DNA of 64,000 nt from Jaminaea rosea (lineage: Eukaryota > Basidiomycota > Exobasidiomycetes > Microstromatales). The DNA lies in NCBI RefSeq assembly GCF_003144245.1, contig NW_020289989.1, positions 124,001-188,000 on the forward strand, in the 5' to 3' direction. The position numbers and the translations under genes are program-made. Every line of letters starts with the position of its first letter. The first letter of the stretch is position 1. This document shows positions 1 to 64,000 of the stretch, in pieces. The notes beneath the pieces were generated by a model. It did not search any database, was not told where the DNA came from, and saw only the letters and a program-made list of their open reading frames with translations.

Positions 1-1385
1 CGACTGCTCGTGCCAAAGCCTCCCGCAAATAGGCCGTTGTCGGCTCCTGTCCCGTACAAAAGAGGACAAGATCCGCTCTAAACTCCTGGCCGTGCTCGCC
101 CGTTGTGCGCACAATCTTCTCCGTTCCCTCTTTTCCCTCCAATGCAAGGGCTGCGGGATTAAGGTCCGCGCGAGCATTGAATCTGACATCGATACCGAGC
201 TCCTGAAGGGCTTCGTGAGCTTTGCGGTGCATCCAGGCGCCGAAGCGAGGGAGGAGGCGATCGCGCGAGCAGAGGAGAGTGACCTCCTTTGGTGCTACTC
301 CCTCCACAGGCCCCCGCGGTGGAGTGTAGGATGCCGTGCCGTAGAGGGAGGCGATGTCGGTCGCGAATTGCACGCCGAGGGCGCCTGCCCCGATGACGAC
401 TATGCGGCGTGAGGAGCGGATGCGAGATTGCATGGTGCGCAACCAGGCTACGCCCTCGGTTTTGGACCCGCGGCAAGGAGTTGGAGCTGAGCTGCTCGGT
501 GAAGAAGAGAGGGAGAGGGAGGACATGCAGCACGTCGTCGAGGGTAGGGAGGGTGCGATGTTCTCTGCGGGAGGGGAGGAGATGGATTCGCTGCCATTGT
601 TGACCTCGGCCGACAACGAAGGCTCTTCTGCGCCCTTGGTCGTCTCCTCCTCCTCGGCATCCTTGGCATTGCTAGCCGTACTCCAGACATTAATCGGTGG
701 CGGCAGATTACATCCAAGCGCATAGACCAGGTAGTCATAGCGAATTGTCAGCTCCTCGCCCCTAGCAGCAGCACTCTGTGCCTCCTTACTGCGACAGCAA
801 GCCGCACCTTCCTGCAACAAGCGGTAGGTCGCGACGCCTCTGCCATAGGGTAGAGCGCCAGGCCGGGCAGGAGCGGGCTTGAAATCAAGCTTGGTCAAGC
901 AGCCATGGATCAAGGCGTGGCCGGCTGTTGCGGCGTGCGCGGGCGGCTCAACCCCATCAATGCTGGTGAAGATGTTGGTGTAGGGGATGAAGACTTTCTG
1001 CTCGTGTGTAGGCAAGACGGATACGCGTGGGAAGGCGTAGAGGTCTGCAAGCATGCGGCCGGCAGAGGTATCAGATGCGTCAGCATTGGCGGGCACCGGA
1101 TGGACCACTCTAGAAGGAAGGAGCTCACGGTTCATGTGCGTGTTGCGCTCCAGGCAGACGACGCGCCATCCTGGTGGCAGTCGTTGGACGAGCTTCTGGG
1201 TCGCTCGATAACCTGCATACTGCGGGCGAAAAGGCGAGGATGCGTCAGCTGTTTGCACACGATGAACCGTCGGCTCCTACGCCACTCACGCTGGCCCCGA
1301 CAACAAGGACGGTCTTTGTGGGCTTGTACGCCGGCGTGGCGGACTGTGCCGAAGAGGTGGACGAGGATGGGAGGATGGAAGGCAT
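1..1385 (-). CDS. FAD/NAD(P)H oxidoreductase, FSP1/AMID-like (3' part outside window)
   Basis: Two exons are visible: 1290-1385 and 1-1219, with a 70-nt GT-AG intron. Splicing gives the N-terminal FAD-binding motif KTVLVVGASYAGYRA. A second dinucleotide-binding motif, RIVVIGAGALGVQFATDI, lies near 350-430, and a Cys-Thr-Gly-Gln motif typical of the second FAD contact lies near the window edge. Two Rossmann motifs in this order fit the AIF/AMID/FSP1 and type II NADH dehydrogenase superfamily, whose members pass electrons from NAD(P)H to quinones or other acceptors. A Ser/Glu-rich insert of roughly 80 residues lies between the motifs and is unusual for the family. The start at 1385 is the first ATG after an in-frame TAA. 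The C-terminus is missing, so subcellular targeting cannot be judged. Confidence 0.8.
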
Positions 1386-1440
1386 GCCAGGCGACGTAAG
1401 ATGGATGATGTGCGGGAATTAATGCTGTCGTTGACGCTCC

Positions 1441-1722
1441 TTATAAGAACTGGATGAGATCGGGCTTGTAGCCAACCTTCGCGGCCGGACCAGGGAAGGA
1501 GAAGAGAGATCGGGCCGCTCGCTGCAGCGAATCTGGGACAAAAGGAAGGTCGAGATCGACCTCGGTGCTTGCAGCCAACGACTGATCAGTCTGCGTTGAT
1601 TCTTGGCAAGGCAGGTCCGGAGCAATGAGCGGTGGCACGGCGGGGCGGCTCTGCGCTGCTGTGACCTGCACAGACTGAGTCTTTGAAGAGGCGTCGAGGA
1701 GTGAAGACGGGAAAGAATTCAT
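1441..1722 (-). CDS. Small hypothetical protein, 93 residues or the last exon of a longer one
   Basis: An open frame runs from an ATG at 1722 to a TAA at 1441 and ends in GYKPDLIQFL. A well-formed 40-nt intron (GTAAGT to CAG, 1723-1762) abuts the ATG. Upstream of it the same frame stays open to about 1863 but has no ATG. So the ATG is either the first codon behind a 5'-UTR intron or an internal Met. I recognise no family. It lies only 55 bp before the oxidoreductase start on the same strand and heads away from the small plus-strand gene at 1927. The CACGTG at 1772-1777 could serve either direction. Confidence 0.35.
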   Translation of the reverse strand: MNSFPSSLLDASSKTQSVQVTAAQSRPAVPPLIAPDLPCQESTQTDQSLAASTEVDLDLPFVPDSLQRAARSLFSFPGPAAKVGYKPDLIQFL

Positions 1723-1926
1723 CTGATTGCCCGCCCCCTTATCTAAAGCCGATCCGACTTACCCCCAAAGCCACGTGGGCCCAACGAGCTCGTCGGTGAG
1801 AGCCGGCGTCGCACCGTTGCCACGCGATGCCGGACAAGCTTGCCGTATTCGAGGCTTTGATTGGCGAGCCAGTCAGACCGGCCACAACTTCTCAATCCCT
1901 ATTCGCAATCATTTCACGCCAACAAC

Positions 1927-2205
1927 ATGCTGGGTCAGGCGACAACAGCGCTTCGCCGCCCTCACGTCAGGCGACAAGTCACTTCTTCCATCTTTGTGGC
2001 CACCTTCGTCGGGTCTATCGTGACCGTCTTCCTTTCCTCGTCGTCATCTCCTACGGGTGGACTGCCATGCCCTGCGAGAAAGGGCAAGGGACATGCCGAC
2101 GAGGAGGCAGAGGGAACCAAGGGAGAGAGGGTAGGCCTGAGCGGCAGAAGAGGATTCATTCAGGTGGAGGACTATCACCGTGGAGGAAACAAGAGAGCGA
2201 CATGA
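1927..2205 (+). CDS. Small single-pass membrane protein, fungal, unknown function
   Basis: The frame encodes 92 residues. It has a short basic N-terminus (residues about 1-17), one hydrophobic segment SSIFVATFVGSIVTVFL, then a proline/cysteine motif GLPCPAR, an acidic-polar stretch and a basic FIQVED tail. A basic N-terminus plus one membrane span suits a mitochondrial inner-membrane protein. I have a vague memory of short fungal proteins with a similar PCPA motif and tail but cannot name a family. An overlapping frame starting at 1827 is also open, so this call rests on the membrane segment and motif order. Confidence 0.42.
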   Translation: MLGQATTALRRPHVRRQVTSSIFVATFVGSIVTVFLSSSSSPTGGLPCPARKGKGHADEEAEGTKGERVGLSGRRGFIQVEDYHRGGNKRAT

Positions 2206-3045
2206 GATGAAGAGATGACTCGGTGAAGAGCATCTCTCACGAAGCAAAGGGAGGATAGCTTCTTCTCGCCACCACTTCTACGCACCGCGGCACCTGATTG
2301 CCAAGTATAAGGCAACTACAGAGCTCTCATGCTCATCAACAGCGGCGCTGCCTGCACCACGTCACATCCATGCAAGCGTCCTACGTGGCTGGCATCTGGA
2401 CCTGGGCCCCTTCGAGCATACAATCAGGCCTTGTCGGCGTCGTCCCAGCGCGTTGCCGCCGCCATTTCTGCTCAAATCACTACGCTCATGGCGTCTGGCA
2501 GATCGCTCCCTCGTCTCTGGCAAGACGAACAGATAACTAAGGAGGAAGAGGGGCACGAAGGGTGGAAGGGAGGGCGCGATGGAGGACAAAGGAGCACGGT
2601 TGACAAGACAAGGGTGGTCTGCACTATCTTGAGGCGATGTAGCATACCGCAATAGCCCAACAATACCAGCAATGGCGCAGCATTATCACCAGAGAGGCCG
2701 GTTAGTTTCTTTAAAGAGAAAATGCAATTGATCATCGTCGCTACGAAGACGCGTAGAGCCTACGATACGTCGACGAAGTGAAGTGACCTTGGCCCTGTGC
2801 TGCTCATCCTCACAGACTGCTGGCCCATGCTGCGATGAGCTGAACCAATTTTGGAAGCCCAGCAGCTACAAATCCCACTGTCGATTTGCGTTTCGCCTGC
2901 TCGGCCCGCCAGATTCCCTCCCTCCCTACCGGCTCCTCTTCCCCTTCTCTATTCCTTCGCCGCCCCTTCACAGCATCGCCGCCGCCTTTCCTCCCTTGAA
3001 TCTCTTACTCACCTCCACTCCAATCTGATCGCCTTGCCGCCATCC
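2206..3045. other. Intergenic stretch between the small plus-strand gene and the 3' end of SEC61
   Basis: Only short frames of about 110 codons or fewer occur here on either strand, and none shows a recognisable domain or a convincing splice pattern. The part from about 2880 to 3045 is pyrimidine-rich on the plus strand and probably belongs to the SEC61 3' UTR. Confidence 0.5.
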
Positions 3046-4709
3046 TTAATCAATCATGTCGCCCATCATTCCCGCCATGCCACCCATCTGCTCCTTGGCG
3101 AACTGCTCAAAGTAGCTGTAGGTGATGGTGACAGCCAACAGCACACTGGTACCGCTGCCCAGCGCACCCATCAGCTCTGCCGCCACAGAGAGGGCACCAA
3201 TCGTGGCCCCACCAAAGGCGGCTGCGGTGGGGATAACACGCTTGAGCTCCTTGTACATAGACGCTTCGCGGTGACCAGCCATGACCATTCCGTTGTCCTT
3301 GAGTTGCTTGGCGACTTCGCGCGGACCAGAGCCTGAGACTTCAATCCAGGTCTTGGAGAAGAGGGCGCAAACCGTGAGCGTGAAGGCGATGTAGATGGCC
3401 GTGTGGATCGGGTCGCCTACAACTTCGCGCCAGGCGCGGGGTGGGGACCTGCGCAACGAGGGGAAAGGAGAGGTCAGCATTGCACAATCACCTTTGCTTT
3501 GCGCACACGCACATATAGTAGGCAATGCCTGAAACGGCGTGCAACTGCGGGCTGTCCTCCATCGGCTCCCAAACACCGAGTAGCTTGACAAGCAGGTTAG
3601 AGGGGAAGCGCGAAGCCAACATCTGGCTGATGATGAAGACGTTGCTGGTCAAAGCGCTCTCGAGCATGATGGGCATGTTGGACGTGTAGAAGAGCTTGAC
3701 AGGGTAGGTACCACGTTGGCCTCTGAATCGGTTCGACTTGACGGGGATCTCGATGCGGAATCCTTGCAGGTAGATGACGACGAGGAAGACTACGAGCGTG
3801 GCGAGCAGATTCATGACGTTGGGCAGGCGATCGCGGTAGAAGGCCTCCTTGAGCGCACGAGTCTTGTCGTTCCACGTGAACAAGAGGTGGAAAAGGGCAA
3901 CCAGAGCGCCTTCGAATTCGGGGCCTCGACCGGTGTTGATCGTAGTCGGGGAGAAGGCCTTCCAGACGATGGACTCGCAGATGTTGGTTGCGATGAAGAG
4001 GGAGATACCCGAACCCAACCCGTAGCCCTTTTGGAGGAGCTCGTCGAGGAGAATGACGATCAGGCCGGCAACGACGAGCTGAAGGACGAGCAAGAGGCAG
4101 ACGCCCGCGCCCAGGTCTGAGGGTTGGCCGTACAGGCCGGTCATGACGTAGACGGTTGCCTGACCAAGGGCGATGATGAGGGCGAATACTGCATGCGTAG
4201 AGTATCAATACAGGTCAGCATTAGCGGGGGAAAGGACTATGTCGACCAGCAAGGCGTTACGTACGCTTCTGCGCTCCACCGAAGAGTGCCCTGTCCTCCT
4301 TCAAGTTGAAGTCGACATCAATGAGATTCGCGCCCGCGAGCAGCTGCATGATCATGCCCGAGGTAATGATGGGCGAAATACCGAGCTCCATGAGCGTACC
4401 ACGGTTAGACGCAAGGATGACACGCATCCAGAAGAGCGGGTCAGACGAGTCCGAGGACATGATACCGTAGAGGGGGATCTGGGAGGAGACGAGGAAAATG
4501 GCGAGGACAATGGCGGTCCATGCCATGCGCTGCTGAAAGGGAACTGCGGAGGCGGAGGAGGAGAGTATAGGTGAGCATACAGTCATAGAGATGATGATGG
4601 TTTGCAAAGCGGCTTGACACGTACCCTTCCTCTCTGGCGCAGCGACCTCTGGGAGGACCGACATGAAGGGTCGCACCAGGTTGAGGAACCTGAACCCGCC
4701 GCTTGACAT
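3046..4709 (-). CDS. SEC61: Sec61 alpha subunit, ER protein-conducting channel
   Basis: Four exons (4625-4709, 4265-4543, 3513-4188, 3046-3448) with canonical GT-AG introns of 81, 76 and 64 nt give 480 residues, the usual size for Sec61 alpha. The protein is the pore subunit of the ER translocon, with ten membrane spans. Diagnostic strings are present in order: [36 protein letters not shown], the junction [38 protein letters not shown], and the C-terminal TWIEVSGSG and [16 protein letters not shown]. The reading frame extends upstream of 4709, but [15 protein letters not shown] aligns with the known Sec61 N-terminus. The tail ends [13 protein letters not shown]. The gene diverges from ATP synthase subunit f. 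Confidence 0.97.
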
Positions 4710-5393
4710 GATGGGCGAGCGATGCGGGGGGTTGAGATGAGGAGGATGAGGTTGGCTGTCGGTTGGTGATGGTAGTGAAGCCAAGTCAGGAAGAACGTCG
4801 ACGCGCAGAGACGAGGCGGCCAGTCGAGCGGGCCCAAGCTCAATCCACTCGACGACGACGCAGGCGGCGGCAGGCAGGGCGGGGAGACGAGAGGCGGGCG
4901 GGCAAGCGACTGACTGGCTGCGATTGGCTGGCACACGCAACGACGCTCCACGTCGTCTGCCAGTGGGAGGTCCAAGGAACACGTCACAGAGGTGTGGCTG
5001 AAGCTAAATTCGTGTCAAAAGGAAGATGTTTCGAGATAGCTCATGCTGGTCTGTCTGTCGTGATGATGTCGCCCTCTTTGCGCCTCGAGTAGCTCATCGC
5101 CGTGTATGGCTGGCTGCTCTGCCGGCGCTCGCATGGCATGACATGGCTGGCCGCCGAGACCGGGAACGAGCGGAGGGCCTCTGTCGGGCGGGCGGGCGGG
5201 CGGACGAGGGCGGGCAGCCAGTCACGACAGTCGACGACTGGGACCTTCGCACCTTTACGATCTCACTACCACAACCCGTCGTCGTCACCACCACTCACAC
5301 AACGTGAGCATAGCGCGCGACGCTCCCTACACTTCATCTCATCTACATCATTCCAAGACTGACTCCTTCTCCTTCCCCAATTCAACGCGCAGC
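4710..5393. promoter_or_regulatory. Divergent promoter region of SEC61 and ATP synthase subunit f
   Basis: These 684 bp separate two housekeeping genes transcribed away from each other. A GC-rich block with four GGGC units lies at 5184-5204, and a pyrimidine-rich leader precedes the ATG at 5394. I see no coding sequence I can support and no clear TATA box. Confidence 0.5.
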
Positions 5394-5915
5394 ATGCTCA
5401 ACCTCGTCGCCCGCAACGCCCGCACCATGGCCCCTCGCGGCGCCCGCATGGCCTCGTCCTCGTCGTCCTCATCGGCGGCATCCTCCCTTCCCATTCCCCC
5501 CAAGCTTGCCACTCCTCAGTCCGTCAAGGGCCCTGGTGGTAGCTCGGCATCGATGGACGAGGTCGTCTCCTTCTACAAGGCGCTGCCCAAGGGAGAGGTC
5601 AAGCTCAAGAAGGGACCCTTCTCCAACCCGGGTAACGGCAGGCCCTTGGTCATCGGCATCGCCACTCTCTTCCTGGTGTGAGTACGGAGAGCAGAGGGGG
5701 GGGGGGGGACGACGTAGCAGCGTGTGATACTGACAGGCGATGTGCCTGTCTTTTGCGACTCGCAGCGGCTACACCATGGACTACCACATGCACCTCAGTA
5801 AGTAGAGTTCCGACGGCCCGTGCTCCTCCCTCTAATGATCGCAGTCCACTGACCACGCTATCCTCGCTTCTCGTCTCGCTCATCAGAGTACCACAAGAAC
5901 GGTGTCCACCACTAA
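5394..5915 (+). CDS. ATP17: Mitochondrial F1Fo-ATP synthase subunit f
   Basis: Three exons (5394-5677, 5766-5797, 5887-5915) give 114 residues. The protein is a small stalk/membrane-sector subunit of ATP synthase in the inner mitochondrial membrane. After a basic, Ser/Ala-rich presequence of about 40 residues, the mature part shows VVSFYKALPKGEVKLKKG, then a single membrane segment (GIATLFLVGYTMDYHMHL) and the tail KYHKNGVHH. This matches yeast Atp17, which has FYKSLPQG, a GYSMEYYFHL span and HHKG. The last two exons are only 32 and 29 nt. Intron 1 holds a run of about 13 G residues at 5696-5708. Confidence 0.93.
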
Positions 5916-7198
5916 GCGCTCTCAGCGCTGCTCCGAGTAGATATCAACGCGCGGGCTGGCTCACCTGTGGAGGGAGTAGTAGATTGATCAAGGCAATGAC
6001 AACAAATATGACTACCACATCGCAGAATGCAAAAAGCAGCAGCATCCTGCTCTGTTCTGCTTCACCGCATGAGGGCAGGCAGTGATGTAGATTGGCGGGC
6101 AAAGACTTAGAGGGGCCTCGGCGGCGCTACTGACTGGGTAGGACGAGGCTAGAAAGAGGCGTTGCACCTTCTGCTACCGCCGCAAGATCAGCGTTGGCCT
6201 ACGCCCTGACGAGCAAGCATGGCAATGCGACCATAGCATCAAGTCAATGTCTTGATTGAGATGGGCTCTGACGCAAGTGGCCTGGTCAGAGATTCGCGGG
6301 CGAGGGATAAGCACACACATGAGATTGAGACGACAAGCTTGTCAACCGAAGCTGAGAGCGCAACGCGGCGTTGCGCCAACAGCGATACTCGAGGGCAAGG
6401 GAAGGTCGAATGCCTTCTCACTGCACCTGTTCCGTCCTCACTTGTACGAGGACCTCGCCTTTATCCTGCTGCCTCGTTCTCTTGCCTTCGCTGACCAGAC
6501 GAAGCGTCACCGTGACACACTCATCTCTACGAACACCCCCGATGAAGGAGGAGGGGAGCTTGCACGAACGTGCGAGGCTCGATGATGGCCGAAGCCGCGA
6601 GAAGAGCTCTTTCCCTGTCCTCCGTTCAAGCTGACGCATGCCGTCGATAGCAGAGCAGGAGCGCCTTGCGCCTCGTAACCTCGGTGATGCCGGGACACTC
6701 GAGTTTGTTCACGAAATCGGTGCGCCAGCTCTGCTGCTCCTGATGTACGCCAGTGGGGAAGACTCACTAGCTTACGGCGCCTCTGGCTCTGCTCAGGCAG
6801 AGATCAAAGCGCGACGTGACAACTGTAACTGTAAGCGGGCACATCTCCTCGGCGCCGACAGCATAGCACCGCAAGACAGTGAGATTTCCAATGCGATCGT
6901 ACTTTCACTGAGCGTCCCGAGATCTCCTCAAGACCGCTTTGCACTGTCAGTGGCTGAGCAGTAGAGTTCCCTCGTACCTGTATGCGATTGGGGGCGAGGG
7001 ACACTGTCACGTCGAATCCCTTCCTCGCTCAGGTTGCCAGGGTGTCATCGGAGGAGATCTCCGTCTCACATCCAGCATGCCATGTCCACGAAACAACGAG
7101 GAGCTTTTGACTTCCTGGTAGCTCTTGGCCAAAGTCGACTACGCTGCATGGAGCCATGCTCGTAGGCTCTGACGGCCGTGCAATTGACTAGCCCTGAC
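5916..7198. other. Gene-poor stretch of about 1.3 kb
   Basis: No frame of more than about 110 codons occurs, and none shows family features or a believable splice pattern. A stretch near 6420-6560 reads in one frame as a plausible helix (LYEDLAFILLPRSLAFADQT), but it has no conserved context. The region may hold UTRs, an untranslated RNA or old decayed sequence; I cannot tell which. Confidence 0.45.
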
Positions 7199-7242
7199 CA
7201 CGTGGCTAGTGATCATGAGCCCTGGCTATCGTAGATCACGTG
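7199..7242. promoter_or_regulatory. Two CACGTG palindromes upstream of the eL39 gene
   Basis: CACGTG occurs at 7199-7204 and again at 7237-7242, 38 bp apart, upstream of the inferred eL39 5' exon. This E-box hexamer is bound by bHLH factors such as Cbf1-type proteins in fungi. Pairing near a ribosomal protein gene suggests a promoter role, but that is inference. Confidence 0.35.
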
Positions 7243-7423
7243 CAGCAATTTCTCTCCCTCGCCGCGGCGCAGTCCTCTGGCCGACTGCCTGCCTCTCCGC
7301 CCGCCCGCCTGCTGAGCCTGGCCTGGCCTCGACGGACGTCGGTCAAGTCCATCTCGTGGCTCTCGGGCTCGTCGTTCGTATTTCGCTTCCTTCTCATCGA
7401 CATCGTCTTCACCCGGTCAACAG

Positions 7424-7917
7424 GTAAGCATCGACGGCTAGGAGCAGGAGACTACTGCTGCACGAAAACCGTTCGAAGTCAGCGGATGGCATCGTCTCCC
7501 TCGTCATCATCGTCATCTTCTTCATCAGTCGCAGCCATCGGGACTCGAATAGCGAAAAGCTCAGAGAGGAGGCAACGACGACGAGGAGGGTTGACTCGAT
7601 TGTCAGCGGGTAGCGAAGAGAAGGAAAAAAAGCTGTAGGAATGGCGCTGGTTGCTCGTCGGCCCTATCACATCAGGCTGCGCAAAGGCATCGGCATGGAG
7701 ACGCCTTGCATTGCCGTTAGGTCGATGATTCGAAGCATTGGCAGCCTTGCTGCCCTTCGCTCGGCGAAAGCTCAGCAGGCGCACAGAAGACGATCGCCAA
7801 CCTCGAATCGGCTCCTCATCATCCTCGCATCGTCCCGGCTTCTGCACCTGGTTCCTCGTCAACGACCTCGAACAGTCAAACTCACACCCTCGCCTCGCCC
7901 CACCCCCCATCTCGCAG
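7424..7917 (+). other. Probable 494-nt intron in the 5' UTR of the eL39 gene
   Basis: A strong donor (CAG/GTAAGC, first base 7424) and a pyrimidine-rich acceptor ending CTCGCAG at 7917 flank this stretch. The acceptor lies nine bases before the eL39 ATG. The frames inside are interrupted and show no domain. Long leader introns are common in fungal ribosomal protein genes. The assignment is inferred from signals only. Confidence 0.5.
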
Positions 7918-7926
7918 TCGACAAAG

Positions 7927-8340
7927 ATGCCTTCTCAGAAGTCTTTCCGCACCAAGTCAAAGCTGGCCAAGGCCCAGAAGCAGAACCGGTACGTGTCAGA
8001 ACCGTGGAGCAGATGCGAAATCAGAGGTGGCAAGGGGCAGGAACGATTGCAGCTTGAGGGTGGGGAACATGCGAAGGATGGAGTAGGTCCCACGACTGGA
8101 TGGGAAATGACATGAAGAGAGGCAGCAGACGGCGCTGGGACTGGCGCACAGGAGGAAGCACGTAGAAGAGAGGGCAGGGCGTCACAACATCAACATCAAT
8201 GTCGGATCGCATACTGACCCCACCCGTCCTTCCTGCTCTCGTTCAGCCCCATCCCCGGCTGGTTCCGCATGAAGACGGACAACAAGATCCACTACAACGC
8301 CAAGCGTCGTCACTGGCGTCGCACCAAGCTCAACATCTAA
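7927..8340 (+). CDS. RPL39: 60S ribosomal protein eL39
   Basis: Two exons (7927-7988 and 8247-8340) give exactly 51 residues, the standard eL39 length. The protein is a small basic component at the peptide exit tunnel of the large ribosomal subunit. The sequence [20 protein letters not shown] continues across the 258-nt intron into [18 protein letters not shown] and ends in [11 protein letters not shown], all highly conserved. The intron uses donor CG/GTACGT and acceptor TTCAG. A further intron probably lies in the leader. Confidence 0.97.
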
Positions 8341-8612
8341 GCTTGCGCGCTATCGAAGCAGCAAAGCATGGAGATGTTCGAGACGCAGCGACCTACCATT
8401 GTACTTCACACTCTACACACCACATCACACCACCTCGATGTCGTCTTTCAATGATCGATGCGTCAAGTGACATGTACTCTCAGCGAGCGAGACAAACAGG
8501 ACAGCGAGAGTAGACAGAGGGAACAGCAATCACTGTCCCTCTTGCGTGAATGGTCGCTTCTACTGATACTGGATGCTGATGACATTGCGAATACGTGTAG
8601 TGGAATCCTTGC

Positions 8613-11387
8613 CTATGACCGCCTGGCCCTCCTATATATCCCGTCTGCGACACTGATCACATCTCTCATCTCAGCGACATCATGCACCCTGACCACATCC
8701 ACGACCCCGCTCCCTACACAAGCGCTCACAGCCGCCGCGGTGCCCCATGCGCGCTCCTTGGCCGGGACGGCCACAGTCTCCTCCGCGTTCACGGAGCGCC
8801 CGGTACCCACCAACGTGCCCACGAATCGCTTTCTGGACGGTCCAACAAGCAGGGGAAAGTTGTCCAGCTCGGCACGGGGACCTTCTACATCCTCCTGCCC
8901 ATCCGCCTGACCATGTCGCGGCGCGGTGAGCTCTCCAAGCCCAGCTAGCAGCTCGAGATTGCCCTGGCAATCCTTTGCGAAACCGATCCCGGGATCGAGG
9001 ATGAGATTCCACCTCTTGACGCCCGCCTTCAAAGCAGCCCGGACGCTCTCAACGAGCTCCCTTCTCACTCCGCTCACCACCCCTCCCTCCTCTTGTGCAT
9101 ACTGAGCCAGCTTGTTCATACTGCTTGCATCTCCACGTGAATGCATAAGCACGATTGGGCAGCCCAACTCCGCCGCGAGAGTGAGGATAGCAGGGTCTGC
9201 GCGACCAGCCGTAACGTCGTTGATAATGTCTGCTCCAGCTTCGAGAGCTGCACGAGCTACCCTGGAGCGGAACGTGTCGATTGAGATGGGGGTACGTTTT
9301 CCCTTCGCGGTGACGATCTCGTCCTGCCTGAGGGCCTTAATGACTGGCACCACCCTACGGATCTCCTCTTCTTCGCTAACGTTCGCCGCTCCTGGGGCAG
9401 TGCTCATCCCTCCAACGTCGAGGACGTCCACGTTCCCCTCGGAGACCATTCGCCTCGCAGAGCTGAGCGCAGCATCTACACCCAAATGATCGCCGCCGTC
9501 TGAGAAGGAGTCAGGCGTAGCGTTCAATATCCCCATGAGGAGGGTCCTGTCCCCTCTCCACGTCCAGAGGCCGCCCTCGGACTCAGCGGAGGAGCAAGGG
9601 GCCATTACTCTCTTGACGTCGCCGGCGCCCTGGTAATCGACGGCCTTCGTCAGTACGTCCAACATCTCCCTTACGGTCCTGCCAGTCTTGGGGTGCGTCC
9701 ACCCGGGCAGAATATCCGCAAGGGGACGAAGCACAAATTCTCTTTCTGGCATACCCCGATGTGGGATCTGCAACTTTTTCCCCTCGAGAACTACCTCATC
9801 GTCGTAGAGCAAGACGTCAACGTCGAGCACCCTCGGCCCTTTGGGAGGTGTGGAGATTCCGTCTGGCGAGGTCTTCGGGGCGCGACCTACCTTGAGCTCG
9901 ACGCCTTGGGTTACCTCGAGGAGGTCCAGTGGGCTCAATGTGGTGGAAATGCGGGCGGCCGCGTTGAGAAAGGTGGGTTGGGACTCGTAGTACATGGGAC
10001 GGGTAGCGTAGAGGAAGGATGTGTCGATCAGGCTGATGGCCGGATGAGCTGCGAGTAGTTGAAGGGCACGGGAGATGTGCGCTGAGCGATTGCCCAGGTT
10101 GCTGCCCAGAGAGAGGGCAACGAGGTGCTCGCTCGTTGCGAGGCCGACGCCCGCCCTCGATGAGGAGGCAGAGGGTCCGAAGGCCGCCGTCAAAGGTGCT
10201 GCGGTGCCCCTTGAAGCCATGACGGCAGGCGCAGATGCTCCGTTGCGGCCATTCACAGGCCCTCTCTCCCCCTCTCCGATTTCTCTCAGCCATCTTCGTC
10301 CCCTGACAACTTCGCAACCAGCCGAGTCGGCGAACATGATTGCGCTGGGTTTATCTACTCTTGCCCTGACGCTCTCCACCGCAGCATCATGAAGCAAAGC
10401 CACCTCGGCAACGCCTAGCGCGAGGGACTCGACGGTCTGGTAGGTCGAGGCTTCGACAAATGCTGTGACGGCAGTCGCAAGGGTGCGATAGTTTCGAGGC
10501 GAGGCTTGCGAAGTGGCGGAGGAGGCGTGAAGGGCAGAAGCAGGCCTTTGCAAGGTGAGGTTGACCTTGACTTGCTGCTTGTCCACCCGCTCTGGGGCGT
10601 TTACGCCGAGGATGCAGCTGAGCGTGAGGTTCTTGATGATGAGCTTGTCCAGATTTGCGTTGCTAGACCCAGCAACCAGCTTCAAGTTCGCCAGGTCGGC
10701 AGCGTTCTTGCCCACCAGCTCCGAGTCTGCGATTAGCTGCCCGCTCTGACGCAGGTAGTCGGCGCGATCCCTCGTAACCTCAACAGCCACACTCTCCGCG
10801 TGAAGCAAGGCCCTCGTCTTTCTGCACCTCAGCGTAACCTTGGGTGCCCCAGTTCCGAAGAGGATCAGCTTGGCAAGTCCCTCTGCTAGGCTTTCGAGAT
10901 CCTTGTACACCGGCTGCTGCTGCTTGTCACTCGCAGCAACGACGGCGGCACAGTGCGCCTCTACGTCCTTGACGAGCAATCCATAGTGAATGCTGTGCGG
11001 CAGATAATCTGACACACCCGCTGCAGTCACATCTGTGTGGACTTGTATGTCTAGGGAGATGGGCTGCGAAGGGGAGGGGCGTGACCATGAATCGATGCCG
11101 AGGGGGAGGCGGAGTGAGAGGGACGGTACGTGCAGCGAGTCGGGCAATAGGGCAGATGATGCCATGCTGGTAGTGGCTCGTGAGGAGGAATGTCGCAGAG
11201 GGGTGAAGAATGCTGAGGATGGATGTATGCTAGGCCGCGATGAGGTTGCAAGGACGGTGAGGTGACGCCGAATTGACGAAGATGGCTGAACGCTGCGCCG
11301 AAGAGCGGTTGCCGCTAGTTGGCGGGGCGAAGATGAAGAAGATGAAGACGCAAGAGTAGATATGCTGTGCTTGCTGGTACGTAGCAT
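8613..11387 (-). CDS. FOL1: Trifunctional folate biosynthesis enzyme (DHNA-HPPK-DHPS)
   Basis: This intronless gene encodes 924 residues from the ATG at 11387; the same frame is open back to 11765. The first about 70 residues are Ser/Arg/His-rich and look like a mitochondrial presequence. Order of parts: a degenerate DHNA-type repeat (GIDSWSRP...LPHSIHYG), a second DHNA repeat (DKLIIKNLTLSCILGVNAPE), HPPK from about residue 420 (LSLGSNLGNRSAHISRALQL, RVLDVDVLLYDDEVV, IPHRGMPEREFVLRPL) and DHPS from about 620 (MGILNATPDSFSDGG, ILDPGIGFAK, VGPSRKRF). Together they convert dihydroneopterin to dihydropteroate; DHPS is the sulfonamide target. The DHPS loop reads GGMSTAPGA, with Ala (codon 9396-9398) where STRPG is usual. 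An internal Met (MASSALLPD) could give a cytosolic form. Confidence 0.95.
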   Translation of the reverse strand: MLRTSKHSISTLASSSSSSSPRQLAATALRRSVQPSSSIRRHLTVLATSSRPSIHPSSAFFTPLRHSSSRATTSMASSALLPDSLHVPSLSLRLPLGIDSWSRPSPSQPISLDIQVHTDVTAAGVSDYLPHSIHYGLLVKDVEAHCAAVVAASDKQQQPVYKDLESLAEGLAKLILFGTGAPKVTLRCRKTRALLHAESVAVEVTRDRADYLRQSGQLIADSELVGKNAADLANLKLVAGSSNANLDKLIIKNLTLSCILGVNAPERVDKQQVKVNLTLQRPASALHASSATSQASPRNYRTLATAVTAFVEASTYQTVESLALGVAEVALLHDAAVESVRARVDKPSAIMFADSAGCEVVRGRRWLREIGEGERGPVNGRNGASAPAVMASRGTAAPLTAAFGPSASSSRAGVGLATSEHLVALSLGSNLGNRSAHISRALQLLAAHPAISLIDTSFLYATRPMYYESQPTFLNAAARISTTLSPLDLLEVTQGVELKVGRAPKTSPDGISTPPKGPRVLDVDVLLYDDEVVLEGKKLQIPHRGMPEREFVLRPLADILPGWTHPKTGRTVREMLDVLTKAVDYQGAGDVKRVMAPCSSAESEGGLWTWRGDRTLLMGILNATPDSFSDGGDHLGVDAALSSARRMVSEGNVDVLDVGGMSTAPGAANVSEEEEIRRVVPVIKALRQDEIVTAKGKRTPISIDTFRSRVARAALEAGADIINDVTAGRADPAILTLAAELGCPIVLMHSRGDASSMNKLAQYAQEEGGVVSGVRRELVESVRAALKAGVKRWNLILDPGIGFAKDCQGNLELLAGLGELTAPRHGQADGQEDVEGPRAELDNFPLLVGPSRKRFVGTLVGTGRSVNAEETVAVPAKERAWGTAAAVSACVGSGVVDVVRVHDVAEMRDVISVADGIYRRARRS

Positions 11388-11893
11388 GGGTTCGTGTTGC
11401 TGATCGATGCTGCTACTAGGATGGAGCGGCTCCCATTGCCATGAGAGGTGAATCGAGGTGGACAGGAAATGCAAGATTTGTGCGAGCGGAGAGCGGCAGC
11501 AACTCGCAGTCCGACGCCGACGATCCTCGATAGACAAGCGCAAGCTCGAGCCCAGGCAGCAGCCTTCACACGATCGACCTACTGTAGTCCAAGCAGAAAT
11601 GCTCGATTTTGGGATTGCGAACAAAAAGGGCCCCGCTTTGGGATAGCACTTCGGAGGGGAAGATAGACTGGAATGGCTACAGCGCATGCTCGTGGGGGTT
11701 GGTCGAGCATTCAACCGCGACGCATGGAGGCGAGAACGAACCGCAAGGTCGTCCCGTCTTACCAAGTTGGGGAAGCGGAAGCCGAACGGGCAGCACGTCT
11801 AGACGACGAACGAATGAAAAAGAGAAGCACAAGAAATGACCAGCAATCTCCCTAGAGATGCCCTACGCGCACGCTAATGCCGCGCATACACGC
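11388..11893. other. Intergenic region upstream of FOL1 and downstream of uS2
   Basis: About 500 bp. The FOL1 frame happens to remain open as far as 11765, so a longer N-terminus cannot be excluded, although that part lacks the look of a targeting sequence. The part next to uS2 should hold its 3' UTR. No other gene is seen. Confidence 0.45.
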
Positions 11894-12894
11894 TTAGTCC
11901 CAGCTGGAGCTGGGCTGCTGAGCGTTGCCCGAAACACCCTCAGCGGGGGCGCCAGCCTCGGCCTGAGGTCCAGCGTCGGCGGCCCAGCTCTGGACGTTGT
12001 CGTCCGCAGCCCAGTCGACGTTCTCCGTGGGGATGTTGGCAGCCATGGCCGGGTTGAGAGTACCAGCAGCCTGGGGGTCGTAGTCGAGGTTGTCCTGGGC
12101 CTCGGTGGTAGCGCCACCCTCCTGGCCGGCGACACCAGCAGCAGCGGCAGCCTTGGCGGCAATGGCCTCCTGCTGCTCGCGCTCGACCTCTTCGGGGTCA
12201 CGGTAGAAGAACATGTCGGGCATGACACCCCAGCCCTCGGGGCCGTAGGCGGCCTGACCGCGCAGGCGGAGGACCTGACGGCAGAGGAGCCACCAGAGGA
12301 GACCGATGGACTTGACGCTCTTGTTGTTGCCGGGGATGGCGACGTCAACGTGCTTGAGGGGAGCGTCAGAATCGCAGAGGGCAATGACGGGGATGTTGAC
12401 GTACGAGGCCTCGCGGATGGCCTGGTGGTCGACACGGGGGTCGGTGACGACGATGACGCGGGGCTCCTTGAACGAACGCGTGATGTAGTTGGTGAAGGAG
12501 CCAGGGGTGAAGCGACCAGCAATGGCAGTAGCACCGGTATTGGCAGCGAACTTGAGGACGGCACGGTGGCCGAAGGTGCGGCCAGAGATGACTACAACAT
12601 CAGCGGGGTTCTCGATGGCGGCAATGATGCGGGCGGCGAAGATGAGCTTCTCCCAAGTCTTGCCGAGGTTGAGGAGGTGAATTCCATCAGCACGGCGCTT
12701 GTAGACGTAGGGGATCATAGCCTTCTCGACGTTCTTGGCGCCGATGTGGGTGCCAGCTGCGAGCAGCTTCGAGACATCGTCTTCGGTAGCGTTGAGGACA
12801 GAGGGGAGCTTGGCGGACACTGAGCGCGGAAGGAAAGGTATCGTCAAGGTGAGTTCATGGCCTTGAAATGTCCGACCATCGGTTGATGCTCACT
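11894..12894 (-). CDS. RPS0: 40S ribosomal protein uS2 (Rps0/RPSA)
   Basis: The protein has 308 residues. Most of it lies in one exon, 11894-12819. Family marks are clear: [90 protein letters not shown] and the C-terminal acidic tail with two E/D-x-DWAA/SWAA repeats. uS2 is needed for maturation of the small subunit head. The natural N-terminus MSAKLP arises only if exon 1 ends in the A at 12894 and the main exon begins TGTCC at 12819, so a 74-nt intron splits the start codon. Without splicing, a start at 12847 would add nine residues. The gene is head to head with eL27. Confidence 0.95.
12818..12894 (-). other. Start codon of uS2 split by an intron (A / TG)
   Basis: The donor ATA/GTGAGC places the exon end at 12894. 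The acceptor CGCTCAG ends at 12820, and the next bases are TGTCCGCCAAG. Joining gives ...ATA-TG TCC GCC AAG, so Met-Ser-Ala-Lys begins exactly at the junction. The intron is 74 nt, normal for this window. Confidence 0.7.
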
Positions 12895-13270
12895 ATTGAC
12901 TTCTGATTCAAAGGTGGTCGTGAGGAGACAAGCTGGGAAGCGTTGGTCCGCCTTCGTCTTCTCTGCGCAGCGAGCCAAGCCAGTCAGTCGTCTCCGTCTT
13001 CCGCTCGCGCGAGGACGAGGCAGGGCGGACGGCAGGCACCAGGAAGAAGAGGGACAGTCCGGATCCGAACCTGTTCGCGCCAGGCGGGGCGGGCGGGAAG
13101 AGAGAGCGGGCGGAGCGCTGGGCGGGCAGGCGGCGCAGAGAGAGAGAGACGAGGCAGAGGGACGAGAGCAAGGCTGCAACATCGAATCTTCCTCGTCGTA
13201 GTCTTCTCTCCTCGTTACCACCACCCTCCTCCTCTTCCTCCTCCCACCCCATTTTCACGACAATAGCAGC
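12895..13270. promoter_or_regulatory. Shared promoter region of head-to-head uS2 and eL27 genes
   Basis: Only 376 bp lie between the first coding bases of two ribosomal protein genes transcribed in opposite directions. The middle is GC- and purine-rich on the plus strand (about 13080-13170), and the eL27 side has a pyrimidine-rich leader. Shared control of two equimolar products is plausible. No CACGTG is present, unlike at eL39. Confidence 0.55.
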
Positions 13271-14374
13271 ATGCCTCGTGTCTACAAGCCCGTACGCATC
13301 ACTTTATCATCCGTTCATCACCCGGCTCATTCGCTTACCTCCTCCCCATTGTGTGCCCTTTTTTCGTTTGCAGGGAAAGGTCGCCGTCGTGCTGCAGGGC
13401 CGTCAGGCTGGTCACAAGGTGAATACTCAGCGAAGCTTGATCGCTACCAGGAGGACAACAAGGTCGAGCAGGTGGCAGCAGTTTAAAGCGGTTCAGCAGG
13501 ACACAGACGAGGGACCGCAGAGGGATGGACAAGAGTACGCTGTGGGAGGCAAAAGGTCACGCTGCCGTCTGCCCTCGATGCGTTTGACATCCAGCTTGCC
13601 GTGCGCGGTGCAACGCTCGACGATGACGCATGGAGCAGGCTGCGCACCGCGACGGCTGGCATCACAGATGATGCCGCACGCGGATCGTCATCGACGTCTC
13701 GAGGGTGGTCAAGCAGAATGGGTAGCTGCTTGAATAGCATCGCAGTGCGGGGGCAGCAGCAATGGCTCTGCTCGCCGCATACAGCCTCTTCACTGTTGCA
13801 GCGATGCTATCCAGAGGATGGAGAAGACGAGCCAAAGGGTCAGGAAGAGGTGGAAATCAATTGGCTTGGACTGGCGGACGTCCCATCGACATCCAAGTCC
13901 ACAGGACATTATACTGACCTCGTTCATTTCACTTCGCTCTTTCTCCACTCTTAGGTCGTCGTCATCAAGCAGCTTGATGACGGAACCAAGGAGCGCCCCT
14001 ACCCCCACGCCATCGTTGCCGGCATTGAGCGCTACCCGCTGAAGGTCACCAAGTCGATGGGTGCCAAGAAGCTTGCTAAGCGCAGCAAGGTCAAGCCTTT
14101 CATCAAGGTGAGCAGCCAGACGGCAGCTCTTGTTACTTGATAGGTCCGCTGACTCACCAAATGCTCCTCTTGCGCACACCAGGTCATCAACTACAACCAC
14201 CTCATGCCCACCCGTTACGCCATGGAGCTCGAGGGCCTCAAGGGCGCCGTATCAAACGACACCTTCAAGGAGCCTTCGCAGCGTGAGGACGCCAAGAAGG
14301 TCATCAAGAAGCTCTTCGAGGAGCGATACGCTTCGGGCAAGAACGCTTGGATCTTCAGGCCTCTCAGGGTCTAA
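13271..14374 (+). CDS. RPL27: 60S ribosomal protein eL27
   Basis: Four exons (13271-13291, 13374-13418, 13955-14107, 14183-14374) give 136 residues, identical to the usual eL27 length. The protein sits on the solvent side of the large subunit. The sequence runs [33 protein letters not shown], then [37 protein letters not shown] and [12 protein letters not shown], all matching the family. The first two exons are 21 and 45 nt. Intron 2 (13419-13954) is 536 nt, far longer than its neighbours of 82 and 75 nt; I could not find a coding frame or clear snoRNA boxes in it. Confidence 0.96.
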
Positions 14375-14850
14375 GCGTCTTCAGCAGGACGATGTCTGGT
14401 CTGTCGCGCCTTGTACTTCTTACTTCTCTCGTTGTCCATCGACCCCTCCCTCGTCCTGAGAGCATGCGACGAGTGGCGTAGACAATGAAAGGCTCTCATT
14501 CCATCCAAGATGATGCATGTGCACGGTTGTGGCTACGGGCGTCTACACTGCTCGTAGGGGCCATTACGAACAGCAGAGCGAGCACGACGGGGTCGTGCGA
14601 ATGGCGAGCGGAGGAAGAAGTCTGCCTGGGATCATAGGTGACATGGAGAGGGCAAATGTCTGAAAATGGCTCCGTCCAGTGTTGAGGTTGAAGAAGAGTG
14701 ATGGAGCCCCTTGTCCAGCTACTGTTCGCTACCGCCCCTTACCAAATGGGGGAAGCCTCATTCAGACGGTATCGTGACTCACTCGTCGACGAGCGTTGCC
14801 GCTAATCGCCGCTCATGAATAGCTGTATGAGGGCCCGGAGTATTCTGCGC
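14375..14850. other. Intergenic stretch between convergent 3' ends
   Basis: About 480 bp lie between the stop of eL27 and the stop of the small minus-strand gene. Frames are short and repeatedly interrupted. It should contain both 3' UTRs and terminators. Nothing else is recognisable. Confidence 0.5.
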
Positions 14851-15238
14851 TTATCGCTGCATGTACGCCTGCTTGACTTCTTCCTTTCCCTTGCCGTCAC
14901 CGTCGCCGTTGGCGTCGGTCGCCTGGACATCAGTCAAACAGATTATGGTGCGGACAGGTCCCTGAGGACTGAGCCTTTCAGAGAAGATGAGTGAACTCAA
15001 TCACCCGAGAATCATCACCCTTGCGCTTCCTGTCCATCTCGAAGAGCTTGAAGGTCATGGAGTAGCTGTAGGCCCATCCACGTGGCCGCTTCCGCGTGTT
15101 GCTCTCGAGAACACAGCCTCGCTCGAGTGTAGCTCCGCGATGTTGACTTTCTAGCTTCGTCCCCTCATCGTCACTGCGGGTTCAGGCAATGCCAACCCGA
15201 GTGGACCACTCACCCGCTGCCTTGGAAGATGGAGGACG
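14851..15238 (-). CDS. Small hypothetical protein, 3' exons only; 5' end unresolved
   Basis: Three exons can be read: about 15214-15238, 15005-15173 and 14851-14922, with introns of 40 nt (GTGAGT to GCAG) and 82 nt (GTGATT to CCAG). The joined frame gives about 88 residues with the core LERGCVLESNTRKRPRGWAY, then SYSMTFKLFEMDRKRK and a Gly/Asp/Lys-rich tail ending KQAYMQR. I do not recognise the family. The upstream exon or exons must lie beyond 15238, which would run antisense to the 5' coding part of the T5orf172 gene; an ATGGCGTCC... with a GTAAGG donor near 15416 is one candidate. The splice signals and in-frame joins support a real gene. Confidence 0.45.
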
Positions 15239-17138
15239 CTGGTCAGCCTTTCGGCGGGCTCTGCCTTCAACACCGCCACGGATGTCCAGCCATGCCTCGC
15301 CTTCGGGTCAACCTCACTACCACGTCAACGGCATGACAACAGCAATGGCAGCTGCCACGCTCCGGTCACCACCGAGAGAGAAGCCTTTGCCTGCCTTACC
15401 CCCAGCTCGGACGCCATCCCAAATCAGCCATCAGAGACAGCATCAGCTGCCGTATAGGCCTGCAGCTCTGATGCACATGCGACTATCCTCGGCCCCACCT
15501 GCTGTTGCTGGGCCGTCGCGACTTGCAATGCAGGGCGAGCCACTCAGGCAGTCAATGCCGCCAGCAGCATTCGCTGCTCCTCCAATTCAGCCTACTGCTA
15601 CTTTGACGCCAACTGCTCCTGAATCTTCTCGCCCTCGTCCTGTTGAACCGCCAGCATACGACTCCCTTTTCGACCCGACGCCAACGGCGCCTTCTGCCGC
15701 ACCTCCTGCGCGCCAATGTGCTCCCACGCAGCATACAGCCACTACTGGCGCCCTTTCTCCAGATACAAGTCGCAATGTCGCCCCAGTTCGTATACCTGAT
15801 TCTCGAGCGCCACTATGGCGTCCACCTTCCGCGCCTCCAAGCAATCTGAGCTCATCAACTTCGACACCGCCCATGATAGGCAGCCGCCCAATAGCGTCAT
15901 CAGGCACTAGCCGTACAGCTACCGCCAACGATCCGGCAAGACGTCGCGTCATCTCTTCCTACACTCCTGCCCCTCCCCCTTCCAGCGCTCAGCGCCACGT
16001 CCGCGCCTCATCTGCGGCGGTCCCCACGCCCTCGCCTCAACAGAGGCGGCGGGTACGCTTCCCTTCGTCTTCCCCTTCCTATGACCCAGCAACACCGAGC
16101 AAGACCACCACAAGCGGATACACATCGTCAGCAAATGATACACCTGCGTTGGGGCAATGCTGGGGCATCAAGAGAGACGGAGCAAGATGTACACGGACCG
16201 TTAAAGCGGCGGAGGAGGAAGGACAAGTCAGAAGCAGTCCGGCTCGACGGCGAGGTGCGAGACACGTCAGTGCTCCTCCATCTCTAGGCAAAAATGGGAG
16301 GGCGCTAGCTCCTGCTACTAAAGGACAGCCGATCTATATCTCGTCGGACGAAGGCTCGGATAGCGATGACGACTCCGACGATGGAAGCCCCAATAAGGGT
16401 ACCACGGCAAGGAGCGACAAAGCGGCCTCGTCACCGTCTGCCGTGCCGACATACTGCCATCAACACGCCCGCGAGATCAACAAGACGCCTGGCCTCCACG
16501 TTCCCGTCGCGAGCAGCTCTTTATCTGCAACGCAAGAGTATCTGCCCTTCACACAATTCATTCCCCCAACCCTCTCCGCGCAGACGGCCGCTCGCCTCAG
16601 AGTAGCCATGAGCGAGCCCTTCGCTCCTACAGACTTGGCAGAGCGCGGCTATCTCTACGTCTATGAACTCGTCGCAGACATCGGTACCGCAGGAGGAGAG
16701 GCAAGAAGAAAGAACGATGCGCAAACGCTGGTCAAAGTCGGTCGCTCCTCCCGTCCACTAGCTCGGGTAGCTCAGTGGAGAAGACAGTGCGAGTCCAGAC
16801 AAGCCGTGCTGCGGCTGCTTTCACCGCAGGGGCCGCCTGCCCTTTCCGATTCAACAGAAGGCAGCGCTCCACCTCCCTCGACAGCAGCGGGCAATCTGAT
16901 CATCGGCGCAAGCTCAACTGTAACGACGGGGCAGCGTGGCTCACACCGCTGGGAGAAGCTCGTCCATCTTGAACTGGCAGAAGTAGCTCCGCGGCCTTCT
17001 GACTCACACCAATGTCGAGACTGCGGGAAGAGGCATCGCGAGATCTTTGTAGCCCCAAGAGGGGGAGGGGTACACGCCGTGGCCGAGGTGGTGGAGAGGT
17101 GGAGGCGATTTGTTGAGGTAGCGGTGCCGCCCGGATGA
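15189..17138 (+). CDS. T5orf172 (DUF1766, Mug113-type) domain protein
   Basis: The frame encodes 649 residues. Residues 1 to about 310 are Pro/Ser/Thr-rich and probably disordered. A Cys-containing motif, CWGIKRDGARCTR, lies near residue 323 and YCHQHAREI near 421. From about 486 comes the T5orf172 domain: GYLYVYELV, VKVGRSSRPLARVAQWRRQC, HRWEKLVHLELAE and a final CRDCGKRHREIF. This domain is related to the GIY-YIG nuclease fold and is found in fungal Mug113 (meiotically upregulated) proteins and some phage proteins. The cellular role is not established. I keep the first ATG, but the low-complexity N-terminus makes 15282 (MSSHASPSG) an equally good start. The N-terminal part overlaps the probable 5' exons of the minus-strand gene. 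Confidence 0.8.
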   Translation: MPTRVDHSPAALEDGGRWSAFRRALPSTPPRMSSHASPSGQPHYHVNGMTTAMAAATLRSPPREKPLPALPPARTPSQISHQRQHQLPYRPAALMHMRLSSAPPAVAGPSRLAMQGEPLRQSMPPAAFAAPPIQPTATLTPTAPESSRPRPVEPPAYDSLFDPTPTAPSAAPPARQCAPTQHTATTGALSPDTSRNVAPVRIPDSRAPLWRPPSAPPSNLSSSTSTPPMIGSRPIASSGTSRTATANDPARRRVISSYTPAPPPSSAQRHVRASSAAVPTPSPQQRRRVRFPSSSPSYDPATPSKTTTSGYTSSANDTPALGQCWGIKRDGARCTRTVKAAEEEGQVRSSPARRRGARHVSAPPSLGKNGRALAPATKGQPIYISSDEGSDSDDDSDDGSPNKGTTARSDKAASSPSAVPTYCHQHAREINKTPGLHVPVASSSLSATQEYLPFTQFIPPTLSAQTAARLRVAMSEPFAPTDLAERGYLYVYELVADIGTAGGEARRKNDAQTLVKVGRSSRPLARVAQWRRQCESRQAVLRLLSPQGPPALSDSTEGSAPPPSTAAGNLIIGASSTVTTGQRGSHRWEKLVHLELAEVAPRPSDSHQCRDCGKRHREIFVAPRGGGVHAVAEVVERWRRFVEVAVPPG

Positions 17139-17430
17139 AAGGCGCTACATCGGAGTAGAAGGGATTCGTCGTCACTGTAGCGGTCGAGAGATGGGAAGAG
17201 CAATGGATTGCATCGCATCGAAGGCAGAGAGAAGGATATGGGGAGGGATTATGCACAAAAGACGATGACTGGCTGATAGCGTGGAGCGTGGAAAGCAGGA
17301 AGATATTGATGGTAGTGGTGGTGGCGGTGGTATGGAGGCCAAGCTGCTTGGAACCGCATCAGGGCCTGTCTGGAGTATGGCACACCTCCCTGCGGCGGTT
17401 GCTGTCGGATCGCGTGCTTCCTCCTGCTAT

Positions 17431-20400
17431 TCACAAAACATGCCCGCCAGCTCCCCCTCTACTTCCAGCACTGCGTGGCGAGACGCCCGTCGCTCCCTGC
17501 TTTCCCTCGTCTCCATCATCGATCCCATCACCTCCCTCCCCGTCCAGGCCTGCCTCCCCACTCTCATCCGCAGCTCCCATACACCCAATCCCGCCCTCTG
17601 GCCTCAAATGACGATTCAGCGCGTCCAAGCGGGCAAACTGCCTCCCGCATCCCTCACAAACATGCTTCCTTACGCTCAAGTGCAGCGTTTCGTGATGCCT
17701 CTTGGCGTCATGCGCGCGCGCAAAAGCCTTTCCGCAACCAGGTGCTGGACACTTAAAGGGTCGCTCGTCCGCGTGTGAGCGCAAGTGGGAGCGTAGGTTA
17801 AACTGCCGAGTAAATTGAGAGTTGCACCCGGGGACAGGGCAGTGGAACGTTGCGCTTGACTTGCGGCGGGAGGCGCTCGCCTGTTGCGTTGCGCTGGTGG
17901 TGACATTTGGAATGGCTGGGTTGGCCAATTGCGAAGGGCTGAGACCAGCGGCAGCTGCCGCTGCGGCCGAGGAGGTCGAGGAGGAGTGGCTGCTTGAGGC
18001 CGAGGAGATGCGTGGCCTGCGTGCGCCTGGTAGAGAGCCGTAGGTTGGTAAAGCGGTCTGATTGTAGGCGGACGTAGAAGAGCTAGGAGATGCCGCGCCC
18101 GGATCACTAGCCCCTGCCCAGTGCCCACCTCCCGGGGAGGGGACGCCCGTGAGGGACGCATACGTGGCTGCTGCGCTATTCGGCGGACTGCGAGGCGAGG
18201 AAGCCGTGCCCGCCGGATTGGGTGAGCCACCGAAAGCCGCCGGTGAAAAGCCTGGCTGAGGCTGAATCTGCTGCTGAGCCCCACCACTGCCTCCGCTCGT
18301 GGCTGAGCCGAAGGATGAATGGCGCTGGTGCGCACTGGAAGGAGCGGAGGGCTGGCGATACTGGAAGGACTCATACAGGCCTGTCGCTCCTCCAGGTGGG
18401 ACAAGAGTCCCGTCCGGCGCGGTAATCTGCCTAGCGAAGTCGCTGCCCGCACCGAATCGCATCGACGACAAATCCTCGCTCTGCACGTTGCGCTGGTGGT
18501 GATGCGCACTTCCAGCTGCACTGGATTTGCGGGATCGCCTCGTGCTACCAGGCCCACCGGCAGCACTGCCGCCCACACCGCCAGGGAAAGACCAGTCGGG
18601 CAGCGTATCATGCGGCGAAAGGAAGCTGCCCCTGCGCGATGAAGCCGAGCTTGACCGCGAGGCCGGATAAGGGCTGCCTGCTCCTACATCCCGAGCAGCG
18701 CCAGAGGGACCGAGACTGCGCATTGGCCCCACACTACTGCTGCTGGGATCGTTGTTTGTCGAAAGGGCTGCGTGGCTCGACTGAGGCCGGGCATACGATG
18801 GCATGGATCCCAAGAAGGTGGGTTGTTGCTGCTGATGCTGCCCTTGCTGCTGAATCGCCGCTGGCTGTCCGTCTCTCGCAGGCTGTGCAGGCCTGACCCA
18901 ATTAGGCGGCGGCATATTCCCTCCTCCACCATTTGCGCTGGTAGTGGCCGCCATGACAACCGCGTCAAGATTCTGATTGCCTCCTCCCCCGCCGCCCGCG
19001 GTGATCCCGAACTTTGCCCAATCAATGTTACCTCCGCCTGCTCCACCCATGACGGCCTCAATAGCAGCTCCCGACTTGGGACCAGAGTCTGACATGCTCC
19101 TCTTCCTCATTTGACTCGTGGTAGGGCTATCGTCCGAGGGTCCCGCGTAGGCCATGTTCACATCGAGCTTGAGGAATTTGCGCAGCTTGTCGATGGAGTC
19201 TTCGCGCGTAGGCTTGCGGACGGCGATGTGAGGTGGTGGAGGACGAGGTGAGAGACCACCAGCACCGGTGTTGCCCGCTGGAGCTGAAGTGGGGGCCATG
19301 GTGGTGTCTGGTGGCTGCTGCTGCGCGCCGGCCCACTGAGCAGGAGAGGCGGAGCGCTCCTGCTGGTGTTGCGGCGCAGGCTGAGGAGCACTGGCGTCAC
19401 TACCTGCGCTCAATTGCTTGAGGATCTGCTCAAACGTCACGTCATCCACCGTCATTGGATTGCCCGCGTTGGCTGGGTCGCTCTCGTAGATGGCGAGCTG
19501 CGGAACCGATGCCGGGCGCGGAGGCTCCGAGAATGTGGCGGACATGGGCGGTGCTTGGAGGTGGTGTTGCTGCTCTTGACCCTGCTGCTGGGCGATGAGC
19601 TGCTCAAGCGACCCGTCTGGGTATCCGCCACTCGACGGCGCCGGAGCCATAGCAGCCATGCCGCCGGTCTCGTCGCCGAGGCTGATGCCGGAGAAGCCAG
19701 CGATTTCGGTACTGATGCCGCCATTGTTCCAGCCCTGCTGCTGTTGCTGGTGTTGGAAGGGATGCTGAGCTGCAGGGAAGAGCGGCGAAGGGCTGCCGAT
19801 CTCTGATCCAAAAGAGCTCGCACGGTGATGCGAGGTAGCTGGACTGGCAAAGGGACTTGGGCCGACGTTGTCGCTGCCGCCGTTGACATCCCGAAAGGAC
19901 TGATATGCGTTAACGTCTTGCTGTTGGAAATTGGATGGGCCTGCGCTCATCATCTGCTGCTGTTGGTGCGGAGCGTGCTGACCGTACTGCTGCGCGGCCA
20001 TGAACACTTGCGCGAGCGTATAGCTGTCCGCTCCCTCTGGATCGTACCATTGCGCTCCACCGCCACTCGCAGCAGGCGCCGAAGACATCTGTTGCTGTGG
20101 CTGATGCGAATACCCGTACTGAGGTGGACTGACATGGTGGTTGTAGGGCGATTGCTGCTGCTGCTGCTGCTGCTGCTGTTGCTGTTGATGCTGCTGCTGA
20201 CCCGACGTAGCCGCAGCTGCCATCATGGCCGCCACGTATTGCTGATCGGCTGCTGCCGCTGAGGTGGGCGGCTTTGTTGCATACATCATGGCGGCCGCAG
20301 CAGCCATGTCGTCCTGATCGTCTCCCTCGTGGTCGGATGACTCAAAGACGTCGGTATACGGGTTGAGAGTGGCGTTGGGTGGTAGAGGTGAGAGGAGCGA

Positions 20401-20688
20401 CGAAGAAGATGAAGCAGCTGAGCTAGGCGAATCGGCCGCTGCAGTTGCAGAGAGGTGACCGCGGCCGTATGAAGAGGATGAAGATGAGGAAGAGGCAGAG
20501 GCAGAGGCAAGGGGGGGACGCGTGGTTGGATCCATACCGGCTGCCTCCAAGGACGACGACGACGACGAAGAGACTTGGCCTCCTCGCCCTTGTCCGGGTG
20601 CGCCGTTGCCGTTAATTCCGGCGTTGTTCGACGACAACGACGAGGACGAAGACGACGACTGAGCGTGAGGGTATTGACAGTCGTGCAT
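17431..20688 (-). CDS. CRZ1: Crz1/CrzA-type C2H2 zinc-finger transcription factor
   Basis: This intronless gene encodes 1,085 residues. The first about 940 residues are Ser/Gln/Gly/Ala-rich with several polyQ and polyS runs. Near the C-terminus are three fingers: FHCPVPGCNSQFTRQFNLRS (C-x4-C-x12-H-x3-H), FKCPAPGCGKAFARAHDAKR (C-x4-C-x12-H-x4-H) and an atypical third, HVCEGCGRQFARLDALNRHL, closing with a Cys. This order, including ERPF linkers, is that of calcineurin-responsive Crz1/CrzA factors, which enter the nucleus after dephosphorylation in response to calcium and stress. PPHIAVRKPT near residue 487 resembles a PxIxIT calcineurin-docking site and is followed by REDSIDKLRKFLKLD. An acidic Gly-rich tail follows the fingers. 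Confidence 0.85.
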   Translation of the reverse strand: MHDCQYPHAQSSSSSSSLSSNNAGINGNGAPGQGRGGQVSSSSSSSLEAAGMDPTTRPPLASASASSSSSSSSYGRGHLSATAAADSPSSAASSSSSLLSPLPPNATLNPYTDVFESSDHEGDDQDDMAAAAAMMYATKPPTSAAAADQQYVAAMMAAAATSGQQQHQQQQQQQQQQQQSPYNHHVSPPQYGYSHQPQQQMSSAPAASGGGAQWYDPEGADSYTLAQVFMAAQQYGQHAPHQQQQMMSAGPSNFQQQDVNAYQSFRDVNGGSDNVGPSPFASPATSHHRASSFGSEIGSPSPLFPAAQHPFQHQQQQQGWNNGGISTEIAGFSGISLGDETGGMAAMAPAPSSGGYPDGSLEQLIAQQQGQEQQHHLQAPPMSATFSEPPRPASVPQLAIYESDPANAGNPMTVDDVTFEQILKQLSAGSDASAPQPAPQHQQERSASPAQWAGAQQQPPDTTMAPTSAPAGNTGAGGLSPRPPPPHIAVRKPTREDSIDKLRKFLKLDVNMAYAGPSDDSPTTSQMRKRSMSDSGPKSGAAIEAVMGGAGGGNIDWAKFGITAGGGGGGNQNLDAVVMAATTSANGGGGNMPPPNWVRPAQPARDGQPAAIQQQGQHQQQQPTFLGSMPSYARPQSSHAALSTNNDPSSSSVGPMRSLGPSGAARDVGAGSPYPASRSSSASSRRGSFLSPHDTLPDWSFPGGVGGSAAGGPGSTRRSRKSSAAGSAHHHQRNVQSEDLSSMRFGAGSDFARQITAPDGTLVPPGGATGLYESFQYRQPSAPSSAHQRHSSFGSATSGGSGGAQQQIQPQPGFSPAAFGGSPNPAGTASSPRSPPNSAAATYASLTGVPSPGGGHWAGASDPGAASPSSSTSAYNQTALPTYGSLPGARRPRISSASSSHSSSTSSAAAAAAAGLSPSQLANPAIPNVTTSATQQASASRRKSSATFHCPVPGCNSQFTRQFNLRSHLRSHADERPFKCPAPGCGKAFARAHDAKRHHETLHLSVRKHVCEGCGRQFARLDALNRHLRPEGGIGCMGAADESGEAGLDGEGGDGIDDGDEGKQGATGVSPRSAGSRGGAGGHVL
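20152..20200 (-). repeat. CAG/CTG repeat encoding polyQ in the Crz1-like protein
   Basis: A run of CTG triplets on the plus strand, interrupted by TTG and ATG, encodes Gln on the minus strand with one His. Such tracts vary in length between strains. Confidence 0.8.
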
Positions 20689-22144
20689 TTTTGCTCACTC
20701 GGCTGCTGCTGCTAGACGGTGTAGTGTTGCATGCTCGTTGTAGCTGGGTGTGCGTTGGAGTGTGTGTGCGTGTGTGTGCGTTGCAAAGGACGAGGTACGG
20801 GCTAGACTGGCAGCCAGCGCCTCTCGGCTTTGTCGATGAGCTTGATACCTCGACTTTCAGCGTCGGAGGACAAGACAAGGCAACAACGGCCCGCTCTCGG
20901 AACGGCCGGACTTGGATACGGCCAGGGACGACAAGAGAGGAACGAGGGAGTGGCAGCAATGGAGCAGGACCTGGTTGCGGCGGCGAAAATGGATGTAGGG
21001 CGAGGAAGAAGACGAGGATGGGCTGCGATTAGGCTACTGCGCTCTGCCTGCGCTCTGATCTGATCTAGGTAGCTAGGGTTGGGTGCGCGCGTGCAGCGAG
21101 GAGGAGGGACGAATGGGTGGATGCGCAGCAAGGGCACAGAGGAATCCAATCGCTGCTCTCTCTCCTCTTGCTTTGCTTGTGCTTTGAGTTGCGCCGTTGA
21201 GTGTGACTTTCTCGCAGCGCTGCGTCGATGATAGGCTCTCGTGTTTGCTTGCCTGCAACGAGCGAGGAAGAGAGGTAGGGGTGCGTGGGTGACAGAGAGG
21301 TCGTACAGAGAGATCTTTGGTCGGCCAAGTCGGGTGGCTGCGATGCGATGGAGCCAAAACGGCATCGAAGCGCACCCTCGGCTTGCTCGACGCCCTCGTC
21401 TGCTGCTCTGTGCTCTCTGCGCTCTCTGCGCTCTCTGTCCGTGTCCTCTATCTCGGTCCGTCGTCGTCTCGCTCTGTGCCTGCCCTGTCTCGTCTCGATA
21501 GGACGGAGAGTCGACCGAACTCAGCTTCGGCAGCGCGCCTGTTCAGCTCACTCCCACTGTCGACTGCTTTCTCTTTCTCATGCATCCCCGAGTCGTCGCT
21601 TGCTTTGGTGGACCCCGCGACGCCCATTAGAGCGGGCCAAAAGATGGAGGGACGCCTGGGCGTGGAGCTGCAGGTAGGGCAGGTGCGATTGGCTCAAGAC
21701 CTTAAGTCCCTCAACACTAGCGCACACACGCACCCTCTTTCTCGTATCGAGTGGGGAGGCGTGGATGATGAGAAATGGACACGTCCGTCGTCGTCGTCGT
21801 TCGATCTGAATGGGGTCTAGCTGCCTGCGTTAGTCTCGATGATGTGCACCTTCGCCCCGCCTCGCCATGCGCTCGTGCGCACACACGGCGACCTTTGCGC
21901 TTGCCTTTGCTCATGGATGATATCGAGAACTCTCATATTAGACTTCAATGGGCGAGGCGAGAAATTGACAGAGGAAGGACAAGAAGAAGAGGTAGGTCGT
22001 CGCGAGTCGTCATTGATCATGGCCGTTGTCATCTCAGTGGTGTGACCTTCGTCGTCACACCGGGTATCATCACTAAACACTGTACAGCGCTCTCCGGCCA
22101 TTGCCCTCGTTTAGAGCATCCTGCTCTCTCTTCACCCATGCGCT
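20689..22144. other. Long upstream region of the Crz1-like gene
   Basis: About 1.45 kb without a gene I can support. It holds a TG-rich run at about 20757-20783 and a tandem 9-mer (GCTCTCTGC, three copies with one change) at 21412-21438. Frames up to 187 codons occur on both strands but are Ser/Arg/Leu-rich without domains. A long regulatory leader for the Crz1-like gene and the 3' UTR of the next minus-strand gene would fit here. Confidence 0.45.
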
Positions 22145-23416
22145 TCACGCAGCCCTTACCCTCCTCTGCGCCGCTCGTTCGACCTCGTCCCTCCACAGCT
22201 TGCGCTCCTTCTTCGCGCATCTGGCATTACACGCTGCAGCTGCCAGATCAGAGACGGAGCCTCGAGGGGAGGGCTCCTGGCTTCCTGAGGCGAGAGGAGG
22301 CGTAGAGGTACGAGATATGGGGTCGGCGACTATGCGAGTGGTGGTGCGGGAAACAGGCAGGGAATCCGATACGGCGGATCGCTGATGGTCGATTGACTGG
22401 CGTGCGAGGGCTAGCCTGTCCGCCGCAGCTTGCACCGTGCCGTCTGCCCGACTAGTGGCGTCATTGCTGCTCATGTTTGTGCTTACTCGCGTTCGAGTTG
22501 GGGCTGGAGGGCTGGAGGGAGCAGAGGACGCAGCAGCTACGGCGGCTGCTGAGTACGGCGTGGGCGCTGCGGCTACTAGCGGCGATGGACTCGCCCTTGA
22601 GGTGCCGCTGGTTGCCGGAGCGGCGTATGACCTAGGCCTGGGCTTGATATTGCGTCGCAGGTCCAATTGGTCGGCCTCAGCTGTTAGTGACAGCCTCTGT
22701 CGACTCTTGAGCTTGGCCGTCTCCTGCGGCGGCGCTTGGGGCGAGAAGGCATGCTCCAGTGCTACGGCAGCAGGAGGTGCCGCGCGAGCCGGTGTAGAGC
22801 GAGCTGGAGGTGGTCGACTGCCCATGCCTGGCATTGGAGCCGTCCTTGAGCGCATCGGAGCCTTAAGGGCAGCGTCCATTGACCTCCTCCCTTCCGTCTG
22901 CCCAGCCTTGCCCCTCAGCAGCTCCGCAGACTCCCTCGAGAGGTGAAGACGCTGCGTGTTGGGCGCCGTTGCTGGCATTGCAGCGGGCTTCTGCTCCATA
23001 GCATTTGCAGACTCCACCGCTGCGACCGAATCTGCTCGACTCCATCGCTTCATGATCTTCTCCGTACCCGCCACGACCCCCGTATCAGCGTTAGATGCCC
23101 GACTATCCCTCCTCTTCAACGCCAAATTGGGGTCCAACCCTTTGGCAGCCAGCTCAGCCCGACGCATTCTCATCTCCACCTTCTTTCTAGACTGCTTGAC
23201 TCGCTCCTTTGGTCTGATGCAGACGCCAGTGTCACCATCACATAGCGTCGAGGGGATCTGCTCCTCGTGGTCGCGGAAGAGCGGGGAGAGGAGGAGGGAG
23301 TAGAAGCGATTGAGGAAGGCGGAGACGTGTGAGACGAGGAAGGAGTAGAGAGACCCGAGTGAGAAGAGGACATCTTCTGCTGATGTGACTAGTTGGCGAG
23401 AGAAGCAGGCGCCCAT
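22145..23416 (-). CDS. Putative myristoylated/palmitoylated protein of unknown function
   Basis: A single exon encodes 423 residues. The N-terminus MGACFS meets the N-myristoylation pattern (Gly2, Ser6) and has a Cys at position 4 for palmitoylation, a combination typical of plasma-membrane-anchored proteins. It is followed by a hydrophobic, aromatic stretch (VLFSLGSLYSFLVSHVSAFL, about 17-36) and then CDGDTGVCIRPKERVKQSRK, a basic region with many Arg/Lys. The remaining 300 residues are Ser/Pro/Ala-rich with basic-Ser motifs such as KRRDSRASN and KRWSRADS that look like kinase sites. I know no family name. Membrane tethering is inferred from the N-terminus. Confidence 0.65.
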   Translation of the reverse strand: MGACFSRQLVTSAEDVLFSLGSLYSFLVSHVSAFLNRFYSLLLSPLFRDHEEQIPSTLCDGDTGVCIRPKERVKQSRKKVEMRMRRAELAAKGLDPNLALKRRDSRASNADTGVVAGTEKIMKRWSRADSVAAVESANAMEQKPAAMPATAPNTQRLHLSRESAELLRGKAGQTEGRRSMDAALKAPMRSRTAPMPGMGSRPPPARSTPARAAPPAAVALEHAFSPQAPPQETAKLKSRQRLSLTAEADQLDLRRNIKPRPRSYAAPATSGTSRASPSPLVAAAPTPYSAAAVAAASSAPSSPPAPTRTRVSTNMSSNDATSRADGTVQAAADRLALARQSIDHQRSAVSDSLPVSRTTTRIVADPISRTSTPPLASGSQEPSPRGSVSDLAAAACNARCAKKERKLWRDEVERAAQRRVRAA

Positions 23417-24253
23417 CGTGACGCGAGGTTTGACAGGGGTGGGGGCTTGGGCGCGGGATCCGAGTGTTGGTCCGGAGGTGTTGGTCTGGTTGCCAGGCAG
23501 AGAGGGTCAAAGAGCGTGATGATAACGAAAGAGAGAGGGGAAAGAAAAGAGATGTCGAGAGGGCCAGTCGCCCAAACGCAACGACGTCGCGAGAGCCTAC
23601 GTCAAGTCGCAGCGGCTGCCTTGATCTATATCTGGCGGGAAAAGATGGTGGTGAGGTGGGATGGAAAGTGAGTGAGCAGGCGGCTGAGCGGCACTTGGAA
23701 TCGAGCTAGCCCCTCTCTGACAAGACCCCGCCGTCCAAGTCCAGTCTCACGCTTTGAGCTCCTGTCCGCCCGCCTGGCCTGACATCCGTTCCGTCGCGGT
23801 GCTGCATCGAAGAAGTCAAGTCAGGCCGTCCGTCCGTCCATCCATGCGAGCATCGCGACGAGACGAGAGCGGCTGCAACTTTGTCTCTGTCCGTCGGCGC
23901 CGGGACCAGCTTGCTTGCCTTTTTGCCCTACGACATCACCCCGATCGAATCGAGGGCGTGACGATATCGAGGAGAAGGAGAAGGAAAAGGACGCCAGCAC
24001 AGAACAGGCGCCACAGACTGCTGTCCCTCGATCAAGAAGGGCAAGGCATCTCTCTCATATAACGCTGTCAAGGACCAAGGCCGCCTTCCTTTGTCCCTGG
24101 CTCCCTCGCCATCCATCACGTCCTAATCAATCACGAAGCGTGACCACGAGCGGCAAATTACGACGCCCCATTCCTCGTCGTGCAGTTCCCTTTCGTCGAC
24201 TCCGGCTCCTTTCCCCCTCGTCATCTCGCCTCGTCACCCATCCACAACGCGCA
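23417..24253. other. Divergent region between the lipid-anchored protein gene and the RS/polyQ protein gene
   Basis: About 840 bp. The frame of the downstream gene is open back to 23915, but the first in-frame ATG is at 24254 and the preceding translation looks like leader sequence. A short CCGTCCGTCCGTCCATCCATG run lies near 23827. No other gene is seen. Confidence 0.5.
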
Positions 24254-26866
24254 ATGCCAAGGACCGGCGCTCAGTCGAGCGCGTCAGCTGCTGCACCAGC
24301 CAGCGGCAAGAGGAAGCGCTCCGATGAAGACGATTCTCGCAACAGCAAGGTCAGCTTCAAAAAGCACAGTAGTCGGCGCAGATCAAAGTCTGCCCGCCGT
24401 AGCATGAGCAGGAGCAGAAGCAAAAGTCGGGCCAGATCGAAGTCGCGAGGTCGATCCAAATCGAGGGGCCGCTCAAAGTCGCGTCATCGCCATGACTCGG
24501 ATGACAGCAGCGATGAGGATTCGTCCGATGCATCGTCTGCTTCATCTGTTTCATCCAGCTACGACTCAAGCTCAGATACCGACGACGATGGTCGCCCTCA
24601 CAAATATCGCCGTTCGCAGGAGCTCGTCGTCACCTTCCACTCCAAGGCAACGAATACGCAGTTTGAGCGCGTCCTAGACAGCTCTCTCACTTTCGCTGCA
24701 GCTAAAGACGCCGTCAGAGCCAAAATGCGCATCCCTGCACATGCTGCCTTCAAGCTTACATCGCAGAGCTCCATCGGAGGAAGCATCGTACTGGAAGAAG
24801 AGGCAGACTTCCGCGCCTTTAAGGCTCGAGCGCTGCGGACCAATGCCGAGTCGACCGTCATTAGCGTCGAGCCTGTAATGTCACCTGCAATGCCGTTCGC
24901 TACTGGTGTATGGGGAAGCGCTGCCCAGCAGCAGCAAGCACGACCGATACCAGGGCCAACCCAGGCTTCTTCCTCCAACATGCCGCCTCCGCCTCTACCA
25001 GCGCACCAATCGCAGATCTCGCCAATGGCTTTGCCTGCCACGACGCAAATGGCGCCCGCCCCCGCTGCTTCGACGCCGCTTTCTGCTGCCAAGCTTGGGC
25101 GAAGGAAGAAGCAAAAGACTGCGGCGGAACCCGATGTCTCGCAGAGTCCATCCACCAGCGCTGCTGCCACGAGAGCTAGTGGGGCGTCATCAGCTACTAC
25201 TGGGGGGAGCGGCTCGGTCCCTGCGCTTGCCTTGTCACCGTATGCCTCGGGCTCGACGGACACTAGTGCCTTCGTTCCTCCTACGCTCAGAGCGCATTTG
25301 GCGAAGACAGCGTCCTCTCCGGACTCGAGCGCGACTGCCCCTGTCGCCGGCCCATCCGCCAAAGGAAAAGAAAAGGCAGTTGTCGAGGGAAACAATGATG
25401 ACACAGCCACAGCTAAGGTCCGCAAAAGCAAAGCCCTCACTAAAGATTCGGTCAACAGCGAGAAGCCGAAAAAGAAGCGGGGCAGACCCAAAAAAGCGGA
25501 GACGGAGGCTAAGGCTCAGGCTGCTGCGAATGGTGAGCAAGCACAATCCACTTCATCATCATCTTCGAAGCGCGGCCAAGTAGCGTCACCAGCTCAACAG
25601 AACACTCGCCAATCGTCCCCACCCGGTCCTCCCGCCAGCGAAGTGAGCTCCGCGACGGCCGGCAAAAGTCGTCGAGGTCGCAAGTCCAAAGCGGCGCAAG
25701 CCAAGGCGGCAGAGCGTCGCTCTGAGCAGCTGGCGCAGAAGCAGGCGAGCCAATCAAATGCCGCTACGGTCTCTGAGGCAGAAGCTGAGGCTGCCACCGG
25801 ATCGCAGCGTGATGCGAACACGAGCAGAAGGAGTGGACGTGTAGTGCGCGTTGTTGATACGCAGCCGCAGGAGGAGAATCACGACGATGACGAAGATGAC
25901 GACGAAGGTGAGACTACAGCTCAACCAACAGCGGCGTCACCCAGAGCGCTACGTGCGGCTCGTCGCGCCAGCGATCCAGCCGCTGTTCCTGACGCCACCG
26001 CTGCAGAGGGAAGCGAAGCTGGAGCCTCCTCTGCAGCCCTTTCCTCGCGAAATGCAAACATCAGCGACGATCGCGTTGTTATTGAGATCCCTCACTCTCC
26101 TGCCACATCCCCAAGAACGGCAGCCAAGAGGAAGCGCGGTCGCGTCACCATCGCTGAGGCTATGGCTATGGAAGCGGAGAAGGAGCGAAGAGAGGCAGAG
26201 GCCAAGTCGGAGGCTGCTGAGGTGAGGAAGAGGGCGAGAGGGTCGAAGAAGCAGCAGAAGGGGAAGCGGGCCGAGGAGCAGACAGAGCCGGTCGAGATGT
26301 CGGAGGGTGATGACTCTGCTGGAAAGGACGGGGAGGCTGTCACAGCGGAGGAGGCCGTGGACACGACTGCGAATGAGCCTGAAGACGCAGCGCCTGCCAT
26401 CAATGGCGATGCTCCTGGGCCGGAGCCTGGCGCCCCTCTCGCTGCTGAGAAAGACGACGAAGACGACGAGGAAGCTCCCGCAGACCGCCCGAAGCGCTCC
26501 AAGCCGCAGTCCGCCGCGACGAAGCGTGAGCGAGCCGTGCTGGAGCGCCGCCATCGCAAAATCCGCAACGACTGTGCCGCTGCTCAAACCAAGGTGGCAG
26601 CCTTGCTCGAACTCGAGCGCACAGGTCAGCCCTTGCGCAAGGCGCAGCTCACGGTCGGCAAGAAAAAGGTCGTCAAGCTACGCAGCGAGCTGGAAGAGAT
26701 TGAGACCGACTTGTCCGACTATGCGGCTGCTGAGGGACTGCCGGTTCCTGAGCGTGCGCCCGAGATTGAGGAGGCGAGACGCTTGCAGACAGAGTGGGAG
26801 AATGAGACCAACGATGCAGAGGGACCGATTGCAGGGCGCAGCCGGGCGGCACGGCGGGTTGCCCAA

Positions 26867-26928
<62 letters not shown>

Positions 26929-28843
26929 TGACACTCGGCCTATTCAGGGCTTCTCCCAACAGTCATCGGAGGATGAGCTGGCTTCCCAGTACATACGTAG
27001 CGCTGAAGAGAAGGAGCAGCAGGCAAAGGAGGCCAAGGAAAAGGCCAAGAGCTTCGACGCCTCTAAGGCCCCCGGTCTTCGCTCTCCTGCTCACTCAGAG
27101 ATGGACGTCGAGACTAGCCCCATCCTGCAGAGTTCACACGCAGATGCGAACGGCGCCAATGGAGACAATCTTGAGGACGAGGACCCGGACGTGACTGAGC
27201 ACCCTCTCCCTCCTCCCGCAACAGCGGCGCCCATCGAGCCCGACCATACGGTGGAGGCAGACAAAGGCGAGGATGCCGACGATGAGGAATCTGCGCCCGA
27301 GGGACCGAGGAGGAGTAGTAGGGCGGACGCACAATCCAAGGTCGCGGCTGCCTCTTCGCCTGCTGCTGGAGGCTCACCACCCACTGACCGGCGTCGTGGC
27401 GCTCCCTCTGGCCAGGAGGACCGCCTTTTTCTAGGTCAGACGCAGGGGATGACGCAGACGCAGGCATCGCCGAGCGGAGCTACAGCAGCAGAATCGAAAG
27501 AGGAGGAGGTCCCTTCGACACAAAAGGCAGTAGTGGAGCAGGCGCAATCTTCGCCGCCGTCAGGCAAGAATTTGTCCGGCAGAATCAACGGCAGTCAAGG
27601 CGCCATCTCCCCCTCTCAAGCGCCAACGAGGAAGACACTGACACGTCAATCAGCTGGGTCTGATGCAGGGTCCGAGACATCGGACGATAGTGACGATGAC
27701 GATGTCGAAGCCGAAGAGGAGAAGAGCGACGAGGAGGAGCACGATGATATCGAGGCTGCATCTCAGGGTAGTCACACGCAGGACGAAGAAGAGCAGGACG
27801 AGATCGAGGCGACACAGCCTGCCGACCAGAGCAGGGCTAGTGAAGAAGAGCCAGAGGATGAGATTGAGGACGGAGGAAGGAACGATGCACGCGTCAAGAA
27901 TCAGCAAGAGGAGCAAGGCGTTGAGAAGGAGCCCAGCGCATTACTTGATGCAGACGCTTCCACTTCCGCTGCTCCCTCTGAGCCCGCAGAGGAGGCACGT
28001 CCGTCGGCTGCTGAGGCGAGCGGCAGTGATGCCGACGACAGCAGCGACGAGGGGGAGGAGAGTGCAGCCGGCCCTTCCAAGGACACTCCGGCCACCACTC
28101 TCGACAATGGCCAGCGGCCGGCGTCAGCTTTAATCTCAGCAAGCCCAATGCCTTCCGCGCCTCCGACCTCTCAACCAGCCGGGCGTAACAGCGGCTTCTT
28201 CTCCCCCTTCAACTTCTTCCAAAAGGATCGCACCGACCCTGCCAACGGAGCTGGAACCGCTTCACCATCTGCGTCGCAGCCGCAGCGGACATATGGCAGG
28301 TCGAATGAGGCGGCGCAGAACAGCTTCTCGGGATCCTTCTCCCAGCCCGCTGCAGCGAAAACCAGTAGGCCAAGCCTTTCGATCCCGCGTCTGAGTCAGA
28401 TGGGCGCTCCACAGTTCAGAAGGCAGGGCAGCCAGGGTGCGAGTGCGAGTGCGAATGACAGCTTTGCATCCAATCGCAGCTCGAGGACTTTGGCTCGACA
28501 GTTGCCTGGCAATGCGAGTGCGAGCGCGAATGCCTCGACAAGCATGCCGCCTGGCAACCAGCAGCACGCTGCTGCTGAAGCTGGTAGTGACGACGACGCT
28601 GAAGAGGAAGAAGAGGAGAGCAGCTCTGACTCGAGCAGCAGCAGCGACTCTGATAGCGATAGCGGAGCAGGCGCAAAGAAGGCTGCCGTCAACTCCGTCA
28701 ACACTTCACCTCGCGCCCGCAGCGTTCGAGGGCGCGGTCGTGGGCGAGGCGGCGGGAAAGCCGGCATTGTACCTGCTTCCAAGAGAGCGGGGGCCGAGGT
28801 GAAGAAGGCCAAGAAGACGAAGGGACTGGACGATCTCTTCTGA
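24254..28843 (+). CDS. Large disordered nuclear protein with RS repeats, beta-grasp-like domain, AT-hook and polyQ
   Basis: A single exon encodes 1,529 residues. Order: a basic RS-type repeat block (RSKSRGRSKSRGRSKSR, about residues 40-80), an acidic Ser patch, a folded-looking segment of about 85 residues beginning LVVTFHSKATNTQFERVLDS that resembles a ubiquitin-like/PB1-like beta-grasp, an AT-hook-like KKKRGRPKKAE near 410, several acidic and basic stretches, a charged helix (about 755-865), 21 glutamines, more acidic repeats, an RGRGRGRGG box, and the final KGLDDLF. Nuclear or nucleolar location is strongly suggested. An N-terminal ubiquitin-like fold plus a long disordered tail recalls the nucleolar Net1/Dnt1 proteins, but I see no decisive motif. 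The start is the first ATG in the frame. Confidence 0.65.
26864..26926 (+). repeat. CAG repeat encoding 21 consecutive glutamines
   Basis: A run of 21 CAA/CAG codons, nearly all CAG, lies within the large nuclear protein after RRVA. The almost pure triplet tract is likely to be length-polymorphic. Confidence 0.95.
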
Positions 28844-28992
28844 GCAGGGCAGAAGTAGGGTGTATCTTTATTTTCATTCCGTCAGGCGACTTCGATCTGG
28901 TCTCGATGTCATCTCATTGCTGCTTCCATCTGACAGATCTGCTCTACCGCCGCTACCTTGTGACAAAGCTGCCCTGGCTCTGGCCTCGGCGC

Positions 28993-29973
28993 TCAAAGCT
29001 TCGATCCCATGACGAGCTCCTTGACACCTATGAGCGCATGGCGAGGGGATTAGAGTCAGCATATACTGGCCACTGTCTTTTCGCCTCTCGCCCACTCACC
29101 CTGCTTGTCCAACGAGCTATCCGGGTAAGGCAACCACGGCCCCGGGAAATGCTTGGCTCCACCATCGACGACGATCTGCGTCCCATTGATGTAGTTTCCC
29201 GCGTCACTGAACAAGAACAATGCCGCATTGGCAATGTCATCCTTCTGTCCCATCCTCTGCGTTGGAATTCTGGAGACGACGAGATCTTCTGCTCCCTTGG
29301 GCGTAAGACGATCCGCCCCCTCTGTCCCTTGGATCATCCCTGGTGCGATGCAGTTGCTGCGAATACCAAAGGGCCCGAACTCCACAGCAATGGAGTTGGA
29401 GAGGGCGTCGACACCTGCTTTAGCGGCAGAGGGAGCCGCCTGCCAAGGGATGGCTGTGTAGTGGAGAGTGGCACTGATGTGAACGTACGAGCCATGGGAG
29501 CGTTTGAGGTGCTCCAGCGTGGCTTTGACTGTATGGTACGTGCCTAGCAGGTCGATCTCCTGAACAGTCTTGAACCCGTTGGGACTGATCCCCTCGATGG
29601 GCGCCAGGAAGTTGCCCGCAGCCCCGCACACAACCATGTCCAGTCGCCCAAACTCCTTGACCGTCGCATCAACAGCTTTCTCAACATCGTCGTACTTCCT
29701 CACATCGCCCGGAGTAGCGATACACTTCCTCCTTGTGCTCTCGCTGAGCTGCTTGGCCGCTGCAGACAGACGATCAGCCTTGCGGCCCATGATGGCAGCC
29801 GTGGCTCCATGCGCTAGGAGGACCTCGACGATTCGGTAGCAGATGCCTGACCCGCCGCCGGTGCAGAAGACGACTTTGCCTGCCAAGATGTTGGGCTTGA
29901 ACGTCGTGGATGAGGGGACGGCGCGAGCTGCAAAGGCCTCGGCTGGTTCGGGAAGTTGCGGAGGTGGGGCCAT
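28993..29973 (-). CDS. SPS19: Peroxisomal 2,4-dienoyl-CoA reductase (SPS19/DECR2-like)
   Basis: Exons 29100-29973 and 28993-29027 give 302 residues. It is a short-chain dehydrogenase that uses NADPH to reduce 2,4-dienoyl-CoA during beta-oxidation of unsaturated fatty acids. Visible marks: FCTGGGSGICYR (nucleotide binding, residues 36-47), GDVRKYDD, CGAAGNFLAPIEGISPNGF and AAPSAAKAGVDALSNSIAVE, where Lys is kept but the usual catalytic Tyr is absent, as in the peroxisomal reductases. The last exon encodes GVKELVMGSKL, ending in the PTS1 signal SKL. If the 72-nt intron is kept, the protein instead ends KTVASIC at 29056 without a PTS1. The start at 29973 (MAPPPQLPEP) is preferred over 30021. Confidence 0.93.
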
Positions 29974-30684
29974 GGTGACAAGCTGTTGGATATGAGGAGG
30001 AGACAGACTGGTGCGGTGCAATCGGAAGGAGGATGACGAGATTGCGAAGCAAAGTCAAAATGCTGATCCCATCGCCTCGTTTCTCCCCCGCGCCCGGCAG
30101 TCGGATCTCATGATCACGCTTGCATTGCCGGGTGCTCTTGACTTGATCTTCGCCGCGTGGCACAATGATGTCGAGCTCCCACCTCCTTCGTTAAGCTAAA
30201 TCCCGTTGCTCACCACGATGACGCTGAAAGCTAAGCGGACGGCACAGGCCACAGCTCCTAAGGAGCAGCTTGCGGCCAAAGATGTCCCTGCCTTGCTCTG
30301 TCTGGCACGTCGATGCTGTACCTTGCTGCAGCACGACGTGGGAGCTGAGGCTGGCGGGCAGTCAGATTAGATAGCGGCGGCCGAGAAGAGGGAGGGAAAA
30401 GCGAGCGAGCGAGCCAGTGTAGACAAGTGCTGAGGCATGCCCACGATCGCAACTGCGACGGCAAGAGTGGACGACGGTTGCAAATAGCCCTCCTCTGCTT
30501 TCTCGTTTGCTACCGGAGATGGGGACCCGCGAAGCCTGCGTGATGTAACGAGCGGGAGGTTTGCAATGCCGCGAGAATGACAAAGATGACCTGAGTCGCC
30601 TTGTTCAAATTGCTTCTTGACCAACACATCGTTACCTGACTCTATTCCACACTCCTCGTTGCACGCCTGGCTTATACCATCACG
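29974..30684. promoter_or_regulatory. Divergent promoter region of the dienoyl-CoA reductase and ferric-reductase-like genes
   Basis: About 710 bp lie between two genes read away from each other. No frame longer than about 130 codons and no domain is present. It should contain both promoters and leaders. Confidence 0.45.
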
Positions 30685-32842
30685 ATGTCAGTCCCACCCG
30701 CTGGTGCCGCTGCCAAGTCGCCCGCCCAGGCTGCCTTTACGGCATACATTGTACCCAGGACGGCTGCTCATGTTCGCGACTTGGTGGGTGCCGCGATAGG
30801 GTAGTACGACCGGTTCAGCCACTGATACCAGCTCGTTGCCACTCGCAGGGCATTGTCCTCGCCGCCGTTGTGGCCGCCTTCGCCATCTGGCATGGTGAGT
30901 TGCGCGCACCGACTGGCTCCGACAGCTAGCCTCTGATACTGCTATCCCTGCTCGCACAGCCCTGACCCTCCTTGAGGAGCGCTTCGAGCACAAGCGACTG
31001 CAGAGCAAGGAGACGGCCGCCACGCCGGCGCTGTTCCGAGTCAAGCGGGCCCTGACGGCAGCCACTCGCAAGGTAAGTCTCCGCTCATACTCACACCACG
31101 GCGCAGCCCCGTAGCTCAACTTCTCCTCTCCCTGCTCGCACGCAGCACTTCTCTTATCGCACCCTCACCCTTCCCTTAGGACCGCTGTCGACGAGTATCA
31201 CCTTCACTGAGCTTGTGCTCCTCCTCGCCTACCTCCTGACCATGCTCCTCCTCACCCTCACCCAAGCCCACCGAGCTCCATCGCCCGGCCCGGGCAAGAG
31301 AGCCGGGTACGGCTGGTCCTCACGTGCAGGATGGATGGCTCTTGCCTCCTATCCGTGGCTTGTCGTGCTCAGCATGAAGTACAATCCCATCGCTTGGATC
31401 ACTGGAGCATCCTACGAGAGGCTGCAGGTGCTGCATCGTGGCTGTTCCAGGGTTACGCTGCTGGTCATGCTGATGCATGTGGGGACAAAGGTCTGGCAGA
31501 ACAATACCTTCACCATCGCATGGCGGGTGTGGGGGCTCGTCGGAGCCGTCCTCGGCATCTCCATCTTTGCATTGGGCAATCGCCTCGTCATGAGAGCTGC
31601 GTACCAGCTCTTCGTCCACGCGCACGTTGTGCTCGTCGCCGCCTTGTTTGTCGCTACATGGCGGCACGTCGTCGATATGAAGGACACGAACAAGGAGTTC
31701 AAGCCTTATCTCATCGCTGCCATCGTCTTCTGTAAGTGCGAGTGCTGAGCCCGAGGATGAAAGCCAGCTTTGACTCATCACACCTCCTTCATCCCGTCCC
31801 ACCAGGGATCTTGGACCGAGTGCTCCGTCTGATCTCGCTCATCTACTTCAACGGCCTGCTCCCCTTCAACAAGTCTCGTACTACACCAGTGGCCGCCTGC
31901 ATGACCGTACACAACGACCGTCTCCTCCAGCTCACCGTGACAAAGCCCGATCTGCCCCACTGGGAGCCAGGCGCGCACGTTTTCCTCATGAGTCCTCCAG
32001 CCTCGCGCGCAAAGGGAGGAGTCAGTTTGGCACTGGAGTCACACCCATTCACCATCATGTCTTTGCCCGTCCCGCGCTCGCAAGACATCGCTGTCGAGAA
32101 GAACAACGACAACGCCGCAGGGAAACTCACCTTCCTCATTCGCCCGCAACGGGGCTTCACCCGCCGCCTCTTCGAGCAAGCCAAACGCGGCGCTACAGCC
32201 GACCTACTCGTCTCTACGGCTCCTCTCTCTCCACCACGCCTGCACCCCGTCATCGCTACTTGCGACACAATCGTCCTCGCGGCGGCTGGAGTGGGGGTCA
32301 GCTGGACAACGCCCCTTCTCCTGGCTACGATGCGTGCTGCGGTTGCTCAGCAGAGTAGGGTGCGTCGCCTCGTCTTCTTGTGGGTCGTGCAGAGCAAAGA
32401 CGAGATCAAAGTGCTCAGCGAGCAAGTTGGGGAAGCTTTAAAGCTGGCTACCGGTACTGCAGGGAGGGTCAAGCTGGAGGTGCGCATCCATGTCACGCGT
32501 GAAGAGGCAACGCAGGCAGACGTGCCAGCAGAGTGGGCAGCCATAGCTGCTGAGAGCAATGGCGAGAAGGACCTCCCTACCCCCGAGTCGGAGAAGCCTA
32601 TCCCTTCCACCTCATCTTCACCCATCACAGTCGCCCAAAGTCGCCCAGACATGGAGATCCTCCTTCTGTCCATTGCAGGTGAGGCGCAAGGCCGTTTGTG
32701 GGTGGGCGTGTGCGGCCCTGGGGCGTTTGCGCAGGACGTCAAGAGGGCCGCGCGTAGGCTCATTCGTCCCATGGATGTGCTGCGGGGTGACAGTGATGGA
32801 AAGGGCGATGTGAGCGTGCATGCTGAGGTGTTCGGGTGGTGA
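30685..32842 (+). CDS. Ferric reductase/NADPH-oxidase superfamily flavocytochrome
   Basis: Five exons (30685-30783, 30849-30894, 30960-31072, 31146-31731, 31806-32842), all with GT-AG introns of 65-74 nt, give 626 residues. Fungal members move electrons from NADPH through FAD and two haems across the membrane to reduce metals or oxygen. Exon 4 holds the transmembrane ferric-reductase domain with both haem His pairs, each 13 residues apart: LHRGCSRVTLLVMLMH and HAHVVLVAALFVATWRH. Exon 5 starts with WILDRVLR and holds the FAD motif HPFTIMS (about residue 361), the NADPH-binding AAAGVGVSWTTPLLL (about 440) and the C-terminal VCGPGAFAQDVKRAA (about 584). No signal peptide is evident. The specific substrate cannot be told. 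Confidence 0.9.
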
Positions 32843-33818
32843 TCTGTAGGGGGAATATCGGTGGTGAATAGGGCGATGGCAGGGGCCAGGGACCGAAAGC
32901 AGAGAGCGAGGGCAACATCATCGTATCAATTCTTGTTGCGCTATCGTTGACTCCACTTACGCCATACATTCTTGTCACACTAGCCATTACGACTCTTGCT
33001 CTCGATGGTAGTAAAGTCTCGCTGCGAAGAAAATAGCAAGGGTATGGCAATCTGGTCGCCGAAGCTCGCGTCGGCCGGGCAGCCGTACCCGTTGGAGCGA
33101 CTCGCGGCGTTCAAAGCCTCTGTGCCAAAAACGGGTCCAAGCTCTCTGGCAGCCATCCATGCACGACGTCATAGGCCCCAGTCGCGACGACGAATTTCCC
33201 TCGTCCCGAAGCTCAGTTTGCCGCGGCAACTTCAACTTACGGCAAGGGATGACGACAATTGTGTTGGGACAGGCAGAGGAGATAGGCAATTGATCGTGGC
33301 TTGCAAAAGCGGGCCGTGAGCTGCTCGTTGCCTAGCGTGACTGAAGATTATGGTGAAGTCTCTGGCGCTTTTGTGACTGGTGCGCGTATGAGGTGGATCG
33401 GGTAAGGAAGTGCGGCATGCAAGCAGACCTCTTTCTCGCATTCGCCGCTTGTCCGTCTCGTTTCGACTTCCCGCCCCGACTGGGTGGGCGATGTGACTGA
33501 ATGTGCTGCCCAGCTTCCTCCTGTTCCCTTCGTCCTGTATCGTCCATCTCACCCTTATCCTCATCCAAAGGTCTGGTCCCAAGTGGTAGCAGGGCTGAAC
33601 GCCTTGTCATAGGGCATCGAGCAGCATCGTCGCCCCCAGTCTTCTCTCTCAGCATCTCCTGTTTCCAGCACGCAAGCAAGCCTATTTCGGTCTCGTCTCG
33701 TCCCGCGGATCCTCAGCGACCTCATCCACCATTACCATCTAGCCGTAGCGTCGACAGCACTATCTGGATCCGTTGCGGCGATTCTTGATATCTTCACTTT
33801 CTCAGCTAGCATCCCGGA
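32843..33818. other. Intergenic stretch between two plus-strand membrane protein genes
   Basis: About 980 bp, holding the 3' UTR of the flavocytochrome gene and the promoter of the Flc-like gene. Only short frames without features occur. The last 200 bp are pyrimidine-rich on the plus strand, as is common for fungal leaders. Confidence 0.45.
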
Positions 33819-36306
33819 ATGAGATTCCTCCGTCCATCGTCCTCGCGGCGAGGCCTTGACCTCGCCGCCGCCGCCTTCTGGACGCTGTTGGCCTTCCTCG
33901 CCTTTTCAGCACCAGTCGAAGCAAGTATCTCGCAACCAAAGATGTTGAGTGAGTAGGACCACACCATCTACCCCAGCACCGCAGACACAGCGCTAAGATT
34001 CGCCCTCGCCCGCGCCTGTAGCCACCTCCTCCGTCGCATACTGCGCACCACCCAAAGTCCTCATCGTCGAGAACGCCGCACTCACCGTCTTCCCGGATAA
34101 TCAGACCGTCGAGTTCGAGCTCGCAGCCGGATCAACAGCAAATGACCTGAACGTGACTGTTGCGATCCACGTAAATGCCTACGGACTCGGCGTCGTCGAC
34201 TTCTCTCTAGACCTCTGCACCATCGCGGGCGGGATCCTCTGCCCTCTGCCTACCTACCAATTCAACGGCGGAGGCGTCTATCCGATCCCCAAGGAATACC
34301 TGGACAAAGTACCCGCAATCGCTTACGCCATCCCTGACCTCGAGGCACTCGCTACCCTGTCCCTCACATCGCAAACGGGCGAGGTTGTAGGATGCGTGCA
34401 GGTCACCCTCACCAATGGCCACACGGCTCGTCAGTCCGGTGCGACGTGGGCTACGGTTGGTCTTGCTCTGCTGGCCCTATTCAGCTCCCTGCTTCACTCC
34501 AGTATTGCTCAATCAGTCGGAGCGGCTCAGTGGCGCATCGTCGATGTGATGCTCATGATTCAGCACATTGCGTTCACCGGTCTACTGTCACTCAACTTTC
34601 CAATCGTCTTCATCAGCTATGCGCTCAACTTTGCGTGGAGCATCGGCATCATCAACATCCCTTCGCTGCAGAGCTCGATTACGTCGACGAGGAGCAAGAC
34701 GGGAGGCAATGAAGGGGCCATCTTTGGCGAGCAGCTGACGGCTCAAACGGCCAGGACGGCGGTCAATCTGGGCACCGTGATGAACCCGGCGAGCAGTAGT
34801 GGTGGGAAAATCGACTTCCTGCAGCTGCCGAGCTTCATTGCGACTAGCGGCGGTGACAGCAACAGTACCTCCCTCGCTCCGCTTGGAACCCTCTCAGCGT
34901 CGTCGAGCCATTTCTCAATTGGCTCGCACTCTCACGCCTCCGCTAGCACTCCTCCCATCGCCAAGCGTTCCGCCTTTGACGCTGTGATCGAAGCCGCTCG
35001 CCCTCTCTTCATTCGCGCAGCCAAGTACGCCCCGAACACAGGGCCAAACGGCCTTCCCGTCACCTCAACAACGACTGCGAACCTGCCCATCGTCTCCAAC
35101 AATACCGAGAACAATTACGGCGGCCTAGACCTCTACACGCAGCGCGCAAACGTGGCACCGGACAATGCCCTTCTCACCGTGCTGGTCAGCATCTTCATCC
35201 TCCTTGCCATTGTCGTGGGTGCTCTTCTCCTCACATATGGGATTGCCTGGCTCTTCCGTCTCATCACGGCCAAGAAGACGAGCAATAATCCGGCGCACTG
35301 GTCGAGAAGGATCACTCGACCCTCCCAATTCGGCATCGTGGTCCTCGCCACGCTTGCCCGCTTCCTCTTGGTCGTCCTGCCGGTCTTCTTCATCTTCTCC
35401 TTCTACCAATGGCGCCACGGCGACTCGTGGGTCCCGGACTTCTTGGCCGCATTCTTCCTCTTCGTCTTTCTCCTCGCGCTCGCGCTCTTCTATCTTCCCT
35501 GCTTGACCGCAGTACGCCGTTCGGTGCTCGGACCGGAGGTGCTTTACTACTCCTCGCACGACGAGAAGCAGCCCCCCATCGAGGGACGAAGCGTCGCCAA
35601 GAAGTGGGGCCACATTGCGCACCCGTACAGGCCGAAATTCTGGTGGTTTGCACTGGTCTTCATCCTAATGAGCGTCATAAGGGCATGCTTCGTCTCCTTC
35701 GCACAAGGCCAAGACTTCACGCAAGCCGTCGGTCTCCTCGTATTCGAGGTTGTCTTCTTCGTCGTGCTCATCGCACTGCGTGTAGGCAGAGACAAGAAGA
35801 GTGACTGGGTCTTCATCGTCTTGACCTTCTTCCGCCTCGCATCTTGGGCCGTTTGCGTTGCTTTCACTCGACGTGCAAACGTTACCACCATCCCAAGGGC
35901 AATCGTGGGCTTCGTGCTCATCGTGGTGACGGGTCTGCCGATCATTTGGCTCTTCTTCCTCACAGTCTGGGACCTCTTCTCGGCACTGCTGCCAAAGAAG
36001 CGTAGGCCTGCCCACCACAAACATCGCGACCTCGACGCAGAGAAGGCTACCGAGTACGGCACAGTGGGCGCTGCTGGTGCTGGTGCGGCTGGAGCCGGCG
36101 CGGGCGCTGTAGCTGCTCAGCACGACTCGGCAGACAGTGAGCGCACGAGTGAAGGTGCTGCTCCTGCCCTGCCGGCCGCCACGGCTGGCTCATCCCCCTC
36201 GGGCGTCTCGCATGAAGACCCAGCCATCGCACAAGGCGAAGCCAACTCGCCCAGCTCGAACCCATATGGGCCTGAGCCGGAAGAGTACTGGGGTAGGCAG
36301 CATTAG
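33819..36306 (+). CDS. Flc/TRP-like membrane protein (flavin carrier family)
   Basis: Exons 33819-33948 and 34022-36306 give 804 residues. Residues 1-36 form a signal peptide (AFWTLLAFLAFSAPVEA). The lumenal or external domain follows, with SSVAYCAPPKVLIVENAAL, the CTIAGGILCPLP cysteines and GCVQVTLTNG, as in the ML-like domain of fungal TRP-like proteins. About nine membrane segments follow from residue 205, including VLVSIFILLAIVVGALLLTY and RFLLVVLPVFFIFSFYQW. The C-terminal about 110 residues are cytosolic, Ala/Gly/Ser-rich and end EYWGRQH. Yeast Flc proteins are linked to FAD import into the ER, calcium homeostasis and cell-wall integrity. A Ser/Gly-rich loop of about 130 residues lies between the early and late spans. 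Confidence 0.88.
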
Positions 36307-36520
36307 AGCCGGCGCCTTTTCTGGACGTCCAGGATCTGCCCTGTTCAACTGCGACTCCCTTTGCTTTCCTTTGTAGCACATCCTCCACTCCCTCTTGGCT
36401 TTTCATTCGACTTCAACTTCATAACCTCTGGACCCGCACTAGACTTTTCTCAGACTCGTACATCTTTTTCTTCGCGAATGTGAATAATTCTGGATTTGTT
36501 CAGCCTATGCTGCGAGCCCG

Positions 36521-38998
36521 CTACTCCTCATCGCCCCAATCAAGCTCCTCATCCTGCTCAGCGGCAGCGGCGGCGGCGGACTTCTTACGGCGCTCGCGCT
36601 TTGACTCTTCGATGGGTCGCTCCTCAGTTGAGACGGATTTTCCCGGTACTTTGCCCTGCGGCAGAGCATGGCCGTTGGTAGACGAAAATGTTGCGGGCGA
36701 AGATGCAGTCACCCAACCCAAGCGACGAGCCATGTCCGCTAGCCCGGCTCCACCGCCATCATGCTCTTCTTTTGTCTCCTCGTCCTTTCCCTCGTCACTG
36801 TGACCGAGCGTAGCGCTCTGCGGACCCTCAACGCGTGGCCTTTTGCTGCCGACTGCTTGAACCTCGTCACCATCGTCGTCTTCATCATCCTCATCAGAAG
36901 AGGCATAGCCTCCCAAGAGGCCAGCAAGGCCGTTGCTGGCTGGCTTGGGCGCCCCTACTGTTTGCGGTCGACTGACAGCGGGAATGAGAGGCCTTGCTGC
37001 TGCTGCTGATGCTGCTTCTGAGGGCAGTGGCGCTGGAAGGGATGCGGTTGACGCCCCTCTCTGCGGGCTCAGCGTCCGGTTTCCCATCTTGTCCAAAGGC
37101 GCCGCTTCCTTGCGGGGCTGACCTACCTCCTCCCCCTCCTCTCCTTGACCATCATCCCAGGTAACAATCTTCACCCCTCTCGCCATCCCCTCCGCTCCAT
37201 CTCTCGACCGACTTGCCCTGGACAGCTCCTCTAGCTCTCCTCTGTTCCAAATCTCGACACGTGGGAACTCCACGACGGAGTGCCCTCGAGGGAGAGAGCG
37301 GAGCATGCCTTCCACTGAGAGGATCGGGGAAGTGAGGGCGTCGCCATTGGCTTGCGATGAACTTGATGCGCCCGTCTTCGTGGGCACAGGGTAGAGCAGC
37401 CGTACGGGCGGCCGCATCTCGGGCCTGCTCGTGGGCGAGGAGCCCTCGGCTGAGACGTTCGAAACGCCGTTCAATTGCGCATGCGCTTGCGCTTCTCCCG
37501 TCTTTTGGAAAGCCGCACGGTCTTCCGTCCCCGCCGCAGGCTTCGACGCTGCATACTTCGTCTGCATTGCATTTGCGGCCTCGAGTTTGGCTGATAGCTG
37601 GGCGAGGAGATTTGCGGAGAGCAGAGACGATGGCGCGTGAGCAGCGCCCGACTGATTGAGGCCCACTGCCGCTACTGGTGGTGACGATGCTGCTCCTCGC
37701 ATTGCCCTCGGTCCCGTAGGTGGTGATCCCCACGACCCTTGCCGCTGCTGCTTCACCCTGCGCTCCTCTTCTTGCCTCGATCTCTCTTGCTCCACTAGTC
37801 GCGCAGCCTCCGCCTGCCTCTCCTCCTCTTCTTCCTGTTCAGCAGCCTTTCCCCTCCTCTCCCACCACTCCAAGTACTTGGCACTACTTTCGTTGCGTAG
37901 CCGAGTCGGGTGAACTTGGACTGCTAGCGCTATGCTGGGGGGAAGGGAGGTGTAGGGGTGGGGCGTTGTGCTGGCCTCTGCTGAAAAAGCGCTGTGGGCC
38001 GAGTGGTGACCGTAAGTAGCAAGGATGGCATCTGAAATGTAGTATTGCGTCTTGTGAGCGTGAGGCTGGGCCGCAGGTGTAGAATCAGGGTGGGCGTCGC
38101 CATTGCCATCTTGCTGCTCGTTTGGATGCGGCTCCTCCCCATTCAAGGGCTGCTCCGCACCTCCTCGCCCTTTAGCGGCAGCTCCCCGCTTCCTTGCCTT
38201 CTTCCTCGCCGCTGAAGACATGCCACTGCCTGGGCCTGCTGCAATACCTTCTGCTGACGCAGATGCGCTGGACTGCTGCCCGTCTTCCGGTCGCTTCCAA
38301 TCCTTGGGCGCCATCTTTAGGCTCTCTCTCTCCAACTCTTGCATGACCCTGTGCTCCACAGGCATCCCGCTGGGCACATCATGGATCAATCGCCGCCTTT
38401 CACCAGACTCCATTTTCTTGCCTTTCCCACCTGACACGGCGACCCACACCAGCTCCACAGTCCAACGTACCCTCTTGCCCTTGTCATGCCACACCGTCCG
38501 GTTTTCTTCGCGTCTGGCCATGCCCTCTGGCAACCACAACACCTTGCACCGGCGAGAGCGCACGGCGTCCTCGAGAGCTTCGCGCTGCTTCCGAGCACGA
38601 TGCTTTGCCGGGTCGATCGGAGGCGGACGACGTTGTTGTGAGGGCCCTGCAGTGCTGTCTGATGCGGGTTGAGGAGGCATTAAACCACGGGAGACGAGCT
38701 CCTTTCCTGCTGCGGATACATGTCGACCAATCTGAGAGAGGAAGTGATAATCTTTGAGGAACTGAGAAGAGTCGTAACTGCGCATAGGTACCCATGATGT
38801 CGACGCTTGAGTAGCGAGTGATGTCGATGCCGAGGCCGTTGCAGAGGACGAAGATCCAGCCGCTGCTTCTTGGGCGTGACCCTCAGCCTTGTGCCTCTTA
38901 TGGCATGGGAGAGAGCAAGTAGGCGCCTGGCATGCCGGACACTTGTATTTGGAGGAAGACGAGGTGCAAACAATGCATGGCCCCAGTAGGGCGGGCAT
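36521..38998 (-). CDS. BCD1: Box C/D snoRNA assembly protein Bcd1 (zf-HIT)
   Basis: A single exon encodes 825 residues. The N-terminus is a HIT-type zinc finger: CIVCTSSSSKYKCPACQAPT followed by CSLPCHKRHKAEGH, residues 8-41. Next come the Bcd1 marks DYHFLSQIGRHVSAAGKELV and RRCKVLWLPEGMARREENRT, then RVRWTVELVWV, IHDVPSGMPVEHRVMQE and a segment ending SSAKYLEWWERRG. Bcd1 (ZNHIT6 in animals) is a nuclear factor needed for box C/D snoRNP assembly. The second half is long, Ala/Glu/Ser-rich and apparently disordered, making this protein about twice the size of yeast Bcd1. It ends in an acidic ELDWGDEE. It is divergent from the plus-strand gene at 39280. Confidence 0.9.
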   Translation of the reverse strand: MPALLGPCIVCTSSSSKYKCPACQAPTCSLPCHKRHKAEGHAQEAAAGSSSSATASASTSLATQASTSWVPMRSYDSSQFLKDYHFLSQIGRHVSAAGKELVSRGLMPPQPASDSTAGPSQQRRPPPIDPAKHRARKQREALEDAVRSRRCKVLWLPEGMARREENRTVWHDKGKRVRWTVELVWVAVSGGKGKKMESGERRRLIHDVPSGMPVEHRVMQELERESLKMAPKDWKRPEDGQQSSASASAEGIAAGPGSGMSSAARKKARKRGAAAKGRGGAEQPLNGEEPHPNEQQDGNGDAHPDSTPAAQPHAHKTQYYISDAILATYGHHSAHSAFSAEASTTPHPYTSLPPSIALAVQVHPTRLRNESSAKYLEWWERRGKAAEQEEEEERQAEAARLVEQERSRQEEERRVKQQRQGSWGSPPTGPRAMRGAASSPPVAAVGLNQSGAAHAPSSLLSANLLAQLSAKLEAANAMQTKYAASKPAAGTEDRAAFQKTGEAQAHAQLNGVSNVSAEGSSPTSRPEMRPPVRLLYPVPTKTGASSSSQANGDALTSPILSVEGMLRSLPRGHSVVEFPRVEIWNRGELEELSRASRSRDGAEGMARGVKIVTWDDGQGEEGEEVGQPRKEAAPLDKMGNRTLSPQRGASTASLPAPLPSEAASAAAARPLIPAVSRPQTVGAPKPASNGLAGLLGGYASSDEDDEDDDGDEVQAVGSKRPRVEGPQSATLGHSDEGKDEETKEEHDGGGAGLADMARRLGWVTASSPATFSSTNGHALPQGKVPGKSVSTEERPIEESKRERRKKSAAAAAAEQDEELDWGDEE

Positions 38999-39279
38999 GC
39001 TGCGTCGTTGAGGGCGATAATGTGACTTTGGAGTGGAGCGAAGGCGAGGAAATCAAAATTCTCGTGTTGCACCAAGCTGCACCAGCCTCGAGAGCGGGAG
39101 TGGGCGCTGCTTCCGTCGCCACGTGGATAGCGGGGATGCAGTGGAGGCACAAAGGATGTCAAGGGCTGCTCCTCATTCCGGCAATGGCGAGGGCCTCTTT
39201 GTCTCTTCATCCACCAACGTCGCCCTATTCGCTATCTCGCCTCTCTTTCCTTTCATCTCTCTCTTTCTCTTTCCCACTC

Positions 39280-40486
39280 ATGGCAGAGCCGCGCCCTCTC
39301 AGCGGCATTGCAGCGCCTGCGGCACGAGTGGCCACGTCCACCGTCTCCTTCTACGCTCCTCGCACTCACGGTTCCCTGTATGCACTCCAACGACCGGCTT
39401 TCAGCACCTCCAAGCAAGGCGCTTTCCTCTTCACTGCCAGCCAAGGCTCTATCGTCACCCCACAAGCAGCTCTGCTTCCTCTCACACTCTCAGCCCCTCG
39501 CACCATCACCGCTCTCCGCACATTCTCCACCACCGCACTTCCCCGTAATGCAGCCACCGCCGTACCATCGTCCAGCGGCTCAATCAAACCCATTACATTC
39601 CGCAATTACCCACTGCGACATCTCGTCCTCTTCCCTGTACTACACAGCAGTATCGCCTGGACGCTGCTCGGCCCAACCTACCTCCTGCTCTCCTTCACCA
39701 ACTTGACCCCACTCCTCCTCGCCGGACCACAAGGAGTCGCAGTCCTCAACACGCGCATCCCTTCCCTCGTACCCGATGGAGCACTGTACGGCCTACGTGA
39801 CGCAAGAGCCGTAGCAGCAAAGCAACGTCCGGATGCTGTGAGCAAGGGAGTCACAGTAGAAGAGTGGGCAGAGGCAAGCATCCGTAAAGCTGCAGGGACG
39901 ACGTGGAGGACGGCAAAGGGTGTACGGGATCTCGTCTCTCGCGTGAGAGGAGCGGCGGCTGTTCCCTCGAAGTTGGAGCAAGCCGCAAAGGACATCGGCG
40001 AGGAAGCTGAACAGACTGGTGATTTGGCTGGTGCCGCCTCGGGGAAGAGAGGGGCGAGGGGATGGCTGAACAAGGCGCGCTATTTGACCAACTCGCTGGG
40101 TGGGGCTGACAGTAGCAGCGATGCGAGTGGCGGTCAGAGCGAAGGTGGGGTCATCAACGAGACTCGCGGGATGATGAGATCCTACATCTCCAAGCAGACG
40201 CATAGCGTTACCGTGCGCGACTTGGCGGATGTCGTGGGTGCTTGGGTGCTTGTCAAGGTGAGTCCGCGAAGCGACCTTGATGCCTGCTTGCCTGCCTTCC
40301 ATGATCACTGACTGACTCGTCTTTCACACTGTCGCGCACGCATAGTGTCTGCTCCCTGTTCGAGTGCCCTTATCTCTCTGGCTAACACCCAAAGCGGTCC
40401 GATGGACACTCATGCGTGGTGCAGCGACAGCCAGGACGGCTACGGCTACGACTGCTGGTGCGGCAAAGGCTGGGGTGCCAAAGTAA
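39280..40486 (+). CDS. Putative mitochondrial inner-membrane protein (DUF1279/FAM210-like C-terminus)
   Basis: Exons 39280-40257 and 40346-40486 give 372 residues. The N-terminal about 100 residues are rich in Ala, Ser, Thr and Arg with FSTTALPRNAAT, the look of a mitochondrial presequence. A hydrophobic stretch follows (VLFPVLHSSIAWTLLGPTYL), then a charged middle. After the splice junction the frame reads DLADVVGAWVLVK-CLLPVRVPLSLWLTPK, ending in an Ala/Thr-rich tail. The last segment recalls DUF1279 (FAM210) proteins, but this is a weak match by eye. The frame is open upstream to 38932 but there overlaps BCD1 coding sequence, so the ATG at 39280 is preferred. Confidence 0.68.
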
Positions 40487-40991
40487 CGGAGGGGGACAAA
40501 CAGTCAGTTGCAGACGTCGTGCTCACGATGCAGAGAGGCTTGCAGCAAGGCCGGCTTCAGAGGGAAGGAAGAGCGATTGATTGATACCCAATGCATCACC
40601 ACTCGCAGCCGTTCAGAATCAGGAATCGAGTGACCATTTTGGGAAAGTAAGAGAGAGCCATCTAGAAAGAGCGATAGGGTAGATGGGCGGAGGAAGCTAA
40701 AGTGTGTGTGCGTGTGTGTGTGTGTGTGCAGGAACCGCTTCTCTATTGATCGTGGTTCATCGTCGATCCTCGAGGCTGGATGAAGGCGGTTGGAGATTAC
40801 GTCGAGAGCGCTCCATCGTGCGCTTCTCGTCGGCCATCGTCTCGCTTTTGTCCTTCTACCTCCTACTCCTTGCGCTATTCTTCGTCGTGGATCCTCTCAG
40901 CTCCCCTGCGCTGCCAAACAAAGGCCTTGCCCCGCTTCATCGTGCTGCCTCTACCCTTGCGCGACTGCAGCGTCCATTACCACCACGCTGC
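40487..40991. other. Intergenic stretch between convergent genes, with a GT repeat
   Basis: About 500 bp lie between the stop of the putative mitochondrial protein and the stop of YHM2. A (GT)n tract interrupted by one C lies at 40702-40728. No gene is supported. Confidence 0.55.
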
Positions 40992-42447
40992 TTAGTTGGT
41001 CTTGGTGACCTCCTTGAGCTTGTCTGCCTTGGCCTTTGCATCCTCAGCAGCCTCCTCGACAGCAGCCTTGACTCCCTTCTCATTGACGTTGCTGACCCAC
41101 CCACGGACGTGATCGGCAAGGGCGACCATGCAGACGCTGTGCGCGAGCGGGGTCCAAGAGGGATGATTAGCTCTCTGACTTCCGCCTTACACCCTGTCAA
41201 TCTACGGCGCGCCGCTCGAACTCACGTTTGCCAAATACCCAGCGCAATCCTAGGGGAGATACCCCTGTAGAGCCCCTTGATGCCGTTCTCCCTGTAAATG
41301 TAGCCCAGCGTACCAAAGACGCCCGGCTTGTTCGGCCTTCCCTCAACGGTCTTTTCTGCCTTTGCCATACTCTGCATCTCTACACGAACCACCTCAATAG
41401 GCTGATTCCAGCAGCCGAGGGCACCGCCAATGGACGAACAGAAGATCTTCTCGAGAGGGCTGAGCTTCTCCTTCTCTCCCTTGCCGCTAAAGGATCGGAC
41501 GGGCGCCTCAGCGAGACGGGCGAAACCCATGCGAGAACCCCAGTTGGTGCATTGACGAAGAGCGACGGCATTGACTCCCTTGTTGATTCCGGCGATACCC
41601 TCCTTGCGGTAGATGTCCATGAAGACTTGGAAGGTGCCGGGGGGCTTGATGCCTGCGGCTGATTGCTTGTGGCGTGTAATTTCGGCGCTGTGCGAGAGCG
41701 GGGATCGGCGGAGGTCAGCGTCGTGCTTGGCAATGCGATATGATCTTGGTTGTTGCCGGTACGACTCACGTCTTCATGCAAGTGCAGAATCCCATGGTTG
41801 CATACGCCTGAGCAATACCACCACCCATACCGCCGAGCAGACCAGCAGAGCCTGCGCCGATACCAGACTTGACTGCGGTCTTCTCAATCTCGGCAGCTGT
41901 GAAGAGGAGCACGGCTCCCTTGGTCGAGGCTTCAATCCAAGCCCACGGGATAAGCTGTGCGAGCGAGAAGCAGAGAGGGACTTTAGCACAAGCTCAGGGA
42001 GATGGAGTCCTCGAGTCATTACGTCGCCCGCACTCACGCCCTGGTAGTAGCCGAGCACACCTCCGCGCGACCAGACCTCCTTGAGCGCCTGAGCCATAGT
42101 GAGCGAACGGTTGGCGGCCATGGTCGTCTTGGTCACCTCGAGGGGCTGGCCGAGGGTCGTGACCTCGAAGCTGTGAGCGCAGAGCGATAAGGACAGACAA
42201 GGATGGATTGTGTGTCAGTTGACCTGGACATGGAAGGTGATGTTTCAGTCGAGCTGAGACTCACAGGTTCCTGCGCGAGCAAGGGCGACGTTGCGTGGGC
42301 GAAGCGCGAGGTGTGTTGGACGAGGGATTAGCAATAGTAACACTTGGGCCGCTGCCTCAACCCCAATCGTGCATCGCCTCAGCGCACTCACATCAAGCTG
42401 CCTACAGCGATGTTCGACCAGCTGAAGCCTCCCTGTTGCGGTGCCAT
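40992..42447 (-). CDS. YHM2: Mitochondrial citrate/2-oxoglutarate carrier Yhm2
   Basis: Six exons (42392-42447, 42265-42270, 42038-42170, 41770-41954, 41226-41687, 40992-41136) give 328 residues. The protein belongs to the mitochondrial carrier family. Yeast Yhm2 exchanges citrate for 2-oxoglutarate across the inner membrane and supports NADPH balance; it was first linked to mtDNA maintenance. The match is strong throughout: [97 protein letters not shown] and [20 protein letters not shown]. Exon 2 is only 6 nt and supplies the conserved Asn-Leu. A CACGTG lies upstream at 42715-42720. Confidence 0.95.
42265..42270 (-). other. YHM2: 6-nt microexon of YHM2
   Basis: The bases GAACCT are bounded by an acceptor GCGCAG and a donor GTGAGTCTC. 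Joined with ...TTG AT and C TTC GAG they give Leu-Met-Asn-Leu-Phe-Glu, matching the conserved Leu-Asn-Leu-x-Glu of Yhm2. Skipping it keeps the frame but gives Leu-Ile-Phe-Glu. Confidence 0.8.
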
Positions 42448-42947
42448 TTTGCAAGATACGAGGTGGACGAAAGGGAAAGGAGGACAAAGGAGGTATGGGT
42501 CGGTCGGAGATGAGAGGGGAGGGAAGGAAAGCACCGTCAAGTCGTGGTGAGAATGTCCAATCGAGAATACGCCGAATGGCTCTCTCTCACTCTGTGGGGA
42601 GGCGGCAGCCCGCACGGCGGCGGCGGCGCGGCTCAACGCGATGTGCCTGTCCGACGCCCCGCCGCCGACGAGATGGGGAGGGCCAAGCGACGCTGCTGGG
42701 GGGAAACAGAGAACCACGTGGAGGCGGGCGATGCAGGACGGTGAGAGCCGAAGTTGACTTGCATCGTCGCGTCGAAAGCTGAAAGGCGCGCTTGACTTGG
42801 CTTCAATCACTTCGATCTTCGCTTGTGATAGGACTCATAACATCGCAGCAAGGCACAAAGGGGTCCATTGATCGAAAGCGTTCCGGTCATATTGACCCGA
42901 AGAGAGCTTGCCGCCAGCAGCCATGCTTCTCCGTGATCCTTCTCACC
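42448..42947. other. Upstream region of YHM2 and downstream region of the secreted-protein array
   Basis: About 500 bp without a supported gene. A CACGTG palindrome at 42715-42720 lies about 270 bp upstream of the YHM2 start and could be a bHLH site. Confidence 0.45.
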
Positions 42948-44439
42948 TCAGGCGACAAGTAGCAAGCTGAGCAATCCGCCGACCAGAAGCGCTACCACAA
43001 TCCTCAACAGCATTTGACCACCATCACCTCCTACCTTGACTGCCGCGCTCTTGGCCTGCGTGTCGTTCCCTGCCGATGGACTGGGACTGCTCACGCTTAG
43101 TGTGTCGGTCCCGTTGGTAGCCTGGTTCAGATTCACGAAGCCCGCCCCAACGCCCGCTTGCTTCACCTGATCTGAGATCTTCCCATCCCCAAAGGCCTTC
43201 CCTCCGCACATCTGCAGCATCGACTTCTTAATCGAGCTCCCATCAGGTAGGGTCTTGCTCTCATTCTTGTACGCAGGATAGAAGAGCTGGGTCAGCATAG
43301 CCTTGTGGCAGTCAGAGCAGAGTAGATCCTTCTGCATCGCCTGAACCTTCTTGTCCTTCGAAGCGGACAGCTTCTTCAAGACAGGCGTCCAGTAGGCAGG
43401 ATCATTGCTTTGCATCTGAAAGAAGCCATTCAGTCCCATGTTGGAGCCCGTCATGTTTTGCAGACCAGCAAAGAGTTGCAGACTGCACAGTGGGTGACCT
43501 TGAATCGTGGTAGTTCCGGGTGGGCTGTTGTCCCCGGGGAGAGTGACCGCAGAGGGGTCCGAGGTTGGAGTGGTCATGTTCACTAGACAGGCCATATCAC
43601 GCTGCGTGGCGTAAGAGGAGAGGAAGCGAGAAAGGAGAGCCGCCGAGCTGGTAGTCGAGCTCAGCTCTTGCTTACTGCAGCCTTTGGTGAGGGTGGCGAG
43701 GGAGCTGTTGAGCGTCGAGGGATTGCAGACCGGGCGGATACAGAGCGTCTACGGGCGAGGTCTAAGGTCAGCACGGCCAATGCTTCGGAGCGACCAAGTC
43801 GACGACACTCACCTGCGACAAGTACTTGCCCATTGGCCCAATCAAGCTCGCGTTGTCGCCACCTCCTCCACGTGCTCCACTCAGAAGGGGCGCCAGAGTG
43901 TCATCGGTAGTCAAATCATCCAAGCCCATGCACTGAGCAAGGTCTTGCGTTCCAACAATCTGGCCAATGGCCGTACTGCAGTTCTGGCTGACACCGCCCA
44001 TGGCACCCTTTGAGGCGCTCCCAGAGGGAGAAGGCGAGGCAGCAGCAGCGGCAGATGCGCCAGAGGGTGCCACGGCAGGCTGTGCGACGCCTTGACTTTT
44101 CTTGGGGCTGGAGGCAGAGGAGGGATCGGCCTGCTTTGCGAGTTGAGCCTGCTCGTCCGGCGAGGATACAATGCGCGCGGCCGCGATGTGGTTATGTTCC
44201 TTGGCGGCGCAACGCTTGCGGCTGCCAGCGTGAAGCACAGTCTGAGAATGGGGATTGTTGCGGTGGTTGACGTGGACATTGCGTGCCTCTTGCCACACGC
44301 CGCTACTGCGGCCGGTCAGGCGACCATTGTTGTCCACCTGGGCCAGGTCGGCTGCTGTAGGCGCCACCAGGACGCATATGGAGAGGCAGCAGAGGATCAA
44401 AGTGGCGCTGAGTCGCAGGAGTGAAGCTGAAGAGCGCAT
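42948..44439 (-). CDS. Secreted DUF7729-like protein, array member A, probably GPI-anchored
   Basis: Exons 43813-44439 and 42948-43748 give 475 residues. A signal peptide (LSATLILCCLSICVLVAPTA) is followed by a basic, disordered spacer of about 110 residues. The cysteine framework then starts: NCSTAIGQIVGTQDLAQC, the exon junction YLSQ-TLCIRPVC, GCSKQEL, MACLVNM, HPLCSLQLFAGL, CSDCHKAMLTQLFY and QMCGGKAFGDG. After a Ser/Asn-rich linker the C-terminus is hydrophobic (LLRIVVALLVGGLLSLLLVA), which fits a GPI-anchor signal. The C-x2-C...CG pattern resembles fungal DUF7729, whose function I do not know. It shares intron position, phase and cysteine order with the next gene upstream. Confidence 0.75.
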
Positions 44440-44987
44440 GATCTTCCAGAAATACGAGGAGTGTGGGGAATAGGAAGGAAAGAATGTGCATCGAACGGGG
44501 GATAGATAGCGAACAGACAGTGCTCAAGCATGAGCGGGGGTGAAGGCGTCGATGACGATGACCTGGGGTACGAGCGTCAGTGGTCTTTCGCTTCCTCTCC
44601 TCTCGCGCAGGGACGGCGGAAACAATTCATTCACACTGATTTTCGAAGAGGGGTAGCGACGCCAATTGCGGTAGTGGCCGAAAGGGGTGACCCCTGGTGC
44701 CAAGATGGGTCGTGCGGGCGGCGATTCGTATGTTTGATGTTGAGGAGCGTAGTACGCGCTTGGACCCCTTCGCAAAATTACGTAGGCTCAAAGTGGCGCC
44801 GACGCATTGGGAAGCAGCGCTCAGACCTCCTTCAAGACGCCTGACTACTGGCTTGAACAGATCGAACAATGAGATAGAGAAGTCAGGTGAGGCAGGTATG
44901 TACAGAGTGGCCGATCTGAGAAGAGCGAATTTCAGTCATCACAGAAACAGAGCGGAGATCAGAGAGGCTGGACGCATAGTAACTCTC
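44440..44987. other. Spacer between array members A and B
   Basis: About 550 bp. Frames here reach about 100 codons but show no signal peptide or cysteine framework. It should hold the promoter of member A and the 3' UTR of member B. Confidence 0.45.
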
Positions 44988-46314
44988 TCAAATCATTAGC
45001 CCACCAACGAACGCCCCCACGACGCCAATGAACGGAGCAGCTCCCCATCGGGCACCCTCCACCTTCGCTACGCTCATGCTTGCTCCATTTCCGTGCTTCG
45101 TCCCGTTTACCGCCTGGCTCTGAGCTGACGATGCCCCGTTGCTATGGTCATTGATCCCCGGTCCCGTCCTGATTTCCACAGTCTTGGGCATCTCTCCATC
45201 GACAAACGCCTCGCCACAATTCTGTACCAGGAAACGACGAGCGAAAGGTGCTGCCTTTCCTGTCAACTGGGCAGATGTAGCAGGAAGGTCATATGGGTCC
45301 TCGTTGGCATCCAAGGTGGCATTAGGACCGGCGGCAGTCGCATCCTTGAGCTTCCCGCCGAAGAGGTAATTGACGGAAGCCTTGTGACATTCCGTACTGA
45401 ATACCTCTTTCACAGCACCCGTACCATTCTTTGTCACCTTCTCACTAATCTCCCGCATCAAGGCGTGGTCCACCATTTTCATCCTGACCAGAGTCTCAGA
45501 GTCAAAGACGACATCCGTGTGCGCTTCGATGGCTTTGAGGAGCTTGATGAAGCAAAGAGCATTGCCTCCAAGGCTGGCCGTGGGATGCTCTGGAGGCGGG
45601 CCAGCGAGCAGGTTGACAAGGCAGGAGATATTGCGTTGGAGCTGATAGGAGGAGATAAGCAGCGTGAGGAAGGTCGCTTCGGACGGTTCTGGCGCAGAAG
45701 AAGGCGCAGCGGCCTTGCCTTTGTCATCGTCGTCATTGTCTTGGTCCTTGCCGTTTTTATCGGCGTCATCATCGTCTTCGTCCGTCGAGTGTGAGCCAGC
45801 ATCACTGCAATTTGCTCCAAGCTTAAGGATGCCGTCGTTGAGCACGTCAGGTGCACAACTTGGAGCGGGGCAGAACGTCTATTGTCATTGTGAATCAAAG
45901 TCAGCTAGATGCTGCCACAACGCCTCGCTCGCTGCTCTGACTCACCTGCCCTAGATAGTCTCCAAATTGCCAAGCTACACTCTCTCCGGGCTTGCCTACG
46001 GTCGCCTGCAACGCGCTGTACTTGTCGTTGGTCAGTCCGAGACACTTGTCGAGCTCCTGAATGCTTGTGAGTATGGAGACAGCGGCGGAACAGTTCTTGG
46101 AAGGAATGATCTGAGGGCCAAGACCGTTGACAACGGGAAGGTGGCCGATGCTGATAGGAATGTGAATGGGTAGGGGCGGAGGTCTAGTGATATTGTCTGC
46201 AATTGATGGCTGGTTGCCGGGCTCAATAGTCTGATTCTGAGGAGGGTCGGCAAGGACTCCTTTGACGAGTGCTGCAGCGAGGGCGAAGATGCTGAGGCGA
46301 AGAGGTGCGAGCAT
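44988..46314 (-). CDS. Secreted DUF7729-like protein, array member B, probably GPI-anchored
   Basis: Exons 45946-46314 and 44988-45878 give 419 residues. There is a signal peptide (LRLSIFALAAALVKGVLA), then NCSAAVSILTSIQELDKC, a phase-0 junction YLGQ-TFCPAPSC identical in place to member A, an Asp-rich insert (about 15 Asp in 30 residues), ISCLVNLLAG, GNALCFIKLLKAIEAHTD, then FSTECHKASVNYLFG and QNCGEAFVDG. The C-terminus is hydrophobic (FIGVVGAFVGGLMI), consistent with a GPI signal. In the C-x2-C motif the first Cys is replaced by Ser (codon 45396-45398, with the second Cys at 45387-45389), so one disulfide present in the other members is probably lost. Confidence 0.75.
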
Positions 46315-46741
46315 CGTGTCCGTCGCTAGGTGCTGAACAGGCCTTCGGATGGGCGTGGAGAGAAGTCAAGGTGTGCCTCTTGCTTTGCTTTATGGCTGGT
46401 TACCAAGCCCACGTCTGCACCATGACCCTGTCTTGAACCTGAGAGCGTTTTCAGAGGAGGAGCGGAGGAAAGATCGGCCCGACAGTGAAGGCAGACTTGG
46501 AGGACGGCGGCATGGCGGCGGCCCGTCGAGCACCTCCGCCAGCCGCTGGCGGCTGCTCGAGGATGTCTTGCATGTTAGTGACACATCATCCTGAGCACCC
46601 CCTTTCTATGGGCGAGCAGCGCCTCATACTGTAGCCGGATCACGATGAATAGCATATGTATTGCAAGTGAGAGAACGATACGATATCGCAGGCACCGGTA
46701 GAAGCACCGCACGTCAAACCCTCACTACCGTACAATACCCA
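46315..46741. other. Spacer between array members B and C
   Basis: About 430 bp with no supported gene. It presumably carries the promoter of member B and the 3' UTR of member C. Confidence 0.45.
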
Positions 46742-47203
46742 CTAGTGGACGAAGAGCGGCGCCGTCACGACGAAGAGCACAGTGAATAAGACCGCATCAA
46801 AGACCAGGCCAAATTCCAACGCCTCCCCAAGAGTCATGGTGATTGTGTTGCTTGACGTCATGCTTGCATTCAGCGGTGACACAGAGCTTGCGCTGGTTTG
46901 AGAGGGCTCTTCTTTCGCTGTCGTCAGGACGTCCGTGCGATTGGTCGCGGCGTCGCTGGGCAGTATTGCGCTCTTTATCTGTTCTTCCACGCTTTGAGTC
47001 TCCGCAGCCATCTGTAGCCCAGTGCTTGGCATCGTAAAGGGCTTCTGCTTCGCGAGATTGCGGCTATCGAGAGTCTGAGCGTGGGCGGCCTTTGACGCCA
47101 GGAGAGCAAGAGACAGCAGTGCAACGAGCGAAGGGAGGACTCGCAACCTTAATGTCCCTTCTTTTTGGCATAAAGCTCGATGATGATGGCGTCTCAAAGG
47201 CAT
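46742..47203 (-). CDS. Short secreted protein, array member C, lacking the cysteine domain
   Basis: A single exon encodes 153 residues from the ATG at 47203; the frame is open to 47272, which would add 23 residues. It has a basic start and a signal peptide (LPSLVALLSLALLASKAAHA), a Ser/Thr/Asn-rich middle with several N-x-S/T sites, and the hydrophobic tail DAVLFTVLFVVTAPLFVH. That tail resembles the last residues of member D (DVLLFTVALAVGPTLLI). Apart from one Cys in the N-terminal region, the cysteine framework of its neighbours is absent. It looks like a paralogue that kept its secretion and anchoring ends but lost its core, although independent origin is possible. Confidence 0.55.
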   Translation of the reverse strand: MPLRRHHHRALCQKEGTLRLRVLPSLVALLSLALLASKAAHAQTLDSRNLAKQKPFTMPSTGLQMAAETQSVEEQIKSAILPSDAATNRTDVLTTAKEEPSQTSASSVSPLNASMTSSNTITMTLGEALEFGLVFDAVLFTVLFVVTAPLFVH

Positions 47204-47577
47204 GGTCGACGATGCATTGATTGGTGAAGAAGGGAAGACAGACAAACGTGCGCTTGACAGACGGTCGACCATCGGACCGCTCTGTCGCTAGCCGTTTGAA
47301 TTGCAGCGTTTCGTACCGCTTTCTCAGGGGCCGTAGCCGTCGGTGCTTACCGTCTCCATCATATTGCCGTGGCCCTTCGACTTAGCAACGCAGGCAAGCT
47401 GAGGCGTCATTCGAATTGATTGTGAAGAGAATGATCAACGATTCGAGACCACAATTCGAAGGGGCAGAGTCAAAGAAGAGTTTGAGAAGGGAAGGCGCGA
47501 GGCTATGTCATCTGTCCATGTATCCCTCTGCTCACGCTACGAGCAGCTGGGCCACCCGCTCGCCCCTCCTGCTCCGC
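47204..47577. other. Spacer between array members C and D
   Basis: About 370 bp with no supported gene. It is pyrimidine/purine-mixed sequence expected to carry the promoter of member C. Confidence 0.4.
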
Positions 47578-48955
47578 TCAGATGAGGAGCGTGGGTCCCA
47601 CAGCCAGCGCAACAGTGAAGAGGAGCACGTCCAGCAACATCCCCGTTTGCAAATGTCTGACGCTAGGCGCAGCCCCATTAGCCTTAGTGGCGGCCTGTGA
47701 TGTCGTGCCGTTGGTAGTGGGATCCGTAGTGGCCGGAGCATCAGTTGAGTTGAACTGGACGGTGTTGTCGGCACCATTGGTCGTACCATTGGCGCTCGAC
47801 GTAGAGCCAGGGTCAGAGCTGCCGCCCATGTCCATGCCGCCCATACCGCTGCCGGTGGTAGAAGAGCTCCCGATACCATGGCTTCCGCCTGCTGCGGCGA
47901 GGTCGTGGTCTGCTGACTGTGAGACCGTCTTGGGGAGTGGGTACTTGTCGTTGAGGAAATTGGGTCCTGGGCGTGCGTGGGCGAGCAGGAAGTCAGACTC
48001 GGCATGCCAACCCAATGTAGCTATACCGCCACCACTCACCGCAAAGATCGTTGGCCGTCTTGACAAAGTCATTCTTGACCTTGCTGTTCTTCACGTCCCT
48101 GACCAATGAATACTCTGCCTTCAAGCAGTCATTGCAGAAGGCAGCCAGCTGGACGTGACGATCCTGGTCTGACTCAGGTTTGCGCAGTACCTTCGCCAAA
48201 AGTCCCTGGTCGCCCTTGAAGAGGAGATTCATGGTGGGCAGGTCAAATGTGACGCCCTTCGTCCTCTCTACGCCATCCAAGAGTTGGGCAAAGCAGAGCG
48301 GATGGCCATTGATTGAGCTGTCGGCTTTCTCGAAAGCGGTGTTGTTGGTGAGACAGCCTGCGGTGCGGATAGCGGTGTAGGAGGACATGCCTGACACGAG
48401 GAAGCCTGCGGGTGACTTCTCCTTGTTGAGGTCCTGCTGAGTGCACGAGGTGCTGAGGGCGTGCAGGTTGATCTGGATGGATTGCTGCGAGCAGGCGGGG
48501 CGACCGCAGAGGGCCTGCGAACGTGAAAGAGAAGAAGAGTTAGAGCGAGGCGTAGATGAACAGAGCAGTGCAGCCAACTCACGTCGACCGAAAAGATGGC
48601 AGCATTCTGGAGTAGGCTCTGGTTCTGACGGTTGTCGAAGAAGCTGCAGGATGGACGGAAGATGTATGGTGAGCGCGAGCTGCGAAGCCGACTCGCTAGC
48701 TTCTCGAGCTCACAGATGCGTGAAGTTCCTCTGTCCGCTGAAGTTGAGGCAGCGGTCAAGCTCTTTGTCTGCGTAGACGCCTTTGAGTGCGCTGGCACAC
48801 TTGGGCGACAAGGCGGCCAGAGAAGCCTCGTAACTGGTCGCAGCTGGGTTCCACGACTGGCTCGCAACAGCACTCATGGCCAAAGGAGCAACGATGGCAG
48901 CGAAGGCCATGAATGTGCTGACTGCAGCCCAAGGCGAGTCGGTGCGTGACTGCAT
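47578..48955 (-). CDS. Secreted DUF7729-like protein, array member D, probably GPI-anchored
   Basis: Four exons (48714-48955, 48583-48643, 48040-48514, 47578-47966) give 388 residues. A signal peptide (FMAFAAIVAPLAMSAVA) precedes KCASALKGVYADKELDRC. A 61-nt exon encodes FFDNRQNQSLLQNAAIFSVD and joins ALCGRPACSQQSI, followed by STSC, TAGCLTNN, GHPLCFAQLLDGVERTKG, AAFCNDCLKAEYSLVRDV and the split NDLCG-GPNFLNDKYP. A Gly/Ser/Thr/Asn-rich linker and the hydrophobic end DVLLFTVALAVGPTLLI complete the GPI-protein layout. All ten framework cysteines are present. It has two introns that members A and B lack; the intron before ALC matches theirs in position. Confidence 0.75.
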
Positions 48956-49572
48956 CTTTGCTGCTTTGGTGCTATTGCGTCGTTGCTGCGTCTGCGAGCG
49001 GTACGTGGTAGCGAGAATGGCCTGTTGGCACGGTCGTTGGGTCGATGTTGAAGGTTAGGAAGCAAGAGAGCAAATCGTGCTCTCTTTGCGATGACTTCAT
49101 CTCGGCGGCGAATGTGCTCTTTGCCTCGATTGCCCTGTTGACCTTCGGCTCGTGGTGGATGCAATGAAGAGCCGCACATGAGCACGCGTCGTTGAAGCCG
49201 CTGACAGTGGCGCCATGCGTTGTGCACGGGCCGCGGTGCGGTGACGGGCCGTCTTCCGTGCCAGTGATGGGCAAGAAACGATGATGCAGTGCCGTTCGAC
49301 CTTCAATCTGACGCAAGGCAAGTAGCACGGCAGTAGTACCATGGACGAGGAGCAAGGGCAACAGTCAGCGAGTGGAGCTGTGTGGTACAATTGTATTTAC
49401 ATATCCGATCCGCCGTAGAGGGTAATGGAGGGAGCAGCAGGGAGAAAAGCGGTCATTATGATACAGATGTCGGATCTTGCGACGCAATTTCGACGATAAT
49501 CGAGGGTGGACAGTCGAATGAAGATGAAACAGCGCATGCCTTCACCGGCTGCTTGCTCGCGCTGGGCGCGCG
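48956..49572. other. Upstream region of array member D and downstream region of the fusion gene
   Basis: About 620 bp without a supported gene. It should hold the promoter of member D and the 3' UTR of the minus-strand gene at 49573. Confidence 0.45.
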
Positions 49573-52500
49573 CTACGTCCTGCCTTCCTCAGGCATCACG
49601 AAAGTCCCATTCGGGTACGCGACGGCCGCCCTCGTAAAGTCGCCCGGGCTTCCATCCGTGGTGTACGCCAGGCGGAGGTAGTGAGGCAAGGCCGCCACCG
49701 TAGCGTTGACGTTCGCGGCAGCGCTGCCACCAGGGAAGAAGGTCGCATTGCTCGCAGACGCATCCCCCACGAAGAAGCCCGCAATTTCTGCAAGATCGAA
49801 GTAGTTTTGCCCCGTCGCAGAAAGACGGAGGACATCGTCCACCATGAGATCGAACCCGTCGTAACTTTCGTTGGTCGGCAAGGGCTGCCAGTAGACGCGG
49901 CTTGCATTAGCGGGGGAGGAGGCATTGAGGCTGAGTAGGCCCGTGAAGTTGGCCGAGGCATTTAAGAAGGTGGGGATTCCGCCGCTATTGGAGACCGAGT
50001 CGCCTTGAATCACGGACTCGTCCTGGATAATCCCGTCGAAGCCCCAGCGGCCGACACCGTTGAGGAACATGCCAAGAAGGAAGGCGGACTGTGGGTGAGC
50101 GCAATGGGGCAGAAGAGGGTCAGTGACGGAGAGAAATCCAAGGCCGCTCGGCAGACTCACATAGATCAGGCTGAGCCTAGTCTCGAAAGCGGTGAATGGC
50201 AGCAGCACCAAAGCAATGATGTAGTGATGCAATCTCAGCCCCGTCTCGGGAACAGCGACCAGTAAACCGATGAGCACTCCACCTACCGCCGCAAGTGTGA
50301 GGTACTTGGGTAGGTAGCCCGTCTTGCGAATCACCCGCACCTGATTGACGGCAATGATGATGACCACCACGATGATGATGATCAGCGCTGTGAGAGCGCC
50401 GGGTTGCTGAGCGATATCGCTTGCCACCAACCTCTGCAGGGGCAGGTCCGCGAACACCACATTGAGCAGAACCCCCAGCCAGAAGAAGCCCAGCGTCCAT
50501 ATCGTGCGCTCAATCGGCAAGCGCGCAAATGCCGGCCAGACGAATCGGAACACCAGCCTCCAAAGGGCGTACCCCACGAACAAGGTAGGCAGGAAATCTC
50601 CCATTGGATCTCCAGGTGCAGGTGGGTAATCGCGAGGCTCGCTGGCATAATTGATGTGCCAGAAGCCCATGCTGATCAGCGTCCAAAGCCAAACGATCGG
50701 TCGCGGTTGGAGGACGAAGCCGACGAGAGAAGAGAAGACACTGTCGAGGATGTAGACGTCATTGCGGCGGTCTGTGCACTTTGAGGTGCGCGAGCCCTGC
50801 TGGAAGAAGTAGGAGACCTACATGCGCGGGGACAAGAGAGTGAATGGGGTGAGCGATTGAGTAAGATGCGGTCGCGTGTCGGACGACTCACTGGGAACGT
50901 CGAGTTGAAGTCCTCGCTCTTCAATCCGTTGGCGTCTTTCCCTACAAAGCCTGCGTAGCTCCCTGACAGCCACAACTGTCCACATCCACCAGTTCGATCA
51001 TCAATGATCCCGGCATGCACCGCCGCAGGGCAGACCCACGAGTCGCCTCGATACACGCCTCGTTCCTGGTCTCCTCCACCCACAATCAAGGGGGTGAAGT
51101 TGGGAAGCTCAGTTCCGACAGCTCGTGCCGCTCCCAAGACCGTTCCTGAGCAACCGCTGGGACAGCGAAAGGCAACGCTCGTGTTTTGACTGAATGGGCG
51201 GCAACTCTCGCCATCCACGCCGCAGCGTTCGTTCTGCGCCCAGTAGGTCGTAGTACAGCCGTAAAAGCTTGGTGTGACTTCGCTGCCGCTAGAGGCGGAG
51301 ACGACGGACGAGTCGGACCAGATGGATTTGACGAGGAAGGAAAAGCCGAGAAGCCATGCCACGTAGACGAGGAAGAGAAGCAGCCAATGCAAACGATTGG
51401 TGCGATACTCCCGCACAAGGTAGTGCTGCCAATGAGTGGTGGGGTGAGGGCGACGCGGGCCCGGCAGCCGGTCTTGATCTTGGCAACTCGCATGACCTTC
51501 AGCAGCGCTCCCGCCCATCTCTTCCAGCCGGAACGCCTCGCCGCTCATCCCTCTTCGCAGCCACGCAGGGCGCCTCCTTGCTGCTGCTGCTCGCCACCTG
51601 GCCGGCGTACTCCTCTTCTTAGGTTCCTCCGGCTCATCATCGTCCTCCTCATCAGAGGGTAGTTCCACACCCCCAGTCTCACGCCAAGCAACATGATCCG
51701 TCAAGCGCAGCCACGACTCCTCGATTCCCGCAAAGGGCCACCAGGGGTAGTGACGTATCGTGAGGACGTGGGCTGGGTGCGGTCCAGCAAACCAGCGCAG
51801 GGCGCGATGCAGGCGAGTGCGAGGTGGGCGAGTCGTTGATGACCGAGGCTGGGAGTTAGCCGAGTAGGTCGCGGCAGGGCCGTCCTCTTCGTCACGACCC
51901 AGCCCTCTTTCCAGCTCATGCGTCATCTGGATCTGATCCTGATCACCGGTCTCGTCGCTAATGACAAACTTTCCCTTGCTGACGCTACGCGAGGAGTATG
52001 AGGAAAGCATTGCTGGCCTAGGAGGGTCGACGGCTGTTGTCGTGCCGCTTGACCCTTCCGCTGTGCCCGAGGCAGAAGCGTCCCTTGAGGATGACGAAGA
52101 AGATCCCTGCGCGGCCTGCATGTCGTCGACGGTCGACCAAGCTGCCTCAGATGAGGTCGGGATGGCGGGGAGATTTGAATAGGCTACAACATCGTCGGCG
52201 GTGCGAATCGAATGCGAGTCGAAATTGAAATCCGGATCCAGAGAGTAAGGTGCCAGGTCATTGCATTGCTGGGCAGTAGATGCCGAAGAAGCAAACGTAA
52301 TAGTCGCACCCTTGAGGTCGTACATATAATTAGGTAAGGCGTTGGCGGTCTTGGCCTGAGCTGTTGAGCCGTCCATGCCGGTGCCGTGGACCGCAGACGA
52401 AGCGGAAGGCGTCTCTGCCCTCATCCTCTCTGCCAGACTCCTTGGATGCGTGACCCAAATGAGAGCCTTCCCTTCCTCCTCCCCAGCCGATTTTGCATCT

Positions 52501-54740
52501 CTCGCCGCACCAGCCACACCCGGCGTGCGTCTCCTCCTTCCACCCTCCCTGACCAGCCATCTGACGCTCAGCATATTCGTAGTCAGCGTCGTCCATCCTT
52601 TCTCGAATCCCATCAGCAAAGTGCTGAGTGTGTGCTGCGTCTGTCTTGGATTGCCAGAGAGCTGCATGGAGCGCCTCGCTTTCGCTGGATGGATGAAGTG
52701 TGGTTTGGACGCGGCGGGGACAGAGGGATTCTCATGCAAGGCGAGGTCTTCAAGACCGGCGAGGAGGGTACTGCGAAGGATGCTGGCGAAGTTCTGCCCT
52801 TCCTTGGTGCCGCACGACGCGGCTGGGGAAGTCGCGACGACTGAGCGCCAATCAAAGTCTACAACCTCTACCGGTAGAGACACGGCTTGCCGCACACGCA
52901 GGTCATGCTCGTAGCGCGATCCTTCCCAGAATTCTGCAGAGGAGGAGGCAGAGTCGAAAAGGCATCGTGCCCGAGCCTGCTCCCTCGGCCCTCCAACGAG
53001 GCGCATAATTTCGTCGAACTTGACACGCGCTTCACGGGTGCAGAGCAGGTGGAGCTGACCGTCTGCTCCCGTCGAAGAAGAGGATGAGAGATCCGCAGCT
53101 GCGTCTGCGAGATAGCCCATGAAGTCGCAGCCTGCAGTGCATTCCAGACCGAGTTGAGCAGCAAGGGCACGATTGTGGAGGAGCTTGCCTTGGTCGTCTT
53201 CATTGCCCTGATTCTCCTCTGCGCTGTCCTCGTGACCCTCAGCAGCAGCTTGCTTAGCCTCCATCGCCTCCTTGGCCTTCGCATTTGCCCGATCCTGCGC
53301 AGCAATGCTCTTGAGGCCGCCCTTTTTAAAGAGGCTCTGCAAGTCGAGCTTCGTACCCTCTCCCGCTTGGGGCAGCTTCATGTGCGTGATATCGCTGACC
53401 AGGGCTACGAGCGCCGAGACGTCCACGTTGACCTTCTGCGTCATGCGAAGCGGTTTGAGGCTCGAAGCCCTGCTGACCGGAGAAGGCAAGGCGGGCAAAG
53501 CAAGCATTGTAGGATCAAAGTCGTGTGCGCTGACCGGCAGGTGGAAGGGAGAGGAAGAGGCCGCCCATGTAGTGAGAGCGGTAGGAAGAATCTTCCCTCG
53601 TGGTGCGGTCAACTGCTGTCCTGGATCAGCAGCGGAGGAAAGGTGTACTCCTGGCAGCCTCGCGCAAAGATTGGAGAGGCACTGCAATCTGCGGTTGAAG
53701 CGCTCCTCTTCTGTTGAGGAAGTGAGGTAGTCCATGCTCAGGTACAGCGAGTCTTCGTTCGGAGGAGGAACGGGGAGGCGAGTGAGGACAACGTGGATTT
53801 GGATGGTGTCCTCTTCGCTGCTGCTGGAGTCGGGCGAGGGAGGGGGAGCTGCTGCCCGACAGGCTAGAAGTTCCTCAATCGTTCGCACAATGGAGCAGTT
53901 TGCCGTAGCCACGTCCAACTGCGCAAAGAGATGACCGCATGATGCAAGACGCTTGGCGCGACCTTCGCTCAGCCCCGAGCTGGCCAGGCCGGCATCATCA
54001 CCTTCGCTGCCTTCTTCGTCGCTAGAATCCATCGCCCCTGCGCCCAGCTCGCTCTCCGCGACTCTCAGCTCGGCGAGCAGGCTGTTCTTCTTGATCGTGA
54101 GCAGACGAGTCCAGCTGCGCCCTCCATCAGCCACAATATCGACTTTACCCATCTTCGCTCCCTTGCCCTTTGCCATCTTCGCCTTGGAGATGCGTCCTGC
54201 ACCAGGCTTCCTGCGGCGCTGCCTCGCAGCCATGACCGCCGGATCCTGTCCTTCTGGCGGCACCACAATGGAGGCATTTAGCTCCGTGACAGGGCCCCTC
54301 GTCAGAGAGACAAGCAGCACCTGCTCCCAAAAGCTGCATAAGCTCGGCGCATTAGTCGTTGCCGGGCATGGTGCATCCTGTCCCTCTGGACTCTCCTCCG
54401 CAATTCGAGCTAGATGATCCACCTCTCTCGCGACGGCAGTCCTGAAACTACGGAGGCCCTGGACAGCCTCGATATTACTTCGGACGCCTGAGCGGAACTC
54501 TGCCCAGGCTTCACCCTCTACTGGTACGCGGGCGTGGCTGACATCGGAGAGGGTGGGCTGTATTGCTGATCCGGTGGAGGGTGCGAAGCCTAGTGAGGGG
54601 ATGCCGGTGTAGGTCGAGGAGGAGAGGGAGGACCATTCTTGGCGAGCATCTGTGAGTTGTTGGAGAGAGATGAGGACGGCGCGCAGAGCTAGATGGGTTG
54701 CCCAGATTGGTGGAGTGGGAGCACCAGACGGAGCAGCCAT
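49573..54740 (-). CDS. DUF1308 (C7orf25-like) and LCCL-domain membrane protein fused in one reading frame
   Basis: Exons 50892-54740, 50161-50817 and 49573-50088 give 1,673 residues. Residues about 1-780 resemble DUF1308/UPF0415 proteins (animal C7orf25): VNVDVSALVALVSDITH near 437, a CTAGCDFMGYL segment, FEKGWTTLTTNMLSVRWLV and LIWVTHPRSLAERM near 760. A disordered linker follows. From about 1,030 it reads as a fungal LCCL-domain membrane protein: HPAHVLTIRHYPWWPFAG, a first membrane span (LLLFLVYVAWLLGFSFLV), an extracellular Cys-rich LCCL domain (RGDSWVCPAAVHAGIIDD, GFVGKDANGLKSEDF), then, after splicing, about eight spans including FWHINYASEPRDYPPAPGDP and FLLGMFLNGVGRWGFDG. The 3.85-kb first exon has no stop. 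Fusion or two genes read as one cannot be settled from sequence alone. Confidence 0.7.
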
Positions 54741-55260
54741 CTTGGGCGTAGAAGCCGCGACGAGGGAGAAGGAGGGGATGATGAGTGCGAGATGCAACTC
54801 CGGTTGGGTGCAGATCTAGATGATGAGGATTTTGTAAAAGATGAGGAGCAAGGCGAGGCCCAACCGCCCTGATGGTGGTGAGACTAAAGTAAGCCAATCC
54901 AAGCCAAGCCCAGTCGCCGCTTCGGCGCCCACCTTCCCGTTCGACCCGCACGCAACTCTCCCAATCGACGCCAGTCCGCCGCCCGGCGCCTCGGCGGCGG
55001 GGCGCAGTCTCAACGTCCGTCCTCGCTCTTTCCCTTACCCGCCCACAGCCCGCGGCATCACCTCCTACACGAAGCTGGGTTACAATGAGATCACGATAGC
55101 AATGTCCAAATAAAGATGGCATTTGACGACGACCCAAAAGAATAGATGGCAGTCACGGCTCGAATTGCCCCTCTGTGGTATCTGTTTGGGCACCAAGCCC
55201 ATTCTGCCCGCCCTCGCAGCTTCCTCTCTTACGTCTAATCTAATCGCCTCGCCGCCTACA
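54741..55260. other. Upstream region of the DUF1308-LCCL gene and downstream region of the PalI-like gene
   Basis: About 520 bp, with no gene I can support. Frames up to about 200 codons on the minus strand here are Arg/Pro-rich continuations without domains. Confidence 0.45.
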
Positions 55261-56296
55261 CTACGAGCGATTGAAAGCATCCATGACCCTCTGCCTGCTC
55301 GACAGCGGGATGCTGTTCTTGTTGTCCTCGTCAACGGCCGCACCGTTGCTGGCGTCCCTCTGGCCGTAACCGTCGGCCGCCTTGTTCTTCCTGGCAAACG
55401 GTCTCCTAGCCTTCGCAAGCAAGCCAGAGCTTCCTCCGCCGTACTCGTAGCTGCTCGCAGAAGTGGCACCAGACTTCTCGCGCTTCCAGCCGCACAGGAC
55501 GGTGACTGCCGAAAATAGGAGCAGAGGCAGTGAGACGAGGGTCAGGTAGAAACCGGGGCCGGGCATGACCGAGGCATCGTCATCGAGCTGGTGAATCCTG
55601 TGCTTGAAGTAGACAAAGAAGGCGACTACGCGCGGGAAAAGGGCAGAAGAGGAAGGCAGTTTGAGTCTCCTGAGCCAACAATCTGGCTTACCCAAAGCGC
55701 ACGACGCACTCACTCTGAATCGCAAACGCAATGAGCGTCATCAACAGCGTCAGTAGCAACCACAGGGCGGCGACGAGCTGCACAATCAAGTGCGGGAAAA
55801 CGCTGAGGACCAGGCCGATGAAGGTGAAGACGAAAGCCACGACGGCTACGACGAGACCGCGAGTCCACGAGTAGCCGATCTCACGCTGGCCATATGCTGC
55901 GTTGTTGGTGTCGTTCTGAGGTGTCGCGAAGGTTGCGTTCCACCTGGTGTAGAGTGTCAAATAGAGCAGTGTTTGTTGTCAGCTACCGGAATCAGATCGG
56001 GCTACCAGGAGAGCCCAAACTTACTGATGGTTATTCTCAGTGCAGTACGCAAATGTCGAGTCGCCCTGGCCCTTGGTGCAGTATCCCCAAAGCCCTGCCC
56101 TGATCCCGGTAACGTTGCGCTGCGCATTAGGCCCGTTTCCAGTCACATCGCGCAGGTTGGTGTTGGTCGCCTCGGTGATGTAGAATACAGACGAATTGTT
56201 GCCCGCCAGAGGGGTGGAGATGGTGACGAGGAGGAGTAGGACGAGGACGATGAAGGTTACGATTACACTGGGAATGAAGGTGGCTTTGCGACCCAT
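55261..56296 (-). CDS. PalI/SUR7-family four-span membrane protein
   Basis: Three exons (56025-56296, 55714-55943, 55261-55625) give 288 residues. Layout: a first span after a short N-terminus (VIVTFIVLVLLLLVTISTPL), an extracellular loop with two Cys (GLWGYCTKGQGDSTFAYC), then RGLVVAVVAFVFTFIGLVLS, a third span running across the second junction (LLLTLLMTLIAFAIQ-IAFFV) and a fourth (FYLTLVSLPLLLFSAVTVLC), followed by a cytosolic tail. The claudin-like layout fits the SUR7/PalI family, whose members work in eisosomes/cortex organisation or in ambient-pH (Rim/Pal) signalling. The donor for intron 2 is GTGAGT at 55713, chosen because only it joins the third span in frame. The closest subfamily cannot be fixed by eye. 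Confidence 0.8.
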
Positions 56297-56996
56297 GATG
56301 GGCGATGCTCAAGGGCTTGGTTAGGAGGTGTGGATTGGATGAGGTGGTAAGGAAGACAAGGAGGAGTTGTGGTGAGGACCTGAGTTGCAGCCACGAGTTG
56401 CGGCCAAAATAACAGAGCGAGTCGATCCGTCGAAGAGACGACGTCGGAGTCTCGCCCTCGGCTGTGCACCTCGCGCGTGCGCTGGGGTCCGTCGTCCTCC
56501 TTTGATGCAGAGAAGCACTTGATGCTTGCTTAGTTGCGTCACGATGGCGCTCTCGCTAGCTTGACTGGCTTGGCTTGTGGCTACGGTGATGAAGAGACGT
56601 AGGTAGGCAAGGATACCATTGGCCGATCGTCGATGTGGCAGCGTTGTCAAGATCGATTGCCACCGAGTGATCAGGCGGTGAGGCGGCAACCATTGCGGCC
56701 CGCTTTCATCGCTGCCTTGCTGCCGCCAGCCGATGCCTGCCCGCCCTCTGCTGATGGCGAATTGCTTGCTGACAGCAGGAGCCCTACAGGGCCAGCGAAA
56801 TCGTCAGGGACGAAGAAGGGAGATCCGGACCTTCAGACTCTCACGAGTGCGAAAGCTCCCTACACTTCTCGCCGCCTTGGTACCTGACAACGCTGCTACT
56901 GCTCGACCCATCAAGATTTCCTCCTCCTCACTCTGAGCTCTCGTGTGACCTGACCATATCTATCCACCTGCTCGCGCTCCCGACTGCTTCCTCTAC
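56297..56996. promoter_or_regulatory. Divergent promoter region
   Basis: About 700 bp lie between the PalI-like gene (minus) and the small plus-strand gene at 56997. No supported frame or repeat is seen. The last 60 bp form a pyrimidine-rich leader. Confidence 0.45.
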
Positions 56997-57938
56997 ATGT
57001 ACCGACCCTCGCTGCTGCGGCGCGAATCATCTCCATCACCTCCCCGTCCTCATACTCCTACTTGCTACGCGGCCCCTTTTGGTCCCCCTCCCCCTCCTCC
57101 AGGTCCCACCTCTCCGTCACCCGCTCCACAGCCACCAAAGTTTCAGGGTCTCTACCGACATCGCAAGCCTGACTTCGACGCTCCTCCAGTGCGTCGAGTC
57201 TTCACAAGCTCGAGGCTCGAAGGGGTGCCTCTTCGGCGAAGTAAGAGCAAGAAGGAGGGCAAGGAAGCTGCAAATGACCAGACACCCTTGCTGTCCAATG
57301 AGAGGCCGAAAAGCAGGACGAGCAGAGGGAGATGGGAGTGGCACGAGCTCGATCATGACGAGGCTCAAGTGATGCTTGCTCCGAGGCAGTGGGGGCTAAA
57401 GGAGCTGGGTGGACCGACGTCGATGCCTGATGGACAGAGCACGGCAAGGGCGGCGATTGATGGGTATGGGACTACCGAGCGTCCCGCAGCCGCTGCAGAT
57501 GCCCCTCTAGATACTCTCGACAACTTGGCTGGCAACGCCAGGACGAGCGCGGCCAGCAAGCTCAAGCGCTGGTCCTTCTGGGTGAGCAACAAGGCAGCAA
57601 GCGTCGGATCGAGCGTCCTCGCTCAGCGTGCAAGCCCGGACAAGACGAATAGGCTCCCTGAGCGGAGGTCTGAGGTAGACCCGCACCAGCCAGAGTCACC
57701 AGCTAATCCATTTGTGGATCCATTCGCTGATGATGCAGAGGACGTCGGAAATGCAGAGGGAAAGGGATACGATGCAGGCTCGAATTGGGGCTGGATGTGG
57801 CTTCCTCGCGAAAAGAGGTGGAGTCGAAGAGACGAGGGTGAGAGTCAAGTCCTCGACGACGGTGTCGCACAACATCGCGTAGGAGTGCAGGGCTTCGAAG
57901 CTCGTGATGGGAGTGGGGCTGGCCCTTACTTCCGTTGA
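56997..57938 (+). CDS. Hypothetical Pro-rich protein, 313 residues
   Basis: A single exon. The first about 50 residues are Pro/Ser-rich with a run of six prolines (GPPPPPPGP), a possible SH3/WW or profilin ligand. Then comes KFQGLYRHRKPDFDAPPVRR, a basic patch (RRSKSKKEGKE), RGRWEWHELDHDEAQVML, and a Trp-containing segment KLKRWSFWVSNKAASVG. The end holds NPFVDPFADD, which contains NPF and DPF motifs typical of EH-domain and AP2-ear binding, and WGWMWLPREKRWSRRDEG. I recognise no family. The NPF/DPF pair hints at endocytic adaptors, which is inference. Codon use and length look like a real gene. Confidence 0.6.
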   Translation: MYRPSLLRRESSPSPPRPHTPTCYAAPFGPPPPPPGPTSPSPAPQPPKFQGLYRHRKPDFDAPPVRRVFTSSRLEGVPLRRSKSKKEGKEAANDQTPLLSNERPKSRTSRGRWEWHELDHDEAQVMLAPRQWGLKELGGPTSMPDGQSTARAAIDGYGTTERPAAAADAPLDTLDNLAGNARTSAASKLKRWSFWVSNKAASVGSSVLAQRASPDKTNRLPERRSEVDPHQPESPANPFVDPFADDAEDVGNAEGKGYDAGSNWGWMWLPREKRWSRRDEGESQVLDDGVAQHRVGVQGFEARDGSGAGPYFR

Positions 57939-59447
57939 TGCCTCCAAGCCCACCAGCAGCTGCAGGAGAGGCTACATATCATACAGACAGTACTTCATGC
58001 CATCACATCTAGATCTTGACGTCTCATACTAATACTATCATATCTCATTCTGACCGCCTTACCCCTCTTGGCCGATGGTAGCGTCGAGAGCAACGTCAAG
58101 TCTGCCTGCATCATCTCAACAGCTCTATTTCCTCTCGCTCAATCCCACGCGACGCACCGAACAAACGCTCGCAGGTTGCATCGTCGCCCTCTCTCAGCTC
58201 TTTCGCTCTTGATCGTGGCTCAAGTTGTTCTTCCCGCTGCAGGCGCGCCCAAATCACCCTTTGTCTGGTCTGGCTCAGACGGCGGGCGGCGGCTGCCAGA
58301 GCGTGGGTGCCTGCCTGCCTGCCCTAGTGCGCCGCCCGGCCCTGGGTTTCAATTGAGTCCCAGCCTTCTCGAGCTGCGTGCGTAGTCAACTCAGCTCACG
58401 CTCGACGCCCAAAGGCACACCGCACACTCAGCCGTCCATCTGTCAGTCAGTCGACGGTCAGTCCGGGGGGCGAGTGAGAGCGATACTCGAGTGCGGTAAG
58501 GGGTCCGAGCGAGCCCATCATCGTCTCTCTTCCTTTGTCCTTGCATCTCGACAACGACGGCCATCTCAGCGGTTTCCATATACCACCTCGATCACTTCTT
58601 CTCATCGCCACGAGTCACTCACCGTCGATACCACGCCACGCCACGCCACGCCACGCCACGTCTCACGAACAAGCAAATCAAGTCAGGTCGACCCAATTCG
58701 ACTTCTCACGCCCGCCGACCAAACCGCTCCTTCCCTCGATTTCAAAGGGATCTGAACCACCTGTCTTCCTCATCGACCAACACACACGCTACTGGGAAGC
58801 ACCACGGTCACGCGGGCTTGTCTCCCCTTCCTTCACCTCACCCTCTTCATCATCTCTTCCTCACTTTCTCACACCTCTCCGCGGAATTCCCTCTTACCGT
58901 CACGAGATCACACTCGGAGCGGTCCCTCATCTCTTGTTCCCGGTCACGGACTTCCTCATCCTCGGCAGATTCATCGCCAACCAAGCTTAGTCGACAACGA
59001 TTTTGACGGCCTAGCTCTCCTTCTCCTCCTCACCACCACCTGGATACCCGCGAGGAGGGCCAAGCAATCATGGGTGAGTACAGAACGGTTCGTGCATCTC
59101 GAGATCCGGTTTCCTATCGTAGAGTCTCGATTCTCGTAGCGTCGTAGCGTCGTGTGGAGCATTTGGAGGAGGTACGAGCTCGATGCGGCGGAGGGTACGG
59201 AGCCGGACAAGGACATCAATCGTCACATCAAGCTGCTAGCCGGTGGGACCAGGCGAACGGCAACAACGCTTGGGCCTCGCAAGTGGTCTCGCATACCCTG
59301 CCGACAAGCAGCGATGAGGGCCCCGACACAGCCATACGAGCGAGGCAAGATGGCACACCGCCATGACCCTCTGTCCATTCTCGCCAGTCCCGTCTATTGC
59401 ACTCGGCAACACAAAGCCAAGGAGGATTAGCATCAGGAAGGCGCAAG
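57939..59447. other. Long intergenic/leader region
   Basis: About 1.5 kb before the next plus-strand gene. It contains the pentamer repeat at 58631-58660 and pyrimidine-rich stretches. An ATGG/GTGAGT at 59070-59079 followed by AG acceptors at 59430 or 59436 would join in frame to the next gene, giving a start MASGRRKMAS or MGRRKMAS. This alternative first exon is possible but the acceptors are weak. Confidence 0.4.
58631..58660. repeat. Tandem pentamer (CCACG) x 6
   Basis: Six perfect copies of CCACG in a row lie in the leader region of the gene at 59448. It is a short microsatellite-like repeat. Confidence 0.95.
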
Positions 59448-62400
59448 ATGGCCTCGTGCTGGATGTGTCGAGCACGGGTTGGCTTCTCCTCTTCCTCCAT
59501 ACCTCTGCACACCACATTTTTTTTCCGTCTCATCGTCGTCATGGAAGAATCGTCACAGTCACAGCCGCAACTACTGCGGAGTCCCGCATTCTTGCGAGCA
59601 CAATCATTACGGGCGCACTTCGACTCGCCGTCGCCGCCGCTATCAACAGCCGCCCTTGCTGCCGCTAGCGCTTCGCAATCATCATCTCGCTCGATAACTC
59701 CCACGCCGCCTTCTCTTCCGCAAATTGAGGAAACGCCCGCCTCACCAAGACGTAACAAGAAATGCCCTCTGCCCGCTGCAATGTCAGGTGCAACACCAGA
59801 CTCTACAAGAGAGCGAGGATGGTCAGCTTCAGAAGCATGGGATGCGGTTGTCAATGTCCCATTGCAGCCACATTCTCGAGTCCAACGTCCGGCCACGATC
59901 CACTTGGGCGTACCACAGCTGCTCGACCCACCCCGCCTCTCACCCCCACCCCGCCTCTCACCGGCAGCGGCCAGCAGCCCTCTCCTTGGCAGCTTCATTG
60001 AGAGCAAGAGCAGCAATCAAGTCGATGCCGACTACTTCGGCCACCCTTCGACACGTATGCAAGCCCTTACAGCCTCTGGTTCACGCACTCCGCGTACGCC
60101 CAGCTCTTTTGCCTACGCCAACGTCCCTGCTACCATTGATGAAGAGAGTGATGCGGAATCGCCCGGCTTGCCAGCCGGGCAAGCTGCGGGTGATGCAGCT
60201 GAGGTGGATCAGCGAGACGACGATGATAGCGACTCAGCCAAATCCGGGATCAAGTCAGAGGGCTCTCCTCCTCGAATCAGCGATGCGGGTCACTCGCCTG
60301 CGAGGAATAGGCCAAGGTCAATGTTGGATCTCGTATCTAGTTCCGAGCAGCCCGGTGGGGCGCCATCAGAAGCACGTTCAGGTCAAGAGGAGGCCAGGGA
60401 GACCAGCAGGACCGCAGCCAAAACATCCACGGACAGCGAGCTGCGCAGCAAGCCGAGCATCAGCGATATCGCTTTTCCTGGCTCTGCTGACATTCAAGCC
60501 GCAAGCATTGAGGCCAACTTTGCAGAGAGAAAGTCAACCTCTCCTCGGCAATCATCATCGCCGCCCCCACCATCAGACACAACGCCAACATCACCCGCTA
60601 GCCATCCATCCTCACCACTACAACCGAGGCCCAACCTCAACTCGAAAGGCTCTACCTCTCCTTTGCGTCGCCTGATCAAGCGCAGCTTCTCACGCTCTCG
60701 CTCAGGATCGACGAGTGGCTCAGATTCGCCAGCCTCAGTCTCGTCTCCTAAGGGAACAGGACGTGATGCAAAGAGTCCGTTAGGTGAACAGGCACACATG
60801 CGGTCGCCTATCCTGCCACCTTCACTGAGCAGCAAGGCTCGGTCTGTTCAGGACGAAAACACTGCAAGCACTCCTGCAGCACCTGTGCGAGATTCGTCGC
60901 TTACTCGACAGAGGCGTAGCTCGACGTCATTGCCTGCTGCTGAGGACCATTGGCCGACAAGTGCGTTGCCAACATCCCCTCGCCTCCGCAGCACGTCTGG
61001 CGCAGGCTCACAACCACCGGGGGTGCGCACACGCAAGCTCTCGTCATCGCTGCCCAGATCATGGCGGAAGCGCCTCTCCTCATTGACTGCAGCGGCGTCA
61101 TCCTCATCGAGACGTGAAGGCAAGACGGCGGCGCGACCATCATTCGCAACCCTTTGGAATGCCGACGAGTCCCGTAGAGCTGAGGAGCGTGCTGTGATGA
61201 GACAGGAAAGGCGAGCGCCCTCTGTGCTTGAGAGCGATGAAGCCCTGCTCGCCGCTCTAGAGGCAGAGGCACTTTGGACCAGCGGGCAGTCAAGTTCGAT
61301 CAAGCAGCCAGCCAGCGCTATGGCCTCCGTCGATGACTCAGAAGAGGTGGCAGAGCATCCTCTGCGCAAACAAGACATTCAGCCCAGAGACGATCTATGC
61401 ATTGTTGAAGAGGAAGAACCAGACACCGCTTCAGCCAGCACTTCTCGGGCTCCATCTCCTTCGCCCCTACTGGAACGGCTCTCCGACTCGCAACGCCCCG
61501 CTTTATTACGCCGCAAAGCTGTTCCATCTGTCGAGCAACAGCAGCAGGTATCTCGCCCAGAGAGCGTGAGCAGCCGGACAATACACGGAGACGAGAAGGG
61601 CGCAAGGGTCAGCGGGCTCGAGGGCCGCCATTATTTGGAAAAACCTCGGCCCCGTAGGGTGGGTCGCAAGCGCAGCCTATCGCACAGCGGGGTCACTCGA
61701 CTGCGGCCTGATAGAAACGGGTCTCAGAACGGAGAAGAGACAAGGGAATCATCATCTCCCACGGGGCTTGCATGCATTTCCGACCCTCCCATCAAGACCC
61801 TTTTCGCTTCTACGGCCATGACCCCGTCTCGAAGCCTTCCCGCCCGCACCAATCCATACAGCCAACAGTGGCCCTCTGCCCTCGAGCTTGACCTTGGGTC
61901 CGTCTCTGGCTCTCACTTCGACGACGACATCGCATCAAGCTACGTCGACGACATGGGCGCGGCGCCCTCAGCACCGTGTTATCCCACGAACGTCGCTGAG
62001 TCCCACGACCCGACCATAACCAGCAAGCTGCGCTCCCTCGCGCTCGGCCGTAGTCGCTCGTCTGGGCATAGGCGCTCTGACTCGCTCACAGACCGACGCC
62101 CCCCTGTCGAGTTCAATCTCGAAAGCGAGCGGTTCAAACATCTCGAAGAGCAGGCGAAGACTCGCAAACGGCCAAGGCCTACCTCGCTCGCTCTTGGGCC
62201 CTTTGACTTACAAGTGCCGGAGATGCCGGACGAATCTCACAATGATGGCGAGGAGGCTAGACAGCGTGCGATGAGCGCAAGGCAGCGCAAGCACCGTAGC
62301 CTACCCCAAGCTCTCAACCTCCGCGAGAAAGTCCTAGCTCGTCGCCAACAACGTCGACTACGCCGCAGCATCGACCTGGCTCTGGGGATGAGCGTTCCAC

Positions 62401-63005
62401 TGCAATTGAGTTTTGCGGCTGGACTTGGGTGGAATGATGGAAGAGAGGCTGATGATGAGCATTCCTCATCGAGCGAGGAAAGCCTTTCTCTGGGGCCAAA
62501 CACTGAAGGCTTTGTCTCATTTTCGATGGACACGAGCGAGGCGGTCACTGCGACAGAGCCCATCGAGAACTTCATCACAGCTATGAGTCAAGGCGAGCGG
62601 AACACAGAGGAGGAAGCAGCAGCGGAGCACCGTCGTCGCGTAGCAGCACGCAAGCTTTCGATGGACTTGCTAGAGGGTAGAGCCAGCCGCCAGGAGCGTT
62701 CTCACGCACCCGTGCAGCCTCGAGCAAGCTCGATGGCCTCGATGATTGAGCAGCCTACTTCACCGTCGCCCCCTCCGTCGCGCATTGTCATGGATGGACC
62801 AGAGTGGTCAGCGGGAAGAATGAGGGTGACGATGCGAAGGGTGAACACGACGACTGCGGCGGTGACTGCGCTCGGCTCGCCCTCATCGTCACTGGACTCA
62901 TCATTCTACGTTGACGATGCTGGTGAGAAGAAGCGACGTTGCCTTTCGAGAACTCTAATCAGGAACAGACGAGGCGATGCGATAGATGAGCGACGTCGCC
63001 TTTGA
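59448..63005 (+). CDS. Large Ser-rich disordered protein of unknown function
   Basis: The frame encodes 1,185 residues from the first ATG; a start at 59541 (MEESSQSQPQ) or a spliced start at 59070 is also possible. About two thirds is Ser/Pro/Thr-rich and probably disordered, with clusters of basic-Ser motifs (LIKRSFSRSRSGSTSGS, TRQRRSSTSLP, RVGRKRSLSHSG, RSSGHRRSDSL) that look like PKA/14-3-3 type sites. A more ordered, charged segment lies near 920-1,010: FNLESERFKHLEEQAKTRKR, QALNLREKVLARRQQRRLRR, then SIDLALGMSVPLQLSFAAGL. The tail is basic (LIRNRRGDAIDERRRL). I recognise no family. A signalling or cortical scaffold is conceivable, but this is only a guess. Confidence 0.6.
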   Translation: MASCWMCRARVGFSSSSIPLHTTFFFRLIVVMEESSQSQPQLLRSPAFLRAQSLRAHFDSPSPPLSTAALAAASASQSSSRSITPTPPSLPQIEETPASPRRNKKCPLPAAMSGATPDSTRERGWSASEAWDAVVNVPLQPHSRVQRPATIHLGVPQLLDPPRLSPPPRLSPAAASSPLLGSFIESKSSNQVDADYFGHPSTRMQALTASGSRTPRTPSSFAYANVPATIDEESDAESPGLPAGQAAGDAAEVDQRDDDDSDSAKSGIKSEGSPPRISDAGHSPARNRPRSMLDLVSSSEQPGGAPSEARSGQEEARETSRTAAKTSTDSELRSKPSISDIAFPGSADIQAASIEANFAERKSTSPRQSSSPPPPSDTTPTSPASHPSSPLQPRPNLNSKGSTSPLRRLIKRSFSRSRSGSTSGSDSPASVSSPKGTGRDAKSPLGEQAHMRSPILPPSLSSKARSVQDENTASTPAAPVRDSSLTRQRRSSTSLPAAEDHWPTSALPTSPRLRSTSGAGSQPPGVRTRKLSSSLPRSWRKRLSSLTAAASSSSRREGKTAARPSFATLWNADESRRAEERAVMRQERRAPSVLESDEALLAALEAEALWTSGQSSSIKQPASAMASVDDSEEVAEHPLRKQDIQPRDDLCIVEEEEPDTASASTSRAPSPSPLLERLSDSQRPALLRRKAVPSVEQQQQVSRPESVSSRTIHGDEKGARVSGLEGRHYLEKPRPRRVGRKRSLSHSGVTRLRPDRNGSQNGEETRESSSPTGLACISDPPIKTLFASTAMTPSRSLPARTNPYSQQWPSALELDLGSVSGSHFDDDIASSYVDDMGAAPSAPCYPTNVAESHDPTITSKLRSLALGRSRSSGHRRSDSLTDRRPPVEFNLESERFKHLEEQAKTRKRPRPTSLALGPFDLQVPEMPDESHNDGEEARQRAMSARQRKHRSLPQALNLREKVLARRQQRRLRRSIDLALGMSVPLQLSFAAGLGWNDGREADDEHSSSSEESLSLGPNTEGFVSFSMDTSEAVTATEPIENFITAMSQGERNTEEEAAAEHRRRVAARKLSMDLLEGRASRQERSHAPVQPRASSMASMIEQPTSPSPPPSRIVMDGPEWSAGRMRVTMRRVNTTTAAVTALGSPSSSLDSSFYVDDAGEKKRRCLSRTLIRNRRGDAIDERRRL

Positions 63006-63174
63006 CGATTGCTTTGACGCTGTGCCCTGATTGCACCGGCTCGAGGCACGCTGCATTGATCGAGAACGTCGCGCCCATTGCCCCTTCGCCCTTCCTTGCG
63101 GGTTCGCAGAACGTTTCACTGACATCCATTCTCCCCTTGTCCCTCTCCCCCTTTTTCACTTTCGCCCTGCGCTC

Positions 63175-64000
63175 ATGTCACGCTATGGCCAACCCGCAAT
63201 CTGGGCATCACCACCATCGTCCGCCGACTCGGACTCACTCTGGACCAACTCGATCATCTTCCCCTCGACATCCGACGACGGCATGCTCACTCCGCCACGT
63301 CGCTACTCGTCCATCGTCGATGTCTCGGCACCTGCATCTACTCACGGCGGCGATGACGAAACTGACGCCTCTTTGCAACTCACGAATGACGCCGCTCCTT
63401 TATCCCCTGGTCAATTCTGCTGGAATTTTTCACCTCGGGAATCAATCCAACGGTGGTCCTCACGCCTCACTCGCGCCTACATTGCACTGGTAGCCAATCT
63501 GCACTCCATCTCGCAGGCCATGCTGGCACAAGACGTCCCTTCGTACATCTCAGCACGATCCGCAAACTCCATCATCTCCGAGTCGAGGCCGACGAGAATC
63601 CAGGCAGAGACGCTTTCGTTCTTGAACCGAATCCTCGACGAGCTGCTCCTCTTCATCGTAGCTTCGTCCCGCTCGCTGGCGACGGATCGGATCAAGACCA
63701 ATGGGCTGCTCCGCGTGCTCAACAACAATGTGCTGGCAAAGGATGCTGTACTTGAAGCCGAGCTGGAGCTGCGTAACTACTTGCAGGGCAAGAAGGCGGA
63801 AGGTGGGCGGGTGCCGCTCGGACTCAGCGCTACGAGCCGATGGGACGGCACAGAGGCTTTCCCCGTCGCGAGCGCATACGCTGCCTTGCGCACCCGCTGC
63901 CAGTACTACTCGACGCTCGGCGACCGCGAGGATGAAGCAGCCACGGGCGACCAACACATCATGTCGCCCGAGGGTCGTCCCATTGCCACTATCACGCCTG
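63175..64000 (+). CDS. Conserved fungal protein of unknown function (cut by the window edge)
   Basis: One frame is open from the ATG at 63175 (MSRYGQPAIWASPPSS) to the end of the window, 275 codons. After a Ser/Asp-rich start, an ordered helical part begins near residue 100: WSSRLTRAYIALVANLHSIS, then AETLSFLNRILDELLLFIVA, SSRSLATDRIKTNGLLRVLN, NNVLAKDAVLEAELELRNYL and AYAALRTRCQYYSTLGDRED. I have the impression of similar helical proteins in other basidiomycetes but cannot name a family. The helices with a central R-x-x-LN-pattern could form a histone-fold-like unit; this is speculative. The C-terminus is outside the window. Confidence 0.65.
   Translation, partial: MSRYGQPAIWASPPSSADSDSLWTNSIIFPSTSDDGMLTPPRRYSSIVDVSAPASTHGGDDETDASLQLTNDAAPLSPGQFCWNFSPRESIQRWSSRLTRAYIALVANLHSISQAMLAQDVPSYISARSANSIISESRPTRIQAETLSFLNRILDELLLFIVASSRSLATDRIKTNGLLRVLNNNVLAKDAVLEAELELRNYLQGKKAEGGRVPLGLSATSRWDGTEAFPVASAYAALRTRCQYYSTLGDREDEAATGDQHIMSPEGRPIATITP

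Follow-up and report, generated by a model that had tools for sequence, protein, structure and literature searches.

Introduction

DUF7729 (Pfam PF24855) is, as its name states, a domain of unknown function, and a literature search, with the DUF7729 name included among the terms, found the family named in none of the titles and abstract openings listed. In the fungus Jaminaea rosea, its canonical form is carried by a single-exon gene (C5:698213-699187; 325 aa, 33.3 bits), the protein of which ends in a hydrophobic C-terminal tail. With this canonical protein as query, a database search recovered 45 matches within an E limit of 0.01, of which one, at 99% identity, probably belongs to this species or one near it. 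Many of these matches are unnamed; the named sources are smut-type fungi, with a few Agaricomycetes and Rhodotorula paludigena besides. The closest named matches, which point to a Microstromatales-like fungus, belong to Parajaminaea phylloscopi (64% identity), Jaminaea pallidilutea (61%), and Sympodiomycopsis kandeliae (60%). When 44 of these proteins are aligned, eight cysteine columns are invariant and two are conserved in at least 90%, and AlphaFold2 applied to the same 44 proteins predicts a mostly helical structure (mean pLDDT 70.9, pTM 0.64). The other described system suited to comparison is CFEM, a fungal domain of eight cysteines whose proteins are often GPI-anchored.

The window analyzed here is a stretch of 64,000 nucleotides of the J. 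rosea genome (contig NW_020289989.1, positions 124,001 to 188,000), and positions given without a contig refer to it. It contains an array of minus-strand genes, designated A, B, C, and D, and a further relative, paralog E, lies on contig C7 (G000:C7:68897-69973). The best explanation overall, which we hold to be probable, is that A, B, and D arose by an old tandem expansion, related to DUF7729 and accompanied by the D-like paralog E, and encode, like E, disulfide-locked surface proteins, either anchored or free. This belongs to a known class, in which the paralogs of a fungal surface-protein family expand and diverge. Since one genome holds the canonical gene, the three diverged copies in tandem, and a copy lacking the anchor, it offers a natural set for studying the function of the ectodomain and the role of anchoring.

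Organization of the array

An earlier note, made from the DNA sequence, had described four minus-strand genes at 42948-48955, and four minus-strand gene models with exactly these coordinates were obtained. Their features are as follows:

42948..43748, minus strand: gene A exon 2, with cysteines 3-10 of the core, the stalk, and the hydrophobic C-terminal tail
43749..43812, minus strand: gene A intron, 64 nt, GT-AG, phase 0, directly before TLC; same site in B, D, and E
43813..44439, minus strand: gene A exon 1, with a signal-peptide-like start, a long low-complexity spacer, and cysteines 1-2
44988..45878, minus strand: gene B exon 2, with an acidic insert, cysteines 3-7, 9, and 10 (the eighth is Ser), and the hydrophobic tail
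45879..45945, minus strand: gene B intron, 67 nt, GT-AG, phase 0, directly before TFC
45946..46314, minus strand: gene B exon 1, with a signal-peptide-like start and cysteines 1-2
46742..47203, minus strand: ORF C, with a signal-peptide-like start, a Ser/Thr-rich middle, and a hydrophobic tail, without the cysteine core
47578..47966, minus strand: gene D exon 4, with a Ser/Thr-rich stalk and the hydrophobic tail; NDLCG-PNFL is continuous across the junction, as in E
47967..48039, minus strand: gene D intron 3, 73 nt, GT-AG, not in E
48040..48514, minus strand: gene D exon 3, with cysteines 3-10
48515..48582, minus strand: gene D intron 2, the shared intron, 68 nt, phase 0, directly before ALC
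48583..48643, minus strand: gene D exon 2; the THL/FFDN junction is identical to that of E
48644..48713, minus strand: gene D intron 1, 70 nt, GT-AG, common to D and E
48714..48955, minus strand: gene D exon 1, with a signal-peptide-like start and cysteines 1-2

After joining, gene A (two exons) encodes 475 aa, gene B (two exons) 419 aa, and gene D (four exons) 388 aa, and all introns of the three genes are GT-AG and 64-73 nt long. The intron that had been noted just before the TLC/TFC/ALC motif of A, B, and D is present in each, always in phase 0, and occurs likewise in paralog E. Splice support for A, B, and D is comparative and comes from setting their sequences against paralog E. The joins of D are backed by this comparison, the spliced NDLCG-PNFL of D across intron 3 corresponding to an uninterrupted NDLCGPNFL in E, and the intron at THL/FFDN is common to both genes; an additional intron of E falls at a point where D is uninterrupted.

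The array is situated approximately 167-173 kb into a contig of 472 kb, away from the contig end. Among the window ORFs scanned, five of eight have a Pfam match at E up to 0.001, and the matches include a mitochondrial carrier, an LCCL-domain protein, and a TRP-type channel. Beside the array, two adjoining minus-strand ORFs at 49573-54797 both contain membrane-like stretches, with the LCCL domain in the larger, and may constitute one spliced gene. Within gene B, an acidic, Asp-rich insert at 45690-45800 separates cysteines 5 and 6, an insert that is lacking in A, D, and E.

ORF C differs from its neighbors. It is a single ORF of 153 aa, or 176 aa if an upstream ATG is used, with a codon score of 0.084 bits per codon in frame; the other frames of the locus score -0.165 and -0.049 (forward) and -0.087, 0.050, and -0.166 (reverse). 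Although it had been counted as a cysteine protein, its only Cys lies near the N-terminus, and a whole-genome search at E up to 10 returned ORF C itself and four weak matches (0.297-2.51), with no family member among them. Because ORF C has one Cys and no family match, the array comprises three cysteine proteins rather than four. ORF C is possibly an orphan surface protein or a decayed array member. Decay, in which the cysteine core would have been lost and the signal peptide, stalk, and anchor tail kept, agrees with the position of ORF C between B and D and with the resemblance of its C-terminal stretch to D, where a local score of 55 was attained in 7 of 300 trials with shuffled D. Such an origin is nevertheless unlikely, given that D, too, went unmatched in the genome search, that 60, 42, and 183 of 300 shuffles matched or exceeded the local scores against A, B, and E, respectively, and that hydrophobic and Ser/Thr-rich stretches, as found in ORF C, easily align through composition.

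Homology and the cysteine frame

Homology was examined through six-frame searches of the whole 16.6 Mb genome (21 contigs), for which E and the core regions of A, B, and D served as queries. The D core matched A at E 1.4e-10 and B at 3.4e-6, the A core matched D at 1.8e-11 and B at 9.7e-5, and the B core matched A at 2.6e-10 and D at 1.6e-8; taken together, the reciprocal genome-wide matches among A, B, D, and E span E-values from 9.7e-5 to 7.8e-71. These four genes are true homologues. The cores of D and E are 60% identical, and the other five pairs 25-31%. Local duplication, as had been suggested, is supported for A, B, and D. The description of the array as a family of cysteine proteins applies to these three genes and not to ORF C, and it leaves out two relatives beyond the window, namely paralog E and the canonical DUF7729 gene on contig C5.

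Ten aligned cysteine columns are found in A, B, D, and E, with the Ser at the eighth position of B as the sole exception; gene B has nine cysteines in total, an odd number. The first spacing, previously read as a variable C(8-19)C, does not vary, all four proteins having C-x15-C, and the C-x2-C ascribed to A, B, and D is found in A and D, as well as in E, but is replaced by S-x2-C in B.

An alignment of A, B, and D compared with the protein database yielded no homologue at E up to 0.01 among 7998 scored candidates, many of which may have been drawn by low-complexity words, and a search with residues 44-275 of D, which covered 773 candidates at a limit of E 10, likewise recovered no homologue. 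These candidates were limited to proteins 0.55-1.75 times the length of the query, so unspliced exon ORFs would have been missed. Residues 44-275 of D share 29 five-residue words with E, one with A, and none with B, and the canonical protein compared with that of Jaminaea shares 70; from these counts, a close orthologue of D in an annotated relative should have appeared, while a distant one would not. The A/B/D group is likely, though not proven, to be lineage-restricted.

Relationship to DUF7729

The resemblance to DUF7729 that had been proposed for the array holds for gene D, which matches PF24855 over residues 48-160 (113 residues) with 29.1 bits and E 9.9e-7, above the curated cut-off of 25 bits. 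None of the other three genes (A, B, and E) gave a DUF7729 match at E up to 1 in the Pfam scans; their connection is to D, through homology and the cysteine frame. We class the product of gene D with the DUF7729 proteins and treat A, B, and E as DUF7729-related, diverged relatives rather than members.

The features held in common with canonical DUF7729 proteins are a signal-peptide-like start, the order of the ten cysteines, near-equal first five cysteine gaps, and a hydrophobic C-terminal tail. The gaps are identical in D and E (16,35,5,16,30,20,53,3,28) and are 16,36,6,16,29,9,77,3,41 in the canonical gene of the same genome. When the cysteines of A, D, and E were placed at random, the first five gaps were as close to the canonical ones in 0 of 200000 placements for D, 0 of 200000 for E, and 6 of 200000 for A, and all nine gaps in 18 (D), 32 (E), and 101 (A) of 200000. 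The DUF7729-type frame of ten cysteines is thus found in A, D, and E, and B is without the eighth. Several differences accompany this likeness: A, B, D, and E carry introns, whereas the canonical gene consists of one exon; they have C-x4-C where the canonical protein has C-x5-C; their variable loops are longer; and paralog E, unlike canonical DUF7729 proteins, is without a hydrophobic tail. CFEM shares with these genes its fungal distribution and a small cysteine-rich domain in proteins that are often GPI-anchored, but it has eight cysteines against the ten of the A/D/E frame, and the Pfam scans of all five gene products, A to E, showed no CFEM domain within an E limit of 1.

A profile built from 44 of the 45 canonical proteins, with the fragment P0019 omitted, was compared with each gene product and with decoys, of which 500 were made per query. 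D scored 17.0 bits against 10.4 for its best decoy (450 scored), and E scored 10.7 bits against 7.0 (465 scored). The score of A was 4.1 bits, level with a best decoy of 4.0 (441 scored), and that of B was -0.8 bits, below a best decoy of 2.1 (262 scored); since these two scores lie at or below those of the decoys, A and B join DUF7729 only through D and E. In the reverse direction, an A-B-D-E profile reached a maximum of 9.2 bits on the 45 canonical proteins, and among 900 shuffles one scored 10.4 bits and the next 5.7. When profile was compared with profile, the scores were weak (probability 1.8 and 3.3%; E 0.027 and 0.013), though the first cysteines were aligned in register.

Weak profile-profile scores, a reverse search not clearly above its shuffles, and a DUF7729 match confined to D are what would be expected if A, B, D, and E were an unrelated secreted family of ten cysteines and the D match a chance similarity driven by these cysteines. 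We regard such a coincidence as very unlikely, however, since it would have to produce a match of E 9.9e-7 across 113 residues as well as first five gaps that are near-canonical in D and E and, less closely, in A. Moreover, the Pfam model also fails on P0014 and P0041, clear relatives that are 52% and 35% identical to the canonical protein, respectively; for this reason the model looks too narrow, and it is shown to miss real relatives.

Structure prediction was of mediocre quality, and comparison with solved structures gave no clear match. The model of D exon 3 is unreliable (pLDDT 55.5), and although its helix positions are similar to the canonical ones, its alignment held 11 canonical proteins, to which D exon 3 is 14-22% identical, so this model is not independent of the canonical prediction.

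Age and selection

In a tree that included 10 of the 45 canonical proteins, a branch with support of 100/100 has A, B, D, and E together on one side. D and E pair at 87/88, a fork that is not fully supported, and gene B forms a long branch. From the tree and the identities, the split between D and E is the youngest. A nucleotide comparison of the 9.9 kb E locus with the window gave one shared stretch, which corresponds to E exon 4 and D exon 3 and is 64% identical, and it revealed no common flanking sequence. We infer that the array lineages had already separated when a D-like gene was copied from one contig to another.

Substitution rates were estimated for the core region by NG86 alone. For D and E, dN is 0.36 and dS 1.73, giving an omega of approximately 0.20 (bootstrap 0.09-0.31, with 455 usable resamples out of 500), a value that is only rough because silent sites in this pair are near saturation, with 16 of 38 fourfold third positions identical. 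Omega lies below 0.35 in each of four segments, including the signal-peptide region (0.33). For the other five pairs, dN ranges from 0.80 to 1.08 and dS from 1.58 to 2.15 or is undefined; with silent sites saturated or nearly so, raw omega is 0.40 for A/B, 0.42 for A/E, 0.59 for A/D, and 0.61 for B/D, and is undefined for B/E. Silent sites are near or past saturation in every pair, and therefore neither the age nor the speed of divergence can be closely read.

The earlier note had interpreted the divergence as rapid and as typical of selection at a host or microbe interface. In its full form, this interpretation would make A, B, and D effector- or antigen-like proteins of such an interface, duplicated and diversified by positive selection, and the tandem arrangement, the presumed surface location, the identity of 25-31% in all pairs except D/E, and the lack of any database homologue of A, B, or D in the searches above are compatible with it. 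The omega values fit it poorly: that of D/E is about 0.20 in the core and remains low in all four segments, and raw values also stay below 1 in the remaining pairs for which dS is defined, saturated as these are. Positive selection was considered and is unsupported by these NG86 values, which makes an interface role of this kind improbable, although they leave room for single-site bursts of selection in the family. As far as sequence comparison can indicate, the evidence argues for duplications that are old and under constraint, rather than for a demonstrated rapid adaptive change.

Proposed membrane anchoring and function

Signal peptides and hydrophobic C-terminal ends had been attributed to A, B, C, and D, and inspection agrees, with signal-peptide-like starts and hydrophobic tails in all four; secretion and GPI anchoring were likewise judged by eye from the sequence. 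Paralog E, D-like in its core, has neither stalk nor hydrophobic tail, and its protein ends 29 residues past the last cysteine. A frame shift concealing an anchor tail was considered and rejected, as the three forward frames after the E stop, read by eye, contain no Ser/Thr stalk with a hydrophobic tail. Because A, B, and D as well as the canonical gene have tails, tail loss in E is the simpler reading.

If the old, DUF7729-related expansion is accepted, the proteins of A, B, D, and E would enter the secretory path, and five disulfides, fewer in B, would hold a mostly helical ectodomain in place. In A, B, and D, a glycosylated stalk with a predicted GPI anchor would attach this ectodomain to the membrane or wall; E would be released by free secretion. 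Exposed loops would have diverged, with the disulfide frame kept through purifying selection, and the proteins most likely act in a structural capacity, in wall architecture, or as ligand-contacting proteins of the cell surface.

The position of D intron 3 adds a further consideration. This intron lies directly after the last core cysteine, inside the codon of the next glycine, and its retention would bring the frame to a stop at 47993, approximately 15 residues past the last core cysteine and with one extra cysteine included. An anchorless form of D might, speculatively, arise in this manner. A doubtful extension of this idea, to which we give little weight, is that the subfamily switches between anchored and free states, with A, B, and D anchored, D soluble if intron 3 is retained, and E fixed as soluble; were this true, one ectodomain could serve at the cell surface in the first state and as a released ligand or decoy in the second.

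A short way downstream from paralog E, on the plus strand at approximately 70393-70762 of the same contig (G000:C7; L023 5894-6263), lies a candidate spliced gene for a small secreted cysteine-rich protein, the exons of which were read by eye and the start of which was checked.
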